Source: a virus
DNA length: 29,996 bases
Direction: 5' to 3' (one strand)
Virus record (IMG/VR): IMGVR_UViG_3300046169_000049
Span: 1-29,996 of that record
The position numbers and the translations under genes were made by a program. A model generated the notes under the pieces. It was given only the letters and a program-made list of their open reading frames with translations. It had not been told where the DNA came from and did not search any database. Positions 1-29,996 of the stretch are shown here, piece by piece (position 1 is the first letter of the stretch; the number at the start of each line of letters is the position of its first letter).

Positions 1-181
1 AGTATTGTTGGGCTATTTCAGCCGTTTTGCTAAATGCCACTATGTTGTGCCATTCTGTTTTATCTTCACCCTTTACTTTTTTGCTAGTTGCTAAGGACCA
101 GTTGCATACGGGTGTGTTTGTTTGTGTGAATCTGGTTTCTGGATTTGCACCCAGTCTACCTATTAATATTACTTTGTTCAT
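1..181 (-). CDS. ssb: Single-stranded DNA-binding protein, N-terminal part (gene crosses the window junction)
   Basis: This is the first 60 codons plus one base of an OB-fold SSB. The protein starts MNKVILIGRLGANPETRFT, the classic SSB opening strand, and continues with a core W-x-N-I-V-x-F motif. The frame is open to base 1. Joined to the segment at 29809-29996 it makes a 122-residue protein: the split codon becomes TTA (Leu), giving a typical ..QQYLTKGS.. core. The ATG overlaps the ninG stop as ATGA, so translation is probably coupled. SSB coats single-stranded DNA during replication and recombination and here belongs to the ERF/NinG recombination operon. The split only reflects where the circular genome was opened; the gene is intact. 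Confidence 0.96.
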   Translation of the reverse strand, partial: MNKVILIGRLGANPETRFTQTNTPVCNWSLATSKKVKGEDKTEWHNIVAFSKTAEIAQQY

Positions 182-600
182 AATTGTATTGACTTTTCTT
201 TTGCTATTTTTTCTGCTTCTTGTTTATAATACTGTGCTAGTTCCATAACTTCAACCTTATTTAGCTTTATCATGCTCCTAGACAGTTGTTCTAAGTAATC
301 TGCCGTTCCTTCACCGTATAGTAAATCTATTTCGATGCCGTGTCGGTACTGTTCACCTGCGTTGTATTTGTTGCAGGATTGACATTGTGCGTGTGCATTC
401 TGTTCGTGATATCTTGTTGCCGAAAATCTACGGCTTTGAAAATGACCACAATCCATTTCTTTCCAATGCTTGATAGTATTACACGTAACACATTTGCACA
501 ACTCGTTATGGTTGGCATCACGTAGCCTTACATACTTTGAAAACCAAGAATCGCAAGTAGCTTTGGCACTACTTAGGTTTTTGCTTCTACTCAATCCCAT
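178..600 (-). CDS. ninG: NinG/Rap-like recombination protein (HNH-type zinc protein)
   Basis: This 140-aa protein has the cysteine pattern of lambda NinG (Rap): C37-x2-C40, then C51-G-H, then C73-x2-C76, with the typical stretches CDSWFSKYVRLRD near residue 16 and HAQCQSCNKYNAGE near residue 70. NinG-family proteins are structure-specific nucleases that act on recombination intermediates in phage RecA-independent pathways. The zinc residues and the central DCGHF motif all look intact. The C-terminal third is predicted helical and rich in Lys and Glu. It overlaps the upstream nuclease gene by 14 bases and ssb by an ATGA, inside a tightly packed recombination operon with ERF, NinB and SSB. The family call is strong; the precise biochemical activity is by homology. 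Confidence 0.9.
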   Translation of the reverse strand: MGLSRSKNLSSAKATCDSWFSKYVRLRDANHNELCKCVTCNTIKHWKEMDCGHFQSRRFSATRYHEQNAHAQCQSCNKYNAGEQYRHGIEIDLLYGEGTADYLEQLSRSMIKLNKVEVMELAQYYKQEAEKIAKEKSIQL

Positions 601-1060
601 TTAAATCTATTGTTTTAAGATGTGGTTGTTTATTTACAACGTCTATTGTTGGCACTATCCAACCCAATGCGTTTTCGTTATCTACTTTCGATTTAAGGGT
701 TTTATAATTGCCTTCAAATATAAATCTCAGTAAGTAGCCACGATTAAAAATGTACGCTTTTAGGCTATCTCTATCAATATAAACATAGAAGTCAGCCGTG
801 CTTGTAAAAATACCAGACAAAGCCATACGGTTAATGTTTAAAAACTCTATATAGAAATTTTTAGTTTTATGTATTAGTCTATCTGTCTTTACTTCATAAG
901 TGTGTTTTTTACCATATAGAATACTTGTTATATCGTAAAAAGGAAATTCAGATTCTGGTGCAGGTTCTACACTAAAACCTTTCAGTTGTAAATATCTTTG
1001 AAATAGATATTCACCATACTTGCCTTCTTCTAGGTCATCTAAAAATTTTGCCTTACTCAT
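587..1060 (-). CDS. PD-(D/E)XK-fold endonuclease-like protein
   Basis: This 157-aa protein shows a plausible PD-(D/E)XK core: E17 in GEYLF on the first helix, D43 in FYDIT, then E56-V-K58 in TYEVKTD. That spacing fits small phage Holliday-junction-resolvase-like or VRR-type nucleases, which cut branched or foreign DNA. The start overlaps the upstream small membrane gene by 8 bases and its end overlaps ninG by 14 bases. With ERF, NinB, NinG and SSB around it, a role in processing recombination or replication intermediates is likely, and resolution of branched DNA before packaging is one possibility. The fold call comes from motif spacing read by eye. A restriction-like or modified-DNA nuclease cannot be excluded. 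Confidence 0.65.
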   Translation of the reverse strand: MSKAKFLDDLEEGKYGEYLFQRYLQLKGFSVEPAPESEFPFYDITSILYGKKHTYEVKTDRLIHKTKNFYIEFLNINRMALSGIFTSTADFYVYIDRDSLKAYIFNRGYLLRFIFEGNYKTLKSKVDNENALGWIVPTIDVVNKQPHLKTIDLNGIE

Positions 1061-1202
1061 CTTTTACTTTATTAAATGACCGTTTATAACGTTCTGTTTT
1101 ACGCCAATCAGTAAGGGCAATAGCTATTGAATACAAAGCAATAAAACCAAGTACTTTAGCTAATAACCCAACACCATCAAGCATTAAGTTTAACAGTTCC
1201 AT
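1053..1202 (-). CDS. Small single-pass membrane protein, 49 aa
   Basis: The protein has a hydrophobic segment at about residues 10-31 (GVGLLAKVLGFIALYSIAIA) followed by a Lys/Arg-rich tail, so a single pass with a cytoplasmic C-terminus is expected. A longer frame runs upstream to 1301, but its first 33 residues overlap the HTH-like gene and look non-coding. The ATG at 1202 (protein MELLNLMLDG..) is therefore preferred, leaving a 26-base overlap with the gene before it. The stop overlaps the nuclease start by 8 bases, which supports it being a real operon member. Function is unknown. Small membrane proteins in early phage operons can act on host membranes or in superinfection exclusion, but nothing here shows that. 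Confidence 0.7.
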   Translation of the reverse strand: MELLNLMLDGVGLLAKVLGFIALYSIAIALTDWRKTERYKRSFNKVKDE

Positions 1203-1371
1203 TTTTATAGTTTTGTAGTTTTCTGATTGTCGTGTAAGCAGGGTCGATTGTGTCCATATTTCTAAATGCCCTAAGTCTTGGCACGGGTATTTGTATAGCA
1301 AAACTTAAATCGTTTAGGTCTTGAGAAGAAAGCCATTTACGTATTTCTTCTAGTTCTTTTTCTGGTGTCAT
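1177..1371 (-). CDS. Small helix-turn-helix-like protein, 64 aa
   Basis: This short, helix-rich protein has the pattern W-L-S-S-Q-D-L-N-D-L-S at its N-terminus, followed by a second helix ending in RLRAFRNMD and a third containing TTIRKLQNY. The shape resembles a minimal HTH DNA-binding protein and parallels the 63-aa protein at 25866-26057: both have E-I-W/R-K/E-W-L near residue 10, a helical middle, and an IR-L-Q segment near the end. The start overlaps the NinB-like stop as ATGA. It could be a Cro-like regulator of the phage early operons, although no operator was identified. Paralogy with the second copy rests on a loose alignment by eye. Confidence 0.6.
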   Translation of the reverse strand: MTPEKELEEIRKWLSSQDLNDLSFAIQIPVPRLRAFRNMDTIDPAYTTIRKLQNYKNGTVKLNA

Positions 1372-1751
1372 AATGGTAATTTAATTGAATGTTCAGCACA
1401 GAAGTGTGAAATACGGTCCATGTACTTGTTCATTTGTTCCACATTCATCTTGCTTGTTCTTGTTCTTTTTTGTTTTGGTTTACCGTTTAAATCTCTAGTG
1501 GTGTAAACGGGTGCAAATTGGTCTATAAATGCTTCGTGAAGTTCTTCTGGGTAGTAGCCTAAATCTTCACTTATTATTGCTATCCATTTCCAGTATAGCT
1601 TGTTTTGTTCAGCACTTCTACTGTTAATGGTCTTACATAATTCTATTGTGTATTCACCATTAGGCAAGGAAGATAGATAGTCCCGAAGGTCAAACTTCCA
1701 AGCCTTTGTGGTTTCACCATCTGTTATTCTAAACATTCTTTTGAATCTCAT
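1368..1751 (-). CDS. ninB: NinB-like recombination mediator protein
   Basis: This 127-aa protein contains the hallmark stretch ..INSRSAEQNKLYWKWIAII.. (about residues 42-60), which matches the N-x-R-S-x-x-Q-N-x-x-Y-W signature of NinB/Orf-family phage proteins. The following helix, YYPEELHEAFIDQF, and the C-terminal HFCAEHSIKLP segment are also typical. Lambda NinB (Orf) binds single-stranded DNA and SSB and helps load the annealing protein. Here it lies directly after an ERF annealing protein with an ATGA overlap and in the same operon as SSB, which fits that role. Length is close to the usual 130-140 aa. Confidence 0.75.
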   Translation of the reverse strand: MRFKRMFRITDGETTKAWKFDLRDYLSSLPNGEYTIELCKTINSRSAEQNKLYWKWIAIISEDLGYYPEELHEAFIDQFAPVYTTRDLNGKPKQKRTRTSKMNVEQMNKYMDRISHFCAEHSIKLPL

Positions 1752-2284
1752 TTAGCAATAGAATAGAAGTAATCCATATTGGGTTTAGATACTGCGTACT
1801 TCTGCCGTAAAAGGGTAGGACTACCACCACCCTTTACAAACTCTTCTGCTTTATCCCATTCTGGCATCCCTTCATTTAACCAAGGTTTTTTTTCTTCTTT
1901 CTTAAATGCCTTTGATACTTTTGGCTTATTACCTGCGGCAAGGTTACCATCGTCATCTTCTGCTTCTATACCTAGCAAGCTACCTAGTGTAAACCTACGG
2001 TAATAGGTTACACAAGCACCAAGTTTTTGTGGGTCATCTATGTTTGGCAAGGCAATAAATGCTTCTACTGAATCACCAGTTTCTATGTCTATGATTCGTG
2101 TGCCAACTGCACCATTTTCTATAGGCTGAAGTAGTAGTAAATCTTCTGCTATAAGTGCAGGTCGTACTGCTTCTATCAGTTGGTTAATATCAAAATACTT
2201 TGACTTGAAGAAAGGATTAGTTGAATCCTTCTTCATCTTTTCCATTGTGCTTGTTACCTTAAATAATTTTTTGTAAATCTTCAT
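1748..2284 (-). CDS. erf: ERF-family single-strand annealing protein
   Basis: This 178-aa protein carries the ERF domain in its first ~115 residues: FFKSKYFDINQLIEAVRPAL near the N-terminus, TRIID-ETGD in the middle, and CVTYYRRFTLGSLLGIEAED followed by DDDGN. These are the conserved ERF blocks. ERF proteins anneal complementary single strands in phage recombination and genome circularisation. The C-terminal 60 residues are a variable, Lys-rich linker and helix, as is usual in this family. The start at 2284 overlaps the upstream 140-aa gene by 26 bases; an internal Met at residue 14 is a less likely alternative. Its partners downstream are NinB-like, nuclease, NinG and SSB. Confidence 0.92.
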   Translation of the reverse strand: MKIYKKLFKVTSTMEKMKKDSTNPFFKSKYFDINQLIEAVRPALIAEDLLLLQPIENGAVGTRIIDIETGDSVEAFIALPNIDDPQKLGACVTYYRRFTLGSLLGIEAEDDDGNLAAGNKPKVSKAFKKEEKKPWLNEGMPEWDKAEEFVKGGGSPTLLRQKYAVSKPNMDYFYSIAK

Positions 2285-2681
2285 TTGATTGTTCCATTTT
2301 TATATATCCGTTACCTTGTTTGATTTGTACGGGTTCGATTACTTCGCCCGTGTGTTGGTCCACTATTGAAACGCCATCTTTAGTTGCTACCTTTATTAGT
2401 CTTTCTATTCGCTTCTTTTCTGTGTCTGCTTCTTTCCACATTGAACTTTCTTTATAGTCGTAAGAAGTTCTGCCTGCAACATGGGTAATTTTGTACCCAT
2501 TTACAACTAGGGCTTCTTTGCTATCTAAGTAAGTTAGTTCGTCAATCATTTGACTTTCTATTTGCTTTATAGCGTATTCAATTTCGCTTTTTAAAGCACG
2601 AAGTGTTACATAGGCATTACTTGCCTTAAGGTTACCTTCTTCTACCTTCTTGATTAAGTTATACGGTTCTTCTATTGGCAT
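2259..2681 (-). CDS. Conserved phage protein of unknown function upstream of ERF, 140 aa
   Basis: The first 50 residues form an amphipathic helix rich in Glu and Lys (KKVEEGNLKASNAYVTLRAL.., then EYAIKQIESQMIDELTYL). After it comes a beta-like segment with VVNGYKITHVAGRTSYDYKE and a second helix (WKEADTEKKRIERLIKVA). Proteins of this shape commonly sit next to ERF or RecT-type genes in Bacteroidota phages and have no assigned activity that I know of. The helical N-terminus is loosely like Gp157- or Gam-type proteins, but no diagnostic motif supports either. It is co-transcribed with erf with a 26-base overlap, so a role in recombination or protection of DNA ends is possible. Confidence 0.8.
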   Translation of the reverse strand: MPIEEPYNLIKKVEEGNLKASNAYVTLRALKSEIEYAIKQIESQMIDELTYLDSKEALVVNGYKITHVAGRTSYDYKESSMWKEADTEKKRIERLIKVATKDGVSIVDQHTGEVIEPVQIKQGNGYIKMEQSNEDLQKII

Positions 2682-2811
2682 AATGTACTAAGTATGTTCC
2701 AGTTATTGTTATCATTGCAAATTGTATAAGTATGTGCTTCATGGTTTCCCCTTCTGCCATAAGGAAGAAGAAGAATATGATGCCACAAATGTATGCTAGT
2801 ATTTTTTTCAT
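2659..2811 (-). CDS. Small two-segment membrane protein, 50 aa
   Basis: The 50-codon frame begins ATG at 2811 and starts MKKILAYICGIIFFFFLMAE, a strongly hydrophobic first segment after two lysines. A short polar stretch (EGETMKH) follows, then a second hydrophobic segment (ILIQFAMITITGTYLV). The end overlaps the next gene's start by 23 bases in another frame. The upstream leader contains the A-rich TACAGAACAATAACA motif shared with other early genes here, which supports a real start. A signal peptide is an alternative reading of the first segment, but there is no clear cleavage site. Function unknown. Confidence 0.65.
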   Translation of the reverse strand: MKKILAYICGIIFFFFLMAEGETMKHILIQFAMITITGTYLVHYANRRTV

Positions 2812-2843
2812 TGTTATCTATTTGTTATTGTTCTGTAATTTTG

Positions 2844-3086
2844 TTAGTGGTATAATTTTTCTATTCTATGTGGTCCATGTTCTTTTAATAAAACACGAAC
2901 TTCTGTAGCCATTCTATAATAAGCAGTAGATTTCCCATCTTCATAATCTGATTTTAAAGAATCAGACTTATCTATCTTTTTATAAGCATCAGATACTAAA
3001 TCGGCTAAATCTTCTAATAAATTATTATAAAGACTTGTTGTTTTTTCGTATTCAGCTTTTGCTACTTCTACCATTTCTATTTTCAT
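2844..3086 (-). CDS. Hypothetical early protein, 80 aa (first gene of the early operon)
   Basis: This is an acidic, helix-rich 80-aa protein (EVAKAEYEKTTSLYNNLLED.. then ..DSLKSDYEDGKSTAYYRMA) with no recognisable domain. It is the first gene after the AT-rich control region and carries one of the two best-conserved copies of the leader AACAAAACTACAGAATAATG. Its position suggests a highly expressed early product, perhaps a host-takeover or regulatory factor, but nothing in the sequence proves this. No signal peptide or membrane segment is visible. Confidence 0.75.
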   Translation of the reverse strand: MKIEMVEVAKAEYEKTTSLYNNLLEDLADLVSDAYKKIDKSDSLKSDYEDGKSTAYYRMATEVRVLLKEHGPHRIEKLYH

Positions 3087-3205
3087 TATTCTGTAGTTTT
3101 GTTATCGTTTGTTGAAAGAAATATACAAATAATAAATTTAACTTACTAAATTTATTTTTAATTTATTTTAAATAAAAGTTAAATAGTGGATATAATACGC
3201 CCTTA
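3087..3205 (-). promoter_or_regulatory. Control region A: promoter and conserved leader of the early operon
   Basis: This 119-base, very AT-rich gap precedes the early operon. On the minus strand it opens with AAGGGCG (3198-3204), runs through about 80 bases of A/T, holds a TTATTTG box, and ends with a 23-base leader (3088-3110) nearly identical to the one in control region B (26947-26970). The exact -7/-33 boxes cannot be fixed by eye: TTATTTG resembles the end of the Bacteroidota -7 element TAnnTTTG. The same architecture upstream of both early operons argues for co-regulation. Confidence 0.6.
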
Positions 3206-3227
3206 GATACCTTTAAACAAAGAAAAA

Positions 3228-4115
3228 TTAGAAACTTTCTACTGGCGTTTCTATTACTTGGGTTATAATAAATTGGTCTGAATTTGATTTCTTAAGCTTG
3301 AAATCTACAAACCAACCACCAATATCAGTTGGGTTAAAATTCTTTTCAACTGCCCATCCCGATTTACCTGCACCAATGCCATCTACATAACTACCCGACT
3401 GAATGTACTTTATCTTATCCTTGTAGATTCTGCCATTTGGTGAAACTCGCATTCTTGCAGTCGATGGGTCGTACCATTTTTGGTGTGTATGACCACGGAC
3501 CAATATGTTGGCATCTGGGTATTTCATCGCTTCAATCTGAACATCTAGCATACCCTTAGAACGTTTAGCACTTCCACCGAAGCCATGGTGATAGTGTATT
3601 TTGCAAATCTGACTGGAACGCTTGTTCCTTAATCGCAAAAATACCCAACCAGAATATGCACCTAATTGGATATTAACCCCTTGTTCTAAATTCAATGCCC
3701 AAACGATACTGCGTAAAATATCGTGGTTGTGAAATTTGTTTATAGTCTTTTCATGATTGCCATAAGACATAAGGGCTATATTCTTTGCGTAAGGCTTTAA
3801 AAACTCAATAGTGTATTCAGCTACTAAATCAAGGTAGGTACGCCCATGCTGAATGAATTGTGGGTCTATATCTTCACGTTGTAAACGTCTGTCCCCATAA
3901 GAACCCATGACATCTAACAAATCGCCAAAAATAAAGATAAGCCCATTAGCTTCTTTTATTTCGTCAAAGTGTCTTTTAAGTATGTTCCTTTTACACCCAA
4001 TAGAATCTAAGTGTATATCAGAACAAAAAAGTGTGGGAACTATGTCAGTAGAACGGCATCCATCAAATTCAAATAAATGCACATTTTCGGACAACTCTTC
4101 AACGTGCTTCTTCAT
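3228..4115 (-). CDS. Calcineurin-like metallophosphoesterase
   Basis: All five metallophosphoesterase motifs are present and ordered: D33-x-H35 (CSDIHLD), G64-D65-x2-D68 (FGDLLD), G119-N120-H121-E122 (YGNHE), the metal-binding His pair near 175-176 (HYHHG), and G208-H209-T210-H211. These residues bind two divalent metals and hydrolyse phosphomono- or diesters. The 295-aa length is normal for a stand-alone enzyme. It sits between the tail genes and the early control region. Its substrate is unknown. Candidates are DNA ends (SbcD/Mre11-like), cyclic nucleotides, including signalling nucleotides of host immunity, or nucleotide salvage. No helicase or SbcC partner lies nearby. Confidence 0.88.
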   Translation of the reverse strand: MKKHVEELSENVHLFEFDGCRSTDIVPTLFCSDIHLDSIGCKRNILKRHFDEIKEANGLIFIFGDLLDVMGSYGDRRLQREDIDPQFIQHGRTYLDLVAEYTIEFLKPYAKNIALMSYGNHEKTINKFHNHDILRSIVWALNLEQGVNIQLGAYSGWVFLRLRNKRSSQICKIHYHHGFGGSAKRSKGMLDVQIEAMKYPDANILVRGHTHQKWYDPSTARMRVSPNGRIYKDKIKYIQSGSYVDGIGAGKSGWAVEKNFNPTDIGGWFVDFKLKKSNSDQFIITQVIETPVESF

Positions 4116-4199
4116 ATAATTTGGTTAATAAATGTTTACCGAAATTATGACTTTTTATCTGAAAAGTAAAATAACCAACAAGTTACCCACACACTAGAA

Positions 4200-4343
4200 T
4201 TATTCTTCAGTCTTTTCGGCTTCTTCGGCTTGAGCCTTTAAGGTATTTTCATACCCTTGCTTTACATATCTGATTTCATCAAGTTGCATCTGTGTTCTTG
4301 CTTCTTGAACGTTCAGTTCTTCGATTCTTTCTTCTAGTGTCAT
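4200..4343 (-). CDS. Small Glu-rich coiled-coil protein, 47 aa
   Basis: A 47-codon frame starts ATG at 4343 (MTLEERIEELNVQEARTQMQ) and is almost entirely helical, ending in an acidic tail (AQAEEAEKTEE). Heptad-like spacing of Leu, Ile and Val suggests a short coiled coil. It lies 36 bases downstream of the DUF7936-like gene in the same direction. Short helical proteins of this kind often follow fibre genes in marine phages; a chaperone or trimerisation helper is possible but unproven. I found no similar segment elsewhere in the window. Confidence 0.65.
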   Translation of the reverse strand: MTLEERIEELNVQEARTQMQLDEIRYVKQGYENTLKAQAEEAEKTEE

Positions 4344-4379
4344 GTTGTATAATTATATTAAGGTTAAGACCAAATATAA

Positions 4380-4697
4380 CTACCAAGGCATTCCTTTCAA
4401 AGTCGAAGGATTCTTTTGTGCTTCTATTTGGTCGGTCAATGATTGCTCCACATCTTCTTCGCCTACTTCAGCTTTAACCCAACCAAGAACGATTTCTTCG
4501 GTTAAGTCATCAAAAGCGATGTAATCTTCAGATGATGCATCAGGTTGAAAAGAGCAAGAACCGTACCTTCTTGAACTGTATGACATAGCGTCATCGCCTT
4601 CGCCAACAGTTTCGGTATGGGTGCAATCCCAATGTGCTACAACGACCCCTTTGTCAGAGTCGTTAGTGTATTCTAGTGTGTTAATTTTCCAGTTCAT
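4380..4697 (-). CDS. DUF7936-like tail-associated protein
   Basis: This 105-aa protein has the features I associate with the DUF7936 family of marine and cyanophage proteins: the opening MNWKINTLEYTNDSDKGVVV followed by AHWDCTHTE, a Gly/Ser/Tyr-rich middle, and a C-terminal helix beginning DDLTEEIVLGWVKAEVGEE. Members are found next to tail-fibre genes and are presumed structural or assembly factors. Here it follows the S74 fibre with a 2-base gap, consistent with co-translation. No enzymatic motif is seen. The family name rests on recalled pattern and should be treated as likely, not certain. Confidence 0.7.
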   Translation of the reverse strand: MNWKINTLEYTNDSDKGVVVAHWDCTHTETVGEGDDAMSYSSRRYGSCSFQPDASSEDYIAFDDLTEEIVLGWVKAEVGEEDVEQSLTDQIEAQKNPSTLKGMPW

Positions 4698-4699
4698 TT

Positions 4700-7366
4700 T
4701 TATTGGTTTTTAAGTTGTTCAATTTCTGCTCTAAGTTCTTGTATTGCTCCTACTAATAAAGGAACTAGCTTGCTCTGGTCGATACCTTGATAAACTGGTC
4801 TTGTACCCATCACTGCTTCTTCGATAATGTTTCCATCATCATCAAGAACGGCAGGTGTTACTTCGTATTCTTCGGTAGCATCCTTTTCCCCAGTTATCGC
4901 TTCGGGTACAACATCAGCTACTTCGTGTGCTAAGAATCCATCAACAGTTGTATCAGCATCAGCAATAAAATTAAATCTACTAGGCTTTAGTTGGTCAACC
5001 CTATTCAAAGCACCAGTCATTTCTACAACGTTTTCTTTTAGTCGGTAGTCAGAAGAAGTAACAAAAGAAGTTGCAGAACCACCAAGTTGTATTGAACCAA
5101 CATTTCCGTTAGGGTTGTAAAATCTTTGCACAGAAACAGTAGTTGTAGTGCTTGTAGCTTGAAGTAACTGCCTAAGACCACTTCCACCATCAATGAATGC
5201 ACTGCCATAATTAGCAGTACCGTTTGGTGTTCCAGTAGTTCCTATATAAGCACCAGTACCTAGATATAGGTTTTTCCATCTATTTGAAGTACTTCCTAGA
5301 TTGATTGCGTTATCTGCTACTGCTCCTGCTCTATCACAAGGTTGTATAATGCCAGTATTAGCATCTATAGAAGCACCTAATATACCTGCTCCTTTTAAGC
5401 TACTTCTAGGGTCAAGAATAATATGACTTATAACACCTGATGTACTACCAATACTTCCGACTTGTGTACTATCTTTGTAAAATCTTAGTATTTCACCATC
5501 GTCAGTAAGTCTTTTAAATGCCGTAGTAAAACCACCATCACGAATATGGTATCCTGCACCATTAGCAAAAAGAACATGACCTGCATCAGTAAAATTGTCT
5601 GATGTTTTACCCACTAATACTGAACCAGTATCATCAATCAAAAAGGTTGGTGTGAAACTTGCATAAGTTCCAAAACCTACTCTAAATGGAGTTGTGGAGC
5701 TTGAATAGGATGCTATATGAGTTGTATCGCCATTACTAGCGATACGCATACGCTCAGTATGCCCTGTGGCAAATTGCATACTATCCGTATTATGATTGTA
5801 CTGAATATAACCTTCATAGGTAGTTGCTGAAGTTGTACCATCAGCAAAGCACAATGCACCGTTTGAATCATCTCCAGTATAAATTGTAATTCCTTCTGAA
5901 CCTGAGCCTGAGCCAACCACAAGATTTCCTGCACTATTAGGAGCATTAATGGTACTTGCTACGGTATTACCAATCCCAACGTTACCGCTTGAATCAATGC
6001 GCATATCTTCGCCAGTACCAGTTGTACTTGCCCTAAACGTCATGGCATCATTAGCAAAGTCATAAAGAACATAACCCCTATTTTGGTTGTTGTCTGTTCT
6101 TCTAAATAAGATTCCACCCGTACTGTTGTCAGCAGAATGGCTAATGCTCATAAAAGGGCTTGTTCCTTTCAAATGAAGAAGTTGGTCAGGGTCTGACTCG
6201 CCAATCCCTACGTTACCGCTTGAATCAATGAGCATTTGTAGATTTGCACCAGCAGTATAAAATTCCATAGAATCTGAACTGTGGTTATATCTTAAAAATC
6301 CCCTATACGCTTCATCACCAGTAGTTCCATCTGCAAAAAATAAGTTCCCAGTACCTGAAGAATCACTAAAAATTGTCATACCATGCGAAGCACTTCCATT
6401 ACCAAGCACTAATTCCCTACCATTTGAAAGAAACGAAGAAGGAGATGTATTGTTAATCCCAACGTTACCCGAACTATCGACACGAAGGCGTTCTGCATTG
6501 TTAGCGTATAGCGTTAAATTATCCCCAACACTTCCAATACCTTGCAACGAATTAGTAGTACTGTTATCCATTATGGATATGTATGCAGTTCCATCAGTTG
6601 ATTCAAATCTAGCTACTTCATTTGTTGAGCCACTACTAACATGCAATTTTTCACTAGGCGTAACACCAATACCCACGTTACCCGAACTATCGATGGTTAC
6701 TTCGTCATTACCTGCACCGTTGTAATTTAATCGTAATGTGTTGTCGGTATATGTGTAAGCTAACCATTTATTCGTACTGTTAGTCGCTTGAAGGCTCATA
6801 GTACCTTTAACATCTAATTTAGTACTAGGCGAAGTACCAATCCCTACGTTACCCGAACTATCGATGACTAAAGCAGGATTGCTAAAAGTGGTGCCACCTG
6901 CCGTTGTTGATGGTGTTATTTCAAGAGCATTTGCAACGTTTTCTTGTATGGCAATTTGAAAATTAGTATTAGATGCAGTTTTAAATATATATTGCGGACT
7001 TGTACCACTATGAGTGATGTTCCCCGAACTGTCGATACGCATCTTTTCGCTACCCGATACTTGAAACTCTATATTTGTTCCAGTAGCATTGTTGATTTGT
7101 GCGTTACCCGTACCCGTTGGACCAATGTTTATGCGACTAGCAATATTAGTACCAATAGACTTCAGCCAAAGTGTATCGGTATAACCAGATGGCGCTTGTA
7201 ATGTTAAAGGCGTATTAGCAACAAACGAATTAGTACCAATCCCAACTTGTGTAAGTAATTGACCATCACCGTTTTGTAGTCCACCAGTAGTTGGTGAACC
7301 TGCCGTTGTGCCAGTAGTTACTAGATTACCGTATGTGTCTTTTAGTTGAGTTCCCGATAGATTCAT
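4700..7366 (-). CDS. Tail fibre/spike with C-terminal S74 intramolecular chaperone
   Basis: This 888-aa protein has three parts. A short N-terminal region (about 1-100) is followed by a long repetitive shaft with many copies of DSSGNVGIG-type units, and then by a C-terminal Peptidase_S74 domain. The self-cleavage dyad is visible as S772 and K777 in SDYRLKEN; the domain continues with GFLAHEV and ends in a coiled coil (ELRAEIEQLKNQ). S74 domains trimerise the fibre and then cut themselves off. The protein is the likely receptor-contacting fibre. The ATG at 7366 overlaps the stop of a short upstream open stretch as ATGA. The shaft repeats fall into two DNA subtypes (see the repeat entry). Confidence 0.9.
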   Translation of the reverse strand: MNLSGTQLKDTYGNLVTTGTTAGSPTTGGLQNGDGQLLTQVGIGTNSFVANTPLTLQAPSGYTDTLWLKSIGTNIASRINIGPTGTGNAQINNATGTNIEFQVSGSEKMRIDSSGNITHSGTSPQYIFKTASNTNFQIAIQENVANALEITPSTTAGGTTFSNPALVIDSSGNVGIGTSPSTKLDVKGTMSLQATNSTNKWLAYTYTDNTLRLNYNGAGNDEVTIDSSGNVGIGVTPSEKLHVSSGSTNEVARFESTDGTAYISIMDNSTTNSLQGIGSVGDNLTLYANNAERLRVDSSGNVGINNTSPSSFLSNGRELVLGNGSASHGMTIFSDSSGTGNLFFADGTTGDEAYRGFLRYNHSSDSMEFYTAGANLQMLIDSSGNVGIGESDPDQLLHLKGTSPFMSISHSADNSTGGILFRRTDNNQNRGYVLYDFANDAMTFRASTTGTGEDMRIDSSGNVGIGNTVASTINAPNSAGNLVVGSGSGSEGITIYTGDDSNGALCFADGTTSATTYEGYIQYNHNTDSMQFATGHTERMRIASNGDTTHIASYSSSTTPFRVGFGTYASFTPTFLIDDTGSVLVGKTSDNFTDAGHVLFANGAGYHIRDGGFTTAFKRLTDDGEILRFYKDSTQVGSIGSTSGVISHIILDPRSSLKGAGILGASIDANTGIIQPCDRAGAVADNAINLGSTSNRWKNLYLGTGAYIGTTGTPNGTANYGSAFIDGGSGLRQLLQATSTTTTVSVQRFYNPNGNVGSIQLGGSATSFVTSSDYRLKENVVEMTGALNRVDQLKPSRFNFIADADTTVDGFLAHEVADVVPEAITGEKDATEEYEVTPAVLDDDGNIIEEAVMGTRPVYQGIDQSKLVPLLVGAIQELRAEIEQLKNQ
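5971..7040 (-). repeat. Imperfect fibre-shaft repeats encoding DSSGNVGIG-type units
   Basis: Repeated DNA blocks of about 28 bases occur near 5971, 6201, 6453, 6667, 6838 and, partially, 7021 (plus-strand core ACGTTACCCGAACTATCGA or ACGTTACCGCTTGAATCAA). They encode the 'xIDSSGNVGIG' unit of the shaft. The copies near 5971 and 6201 share the GCTTGAATCAA version, while those near 6453, 6667, 6838 and 7021 share the GAACTATCGA or GAACTGTCGA version. Spacing is 170-250 bases. Such blocks can recombine to change fibre length or swap modules. Confidence 0.75.
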
Positions 7367-7455
7367 AATTTAATGCTTGTCAAAATACATTGATGATTGA
7401 TTCCAAATTTGATTGGAGCGTGATAAGACACCCCATCTGATGTGTGATATATAGG
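7363..7455 (-). other. Open 30-codon stretch without ATG between two structural genes
   Basis: Between the 110-aa gene and the fibre gene, the same frame as the 110-aa gene reopens after two stops (TGA, then TAA) and encodes a protein-like 30-residue stretch (PIYHTSDGVSYHAPIKFG..). Its TGA overlaps the fibre ATG as ATGA, the coupling pattern used elsewhere in this genome. There is no ATG; GTG inside the stretch would give 20 residues. It may be a decayed or atypically started small gene, or chance. Confidence 0.3.
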
Positions 7456-7464
7456 TTAATAATC

Positions 7465-7797
7465 TCAATCTAGTATATCTATTAATAAGAATTTAGCCGT
7501 TCTTTCGCTTGCTTCGTTCTGTGAGCCATTCAATCGCACTTTGTTTACGTCTTTAAACACATCAGCAGGTAATGAATGCTTTCCAGTTGCTACCGTTACC
7601 GAATACTTATTTCCAAACGTATCGTATATATCGAACCACGTTCCATCTACTTCGACTTGTACGTCAAAAGATGTGTTCGTGTATGTTCCTTCTAGGATTA
7701 AGGAGCCTATTTCAAATTCTTTGTTTCTGTCATCTATCTCTACTGCTGAAGAAACAGATTGACCGCTTGTAATTGTCGTTGTTCTGATTTGAGCCAT
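7465..7797 (-). CDS. Small structural protein of the tail-fibre region, 110 aa
   Basis: The 110-aa protein looks all-beta: alternating hydrophobic strands (SLILEGTYTNTSFDVQVEVD, then KYSVTVATGKHSLP) and few helices. It resembles small beta-sandwich phage decoration or fibre-tip proteins, but I cannot name a family. It sits between the 1545-aa tail protein and the S74 fibre, so a virion component (fibre connector or tip) is likely. Its start at 7797 follows a 53-base gap holding a possible promoter and a short inverted repeat. No transmembrane or catalytic motif is visible. Confidence 0.8.
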   Translation of the reverse strand: MAQIRTTTITSGQSVSSAVEIDDRNKEFEIGSLILEGTYTNTSFDVQVEVDGTWFDIYDTFGNKYSVTVATGKHSLPADVFKDVNKVRLNGSQNEASERTAKFLLIDILD

Positions 7798-7814
7798 AGT
7801 TTTACATTTGTTTA

Positions 7815-7844
7815 CAAATTACGAAATTTCTGTATCTTTTGAAA
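7815..7844 (-). promoter_or_regulatory. Possible promoter for the 110-aa gene
   Basis: On the minus strand TTTC (7841-7844) is followed after 19 bases by TAATTTG (7815-7821), close to the Bacteroidota pattern TTTG-N19-TAnnTTTG. The -7 box lies in an ATTTGT/ACAAAT inverted repeat. The match is imperfect and the call tentative. Confidence 0.3.
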
Positions 7845-7850
7845 TTACCC

Positions 7851-10800
7851 TTATGAAATCTTTAGGAATCCGTTACTGTCTTTATAGACTACATTAGGCT
7901 CTATTGGCTTGGTGCTTGGTATATTAACCAGCTTCGTAATACCTGCTAATTTATTTTCTTCCCTTGTTAGCCTTGCATATTGCTCATTACTTGAATCTAT
8001 ATATAAACCATCTAGTCCAAATCGGCTTCTACTGTCTGCACTTCTAAATAATAGATTTGATGTAAGTGTAAATTGTGCATCGTTGCCCGTGTTGTTTCCA
8101 TTTACAACGATTTTTACTTTATAATGCGTATAAGAATAATTAAATGCACTAAACGTAACCCTAGACAAGTCATTTATTGATACGCAATCAGTTCCTAGAA
8201 AGTTTGCAACTAGATTTGTGGCAGTTCCACTTGTACCACCATATATTTGACCTTCAATATAAAAACTTGGATTAGGGTCAGGTGTTCCCGAACCTGCATT
8301 AGATAGCTTTGCTTCAACATCTACATACAATGAATCGCCTTCGTCTATTGCAAATACGCTAGTTTCGTAAGGCGTTGTTGTTTGCGTTATTATTGTATTT
8401 AAACCTGCATTGTGATGCGTTGTTTCTGTTAAGGTATAGCCACCACTATTTATATCTATTACAGTTCTGACTTTATTGGTGTCGTATAATTCTATTTCTT
8501 GACTAGAAGAATCTATTTTTAAACCACTTTCTGCACCTGAATCAGTTGTGTCTAACCTAAATGCCTGCGTTTCTATTTCAAATGTGCCTGCATTCTCATT
8601 AAATGATAAGAAGTTAGTACCATCGCCTACTTTAAACTGTACAGTACCCTGACCTAGTTTCCAATAGTTTTGATTGTCTATTCCACTAGAATTTATTTGT
8701 AAACCTTGATTATTTAAATCTAATTTACCAACGGTCATTAATGCCGAACCCGTACCAATGACTATGTTTTCATTCGCACTACTTATATCTAGGTTTGTAG
8801 TATCTAAATTAAATGTGTCGGTCTGTATGTCAAAACTTGTACCATTAAACGATAGGAAGTTTGTACTATCACCCACCTTGAAGGCATTGCTTGTAAGTTG
8901 TGCAAGTGTACTAGTTCCATCCTTTAAGAATAATCCGCCATCAGTAACTAAGATATGCTCGTTTGAATTATCGCCTGCAAAGAATCCGAAAGTTTCAGAA
9001 GTTAAACCCGAATATCCAGTAGAATTACTTGGTCTTGGTCCTAAATCGCCAAAAGCTACCCTAGTATTTGCTTCGTTTTGTAAATCAGAAAACCCATTTA
9101 CTTCGGTTTGCATTCTCATTATAAGGCTATCTTCTGACCTATCTACGTTACGATACATTATAGCCTGCCTATCTGCATCTAATGTATTACCATAGGCAAC
9201 AATCAAATCACCAGTAACTAAGTCAGTAAGATTGCCCGAAGTAATAGAAACTTCTATATCATTACCTACTACACCAAGAACACCACCACGAACCGACTTA
9301 ACAATAGAACCAGTTCCACCACTTTCTAAGTCGTTATTTATATCGGTAACCTGACAGATAAATAAGTCATTTTCTTTGAATGAATTGCCTGCCGTACCAG
9401 TTACGTTTTCAACTGTAATAGTGTCATTGTCTGAATCAACACTTACTACTCTACCTTGTGCAATACTAAGGATTTCAGAACCGCCTATCGTACTAATCTG
9501 TTTTGCTATAAACTCAAAGACTCGTAACGCTCCACGTACCCTTAACTCTTGTAATTCTGCCGAGCCATCTGCTTGTATCTGCCAATTCGTTCCCGACCAC
9601 CCAGTAGCATACCCATCATCTGCTAAGTTTGCTTGCGTAGTCAAATCGCCTTGTAGGTTCATCGTACTATTAAAGTCAGCTTCACCCGATAAAGTAAGCG
9701 AGCCACCTACCGAAGCATTATTCGTAACCGATAAAGTATCAAAGATTACGCCATCAGTAGTCTGAACATCTTGGTTCATAGCGTATAACTCGTTATCGCC
9801 TTGACCAGTATTCAATGTAGGAGCATCTAGCGTTCCTAATATTGTAGTATTACCACTTACATCTAGCGTAGTGCCTATTGATACAGATTCTGCTACATCT
9901 AATTCATCGGTAATGTATAAGCTACCTGCTAGATTTATTGCACCAGTGAAATAGTAGTCGCTTGTATTCCAAACTTCTGTGGCAGTATTCCATATTAAAT
10001 CAGCTTGTGCATCTAGTTCATTAGTTCTAACAACGCCCGTTACAGTTAAATCATTATTTATGGTAACTAAATTGCTAGCTATATTAACATCAATTACATC
10101 AGTTGTTACTGCTTGGTTGTTAGCATCACCTGCGAATATTTTTCCTTCGTCTAGGTTAGGTACGGCATTGGTACGACCTGCACCCATGATATAGATTTGC
10201 CCACTACTAGCATGGCTTCTTACTACCTTAGCAATCTTTTGTAATAAATTTGCTTCAGTTGTTGGTGGTGTATTTACAAGCGTACCACTAGGACCAATAA
10301 ACAACTCATCGCCTACACTAAAACTACTTGTATCTATTTCTATAAGCTTACCATGGGTAACTATATCACCCATAGCATTATTGTTTACATTTGCTGATAA
10401 AATACCAATAGAAGGCATTGTGCCACTACCATCCGAATCAGCTACATCTATGGTAAATTGTTGACCTTCTGCATTTTGTCCCGATATGTAAACTGGTGTA
10501 CCTTTTGTTAATGTACCACCAGTTTCATTTTTTCCTTGTACGTGAATAGCACCAGTTAAATCTCCAATAAAATCAGCCGTTACTGTGTTAAAAGTAACAT
10601 CATCCCCAGTGCCTAAGCCTAGATTATCCCTAGCAGTAGCTACATTCTGTAAGTCAGATAGGTTATTAACTTTTTCCAGATATAAACTAGAACTGCCACT
10701 ACCACCACCAGTAGAACCCGTACTAGCAGAAGTCGTTACACCTTCACCAGTTGTATTGTAATAAGTAGTAAGTGTATCAGTTCCAGTTGTAAGGTCTGCT

Positions 10801-12488
10801 TCTATTAAATTAGAAGTCCACTGGTAACTTTTAGAATCCCAAGAACCACCTAAAAAAAAGAAACTTTTACTATCATACTGCACAACTTTATCTGGTTCAA
10901 ACTCACCATATAAATTAGCACGTATGTTTCTTCGTTGTCCACGTTGAAAGTCTAGTATTTCACGTAGAAGAATTTCTTGATGGCTTACACTTGTAGCTTC
11001 ACCTATCTGCTTCCAAGCATCTGTAAGGTCATTATTAGAATCTTTTAGTGCAGATAAAGAAGCATTTGCAGGACCATCACCAAAATAAAATGACCCATAA
11101 TCATATTCTGCATTGAATATACCAGTTTGTTCTAGTTCAAAATCAATACTTAAACTATTTTCAATGTCATCTTGAAAACTAAGGTTAAAAACAATATCCC
11201 TAAAATAGCTATATACAACACTTGTAACTATTGTTGGCGATGGGATAAAAGTAATAGTAAGCGTTCCATCTGCGGCATCGGGTATTGGGTCAGTAACTAA
11301 ACTGACTAAACCACTTTTATATACATGATTACCGTCTGAATCTGTAGTAGTTGGTCCACTAACTTCAATTGTTACTTCTGTTGAACTTGTTCCCCATGCC
11401 GTGCCATTCCAATAATATGAACCAGATTGTATTCTAATCTGTGCTGAAGGGTAAGTATCAGCAATACTACCAGTATCAGCTACCCATAAATTAAACTCTA
11501 AGCTAATATTACCCGTGCCATCACCTTGCCAGAATTGTGAATAGCTTTCATTAGTTGTGGTAAGCCAAAGTTCCCTTGGTATCTTTATACCTTGAACAAC
11601 GCTTTGATGGTCAAACTTAGCTTTGTTTCTTTTTATTCCTGCGAAATAGTTATTGGTAGAACTGCCCAATAAGAAAAGGTCATCACTATCTACTGATTCT
11701 CTTAAATTCACATTTGTTAATGGTGAACCTTGTTGTACACCACTTGAATTATAAGTCGTAGTAGGAACGCTTGAAGTATCATTTAATGCTGACAACTGAA
11801 TAAGTTGCCATTCATTATTGGCTTGCCTAAGAATAAGACCATACGTCTTAAGCATATAGATAAGTGCCTGCTCGTTTGAAATAGGTCTATCTACTTCGCC
11901 CGATGTTTTAGCGTATGTTCTTAGTCTTTCTTTTTCGTGGTAAACTTGATTAAGAACGTCATCACTTGCACTTATTTCGCTTTCAGTCCATGTAGTATAA
12001 GTCTTTATATTTAAACCATAGCCTAATGTATCTAGCAAGTCAGCTATGATTACTATAGCTTTTTGTGAACCAGTTGCTAAAGTGTAATCACCACTAAAGA
12101 ATATATCTTTGGCTTGAAAATTAGCCGATTGATTACCGTAATTTTCTTCAGTTATAGTAGTTAAATCTGGAACTAATAAACCAGTCCAAACAACTGAACC
12201 ATCTTTTTTAAGCTTGACTTGGTAATCGCCTAATTCAGAACTAGCAATACTTTCTAAAATAGTTCGTTGTGCAGAATCTTCAACCCGTATTTGACCACTA
12301 CAACTAGACTTCTGAATGTTGTTAATCTGCCGAAAGGAAAGTTCTTCGTATTGGCGTTGTATTGATACGCCAGTCCATTCAGTACTACTACCAGAATAAC
12401 CATCTTCTAAAATTTCAAAACGGTAGGTAGTTTCGGTACTGCCTACTATTTTCTTATCAACGAAATAGTATTTCAGTCCGTATGCCAT
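7851..12488 (-). CDS. Large tail tip/receptor-binding protein, 1545 aa
   Basis: The first ~300 residues form a folded domain (YFVDKKIVGSTETTYRFEIL.., SCSGQIRVED, WTGLLVPDLT) that looks like a tail-tip or baseplate hub protein. After about residue 550 the sequence becomes modular and fibre-like: a SLYLEKVNNLSDLQNVATAR adaptor, a VQGKNETGGTLTKGTPVYIS module, a GQIYIMGAGRTNAVPNLDEG module, and beta-helix-like repeats with two KVGD-TNFLSFN units. These modules recur in tail proteins of marine phages. It lies directly after the tape measure (TAA then ATG), the normal place for the tail-tip/receptor-binding gene. The domain borders are by eye. No peptidase or lysozyme motif was recognised. Confidence 0.8.
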   Translation of the reverse strand: MAYGLKYYFVDKKIVGSTETTYRFEILEDGYSGSSTEWTGVSIQRQYEELSFRQINNIQKSSCSGQIRVEDSAQRTILESIASSELGDYQVKLKKDGSVVWTGLLVPDLTTITEENYGNQSANFQAKDIFFSGDYTLATGSQKAIVIIADLLDTLGYGLNIKTYTTWTESEISASDDVLNQVYHEKERLRTYAKTSGEVDRPISNEQALIYMLKTYGLILRQANNEWQLIQLSALNDTSSVPTTTYNSSGVQQGSPLTNVNLRESVDSDDLFLLGSSTNNYFAGIKRNKAKFDHQSVVQGIKIPRELWLTTTNESYSQFWQGDGTGNISLEFNLWVADTGSIADTYPSAQIRIQSGSYYWNGTAWGTSSTEVTIEVSGPTTTDSDGNHVYKSGLVSLVTDPIPDAADGTLTITFIPSPTIVTSVVYSYFRDIVFNLSFQDDIENSLSIDFELEQTGIFNAEYDYGSFYFGDGPANASLSALKDSNNDLTDAWKQIGEATSVSHQEILLREILDFQRGQRRNIRANLYGEFEPDKVVQYDSKSFFFLGGSWDSKSYQWTSNLIEADLTTGTDTLTTYYNTTGEGVTTSASTGSTGGGSGSSSLYLEKVNNLSDLQNVATARDNLGLGTGDDVTFNTVTADFIGDLTGAIHVQGKNETGGTLTKGTPVYISGQNAEGQQFTIDVADSDGSGTMPSIGILSANVNNNAMGDIVTHGKLIEIDTSSFSVGDELFIGPSGTLVNTPPTTEANLLQKIAKVVRSHASSGQIYIMGAGRTNAVPNLDEGKIFAGDANNQAVTTDVIDVNIASNLVTINNDLTVTGVVRTNELDAQADLIWNTATEVWNTSDYYFTGAINLAGSLYITDELDVAESVSIGTTLDVSGNTTILGTLDAPTLNTGQGDNELYAMNQDVQTTDGVIFDTLSVTNNASVGGSLTLSGEADFNSTMNLQGDLTTQANLADDGYATGWSGTNWQIQADGSAELQELRVRGALRVFEFIAKQISTIGGSEILSIAQGRVVSVDSDNDTITVENVTGTAGNSFKENDLFICQVTDINNDLESGGTGSIVKSVRGGVLGVVGNDIEVSITSGNLTDLVTGDLIVAYGNTLDADRQAIMYRNVDRSEDSLIMRMQTEVNGFSDLQNEANTRVAFGDLGPRPSNSTGYSGLTSETFGFFAGDNSNEHILVTDGGLFLKDGTSTLAQLTSNAFKVGDSTNFLSFNGTSFDIQTDTFNLDTTNLDISSANENIVIGTGSALMTVGKLDLNNQGLQINSSGIDNQNYWKLGQGTVQFKVGDGTNFLSFNENAGTFEIETQAFRLDTTDSGAESGLKIDSSSQEIELYDTNKVRTVIDINSGGYTLTETTHHNAGLNTIITQTTTPYETSVFAIDEGDSLYVDVEAKLSNAGSGTPDPNPSFYIEGQIYGGTSGTATNLVANFLGTDCVSINDLSRVTFSAFNYSYTHYKVKIVVNGNNTGNDAQFTLTSNLLFRSADSRSRFGLDGLYIDSSNEQYARLTREENKLAGITKLVNIPSTKPIEPNVVYKDSNGFLKIS

Positions 12489-14585
12489 TTATCTACCTAA
12501 TTTATAGTTCGCTTCTTCTAGTGTAAGTACTAAGTCAGTTCCTTTGATTCTAAATTCGCCACCTAAGTTAATGTTGCTAGTTCCTGCCATCTGCATACCC
12601 GTACCCATCAGCTGATTGTTAGGTACAATAGAACCCGATATATTAGGCGTAAATAATTCTGGACCACGTTCACCAACAATATAAGGCTGATTGCTAAATA
12701 CTGGTCCACCACGGGCTTTCATCATGCCTTTTAAACCTTCTACAAGACCCTTACCGAATTGACCCGTAGGCGCACCTAATATTGATAATAAACCTTTTAT
12801 AATTAATAACTTTGCAAATTGAGCAAGTATTTCTTTTACTGCTTGCTTTGCCGCACTTAGCATTAGGTCTAAAGACTTTTGAAAGCTATTTTTTCTTGCT
12901 TCATTAATCTGTGTTTCAGTATCAAGAAGTTCTTGATTTAATAATGCTATTCTTAAACCATATTCTTTTTGACTTATTTCTTGTTCTGCTAAAGATTGAT
13001 TTAGTGCATCTTTTTGTTTTTGCAGGTTTATTTTTCTTAGTTCAAGTTCTTGGGTGTTATATTTTCCTGCATTAAATAAGCTTTGTGTAAAAGCATCTAA
13101 AGACGATTCTATTATTGTAGCAGATAAGCTACCTAACTTCATCTTAAGACCTTCTAAAACATCGCCAAACTTATTACTACTTTCAACGGCATTATCCATG
13201 CTTTCAGCAGTTTCATCTACTGCTTCAGTAGTTTGTTCTGCACCATCTATTAAATCAAATATTGGTTGCATTAAGGCATTAAGTCCATCCTTAACTAAAG
13301 ACTGCATATTGGTCTTAAGATTATTGACAGAATCACCAAAGCTTACAAAACCCTGCATTCCCCTATTTTCAATGTCCATGCCTGCCGCTAATGCTTCGCT
13401 TCGCATTCTTTCTAATTCATTCCTAGCACCTGCTAAGCCAACTGCAACGCCACCCATGGTAGTCATAAATACATTACCAAGCGTACTACCTGCAATTCGC
13501 ATTAAATGCTCCATATTAAGGAACGAAAGCAAGAAGTCAGTAACCATGAACTTCATGCCATTAAAAGCAAAATCTGCTCTATCACGTAATGCTAAAAAGT
13601 TATCTGCTATGCTTTGTGCAGTTATACCTACTAAACTTAAGACTGCTACGACTAATAAAATCTTTAGATTTATTAATGACATAGCTTTTGTCAATGTACT
13701 TAACGCTATAAGTAATGGACCACCTGCACCTATTACTGCCGCTATTACTAATATTTTCTTTTTTACTTCATCGGACATATTAGAAAATGCCGTAGTAAGT
13801 GCTTGTATTTTTATAGTGGCATCTTTTACAAGGTTTTTTAAATCAAAAGTTTTTACTAACTCTTCACCCATTACGGCTAAAGCACCAGTAACGTTATCAC
13901 GGAAAGTAGAAAATACCCCAGATAATGTTTGGCTTCCCTTTTCCATTCCACCAAAGAATTGCCCACCTTCGCTTGTAGCAGTTTTAAAAGCATCCCTTAT
14001 CATGTCGGCAGAAATAGCACCCTTAGCCATTTCATCTTTTAATACTGACATACTTTTGCCAGTCTTTTCAGATATAATTTGTAAAGGGTTAAAGCCTTGG
14101 TCAATCATCATATTGATTTCCTGACCCATAGCCTTACCATTAGATACTATCCTAGAAAAAGCTAACGTTAGCGTATCTAATTTCTGACCATTACCCATAG
14201 CAACATCACCAAGCATTCGTAATGTGTCAGCACTATCATCAGTTGTAAAACCAAATGATAGCATGGTCTTGGTAGCCTTTGCTAGTTGTGCAGTTTCAAA
14301 GGGTGTGCTTGCCGCAAATGCTCTAAGGCGTTCAAATACTTTTGCACCTTCTTCGGCTGAACCAGTAAGCACTTCAAAAGATGTGCGTAAATCTTCAAAT
14401 TCTGCGGCAGTTTTTATAGCCCTGCCACCAAGTAATGTTAGTGGTGCAGTTACACTAACACTTAGTTTTCTACCTAAGCCATTTAAATCTTGGCTAAAAC
14501 TCTTTAGTTGATACCTTGCTTTATTGATGCCACCAGTAAGCCCAGTAATATTAGCACCAATCTGTACATTCAACTTACCTAGCAT
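12489..14585 (-). CDS. Tail tape measure protein
   Basis: This 698-aa protein begins with the typical tape-measure N-terminus (LNVQIGANITGLTGGINKAR..) and has the conserved block of TP901-type tape measures (TAAEFEDLRTSFEVLTGSAE; QEINMMIDQG; GKSMSVLKDEMAKGAISADM). Hydrophobic segments near residues 275-330, including KILVIAAVIGAGGPLLIAL, may enter the host membrane on infection. A Gln/Glu-rich coiled coil lies around 520-570. Tape measures set tail length; at about 0.15 nm per residue, 698 residues suggest a tail near 105 nm. The ATG overlaps the stop of the frameshifted chaperone frame (TAATG). No lytic domain was recognised. Confidence 0.93.
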   Translation of the reverse strand: MLGKLNVQIGANITGLTGGINKARYQLKSFSQDLNGLGRKLSVSVTAPLTLLGGRAIKTAAEFEDLRTSFEVLTGSAEEGAKVFERLRAFAASTPFETAQLAKATKTMLSFGFTTDDSADTLRMLGDVAMGNGQKLDTLTLAFSRIVSNGKAMGQEINMMIDQGFNPLQIISEKTGKSMSVLKDEMAKGAISADMIRDAFKTATSEGGQFFGGMEKGSQTLSGVFSTFRDNVTGALAVMGEELVKTFDLKNLVKDATIKIQALTTAFSNMSDEVKKKILVIAAVIGAGGPLLIALSTLTKAMSLINLKILLVVAVLSLVGITAQSIADNFLALRDRADFAFNGMKFMVTDFLLSFLNMEHLMRIAGSTLGNVFMTTMGGVAVGLAGARNELERMRSEALAAGMDIENRGMQGFVSFGDSVNNLKTNMQSLVKDGLNALMQPIFDLIDGAEQTTEAVDETAESMDNAVESSNKFGDVLEGLKMKLGSLSATIIESSLDAFTQSLFNAGKYNTQELELRKINLQKQKDALNQSLAEQEISQKEYGLRIALLNQELLDTETQINEARKNSFQKSLDLMLSAAKQAVKEILAQFAKLLIIKGLLSILGAPTGQFGKGLVEGLKGMMKARGGPVFSNQPYIVGERGPELFTPNISGSIVPNNQLMGTGMQMAGTSNINLGGEFRIKGTDLVLTLEEANYKLGR

Positions 14586-14926
14586 TATTTCCCCCTACTT
14601 TTTTCGACCATTTCTATTATATCAAAAAGCTTCTTTCTATCTATCTTGGTTGGTTCGCTATTTGATTTTAAGGGGAACATTTTTTCTGGTGTTAATTTTT
14701 TTCTTGCCTTTCCTTCTAATCCCGAATATGCAGAAATTAAGAAGGCGTTTATTCGCATGACATTAAAATCATGCTTTCTGTTTTCTGTAAATGCTCTTGC
14801 CATTAAGTTGAAGTCATACATAGTTGTACTTCTTAACTCGTCAGGCTTTAACCCCATCTGATAACCTAGTATTAAAAGTTCTTGTAAACTTTCAATCGGT
14901 TGCCCAGTTACTTCTGGGCTTTTAGG
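14585..14926 (-). CDS. Tail assembly chaperone extension made by -1 frameshifting (gpGT-like T domain)
   Basis: This frame lies -1 relative to the upstream chaperone gene and is open from the slippery site at 14926-14932 to the TAA at 14585, which overlaps the tape-measure ATG. It encodes PKSPEVTGQPIESLQELLI.. and then a helix-rich domain (MYDFNLMARAFTENRKHDFN). Reading through the slip adds 113 residues to the first 88 residues of the upstream protein, about 201 aa in total. A start at an internal ATG (14782) or at 14857 is possible but weaker. As in lambda gpG/gpGT, the long form would bind the tape measure and the major tail protein. Confidence 0.85.
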   Translation of the reverse strand, partial: PKSPEVTGQPIESLQELLILGYQMGLKPDELRSTTMYDFNLMARAFTENRKHDFNVMRINAFLISAYSGLEGKARKKLTPEKMFPLKSNSEPTKIDRKKLFDIIEMVEKSRGK

Positions 14927-14932
14927 TTTCCC
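14902..14932 (-). promoter_or_regulatory. Programmed -1 ribosomal frameshift signal (slippery site plus hairpin)
   Basis: The slippery heptamer GGGAAAC lies at 14926-14932 in the correct phase (G GGA AAC). Six bases later a perfect 6-bp hairpin follows, GCCCAG-AAGTAA-CTGGGC (14902-14919). The zero-frame stop TAA sits in its loop. The -1 frame stays open to the next gene. This is a textbook X-XXY-YYZ site with a downstream stimulatory structure. Confidence 0.88.
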
Positions 14933-15189
14933 ACCGATTCTTTTACTAAGTCAAACACTTGGGATAATTGAGCAAAGTCCATAGTTCCGATAGATTCGCT
15001 AGGCACTTCCTTACCACCAGAAGCTGATAGGGCTTGGATAAATAGTTTGATGTTAGGCACTTTATCTAATGCTTCATCTAAACCATTTAGTCCTACCCCT
15101 GCTTCTTCGGTAAAGCGCTCTAAGGCGTTAAGGTCAAACCTAAACGAATAACTTATACCATCTATGGTTACTTTTTTAGAACCCTTCAT
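14908..15189 (-). CDS. Tail assembly chaperone, short form (gpG-like)
   Basis: This 93-aa helical protein begins MKGSKKVTIDGISYSFRFDL and continues NALERFTEEAGVGLNGLDEA, a pattern typical of tail chaperones just after the major tail protein. The start overlaps the major tail protein stop (TAATG). Most ribosomes should stop at 14908; a fraction shift at GGGAAAC to make the longer chaperone described above. Chaperones of this type coat the tape measure before the tail tube polymerises and are not found in the mature virion. Position (between tail tube and tape measure), size and frameshift site all agree. Confidence 0.88.
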   Translation of the reverse strand: MKGSKKVTIDGISYSFRFDLNALERFTEEAGVGLNGLDEALDKVPNIKLFIQALSASGGKEVPSESIGTMDFAQLSQVFDLVKESVGNLKAQK

Positions 15190-15635
15190 TAACCCTTAGT
15201 AACAGTTGATGCAGTTAAAGCACCTTTGCCAGTAAAAGAACCAGATAAAGTTGCAGTATCTTCATTACCTGCTACAAAACTTACAGAAGCACAAGAAGCT
15301 TCGCCAGTATATTTTACATAAGTACCAGAAGGTAAATCACCTGCTGAATCATTTGGTACAAACTCAACATCAACAGTATTTCTGTTAAGTATATAATTAC
15401 CTAGTTGTTCTACTGTACCACTTGTAGATACAAAGTTTGCAATCCCATCTACATCAATAGACCAAGATTTTTGTCCTTGTATATGGTCAGCCCATCCTGA
15501 AGAATCTTTAGATGAAGCATCTGGTAAATCCATTTCTATATTTAAAGTTGCAGAAGTAGTAGCACCTAAAGTTGCAGGTGTTCCACCATCAACATCAACG
15601 TTAAATAAAATTAGTGTTCCGTTTATTGCCGCCAT
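15189..15635 (-). CDS. Major tail (tube) protein
   Basis: This 148-aa protein opens MAAINGTLILFNVDVDGGTP and has a beta-rich body with the W-S-I-D-V-D-G motif (GQKSWSIDVDGIANFV) characteristic of TP901-1-type major tail proteins. A Gly/Ser/Thr-rich C-terminus with SGSFTGKGAL completes it. It forms the tail tube around the tape measure. It is followed by the chaperone pair, the usual order. A 71-base gap upstream, richer in A and T than its neighbours, may hold a promoter, since tube proteins need high expression; a weak TATCTTTT box is visible but has no convincing partner. No extra Ig-like domain is seen. Confidence 0.88.
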   Translation of the reverse strand: MAAINGTLILFNVDVDGGTPATLGATTSATLNIEMDLPDASSKDSSGWADHIQGQKSWSIDVDGIANFVSTSGTVEQLGNYILNRNTVDVEFVPNDSAGDLPSGTYVKYTGEASCASVSFVAGNEDTATLSGSFTGKGALTASTVTKG

Positions 15636-15706
15636 AGTTTTATTATGTTTGATTTAAGTTAAACTTTGTAAAAGATAAAAAATTTGTAGCAATATTGATA
15701 TAGCAC

Positions 15707-16135
15707 TTATTTTTCTTCTATGATGTGCCGAAATCTTAATTCACGTATGAAATAAGTGTATGTGCTAGTCTTTTCTTTTCTGGATAAGTCTGTTTCAACG
15801 ACTGAGTTTATTACGTTAAAATTAGTAAGATTGAATGGCACTGGTCTTGCCCTAATGATTTCTTTTACTTGATTGACTACGTTATTAAGATTAGCACGAC
15901 TACCATTGTCTAAACTAAATCTATCTACTACACTTAAAGAAAAAGTAACATCATCCATAAAGGTTGTCTTAGTAGAGTTATCACTTAACGTAGTGTCATT
16001 AAACTGTATATGTGGGTATGTACCATTAGCAGGAACTTCATCATACACGGCAACTGGATTGCCAGATAAAGTTACATTAGTATTTAATAGCGTGTAATAT
16101 GCTACTTGTAGTTCTGTTGTGCTATCTTTTGCCAT
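15707..16135 (-). CDS. Tail completion/terminator protein (DUF3168-like)
   Basis: The 142-aa protein matches the DUF3168 pattern: an N-terminal helix (TTELQVAYYTLLNTN), then VYDEVPANGTYPHIQFND with the conserved P-x-x-x-x-YPYI-like stretch, then a central strand VTFSLSVVDRFS and a C-terminal strand pair. DUF3168 proteins cap the tail tube and join it to the head. Start overlaps the previous gene by 14 bases. Position after the HK97 gp10-like gene and before the major tail protein is the standard head-tail order. Confidence 0.82.
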   Translation of the reverse strand: MAKDSTTELQVAYYTLLNTNVTLSGNPVAVYDEVPANGTYPHIQFNDTTLSDNSTKTTFMDDVTFSLSVVDRFSLDNGSRANLNNVVNQVKEIIRARPVPFNLTNFNVINSVVETDLSRKEKTSTYTYFIRELRFRHIIEEK

Positions 16136-16589
16136 CGACTACCCTTTTAATTTCTTTAAAAATTACTTTTCTTTGTTTTTCATACGCAGGAAATAAATAT
16201 GGTGTTGCATACATACCACCAGAACCACCACTAGATTTTTTAAATTGTATAGCGTAAGCTGAATAATCAACTCCTTCTATTTCAGTTTCTACCCTAGATT
16301 TAGTTCCAAATTCTACATAGGGTGCATATTCTAAATTAGTGCCAACTTCCCTACCTAGTTGATGTGTTTTTGTTGTTTTAATAGAACTTCTTAAAACACC
16401 AGTATCTACTCTATCCCTATTAATTATTGGATATATAGAACTTAGATTTTTTTTGGCGTTACTTTCTATTTTTAAGGCATTACGATTAATAACTCGTTCA
16501 ACATCCTTGGTCATAGTTTTACTTAACAATGTAAGCTTATTAAGTACACTTTGTAGTTCTGCTCTATTTACTCTAGTATCAATCGACAT
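16122..16589 (-). CDS. HK97 gp10-family tail-joining protein
   Basis: This 155-aa protein contains the family signature DTGVLRSSIKTTKT around residue 62, then GTNLEYAPYVEFGTKSR around residue 83 and ATPYLFPAYEKQR near the C-terminus. HK97 gp10-type proteins sit at the head-tail junction and help attach the tail. Gene order (connector, closure, gp10, DUF3168, tube) supports the call. The start overlaps the head-closure gene's end by 11 bases. All conserved blocks look intact and the length is typical. Confidence 0.88.
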   Translation of the reverse strand: MSIDTRVNRAELQSVLNKLTLLSKTMTKDVERVINRNALKIESNAKKNLSSIYPIINRDRVDTGVLRSSIKTTKTHQLGREVGTNLEYAPYVEFGTKSRVETEIEGVDYSAYAIQFKKSSGGSGGMYATPYLFPAYEKQRKVIFKEIKRVVDGKR

Positions 16590-16950
16590 CTTCTACCGCT
16601 ATTAGTTCTGTGAAAGAATGTTCTTCGCCTTTATCTTGGGCGTATTCAACGTTAAATGTACGCCCATCGTATTGAACTCTTAACAGATAGTCATAGGTAG
16701 CTTTACTGTAGCCAAGGCTTACAAAATCATCACGGTATCTTGTAACAATTTTATATTTTACTTTACCTTTTAGCCCACCTACTTCATAAGATTCACGACC
16801 TGACAAAGCATTTACATTACCCCAAACAGTAGCAAGCGTGTTCCATGTTTGGGTGTTACCACCCATTCCATCCGAAGCAAGACTGTAATACTGGATTGTC
16901 AGTCTTTGCTTCATTAAACCTACATTCGCTTGTCTGTTTTTTGTTTTCAT
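16579..16950 (-). CDS. Head closure (head-tail joining) protein
   Basis: The 123-aa beta-barrel-like protein has the Phage_H_T_join pattern: GLMKQRLTIQYYSLASDGMG then TWNTLATVWGNVNALSGRE, and later VTRYRDDF with YDGRTFNVEYAQD. These proteins (SPP1 gp16 / HK97 gp7 type) plug the portal channel after packaging. A 3-base gap separates it from the connector gene, and its end overlaps the gp10-like gene by 11 bases. Confidence comes from both sequence pattern and position. Confidence 0.87.
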   Translation of the reverse strand: MKTKNRQANVGLMKQRLTIQYYSLASDGMGGNTQTWNTLATVWGNVNALSGRESYEVGGLKGKVKYKIVTRYRDDFVSLGYSKATYDYLLRVQYDGRTFNVEYAQDKGEEHSFTELIAVEDVD

Positions 16951-16953
16951 TCA

Positions 16954-17553
16954 TCAGATTAGTTTAGCGTACTTTTTGAAATGCGATTTAGAACCATTAG
17001 GTAGTTCACTAACACCACCTTCTACTAAATCTTGTCTATCTTCATAGCTAGATAGAACTGCTTTTTTTATACCAAGCGTAATGCCATTAGGTATAGAAGT
17101 ATAGCCTGCTACATATACTACTTTTAATCGCATCCTTTCAAATGGATTTTCGTAAGCGTATAGGCTATTAAAAACAAGGGTATCACCTTGTAAGTAATAA
17201 TCATCCCCTGCCGTCAATGTAGTTTCAGTGCCTTCGTGATTTATGATTTTGACAGAACTCACCGACTGAGCAGGGAATAAAGGCAAGTCAACCCGTTTAG
17301 CATAGCTTTCCCATTCAGCCGTTACAGTTTTTTCTATTAGTTGAAAAGAATAAGTTTCTTCAACTACATCTATAACTTCAGCTACTAAGCTTGCTATTAA
17401 AGTATCTTCATCACTTGATTCTACTTTCATCCAAGATTTTGCGTTTGCCGTGCTAAGTACATCAGTTGAAGCATTTGTACCAGTTGCTACTGTTGAAACT
17501 GTTACAACGCCATTTTGCCCGTAATCTGGTGAAACAATACTACTTCTTAGCAT
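16954..17553 (-). CDS. Head-tail connector protein (gp6-like adaptor)
   Basis: The 199-aa protein has the gp6-like connector layout: an N-terminal region leading to DVLSTANAKSWMKVESSDED, a helix (LIASLVAEVIDVVEETYSFQ), beta strands carrying VDLPLFPAQSVSSVKIINHE, and the C-terminal block VVYVAGYTSIPNGITLGIKK with a final helix. Adaptors of this type form a ring below the portal. The start overlaps the upstream gene by 14 bases. The P-L-P-x-x-P-V-like motif (LPLFPAQSV) is a good family marker. Confidence 0.88.
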   Translation of the reverse strand: MLRSSIVSPDYGQNGVVTVSTVATGTNASTDVLSTANAKSWMKVESSDEDTLIASLVAEVIDVVEETYSFQLIEKTVTAEWESYAKRVDLPLFPAQSVSSVKIINHEGTETTLTAGDDYYLQGDTLVFNSLYAYENPFERMRLKVVYVAGYTSIPNGITLGIKKAVLSSYEDRQDLVEGGVSELPNGSKSHFKKYAKLI

Positions 17554-17821
17554 TTAACTCATCCTTTAATTTTATAGCTTTGGGTTCTGGTAGTCTATCT
17601 ATTATTTGGTTGCCTTTCTTGACATAGTACATAGTCTTAGTGTTCTTATCTTTTTCTATGTGTACTTTGTCAGTTGCATTGTATGCTTTTTTATCTTCTT
17701 TAGTTTCATACAATAAACCACGTTTAAGCATATCAGCCATTGTAGCATTATCTGCTTTGAAAGGTTGGTCTATTTTGTACGGTTGTTTACCGTACCTAAA
17801 GTTTTTTCTACATCTATACAT
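17540..17821 (-). CDS. Small basic protein after the major capsid gene, 93 aa
   Basis: The protein (MYRCRKNFRYGKQPYKIDQP..) is rich in Lys and Tyr and has no family I recognise. A longer frame begins with a TTG at 17869, but its extra 16 codons only translate the tRNA-like hairpin; the ATG at 17821 is preferred. It lies between the capsid and connector genes, where small decoration or stabilising proteins are common. The C-terminal segment (PEPKAIKLKDELNAKK) is helical and overlaps the connector start by 14 bases. Confidence 0.72.
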   Translation of the reverse strand: MYRCRKNFRYGKQPYKIDQPFKADNATMADMLKRGLLYETKEDKKAYNATDKVHIEKDKNTKTMYYVKKGNQIIDRLPEPKAIKLKDELNAKK

Positions 17822-17840
17822 AGCAATAAAATTAATTAAG

Positions 17841-17884
17841 AAGGATGGGCAGGAATCGAACCTGCCCAAGTTCCAAACATCCTT
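17841..17884 (-). ncRNA. tRNA-like minihelix (acceptor stem plus T-arm only) after the capsid gene
   Basis: On the minus strand a T-arm-like hairpin GGGCAGG-TTCGATT-CCTGCCC (17847-17867) carries a loop matching the tRNA T-loop consensus (TTCRANN). The flanks pair perfectly as AAGGATG (17878-17884) with CATCCTT (17841-17847), a 7-bp acceptor-like stem that shares one C with the T-stem. No D-arm, anticodon arm or CCA end is visible; only 10-11 bases join the two 5' parts. It lies 9 bases after the capsid stop. It could be an RNA-processing or stability element, an unusual terminator, or a captured tRNA 3' end. Confidence 0.6.
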
Positions 17885-17893
17885 AGGGTAATC

Positions 17894-19123
17894 TTAAGAA
17901 TTACCTGCGTTCTGTATTGCAGTAGTGAAGTTACCAAACGCACCTGCATTAGGCAAGTAAGTTGGTAGTGCTAAACGACCACTAATTTGTACAGTTACTA
18001 AATCTTTAACCACATTGTCTTGGTCTTGCTCGTAGAAACGAACTTGCATAGACTCACGGTCAAATAAAGTACATAGTTGAGCAAAGTCAGCTACTAGGAA
18101 GTCATTAGCATTTCCATCAGTTGCATTGATTGCATTAGTAGCAATAATAGGTACGCCACGTACAACTGGTACACGGGTTCCATAAACAACATCATTAGGG
18201 AATACATAGTTACCGTTAGCATCTTTTCTACGAATCATGTCATAGAATCGACCTATTGACATCATGATTGCAGATGGTGTGAAGTTACGGTTTTCAACTT
18301 GTCTAAGTGCTTCAAGTATTACATCATGCTCAGTTGCATCAGCATCGCCAGTATATTGGTCTAAAGTATAGTCAGTAGAAGTTACTGTCAAGCCATAAGT
18401 TGAATCATATAGCAAGTAAGAATCTTCTTCTTTCATGTACTTTTCCATTCCACGTAGTGAAATGTGGCTAGCTAGTCCTGCAGTATCATTCAATGCTTCT
18501 TTAGAAACACGGAAGTGTGCCGCAATTTTTTCAACAACGGCATCAGTTGCAGTTAGGTCAAAATCGTTTTGTCCAGAAGCATTACCTTCAGCAACAATAG
18601 CAGTATTGTCTGTGAAGTTGCTTTCTTTGATGTAACGAATTTTGTCGCTATTAGTTGTACCGTTTGGTAGGAACTGTCGCACGTGAGTTTTACGCTCGGC
18701 ATCGTACTTCATACCTGCAACATAATCAGCAGGAACTACATCACCAGTATAAGCATCAGCTTCAGTTATAACTGCTTTAGTGTCCATAGTAAAGCCAGAA
18801 ATGTTACCTGCTTTGAAGGCATTCATTTGCTCTTGAACATTTTTGCTTTCTAGTGATTCTTGAAGAATGTTTTTAACACTAGCAGGCTTGCTACCAGAAC
18901 CTAATCTGTTAGCAGACTTTTCAATAGCTTCTAATCTATCTTTTTGGCTAGAAATTAATTCTTCGATGTTTTTGATTTCAGACTTGGTAGCTGAATCAGC
19001 TTCGCCCGCAAGGCTTACTTGCTCTTGAAGTTTGTCATAACGGGATTCTAAATCGCCTTTAAGAACATCCATGTGCCCTTTTACCGATTCAAGCCCTTCT
19101 GATAAGGTTTTTTCTAAGTCCAT
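17894..19123 (-). CDS. Major capsid protein, HK97 fold
   Basis: The 409-aa protein begins with a coiled-coil delta-like region (about 1-73: LEKTLSEGLESVKGHMDVLK.. through RLEAIEKSANRL). A linker leads to the HK97-fold body, with GDVVPADYVAGMKYDAERKT near 128, the E-loop region, VEKIAAHFRVSKEALNDTAG near 195 and RQVENRNFTPSAIMMSIGRF near the A-domain. The delta domain normally acts as the scaffold and is removed by the prohead protease encoded just upstream. The start overlaps the protease end by 10 bases and is preceded by a Shine-Dalgarno-like AAAAGGAG. The tRNA-like hairpin follows the stop. Confidence 0.93.
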   Translation of the reverse strand: MDLEKTLSEGLESVKGHMDVLKGDLESRYDKLQEQVSLAGEADSATKSEIKNIEELISSQKDRLEAIEKSANRLGSGSKPASVKNILQESLESKNVQEQMNAFKAGNISGFTMDTKAVITEADAYTGDVVPADYVAGMKYDAERKTHVRQFLPNGTTNSDKIRYIKESNFTDNTAIVAEGNASGQNDFDLTATDAVVEKIAAHFRVSKEALNDTAGLASHISLRGMEKYMKEEDSYLLYDSTYGLTVTSTDYTLDQYTGDADATEHDVILEALRQVENRNFTPSAIMMSIGRFYDMIRRKDANGNYVFPNDVVYGTRVPVVRGVPIIATNAINATDGNANDFLVADFAQLCTLFDRESMQVRFYEQDQDNVVKDLVTVQISGRLALPTYLPNAGAFGNFTTAIQNAGNS

Positions 19124-20652
19124 TGTTTGAACTCCTTTTCGATTTTTAGTTGATTGTTGAATTGTTTAAATACATTTTCAATCAGTTCGGCTTCATTCTT
19201 TAAAGTGGCTTGAACCGGCTTCTTGGTTTGAAGTGAATCTTTAAACGATTGTTCTATGTGTTTAAGTTGTGCTTCTATTAGCCTAAATGTTTCATCGGTA
19301 TAATCACCCGAATAGAAGGCTTTAGAAAGTTCTTTGTATTTTTCTACTTGGTTCTTGATAGACCCTTTAGCCATACCACCTATAGCCATTTCATTTGCTC
19401 CCCAAGTTACTGTTGAGCCTTCCCACATCTTGCATTCCTTAACGATGTAAGCATCATCTTCTTGACTATAATCACGTTGGATAAAGTTTATACCAACTGA
19501 ATGCTCTTTAAGTATTCCATCACGGTAAAGTTTAAGAACATCCGTTCCTAATTCTGTGTCAGAAATCATAGTACGGAAATACAAGCCCTTAGAATCTTCT
19601 ATCAATGTCATGGGCTTGCCTAGTACTTGTAATGGGTCATGCTGATAAAGGTGCATGATTCTGTTCTTACCATTAGGACCATTTTCTTGCAGGGTCTTTT
19701 CGTATGCACCCTTCATAATTACATCGCCATCAGAATCTTTAAAGTCAAAGACAGAATAATATCCTTCGACAATTCTTTTTTCTACATCTACGCCTTCAAT
19801 CGTAGCATTAGTGTCTTTAGTAATCCATGGTAAGTTCATATTTTTACCTTGTCGTTGTTCTTCTAGTTGTAAGTTTGTTTCATGGCTACTACAAGCCATG
19901 TAAAATGTTTCACCATCCATTGTATGCGTGTGTGTTCCACGACATCCTAAAAATTCAGCATATTCTTCAGCTTCTTCTTCTGTTCTGAAATATGAAAGTT
20001 GTGGTGCTTTTTCTTCCATTTCGTAATGATGATTTTTTGAACTCATAGGATGCCCTTGTGGTAATAAGTCTGTGTCATGTTTTCCGCCAGAAAATTTTCC
20101 ATTTTTCAATACCCGTAAAAAACTATTCACTCGTCCCATTGCCCATTGTTGTGCAGATGTTACGCTTGGTCGTACAGATTGTGGATTAGTACGGTAAGCA
20201 CCAATGCCACGGTCATATACTTTTTTTAGAGTTGAAGCAGTTGTTCTTTTAGAAGCAACATCACCTACTTCATCATTATGTTCTTTGGCTTTATCACGTA
20301 AAGTGTCCATCAAGCCTTTTTCTACGTATTCTATTTCTATACGTTTCTTATCTTCATCAATTTGTTTTGATTTTCTTATTGCCCAATCTACACCCGAAGT
20401 GCCACCCCAAGCATCCCACATCAATCCGCCACATCCATCTTCATAAGGAACATCTTTGTGTTGTCTGTGCCGATTAAAAGAAGCCATACGCTTTACAGTA
20501 TCTTCGCTTAATGCTTCACCCTTTGCCAACTGGTTAGCCCTAGCCCACCCAACTGGTGTGCCACATCCTTTAGGGTTGCCAGATTCTTCACGGTACTTTA
20601 ATGCACGTTTGGCGTTATTAGTTGCGGCTTTGGGATAATCGTTGTAAGTCAT
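19114..20652 (-). CDS. Multidomain prohead protease (HK97 type) with N-terminal accessory modules
   Basis: This 512-aa protein joins three parts. Residues 1-100 carry a module with GTPVGWARANQLAKGEALSE and ASFNRHR that recurs in phage proteases and portals. Residues 145-205 show DRGIGAYRTNPQSVRPSVTS.. WAMGRVNSFL, a pattern resembling DUF5824 of marine phages and giant viruses, followed by a short C-x-G-x-H-T-H module (237-253). Residues 285-450 are the HK97 prohead protease, with H338 (YQHDPLQVLGKP) and S385 (KEHSVGIN) as likely catalytic residues. The protease cleaves the capsid delta domain. Family proteases are usually about 200 aa, so the fusion is large. A good promoter precedes the gene. 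Confidence 0.88.
   Translation of the reverse strand: MTYNDYPKAATNNAKRALKYREESGNPKGCGTPVGWARANQLAKGEALSEDTVKRMASFNRHRQHKDVPYEDGCGGLMWDAWGGTSGVDWAIRKSKQIDEDKKRIEIEYVEKGLMDTLRDKAKEHNDEVGDVASKRTTASTLKKVYDRGIGAYRTNPQSVRPSVTSAQQWAMGRVNSFLRVLKNGKFSGGKHDTDLLPQGHPMSSKNHHYEMEEKAPQLSYFRTEEEAEEYAEFLGCRGTHTHTMDGETFYMACSSHETNLQLEEQRQGKNMNLPWITKDTNATIEGVDVEKRIVEGYYSVFDFKDSDGDVIMKGAYEKTLQENGPNGKNRIMHLYQHDPLQVLGKPMTLIEDSKGLYFRTMISDTELGTDVLKLYRDGILKEHSVGINFIQRDYSQEDDAYIVKECKMWEGSTVTWGANEMAIGGMAKGSIKNQVEKYKELSKAFYSGDYTDETFRLIEAQLKHIEQSFKDSLQTKKPVQATLKNEAELIENVFKQFNNQLKIEKEFKQWT
19124..19139 (-). promoter_or_regulatory. Shine-Dalgarno-like site for the major capsid gene
   Basis: AAAAGGAG (19132-19139) lies 8 bases before the capsid ATG, inside the last codons of the protease gene. 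Most other starts in this genome have A-rich leaders without such a site, so it may mark selection for strong capsid translation, or it may be a chance product of the Lys-Glu codons it encodes. Confidence 0.5.
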
Positions 20653-20669
20653 ACAAAAATGGTTTGGTA

Positions 20670-20701
20670 CAAAAATACAAATTTTTTACACCATTTAACA
20701 A
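20670..20701 (-). promoter_or_regulatory. Bacteroidota-type promoter for the protease-capsid operon
   Basis: On the minus strand TTG (20699-20701) is followed after 21 bases by TATTTTTG (20670-20677), a perfect TAnnTTTG -7 box at a spacing allowed in Flavobacteriia. The expected start is near 20664, about a dozen bases before the protease ATG at 20652. It would give the head genes extra transcription. Confidence 0.6.
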
Positions 20702-20742
20702 TTCAGTATCTTACATTGTCTAAACCTTTAATTTTTAAAGTA

Positions 20743-20868
20743 ATGGAAAAACTAATAGATAGAGTGCAAGAACAATTAGATAATAATTGGGCAGTCGATA
20801 AAACTGATATACAAGCTTTGCTAATGTTTGCTATTTGTTTCTGGAAACAAGTTCATAAATCACATTAG
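20743..20868 (+). CDS. Possible small plus-strand gene, 41 aa
   Basis: This is the only plus-strand frame here that looks protein-like. It begins MEKLIDRVQEQLDNNWAVDK and ends in KQVHKSH, with an amphipathic helical profile. It fills the gap between the protease and the second glycosyltransferase, and its tail overlaps the latter's 3' end by 38 bases, converging with it. The upstream bases (TTTTTAAAGTA before ATG) are A/T-rich as for other starts, but no clear promoter was found. The longer frame from 20659 adds unconvincing residues. Treat as tentative. Confidence 0.4.
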   Translation: MEKLIDRVQEQLDNNWAVDKTDIQALLMFAICFWKQVHKSH

Positions 20869-21499
20869 CTAGTTCATCTTGTCTTTTTGAATTTCTTCGC
20901 TCGCTTATAAAAATAGATTGATTTTTTGAAGATTCGGTCATTTTAAGCCAATATTCTTTATGTGCCAAACAAATGACCCTTGTCCCCTTTTTCGCTAATT
21001 CTAAGCTAGCCATTATATCAGCCATCTTGTATTCTTTCCATGTAAGTGGGTCAAACTTTACAGTATCAGTATGGAAAGCACTAACACCCGTACCTGCTAC
21101 ATGGATTTCATAATCATAGGGAACTGTACGCAAGCAAGGGTAACTGTCATGCCCACTATAGTAGGGTAAATTTAATCCCTTAAGCCTTCTACCATGAAAT
21201 GTTACCCAAGTATTAGGGTACTTCTTCAAGCCCTTAACAATCGTTTCTACATAGTCTGGTGGATAGATAATATCATCATCACAAGAAAGGTAGATACCCT
21301 TGCTTATGGGTAACCAAAAAAACTTGGCATTATCTGTGTAGTCTGGACCAGTATAGACTTCTACATTATCGCCTTCTAATTCTGGTTGGTAATCGTTCCC
21401 ATAAACACGAACCTTATCAACTTGATGCCTTAAAGAATCTACTACTTGTTGTAGGTTTTCTTTACGTGCTTCTATTGTGGCAAGGTTGGCAGTAATCAT
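20831..21499 (-). CDS. Glycosyltransferase-like protein (GT-A fold), 222 aa
   Basis: The protein starts MITANLATIEARKENLQQVV, like the first beta-alpha unit of GT2-family enzymes, and carries an acidic DxD-like motif at 74-76 (GIYLSCDDDIIYPPDYVETI) typical of metal and nucleotide-sugar binding in GT-A enzymes. Downstream, VTFHGRRLKG and HVAGTGVSAFHTDTVKF form the acceptor side. It is predicted soluble. The ATG overlaps the small membrane gene's stop (ATGA), so the three-gene cassette is translationally coupled. The likely role is adding a sugar to a virion protein or host surface, with neighbours MuF and the prohead protease suggesting capsid glycosylation (inference). Confidence 0.8.
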   Translation of the reverse strand: MITANLATIEARKENLQQVVDSLRHQVDKVRVYGNDYQPELEGDNVEVYTGPDYTDNAKFFWLPISKGIYLSCDDDIIYPPDYVETIVKGLKKYPNTWVTFHGRRLKGLNLPYYSGHDSYPCLRTVPYDYEIHVAGTGVSAFHTDTVKFDPLTWKEYKMADIMASLELAKKGTRVICLAHKEYWLKMTESSKNQSIFISERRNSKRQDELANVIYELVSRNK

Positions 21500-21672
21500 T
21501 TTTGTGAATCTATCAACTGTTTAATAAATACATCAAACTTTGATTCTAATAAAATTACTATATCACTTTTTAATGCAATAAAAAACAAGGTAAGTATTAT
21601 TACTAATTGCCAGTCATAAAATGCAGACCATATTAAGCAAGCCATGCCTGCAACCAATCCTAATTTATTCAT
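21496..21672 (-). CDS. Micro membrane protein between two glycosyltransferases, 58 aa
   Basis: The 58-codon frame runs ATG 21672 to TGA 21496 and has ATGA overlaps with both neighbours, strong evidence for a real gene. The protein has two hydrophobic segments: LGLVAGMACLIWSAFY (about residues 4-19) and LVIILTLFFIALKSDIVILL (about 23-42), then a polar helical tail. It could anchor the glycosyltransferases at the inner membrane or act in sugar-lipid transfer. No known family was recognised. Confidence 0.7.
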   Translation of the reverse strand: MNKLGLVAGMACLIWSAFYDWQLVIILTLFFIALKSDIVILLESKFDVFIKQLIDSQK

Positions 21673-22313
21673 AAACTTATAAGTGGTTGTTCTTTTCTTA
21701 GTTCTGGGTGCATCATGCTTTCATGTTCCCCGTGATAACATAATGATTTTTTAGGTATGTACATAGGAATGCCAAGCTTCCAAAATTTACGGCTTTGACT
21801 TTCACCAACACCCGATGAAATCTTTGACCTACCAAACCTGCTTGATGTAATAAAATCTTGTTCAAAATTTATAGCTTTTAGTGTTTGTCTATTTGTAAAA
21901 TAACCACCATCACAATAGCTAACTTGTATAGAATCAAAACCTTCTAATTTTACTTCTTTGTGTTCTATATAAGTCCAGATTTTAGGTCTGCCATCATTCA
22001 AAAGATTGTAGGCGTACTTGCCTTTTACGTTAGTATATAAATGTTCTATTGTTTTGTGGTCCACACTCAGAAAGTCATCAGGTAGGAATAAAAAAAAATC
22101 ATCATCAGACTGTTTGCATATTTCAAAAGCATATTGCCAATTAAAAAAGTATTGTTCTTTGCCTTTATGTTCTAATCTGTGAAACTCGCACATACCTAAG
22201 AAAGGCATGGGGTCAAAATTACTACCATCGTCTATAACTATAGGCTTTTCTGGGCATTGCCCTATTACTTTCTTAAGTAATTCTGGTCTGTTATAGCTAA
22301 ATATTATCGTCAT
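21669..22313 (-). CDS. Glycosyltransferase-like protein (GT-A fold), 214 aa
   Basis: The protein begins MTIIFSYNRPELLKKVIGQC, the GT2-like 'xSYNRPExL' opening, followed by IVIDDGS and an acidic pair at 79-80 (FFLFLPDDFLSV) in the DxD position. YCDGGYFTNRQTLKAINF fits the GT-A acceptor-binding half. A longer frame begins at 22367, but its 18 extra residues overlap the MuF end; the ATG at 22313 leaves a 17-base overlap and is preferred. Like its partner at 20831-21499 it may glycosylate a virion component. The two proteins share fold but only low identity, so they probably have different sugars or acceptors. Confidence 0.8.
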   Translation of the reverse strand: MTIIFSYNRPELLKKVIGQCPEKPIVIDDGSNFDPMPFLGMCEFHRLEHKGKEQYFFNWQYAFEICKQSDDDFFLFLPDDFLSVDHKTIEHLYTNVKGKYAYNLLNDGRPKIWTYIEHKEVKLEGFDSIQVSYCDGGYFTNRQTLKAINFEQDFITSSRFGRSKISSGVGESQSRKFWKLGIPMYIPKKSLCYHGEHESMMHPELRKEQPLISL

Positions 22314-23076
22314 AAGGTTCGTAGATAACAGTACAACGGCAGTTAATTGTATTGCTTGGAGCCGCACCTAATGAAGAATCAGCAGGGTATTTCATTTCAT
22401 CAACACCCACTTGGAAGTTTCCATCTAATGTGTTTACAACTTGACCATCAACGGCTAAATGTAAATCCCTTGTTCTGTCATCTTGTGTAGCTAACCATAT
22501 TTTTTTTGATGGTACACCAGAAGCTTTTGCACCCAATAAAGAACCTGCATTTGATGCTGAAACTATTTCAGTCCTACCTATAAGCATACCCCTTCTAGTG
22601 CTGAAACTATAAGTTTTTGCTAATTCTTTGGCAAAAATAGGAATGGGCGTTCCTTCTTTTAATGCTATAGCAACCTTAGCATATATTTCTTTCTTAGTAG
22701 TATCATCTATAGAATTCCATATTTTAGTTTTGTTGTCTATTAACCAACTAGAAATAACAACATCCCAATCCACACTAATTTCTTTTTTTAATATTTCTTT
22801 AAACTGCGCATAGGTTTCTTGAGCAAATACCTTCATAACACGACCATACACCTTTTCAAAGGCTTCTTGTATGGGTTCACTTGTTACTATGCCTTCTAAA
22901 TCAAAGTCAATTTTACCAACTCGTTCTACTTCATTTAAGTACGCATTGAGTTGCTTGCGTAGTGCTTTAGTAAATATTCGTTCTGCGTACTTTTCGAAGG
23001 ACCTAATTTTATTGTCGTAAGCCTTCCATGTCATGTACTTTTTATAAGATTCGATATTTGTCTTAGGTATTGGCAT
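22297..23076 (-). CDS. Head morphogenesis protein, SPP1 gp7/MuF family
   Basis: The 259-aa protein has a helical N-terminal half and the MuF C-terminal signature: RRGMLIGRTEIVSASNAG, then KIWLATQDDRTRDLHLAVDG, and the cysteine-containing NTINCRCTVIY near the end. SPP1 gp7-type proteins bind the portal, enter the head in small copy number and aid DNA ejection. A hairpin terminator ends only about a dozen bases before this ATG, so transcription must either read through or start nearby. The last 17 bases overlap the first glycosyltransferase. Confidence 0.9.
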   Translation of the reverse strand: MPIPKTNIESYKKYMTWKAYDNKIRSFEKYAERIFTKALRKQLNAYLNEVERVGKIDFDLEGIVTSEPIQEAFEKVYGRVMKVFAQETYAQFKEILKKEISVDWDVVISSWLIDNKTKIWNSIDDTTKKEIYAKVAIALKEGTPIPIFAKELAKTYSFSTRRGMLIGRTEIVSASNAGSLLGAKASGVPSKKIWLATQDDRTRDLHLAVDGQVVNTLDGNFQVGVDEMKYPADSSLGAAPSNTINCRCTVIYEPYDDNI

Positions 23077-23079
23077 AAA

Positions 23080-23112
23080 TAAAAAACCCTAGACCTTTTC
23101 AGAGCCTAGGGT
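23080..23112 (-). terminator. Intrinsic terminator or attenuator between lysis cassette and MuF
   Basis: On the minus strand a hairpin with stem ACCCTAG/CTAGGGT (23086-23112), extended inside by C-G and two wobble pairs, is followed by six Ts. It follows the last lysis gene by about 20 bases, but the MuF ATG (23076) comes almost immediately after, which suggests partial termination tuning head-gene output. Confidence 0.75.
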
Positions 23113-23131
23113 ATAGATAACAAAATAAAAG

Positions 23132-23440
23132 TCAAAGTCCATTAAGAAGTTCTTGTAATACTTGGCTGAATTTTTCTACATCATCAGCACTAAGCCAACC
23201 CATAATAAGTGCAGTTGTAAGTCCTATAGCTACAATATTGCGGAGCGTAAAAGCTTCAAGAAGTTCGTTTTTAGTTTGATTCCATTCGCCCGAAACAACT
23301 GCCTTGAGTGCTTTACCTAAGAATTGATTAGGCAAGGGCAAAATATCTAATGCTCCATGCAACACTTCGCCTGCTTTGTTTTTTCCTTCAACAGTTTTAC
23401 GAACAACATGAATAATTTTTAAGTCTTTTAATTTTTTCAT
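23132..23440 (-). CDS. Small holin-like or lysis-associated membrane protein, 102 aa
   Basis: The protein has a basic N-terminus (MKKLKDLKIIHVVRKTVEGK), a linker, and one hydrophobic segment around residues 69-84 (NIVAIGLTTALIMGWLSADD) before an amphipathic tail. It directly follows the coiled-coil/membrane protein and the endolysin, so a holin or spanin-like lysis role is the best guess. The ATG overlaps the previous stop (ATGA). The hydrophobic stretch is short for a membrane span, so the membrane call itself is only fair. Confidence 0.6.
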   Translation of the reverse strand: MKKLKDLKIIHVVRKTVEGKNKAGEVLHGALDILPLPNQFLGKALKAVVSGEWNQTKNELLEAFTLRNIVAIGLTTALIMGWLSADDVEKFSQVLQELLNGL

Positions 23441-23700
23441 TTCATCATTTCCGATATAGCGTTAAATAAAGCACTTGACCCCAAGCCTGCACCAGTTGCC
23501 CATGCAATTATTTTTTGTTTAAACTTTTGTAGTTCAACTATTTGTTCTGTGTTCTGGGTAACTTTTTTTACAAGTCCTTCCTGACCGAACTCATTACCTA
23601 CTAAAGCTTCTTTAATTTCTTGTACATCCTTTGCTAGTACTTCAATCATAGCTTCTAGTTTATTTATATCGTATTTTACTTGGTTTATTTCTTTATCCAT
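23437..23700 (-). CDS. Coiled-coil holin-like protein (XhlA-like), 87 aa
   Basis: Residues 1-65 form a coiled coil (EINQVKYDINKLEAMIEVLA.. EQIVELQKFKQKI) and residues 66-82 a hydrophobic tail (IAWATGAGLGSSALFNAI). This N-terminal coil plus C-terminal membrane anchor resembles XhlA-type holin-associated proteins. It overlaps the endolysin gene's end by 8 bases. Together with the next gene it would provide membrane disruption so the endolysin can reach the cell wall. Confidence 0.65.
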   Translation of the reverse strand: MDKEINQVKYDINKLEAMIEVLAKDVQEIKEALVGNEFGQEGLVKKVTQNTEQIVELQKFKQKIIAWATGAGLGSSALFNAISEMMK

Positions 23701-24064
23701 AATAGTGCCATATTACGTTTGATGCTTTATCTTTATCCATATCAACATGAATAAAATTCTTTCCAATACCGATGCGATTCAAACCAACAGAAAGTAAGGA
23801 ATTTATTATTTTATATCTAGTAATACTATCTTGAGCCTTTAAGTCTATTGCCAAGCCTTTTGTGTGGCTACTTGTTCCATCCCTGCCTTGCTCTTGCTCC
23901 CAAATTTCGCTTCTAAAGCCCGATGTTGCTATAAATGGTATCTTAGCAACCATCCTTGCTATATCTATTTTCTTCATGAATTTTTCATTCATTTCTTCTA
24001 GCTTGCAGGGTGGATTGCATTTGTCAAAATCTGATTGCGAAAAATATTTAAGCTCCGTATTCAT
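23693..24064 (-). CDS. Endolysin, peptidase M15 family (D-Ala-D-Ala carboxypeptidase-like)
   Basis: The 123-aa protein has the M15 zinc site: H67 and D74 in SSHTKGLAIDLK and H106 in FIHVDMD, with the upstream FIATSGFRSEIW block. M15 peptidases cut peptidoglycan cross-links or stems and serve as endolysins. No signal peptide is visible, consistent with holin-dependent release. It overlaps the portal end by 17 bases and is followed by two membrane genes, forming the lysis cassette. Lysis genes placed between portal and MuF are unusual. A virion-associated wall hydrolase is an alternative. Confidence 0.88.
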   Translation of the reverse strand: MNTELKYFSQSDFDKCNPPCKLEEMNEKFMKKIDIARMVAKIPFIATSGFRSEIWEQEQGRDGTSSHTKGLAIDLKAQDSITRYKIINSLLSVGLNRIGIGKNFIHVDMDKDKASNVIWHYYG

Positions 24065-25442
24065 TCTTTAACATTTTAATATCATCATCGGTTAATTCAT
24101 TAGTCGCATCTGGTATTAGATTCATTGGTATGTATCTGTTATTATCACCAACTGGTTGGTAGCCCATTTCGATACGCTTTTCATCAGCAGTTAGCCACCA
24201 TGCTTTATTTAACCAGTCTACCTTTTCACTATTATCTTTATTCAACGCATCAATAGCTTGGACATCAAAATCTAAATGATATTTCTTACCAGTTGCTTCA
24301 TTAAATAATGGAACTAAAGAACGATTCAATTCTGAATAATCCCGTGTAAGTTCTGGGATTACATTATCCATATACAACTGCTTGCGAGATTGCTCTTTGT
24401 TGGCGTTGGTTTTGTTGTCTGGGTCATTCAATAATTCACTAGGGAAATTGTAAACATTACATATATCCCGTTGGGTCATCTTGCCTGCTTCAATGATTTC
24501 TAAATCAACTGGTGGTATGCCAAACTTTTCAAATCCTAGTTTAACACTGGACACTAACCAAGACTTATAATTACTTGGTCCTTGCATATCACGTAAGTAG
24601 TTTTCTAGCTGACTACGTTGCATTGGCGTGAGTTGCTCAAGGTCTGGGTCGGTAGGATAAACCACCCCACTAGCACCACCATTTTTTAGGGCTTTACTTA
24701 AAGCTTGGTCCCCATCGTTGCCCAATCGTATAGAACGCCTTGCTGCCTTTAATGGACTCATGCCGTAAAGGTGTGAACCAACTGAATCATAGTCAGGATT
24801 CCAATACTTCCAATGTACAACAGTTTCAGCAGGTAGCTGATGCCCATCTTGCCCATACATATCTATGATGTAGCCTTTTATAAGACTTTCATACGTTGGG
24901 TCTGCCACTATCTTTGTAAACTGTGAAGGCATTACCCACATCTCACCAACTGTGCCATCGCCCAACTGCACATAATGCGTATAGGCGTTGCCCGTTATAA
25001 GCTGAAAGCCCTTCATGTTTTCGTACCATTCAGGATAGCCTTGTAATGGATTTGGTCGGGTCATCAACTTAAAAAGTGGGTCCCGTTCATCATGCACTTC
25101 GTCGAATGCTTGATTCTTTAATTCAAGAAGATTATCAATCGTTGATTGCTTTGCCTTATCACGATTTGTAGAAGCTAGCCTTTTATACTTAAGTGCTTTT
25201 GCTTCGTTCTTAACAACTTGAACTACGGGTGGTACGGCTGATGCCGCTTTAGTGATTCCATTAACAACGCTATAAACATCTGGGTTTAATTCATACCCAT
25301 CTTCTACATAAGCGTTTTGGGTATCATCCATACTAATGGGCATACCCCTATGAAATCTAAATAACTGTCTGTTTAATTCGTTCACCAAGTTGGTGTTGGG
25401 TGCTTTTGTCCTAGCAAAAGGTAGAAGGTCAGATAGAGCCAT
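24048..25442 (-). CDS. Portal protein
   Basis: The 464-aa protein has the HK97-type portal pattern: the N-terminal ..VYSVVNGITKAASAVPPVVQ (about 56-75), DPLFKLMTRPNPLQGYPEWY near 121, NAYTHYVQLGDG, VVHWKYWNPD and the C-terminal helix-turn region LNDPDNKTNANKEQSRKQ. Portal proteins form the dodecameric ring for DNA passage and bind terminase. It follows a terminator and a candidate late promoter, so it opens the late operon. Its separation from terminase by a small-gene early-type module is unusual. Confidence 0.93.
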   Translation of the reverse strand: MALSDLLPFARTKAPNTNLVNELNRQLFRFHRGMPISMDDTQNAYVEDGYELNPDVYSVVNGITKAASAVPPVVQVVKNEAKALKYKRLASTNRDKAKQSTIDNLLELKNQAFDEVHDERDPLFKLMTRPNPLQGYPEWYENMKGFQLITGNAYTHYVQLGDGTVGEMWVMPSQFTKIVADPTYESLIKGYIIDMYGQDGHQLPAETVVHWKYWNPDYDSVGSHLYGMSPLKAARRSIRLGNDGDQALSKALKNGGASGVVYPTDPDLEQLTPMQRSQLENYLRDMQGPSNYKSWLVSSVKLGFEKFGIPPVDLEIIEAGKMTQRDICNVYNFPSELLNDPDNKTNANKEQSRKQLYMDNVIPELTRDYSELNRSLVPLFNEATGKKYHLDFDVQAIDALNKDNSEKVDWLNKAWWLTADEKRIEMGYQPVGDNNRYIPMNLIPDATNELTDDDIKMLKNEYGA

Positions 25443-25472
25443 AATTTACTTTTTAAGTTGCAGTTAAATTAA

Positions 25473-25502
25473 CAAATATTTACAACTATTGAAATAAGCA
25501 AA
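25473..25502 (-). promoter_or_regulatory. Candidate late promoter upstream of the portal gene
   Basis: On the minus strand TTTG (25499-25502) is followed after 19 bases by ATATTTG (25473-25479), close to the Bacteroidota TTTG / TAnnTTTG pattern. It lies just after a terminator and 31 bases before the portal ATG. The -7 box is imperfect and the -33 sits in the terminator T-run. Confidence 0.4.
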
Positions 25503-25532
25503 AAAAAACCACTTGACTTTCAAATCAAATGG
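25500..25532 (-). terminator. Intrinsic terminator after the second early operon
   Basis: On the minus strand an 8-bp stem CCATTTGA/TCAAGTGG (one T-G wobble) with loop TTTGAAAG (25509-25532) is followed directly by nine Ts (25500-25508). It ends the small-gene operon 25 bases after the DnaA-like gene stop. Confidence 0.85.
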
Positions 25533-25557
25533 CATATCTACAGAATGAATGATTCTA

Positions 25558-25878
25558 CTAAAACTTCAATCTTTTGTGTAAATCTTTATACTGATTGTCG
25601 TACTTCAATCTATTAGCATGGTCTTGCCTTAAGTGCATAATACTACTATGGTGCATATTAAACAACCGTGCAAGTTCTATATGACTTAGGCTTACCCAGT
25701 TAAAAAATAATGAACGGTAATTAACAAACTTAGACTTTCTACTTTTGATAAACAAAGTATCATAGCCTATGTTCATCTTATCGCAAAATTTTGCAATTAA
25801 TTCTACGTGGTGTTCTTCTAGTTCCCCAGTTACACATTGTTGAAATCTTTTAAAGGCATCTAGTGCTAAGGTGTACAT
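25558..25878 (-). CDS. DnaA domain IV-like DNA-binding protein, 106 aa
   Basis: Residues about 52-95 (VNYRSLFFNWVSLSHIELAR then LFNMHHSSIMHLRQDHANRL) match the shape of DnaA domain IV: a helix, the hinge, and the 'H-x-S/T-I/V-x-H' recognition helix that in DnaA reads RDHTTVLHA. The N-terminal half is helical and has no AAA+ Walker motifs, so it cannot be a complete DnaA. It may bind DnaA boxes, recruiting or competing with host initiator at the phage or host origin. It is the last gene before the terminator. Confidence 0.65.
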   Translation of the reverse strand: MYTLALDAFKRFQQCVTGELEEHHVELIAKFCDKMNIGYDTLFIKSRKSKFVNYRSLFFNWVSLSHIELARLFNMHHSSIMHLRQDHANRLKYDNQYKDLHKRLKF

Positions 25879-26057
25879 TCTTTTTCTTTTATTAATTGAA
25901 GTGAACGTATTAACTGGAAGCTAGCATTTTTAGCTTTACCATTCTTAAAATAATAGATAGGCGTTGTGCCTAGTCCAGTTTTTCTTGCTAGGTCTGGAAC
26001 GTGCTTATCTTGAAGCCATTCCCATATTTCTTGTTCTTCTTTATGTGGTTGTGTCAT
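25866..26057 (-). CDS. Small helix-turn-helix-like protein, 63 aa
   Basis: The helix-rich protein (EEQEIWEWLQDKHVPDLARK, then GLGTTPIYYFKNGK, then SFQLIRSLQLIKEKE) looks like a minimal HTH DNA-binding domain; the K-x-G-L-G-x-x-P-I-Y-Y part resembles a Cro/CI-type recognition helix. It overlaps the zinc-ribbon gene (TAATG) and the DnaA-like gene by 13 bases. Its likely relative at 1177-1371 is in the other early operon. A role as regulator of the two similar control regions would fit, but no operator was found. Confidence 0.65.
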   Translation of the reverse strand: MTQPHKEEQEIWEWLQDKHVPDLARKTGLGTTPIYYFKNGKAKNASFQLIRSLQLIKEKECTP

Positions 26058-26239
26058 TAGTATCCTTGTTTAGCTTCTATTACTTCTTGTGGGCTTGCAA
26101 ATTCGCCCATAGGCGCTTGACAGTTAGGGCAAACGACTTCATAGTCGTATTCAGTACCGAAGGCATGGCTAAAGCTATTATCTTCGATTTCCAAATCTTC
26201 TATTTTTAGTTCTTCGTCTGAACATTCGCATTTAATCAT
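26057..26239 (-). CDS. Small zinc-ribbon-like protein, 60 aa
   Basis: The protein begins MIKCECSDEELKIEDLEIED and has two cysteine pairs, C4-x-C6 and C37-x2-C40 (VVCPNCQAP), consistent with one zinc ribbon, separated by an acidic stretch. The ATG at 26239 overlaps the previous gene's stop as ATGA and is preferred to one four codons upstream at 26251. Small acidic zinc proteins of phages often bind host polymerase or other regulators; here that is only a possibility. Confidence 0.7.
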   Translation of the reverse strand: MIKCECSDEELKIEDLEIEDNSFSHAFGTEYDYEVVCPNCQAPMGEFASPQEVIEAKQGY

Positions 26240-26442
26240 TGTTCTACCCATGTGAGTTCTGCGCCATACATTTTACGTACTTCGTATCTAATACGGTCCG
26301 TGAATCCAATCATGCTTTCCCCTTCTAAGCTGAAGTAGGTAAAGTTATGGTAGGCGTGTTGGAATTTTAAATCCATTTCATAATAAGTAATGGGTTCATC
26401 TTTCCAGTCTTTGCATTTTATAGTTCTAAGTGTTCCAGTCAT
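26236..26442 (-). CDS. Hypothetical early protein, 68 aa
   Basis: The protein (MTGTLRTIKCKDWKDEPITY.. with a central FQHAYHNFTYFSLEGES) has no recognisable domain. The alternating aromatic and charged residues suggest a small beta-rich fold. The start carries an A-rich leader (AACAAAATACAGATAACA before the ATG) related to that of other early genes here. The stop overlaps the zinc-ribbon start (ATGA). It is one of six small genes transcribed from control region B. Confidence 0.7.
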   Translation of the reverse strand: MTGTLRTIKCKDWKDEPITYYEMDLKFQHAYHNFTYFSLEGESMIGFTDRIRYEVRKMYGAELTWVEQ

Positions 26443-26462
26443 TGTTATCTGTATTTTGTTAT

Positions 26463-26705
26463 TTATATTTCTGATTCAGTAAATTCCAAGTTCCATTTAT
26501 TAAAAAGCTTGTCAAGTCTTTTCTTTGTAACCGAAAGGGATTTGGAAGAAAAGATTATTGTGCCATTAAACCAAATTAAAAAATGTTGGGTTCTTGGTTG
26601 GAACATAATCCAACCTGCTCGAAAATCATCTACTTGATGTCTTTCGCAAAATGCTTCGTTATCAAATTCAAATTCTATTCCGTTTATTAATTCTTGCTTT
26701 GTCAT
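26463..26705 (-). CDS. Hypothetical early protein, 80 aa
   Basis: The protein starts MTKQELINGIEFEFDNEAFC and shows no domain I recognise. A mix of aromatic and hydrophobic strands (GWIMFQPRTQHFLIWFNGTI) followed by a Lys-rich helix suggests a small alpha/beta fold. Its leader reads AAACCTACAGAACA before the ATG, a third copy of the early-gene leader motif. It lies in the control-region-B operon with short gaps to both neighbours. Function unknown. Confidence 0.72.
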   Translation of the reverse strand: MTKQELINGIEFEFDNEAFCERHQVDDFRAGWIMFQPRTQHFLIWFNGTIIFSSKSLSVTKKRLDKLFNKWNLEFTESEI

Positions 26706-26744
26706 TGTTCTGTAGGTTTGTTTGGTATTTTGTAAATGTTACTT

Positions 26745-26945
26745 TTAGTGGTCGTTGCTTTGTGTAATTCTACGGGCAATCACTAACCCTTCAAGCCTGC
26801 CTTGTAAATAATTGTATTTTGGTCTGTATTCATCTACATCAAAAGTGCCTTTTTCCCAATCAGCATCTTCTTGCTTTCTAAGCTTTTTAAATTCTTTTCT
26901 TATTTCGTCTATTTCTTCATTTATTTGTTTTATAGTATCGTACAT
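26745..26945 (-). CDS. Hypothetical early protein, 66 aa (first gene after control region B)
   Basis: This is a highly charged, helical protein (IKQINEEIDEIRKEFKKLRK) with a likely coiled coil in its first 35 residues and a DEYRPKYNYLQGRLEGLVIA segment after it. No family is recognised. It is the first gene after control region B and has the best-conserved leader, matching that of the 80-aa gene at 2844-3086. Its position suggests strong early expression. Confidence 0.75.
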   Translation of the reverse strand: MYDTIKQINEEIDEIRKEFKKLRKQEDADWEKGTFDVDEYRPKYNYLQGRLEGLVIARRITQSNDH

Positions 26946-27056
26946 AATTCTGTAGGTTTTGTTATCGTTTATCTTACTTAATGATACGGCATTCCTATAT
27001 TCAATGCAAATAAATTTTTAAATTATTTTTTATTTATGTGTAGAATCGCCCTTTTT
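26946..27056 (-). promoter_or_regulatory. Control region B: promoter and conserved leader of the second early operon
   Basis: Like control region A it contains AAGGGCG (27047-27053 on the minus strand), a long A/T-rich stretch, a TTATTTG box and the leader ending in ACCTACAGAAT before the ATG (26947-26970). The AAGGGCG-to-ATG distances are 102 bases here and 112 in A. The exact promoter boxes are uncertain. Confidence 0.6.
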
Positions 27057-27093
27057 AAGTATGTAGGCTATGATTTTTTTTTAATTTTTTTTT

Positions 27094-27109
27094 AGGAACG
27101 GGTGTTCCT
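27094..27109 (-). other. Perfect hairpin flanked by A-tracts after the terminase gene
   Basis: AGGAAC-ACCC-GTTCCT (minus strand) sits 4 bases after the terminase stop, followed by nine As and, after TT, nine more As. It lacks a T-run in the transcribed direction, so it is not a standard terminator for terL; on the plus strand only a weak TGTTTT follows. It might be an operator, an origin or packaging-related structure, or a block to antisense transcription. Confidence 0.45.
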
Positions 27110-27113
27110 TGTT

Positions 27114-28301
27114 TTAAATCAAAGAAATATCTAGGGTTTTTTTCTTCATTCGGTCCATGATTGTGTACCTGCCTGCATCTATACCGTGGTTGAAATCATC
27201 TATGGGTTTGTTGGTAGGTGAACCACTTCTATCTTTTGCCCATGTGTAGCTACTAAATTCTTCTATTAGGTCCTTGCTTTGTGCGTGTATTTTGATTGGG
27301 TAGTCTTGTAGCAACTGGATTCCAAACATGACAGAATCTTTACCTTTCTTAGCAGGCTTGACCCATACACCATGATTTCTTAATTCAGCTATGCTTTTAG
27401 GTTCAGCACTATCTGCTACTATTTCATCCGTTATGCCTAGTTCTTTTATTAAACGGCTAATATATTGGTTAGTAAGTTGTCTTCGGTATATGTGTTGCTT
27501 CCAGTATAAAGCACCACCTGCATAGCGTATTTCGACAAGGGCAGTCGGGTCGTTTGTGTATCCCCAGTCAAGACCAAAGCATCGCCACTTATAATTTTTT
27601 GGAAAGTCGTTTGTAGTTTCAAAGTTAGGAAACACCAATCCTTCTAGCCTACCCACTTCACCTAGCCCATAGACTTGCCATCTGTATTGATTAGCCGTGC
27701 CTGCCTTTATGTTTTCGGGCGTAGGTTCGTAGCTTTCTATCTTCTTCTTAATGCTAGATTGTATGAACGCATTATCACGGTAAGTAGAAATAAACCAATC
27801 CACGTCATCACGACCGTAAAGCTTTTCGTGCGCCCAGAAGCTTGCCGAAGGATTAAAGTCAATGATGGTCTGGTAAGTAGTACGCATACTAATCTGTTCG
27901 AAAATACCATAGTCTATGCCGTTTGCTTCGTTAAAAAATGAATGTGTTCTTTTACCACTTCTTGCATCTATTTCATCATTGTATGAATTAAATTCAATCT
28001 TAGAGCCACTAGCAAAGCTGAATACCCTATTGCTTTTATTGTGGTCCTTGAGTTCCTGCGTAAAGAATGGGTCATTAAATATAATTGTTTGTGCATCCCG
28101 ATACGCACCCACCCTTAAGTTGGGTATGTCTTGACCAACAACAGTAATGACTAAATCATTTTCTGTGCAGGCTTTCATTACTAGGGCTTGCAGTATAGCA
28201 AATGTCTTACCAGAAGATGTTCCCCCTTGATGAACTACATAAGGCTTGTCGCTATTCTGTGTAAGCGTATAAAGCTTTGTTACATCTAAGTTATGGTTCA
28301 A
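27114..28301 (-). CDS. terL: Terminase large subunit
   Basis: The 395-aa protein has a Walker A GGTSSGKT (26-33), a Walker B-like SFFNEAN (121-127) and DFNPS (148-152) in the ATPase half. In the RNase H-like nuclease half are D245 (FGLDWGYTNDP), D297 (VADSAEPKS) and D368/D369 in PIDDFNHGIDAGRY. It is the motor that cuts and packages DNA, PBSX-like in length and layout. It overlaps the small subunit end by 11 bases. It is at the end of the replication operon rather than next to the portal. Confidence 0.94.
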   Translation of the reverse strand: MNHNLDVTKLYTLTQNSDKPYVVHQGGTSSGKTFAILQALVMKACTENDLVITVVGQDIPNLRVGAYRDAQTIIFNDPFFTQELKDHNKSNRVFSFASGSKIEFNSYNDEIDARSGKRTHSFFNEANGIDYGIFEQISMRTTYQTIIDFNPSASFWAHEKLYGRDDVDWFISTYRDNAFIQSSIKKKIESYEPTPENIKAGTANQYRWQVYGLGEVGRLEGLVFPNFETTNDFPKNYKWRCFGLDWGYTNDPTALVEIRYAGGALYWKQHIYRRQLTNQYISRLIKELGITDEIVADSAEPKSIAELRNHGVWVKPAKKGKDSVMFGIQLLQDYPIKIHAQSKDLIEEFSSYTWAKDRSGSPTNKPIDDFNHGIDAGRYTIMDRMKKKTLDISLI

Positions 28302-28566
28302 TGACCCGTACAGTTACCGTGTCTATCTTTTCACCATCAGTTGTATGGTCCACACTTTGTTTGGGTTGCCCATACCGATAGGATAGCCAAGTTTTGATTG
28401 CAGTATCTGAACCTTCATTAACTCTAAGTGCTAGCTTCTGCCATACTTCAATAGGTGCTAGTGTAGCATCCATAGCTTCTAGCATAGCTATTTCATTAGC
28501 CTTTGGCTTTCTACCTGCCTTTCCTTTAGTTGAATGCCCACCGTTATTTCTTCTACCATCTGCCAT
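28291..28566 (-). CDS. terS: Terminase small subunit-like protein
   Basis: The 91-aa protein begins MADGRRNNGGHSTKGKAGRK, a signature opening of small terminase subunits in Bacteroidota phages, followed by a helical domain (VWQKLALRVNEGSDTAIKTW) and the Y-R-Y-G-Q-P-K motif. It binds the packaging site and loads TerL. Gene position immediately before terL supports the call. It is shorter than the ~150-180 aa of many TerS proteins, but similar short versions occur in these phages. Confidence 0.82.
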   Translation of the reverse strand: MADGRRNNGGHSTKGKAGRKPKANEIAMLEAMDATLAPIEVWQKLALRVNEGSDTAIKTWLSYRYGQPKQSVDHTTDGEKIDTVTVRVIEP

Positions 28567-28598
28567 ACATACAATTTAATAAAAAATAATTAATTAAA

Positions 28599-29147
28599 TT
28601 ACAATCCCCTTAATTCGTATTCAGACTTTAACCGTTTAAAGAATGAATTTGCTCCACCAGTATTGAATAAACCACCAATTAAATCGCCATCATTTAACAT
28701 CTCTACTATATCATAAAGCCTTGATATTTCTACGTTTGTAAACTCTTTGATAGTCCTAGATTTACTTTGGTTGTAGGGTAATTCATTCTTAGGAATAAAT
28801 TCATCAGCGTTTAATTTAAACCAGTCGTTAAAACACCTAGCTAGTGCAGATATGTTATTACCATGCCTTTTAGCTACTTCGTAAACGACTGCCATCATCC
28901 ATACCCCATAGACTGAATCGAATCTAATATCGTCTGGGAATATTGGGTTGTTGACTGTTATGGTTTCATGCAACCTAACTAGATAATCCTTTAGTGCTTT
29001 CTTGTCAGTTGGTAGTTCCTTTGTAGCACCAATGTCAATATGGAACTGGTAAAGGGTGTTTAAAATGTTCGTATCGTACTCAAATTTCATCTGTAACGAA
29101 CGATAATTCTTTACTTCATACTTTGTATCGGCTATGCGTATTTCCAT
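28599..29147 (-). CDS. Hypothetical protein between replication and terminase genes, 182 aa
   Basis: The protein starts MEIRIADTKYEVKNYRSLQM and has an alpha/beta N-terminus followed by helices (SVYGVWMMAVVYEVAKRHGN; LARCFNDWFKLNADEF). I do not recognise a family. Its opening loosely resembles tail-chaperone-like domains, but its position in the replication operon argues against that. The ATG coincides with the last base of the previous stop (TAATG). It may be a replication or packaging accessory factor. Confidence 0.72.
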   Translation of the reverse strand: MEIRIADTKYEVKNYRSLQMKFEYDTNILNTLYQFHIDIGATKELPTDKKALKDYLVRLHETITVNNPIFPDDIRFDSVYGVWMMAVVYEVAKRHGNNISALARCFNDWFKLNADEFIPKNELPYNQSKSRTIKEFTNVEISRLYDIVEMLNDGDLIGGLFNTGGANSFFKRLKSEYELRGL

Positions 29148-29806
29148 TAGAATGGGTTTTCAAATTTGTTATCTTTTTGTTTGGTGAATTTTACGTAATT
29201 GTTTGCCCATGTGCTAGCTTGAAGTTTCCATCTTTTAATTTTTCTACCATTCTTTTTCCAATCTAGTGATTCATAATGGTTGATAAAGTTTTCAGCTTCT
29301 AGTGTTATATGGGTGCTACCAATCTTATCAGTTTCAGTAAAATATTTTTCTACTTCCGATAGTGTGGGTATTATATTCTTTTCATTCTTATCATTCTTTA
29401 CATTCTTTTCATTCTTAGTAGTTGTTACTTGTTTGTTAGTTGTTTGTTGCTTGTTTGTTAGTTGTTTGTTGCTCCGTGTGTTGCTATCGGAATCTACGTC
29501 TTGGTAAGTGTCGTAGTTGCATACATTTACAACAGTGCCACGTCTGTTGCTTTGTCTGTTGATTTCGCCAGTACTTTCTAGCTTCTTAAAAACAGTTCTT
29601 AATTGTTGGGTAGTGATACTTAATTCATGCGATAATATTTCCAAACTTGTAACAAAAGTACCCCTTTTAATGACATCACCCCTATAACGCTTATCTTTAT
29701 GATTAGCCTTTAGTAAACAATGTAGGAACACCCTTGTACAGTTTGGTTCATCGTACCATTCCCATTCTAAAAACTGTCTGTGCAGTTTTATCCATCCTTT
29801 GCCCAT
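29147..29806 (-). CDS. Replisome organizer/initiator-like protein with winged-helix N-terminus
   Basis: The N-terminus (GWIKLHRQFLEWEWYDEPNC.., then GTFVTSLEILSHELSITTQQ.., LRTVFKKLESTGEI) matches the winged-helix domain of phage replisome-organizer proteins. A Lys/Asn/Gln/Thr-rich linker (about residues 108-145) is encoded by tandem repeats, and a C-terminal helical domain (ENFINHYESLDWKKNGRKIK) follows, as in DnaD-like helicase-loading proteins. It would open the origin and recruit host helicase. It starts 2 bases after the ssb stop. The repeats inside the gene may be the origin iterons. Confidence 0.8.
   Translation of the reverse strand: MGKGWIKLHRQFLEWEWYDEPNCTRVFLHCLLKANHKDKRYRGDVIKRGTFVTSLEILSHELSITTQQLRTVFKKLESTGEINRQSNRRGTVVNVCNYDTYQDVDSDSNTRSNKQLTNKQQTTNKQVTTTKNEKNVKNDKNEKNIIPTLSEVEKYFTETDKIGSTHITLEAENFINHYESLDWKKNGRKIKRWKLQASTWANNYVKFTKQKDNKFENPF
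29374..29471 (-). repeat. Tandem repeats inside the initiator gene (candidate origin iterons)
   Basis: Two arrays lie in the linker-coding part. Bases 29374-29418 hold five 9-base units (CATTCTTTT and variants) that encode KNE/KND triplets. Bases 29428-29471 hold two exact 22-base copies beginning CTTGTTTGTTAGTTG, with partial copies on the left (TAGTTGTTACTT). Two TGTCTGTTG/CGTCTGTTG copies lie further on (about 29540-29560). Lambda-like phages place origin iterons inside the initiator gene, so this is a plausible origin. Confidence 0.6.
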
Positions 29807-29808
29807 AG

Positions 29809-29996
29809 CTAGAATGGTAGGTCATCATCTATGTTGTTCATATCTACTTTAACAGACTCTTGCTTTGGTTCTGATTTACCCCCAAGCATTTCAAGCCTAT
29901 CACAAATGATTTGCGTACTGTAACGTTTTTCACCGTTCTTTTCATATTGGCTTGTAGTAATAGAACCTTCAACACATACCAAAGAACCCTTCGTTA
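29809..29996 (-). CDS. ssb: Single-stranded DNA-binding protein, C-terminal part (gene crosses the window junction)
   Basis: This is the last 61 codons plus stop of the SSB begun at 1-181; a further codon is split over the join. It reads TKGSLVCVEGSITTSQYEKN and later RYSTQIICDRLEMLGGK, the SSB C-terminal core strands, then a short linker and the acidic tip NNIDDDLPF, the conserved docking tail for replication and recombination partners. The frame is open to the window end. The stop lies 2 bases before the initiator gene start. Joined length is 122 aa, slightly short for the family but with all parts present. Confidence 0.96.
   Translation of the reverse strand, partial: TKGSLVCVEGSITTSQYEKNGEKRYSTQIICDRLEMLGGKSEPKQESVKVDMNNIDDDLPF

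Follow-up and report, generated by a model that had tools for sequence, protein, structure and literature searches.

The capsid locus and its tRNA-like element

The window, by which we mean the whole stretch of 29,996 nucleotides of viral DNA analysed here, carries on its minus strand a gene for an HK97-type major capsid protein (Pfam Phage_capsid, 2.8e-24; PHROG major head protein, 1.8e-39). Beyond the capsid stop codon (17896-17894) and a gap of 9 nt lies a short structure that an earlier note on this DNA had described as a tRNA-like minihelix placed after the major capsid gene and ahead of the next one. The description held in each respect: the upstream gene encodes the major capsid protein, the distance to the stop codon and the position ahead of the next gene are as given, the coordinates are exact, and the T-loop TTCGATT sits on a perfect 7-bp acceptor-like stem (Table 1). 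Acceptor-like stem and T-arm together form a helix of 13 bp, read from 17884 to 17841. As in tRNA, the T-loop follows the consensus TTCRANY, is closed by G53-C61 and is accompanied by a D-loop-like GG in the linker. The absence of D-arm, anticodon arm and CCA was confirmed as well. ARAGORN found no tRNA in the stretch, of which only acceptor and T-arm are present, and the bases 3' of the helix are C-T-T, with no encoded CCA. No family reached its gathering score for the minihelix in an Rfam search, and with the tail CTTAATTA the window element does not show the GC-rich stem followed by a T tract that marks an intrinsic terminator.

Table 1. Features of the minus strand at and around the minihelix of the window
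Feature	Positions	Strand	Remark
tRNA-like minihelix, whole element, 44 nt	17841..17884	-	CM R1, 66.4 bits; sole copy in the window
Acceptor-like stem, 5' strand AAGGATG	17878..17884	-	Partner 17841-17847; compensatory changes among relatives
Linker TTTGGAACTTG	17867..17877	-	TTTGGAA invariant in A1
GG in linker, proposed equivalent of D-loop G18G19	17874-17873	-	GG in 74/75 two-stem elements, not required by the finder
T-stem, 5' strand GGCAGG	17861..17866	-	Covariation with 17848-17853
T-loop TTCGATT	17854..17860	-	TTCGA invariant in A1
T-stem, 3' strand CCTGCC	17848..17853	-	Covariation with 17861-17866
Acceptor-like stem, 3' strand CATCCTT	17841..17847	-	Covariation/compensatory changes
C after helix, C74-like, first base of a CCA	17840	-	C at +1/+2 in 406/428 elements
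Major capsid protein gene, upstream of element	17894..19123	-	Stop codon 17894-17896
Next gene, 94 aa, without family match	17540..17824	-	ATG 16 nt past element
Hairpin GGTAAT-TCTTAAG-ATTACC across capsid stop codon	17887..17905	-	Ends 2 nt 5' of element

A stretch of 56 nt around the element folds better than its shuffled versions (z -3.0), as does a longer one of 101 nt (z -3.57). In the minimum-energy fold of the single window sequence, the linker GGA pairs with UCC and replaces the full 7-bp acceptor. Because this structure differs in the acceptor, pairing there must rest on comparative evidence. A second hairpin, of 6-7 bp, spans the stop codon of the window capsid gene; hairpins at this place on the 5' side of the element recur in the window clade and show modest covariation. 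In L013 and relatives, 23 nt that take in the stop-codon hairpin (TAATTCTTAAAATTGCCCAACGG) are present in duplicate past the capsid stop, just upstream of the element. Two ORFs of the head-gene cluster of the window (20831-21499 and 21669-22367) look glycosyltransferase-like by eye, the former having no Pfam or PHROG match.

Conservation and replacement in capsid relatives

Relatives of the capsid protein were gathered by protein similarity, blind to RNA. Where capsid identity was at least 64% and the downstream DNA was readable, the minihelix directly followed the capsid gene in 65 of 65 cases, many of the contigs being closely related to one another. The two strands of the acceptor stem vary in step among them (AAGGATG/CATCCTT, AAGGAAG/CTTCCTT, AAGGAAA/TTTCCTT and AGGAAC/GTTCCT), and several pairs of the T-stem do likewise; near relatives show different T-stems. 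No change was seen in TTTGGAA, in TTCGA or in the pair that closes the T-stem; the linker of the window element is highly conserved, with an invariant GG, and a C always stands 3' of the helix in this clade. Covariation in the clade scores 0.468, whereas shuffled columns give 0.098 and slid structures no more than 0.130. The earlier note had proposed looking for the same structure after capsid genes of related phages, and had counted against it a lack of conservation where relatives retain both flanking genes; none of the 65 lacks it, and the changes in its stems are compensatory. There is one copy each in the window phage and in nine related records, and ten distant capsid relatives gave no CM match.

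The slot after the capsid gene can be filled differently. Two capsid proteins, those of L600 and L599, are 90% identical, and the slot holds a minihelix in L599 (2806-2860) and a hairpin with a T tract in L600 (2262-2282). This is a natural swap between minihelix and intrinsic terminator. Intrinsic terminators were found in the same slot in two more distant capsid relatives, L071 and L073.

A class of minihelices at gene ends in other phages

In a first scan the pattern fixed only TTTGGAA and the T-loop, leaving acceptor pairing free. Many other viral contigs turned out to have this two-stem structure, built from stems of unrelated sequence: 64% of the 126 distinct hits form at least 12 pairs, compared with 5.6% when 3' flanks were swapped between hits, and ordinary tRNA makes up much of the remainder. 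In two added scans with other linkers, 42/46 and 75/124 hits gave paired structures, and swapping the flanks lowered these figures to 7/46 and 6/124. Covariation among 54 diverse elements scores 0.994, as opposed to 0.204 after shuffling. Our total stands at 428 distinct contexts, 333 distinct sequences and 236 loci, figures that are no unbiased census because they come from a rule-based finder run on loci fetched by pattern. The finder gave zero hits on reversed sequences. Lambda yielded neither a finder hit nor a CM match; phiC31 yielded no CM match, and its lone finder hit is part of an annotated tRNA-Thr. Since only one of 296 Bacteroidota genomes had a match, the minihelix is mainly viral, and we rejected the idea of a host-genome feature. 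In the pattern scan of genome contigs ordinary tRNAs dominate, mostly with TTTGGAA around the anticodon. Hits in Prochlorococcus phage P-GSP1 and Klebsiella phage Miami were left uncounted, as they show an altered T-loop or a plain hairpin. The P-GSP1 structure (L414:1499-1538) is similar, with the loop TGCGATT; it is flanked by psbA and a hypothetical gene and seems to fall at the stop of a small ORF that is not annotated.

Residues outside the stems are shared across the class. With a finder that did not require it, 74 of 75 elements still had a GG early in the linker, usually at an offset of 2-4, and the sole element without GG is part of a tRNA-like sequence. A linker GG so nearly universal fits the contact between G18G19 and the T-loop in the elbow of tRNA. 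In 406 of the 428 elements (95%) a C stands directly 3' of the helix or one base later, as if the first C of CCA had been retained; in most copies of the multi-copy contig L330 the complete CCA is encoded immediately 3' of the helix.

Of 151 elements, 90 begin 0-25 nt past an ORF stop (4.3% for random positions in the same DNA), and a further 37 overlap the stop codon, which then lies inside the acceptor stem. The elements are typically on the coding strand. Mycobacterium phage Send513 has 12 of them, all on this strand, mostly 7-15 nt past annotated stops and 39-58 nt ahead of the next start. Gene-gap copies, again all on the coding strand, number 6 in MrMiyagi, 9 in Streptomyces phage phiScoe10 and 7 in Joe in the DNA fetched, and none of the checkable elements in these four phages is annotated. 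In L330 (2942-6965) a series of small unknown genes is broken up by ten elements. Stem sequences differ between copies within one genome. The class is not confined to capsid genes, its upstream genes including a lipoprotein-like gene and unknowns; capsid genes stand upstream again in the lineages L397 and L402, whose capsid proteins are 26% and 24% identical to that of the window. In multi-copy phages a further hairpin lies 2-5 nt 3' of the element (mean z -1.9, n=61; approximate, from mononucleotide shuffles).

A candidate role in setting message ends

Taken together, the structure and its siting are best explained by a tRNA mimic that sets the 3' ends of mRNAs, probably through cleavage by RNase P and/or RNase Z; we hold this to be reasonably likely. 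A role at mRNA 3' ends is indicated by the stop-codon position, the swap with a terminator and the abutting hairpins. In the mechanism we propose, a coaxial helix of acceptor and T-arm, 12-13 bp long and without D-stem, anticodon arm or (in the window) CCA, would act as a minimal tRNA mimic whose linker GG docks in the T-loop, a tertiary contact that would build the tRNA elbow. At the capsid stop codon the element would mark the 3' end of the capsid message. Host RNase P, in 5' processing, and/or RNase Z, on the 3' side, would recognise it and cut the polycistronic late transcript; cleavage and the enzymes responsible are what we infer from the features above. Were the element excised, the flanking hairpins would become the ends of the two messages. 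In the window clade the stop-codon hairpin would remain as the 3' end of capsid mRNA, and in multi-copy phages the hairpin directly 3' of the element would serve the next mRNA as a new 5' end. The minimum-energy fold of the window sequence, with its departure in the acceptor, speaks against this explanation.

RNase P cleaves model acceptor/T-arm hairpins with a measure of ~12 bp from T-loop to cut, and interference occurs at G19, G53 and A58 (PMC11143913). Its standing as the leading candidate rests on three points: hairpins of this acceptor/T-arm form are among its known substrates, it measures in this way, and those three residues matter. Their counterparts in the element are the linker GG, the G-C pair that invariably closes the T-stem, and TTCGA; an acceptor/T helix of about 12 bp with a T-loop is found in the window element and the class alike. 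Other observations weigh on the opposite side. Helix length is not a strict 12 bp, being 13 bp for elements of the window type and varying from 11 to 13 bp over the class, and RNase P is not singled out by the elbow residues because many tRNA enzymes recognise them. Bacterial RNase P makes use of CCA, and E. coli RNase P reportedly requires a 3' CCA on small substrates (PMC5723415). Action of RNase P alone is therefore disfavoured in the window clade; the window element has no CCA and keeps only C74. RNase Z may act at the 3' side of the element. This enzyme acts on precursors that lack CCA.

Of the three ideas offered in the earlier note, the two that assumed a functional RNA (a processing signal or a 3' stabiliser) have gained strong support as a kind, from conservation in all 65 relatives, compensatory changes, the unpaired elbow residues and the stop-codon position in unrelated phages. 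A stabiliser would need no specific cleavage: the elbow fold would halt 3'-to-5' exonucleases, and upstream mRNA ends would be trimmed back to the element. The site right past stop codons, the intrinsic terminator hairpin that replaces the element in a close relative and the adjoining hairpins all agree with this. A plain stable hairpin would suffice for the purpose, however, which leaves unexplained the conserved T-loop, GG and C and, in multi-copy phages, the hairpin immediately 3' of the element; we think this reading rather unlikely. The slot shared with intrinsic terminators of relatives could also point to a transcription terminator of unusual form, and a loose consensus scan does call the window T-arm terminator-like. 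Yet just 12 of the 428 elements have at least five T within the next 8 nt, a terminator has no need of conserved loop and linker sequences, and ending transcription between nearly all genes of an operon would demand one promoter per gene. We consider a terminator improbable.

The third idea, a captured tRNA 3' end or attachment site (attP), is not supported. It would account for a T-arm consensus like that of a tRNA 3' end, but both acceptor strands covary, there are up to 12 copies per genome on the coding strand after stop codons, near relatives are unlike in the T-stem, and no integrase is among the window proteins tested; we rejected it on covariation, copy number and location and consider it extremely unlikely. 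Very little more can be granted to the idea of a decoy or sponge, released as a small RNA, for enzymes that act on tRNA, be they tRNA modification enzymes, a host defence that targets tRNA or RNase P itself, and we rate it highly improbable. Such enzymes do read the acceptor/T half of tRNA, and the variety of stems among copies in one genome would suit it, whereas placement at stop codons on the coding strand would be unneeded and the single copy in the window phage and its nine related records argues against it.

A tRNA mimic that sets message ends would have several relatives among known systems. The model RNase P substrates AT1 and pMini3bp likewise stack an acceptor on a T-arm with T-loop, which suffices for correct cleavage in vitro (PMC11143913); they are synthetic, whereas the phage elements are genome-encoded, lie at stop codons, have a GG linker and mostly lack CCA. 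M3 RNA and the C4 antisense RNA of P1/P7 are phage RNAs cut by RNase P (cited in PMC11143913). Being read by a host enzyme is their likeness to the proposed role of the element; they are single RNAs and the minihelices repeated intergenic signals. In mitochondria, tRNAs punctuate polycistronic transcripts between genes, often touching stop codons. The phage elements resemble these in being tRNA-like structures between genes, often at stops, and differ in that the mitochondrial signals are real tRNAs and the phage ones would be minimal mimics without an anticodon. In the tRNA-like domain of tmRNA, acceptor stem and T-arm are accompanied by a D-loop that has no stem and contacts the T-loop through its GG. 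The minihelix shares this architecture of acceptor, T-arm and GG, without an mRNA domain, without CCA (in the window) and without a fixed G3-U70 pair. We rejected identity with this domain, as the third acceptor pair of the window element is G-C and no tag domain is present; across the class the third pair varies. The 3' tRNA-like structures of plant RNA viruses are also viral tRNA mimics at the 3' end of a message, with a pseudoknotted acceptor and aminoacylation in place of the simple helices of the phages.

Mimics of tRNA are a known kind, as is punctuation by tRNA; a phage version that spans the genome and is built of minimal acceptor/T-arm elements is apparently undescribed. Neither ARAGORN nor Rfam reports the minihelix. 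A search of the open literature, with most subscription papers outside it, found no description of the class, and there is no mention of the elements in the papers on phiJoe and Endor2. Siting at stop codons in many unrelated phages, at times in almost all gaps of an operon, suggests that host tRNA-processing enzymes are borrowed to make message ends. More tentatively, and with slightly less than even confidence, we propose that host enzymes excise shared minimal tRNA mimics in many unrelated tailed phages, leaving single-gene messages with hairpin-protected ends. In this reading cleavage may be coupled to translation termination, as the stop codon often lies in the acceptor stem. If true, a widespread RNA class would be present in the laboratory phages Send513, Papyrus and Joe, and a tRNA-punctuation system would exist outside organelles. 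It would explain how phages with long operons can dispense with a terminator or promoter at every gene and still make separate messages, and work on RNase P and on RNA structure would gain a natural tRNA elbow of compact form. The idea is directly testable with existing phage-host pairs.

The intergenic inverted repeats of phiC31 are terminators without poly-U. They too are hairpins in actinophage gene gaps, and unlike the minihelix they have neither T-loop nor GG; we rejected them as the same element because they are plain hairpins and the lone finder hit falls in the annotated tRNA. An unannotated tRNA-like sequence was seen in phiC31 in the gap right after gp13 (L423:31410-31550). In two gaps of MrMiyagi (L422:8715-8834 and 9790-9989) the tRNA-like forms are longer and have additional arms that separate GG linker and T-arm; these forms are possible intermediates between tRNA and minihelix.
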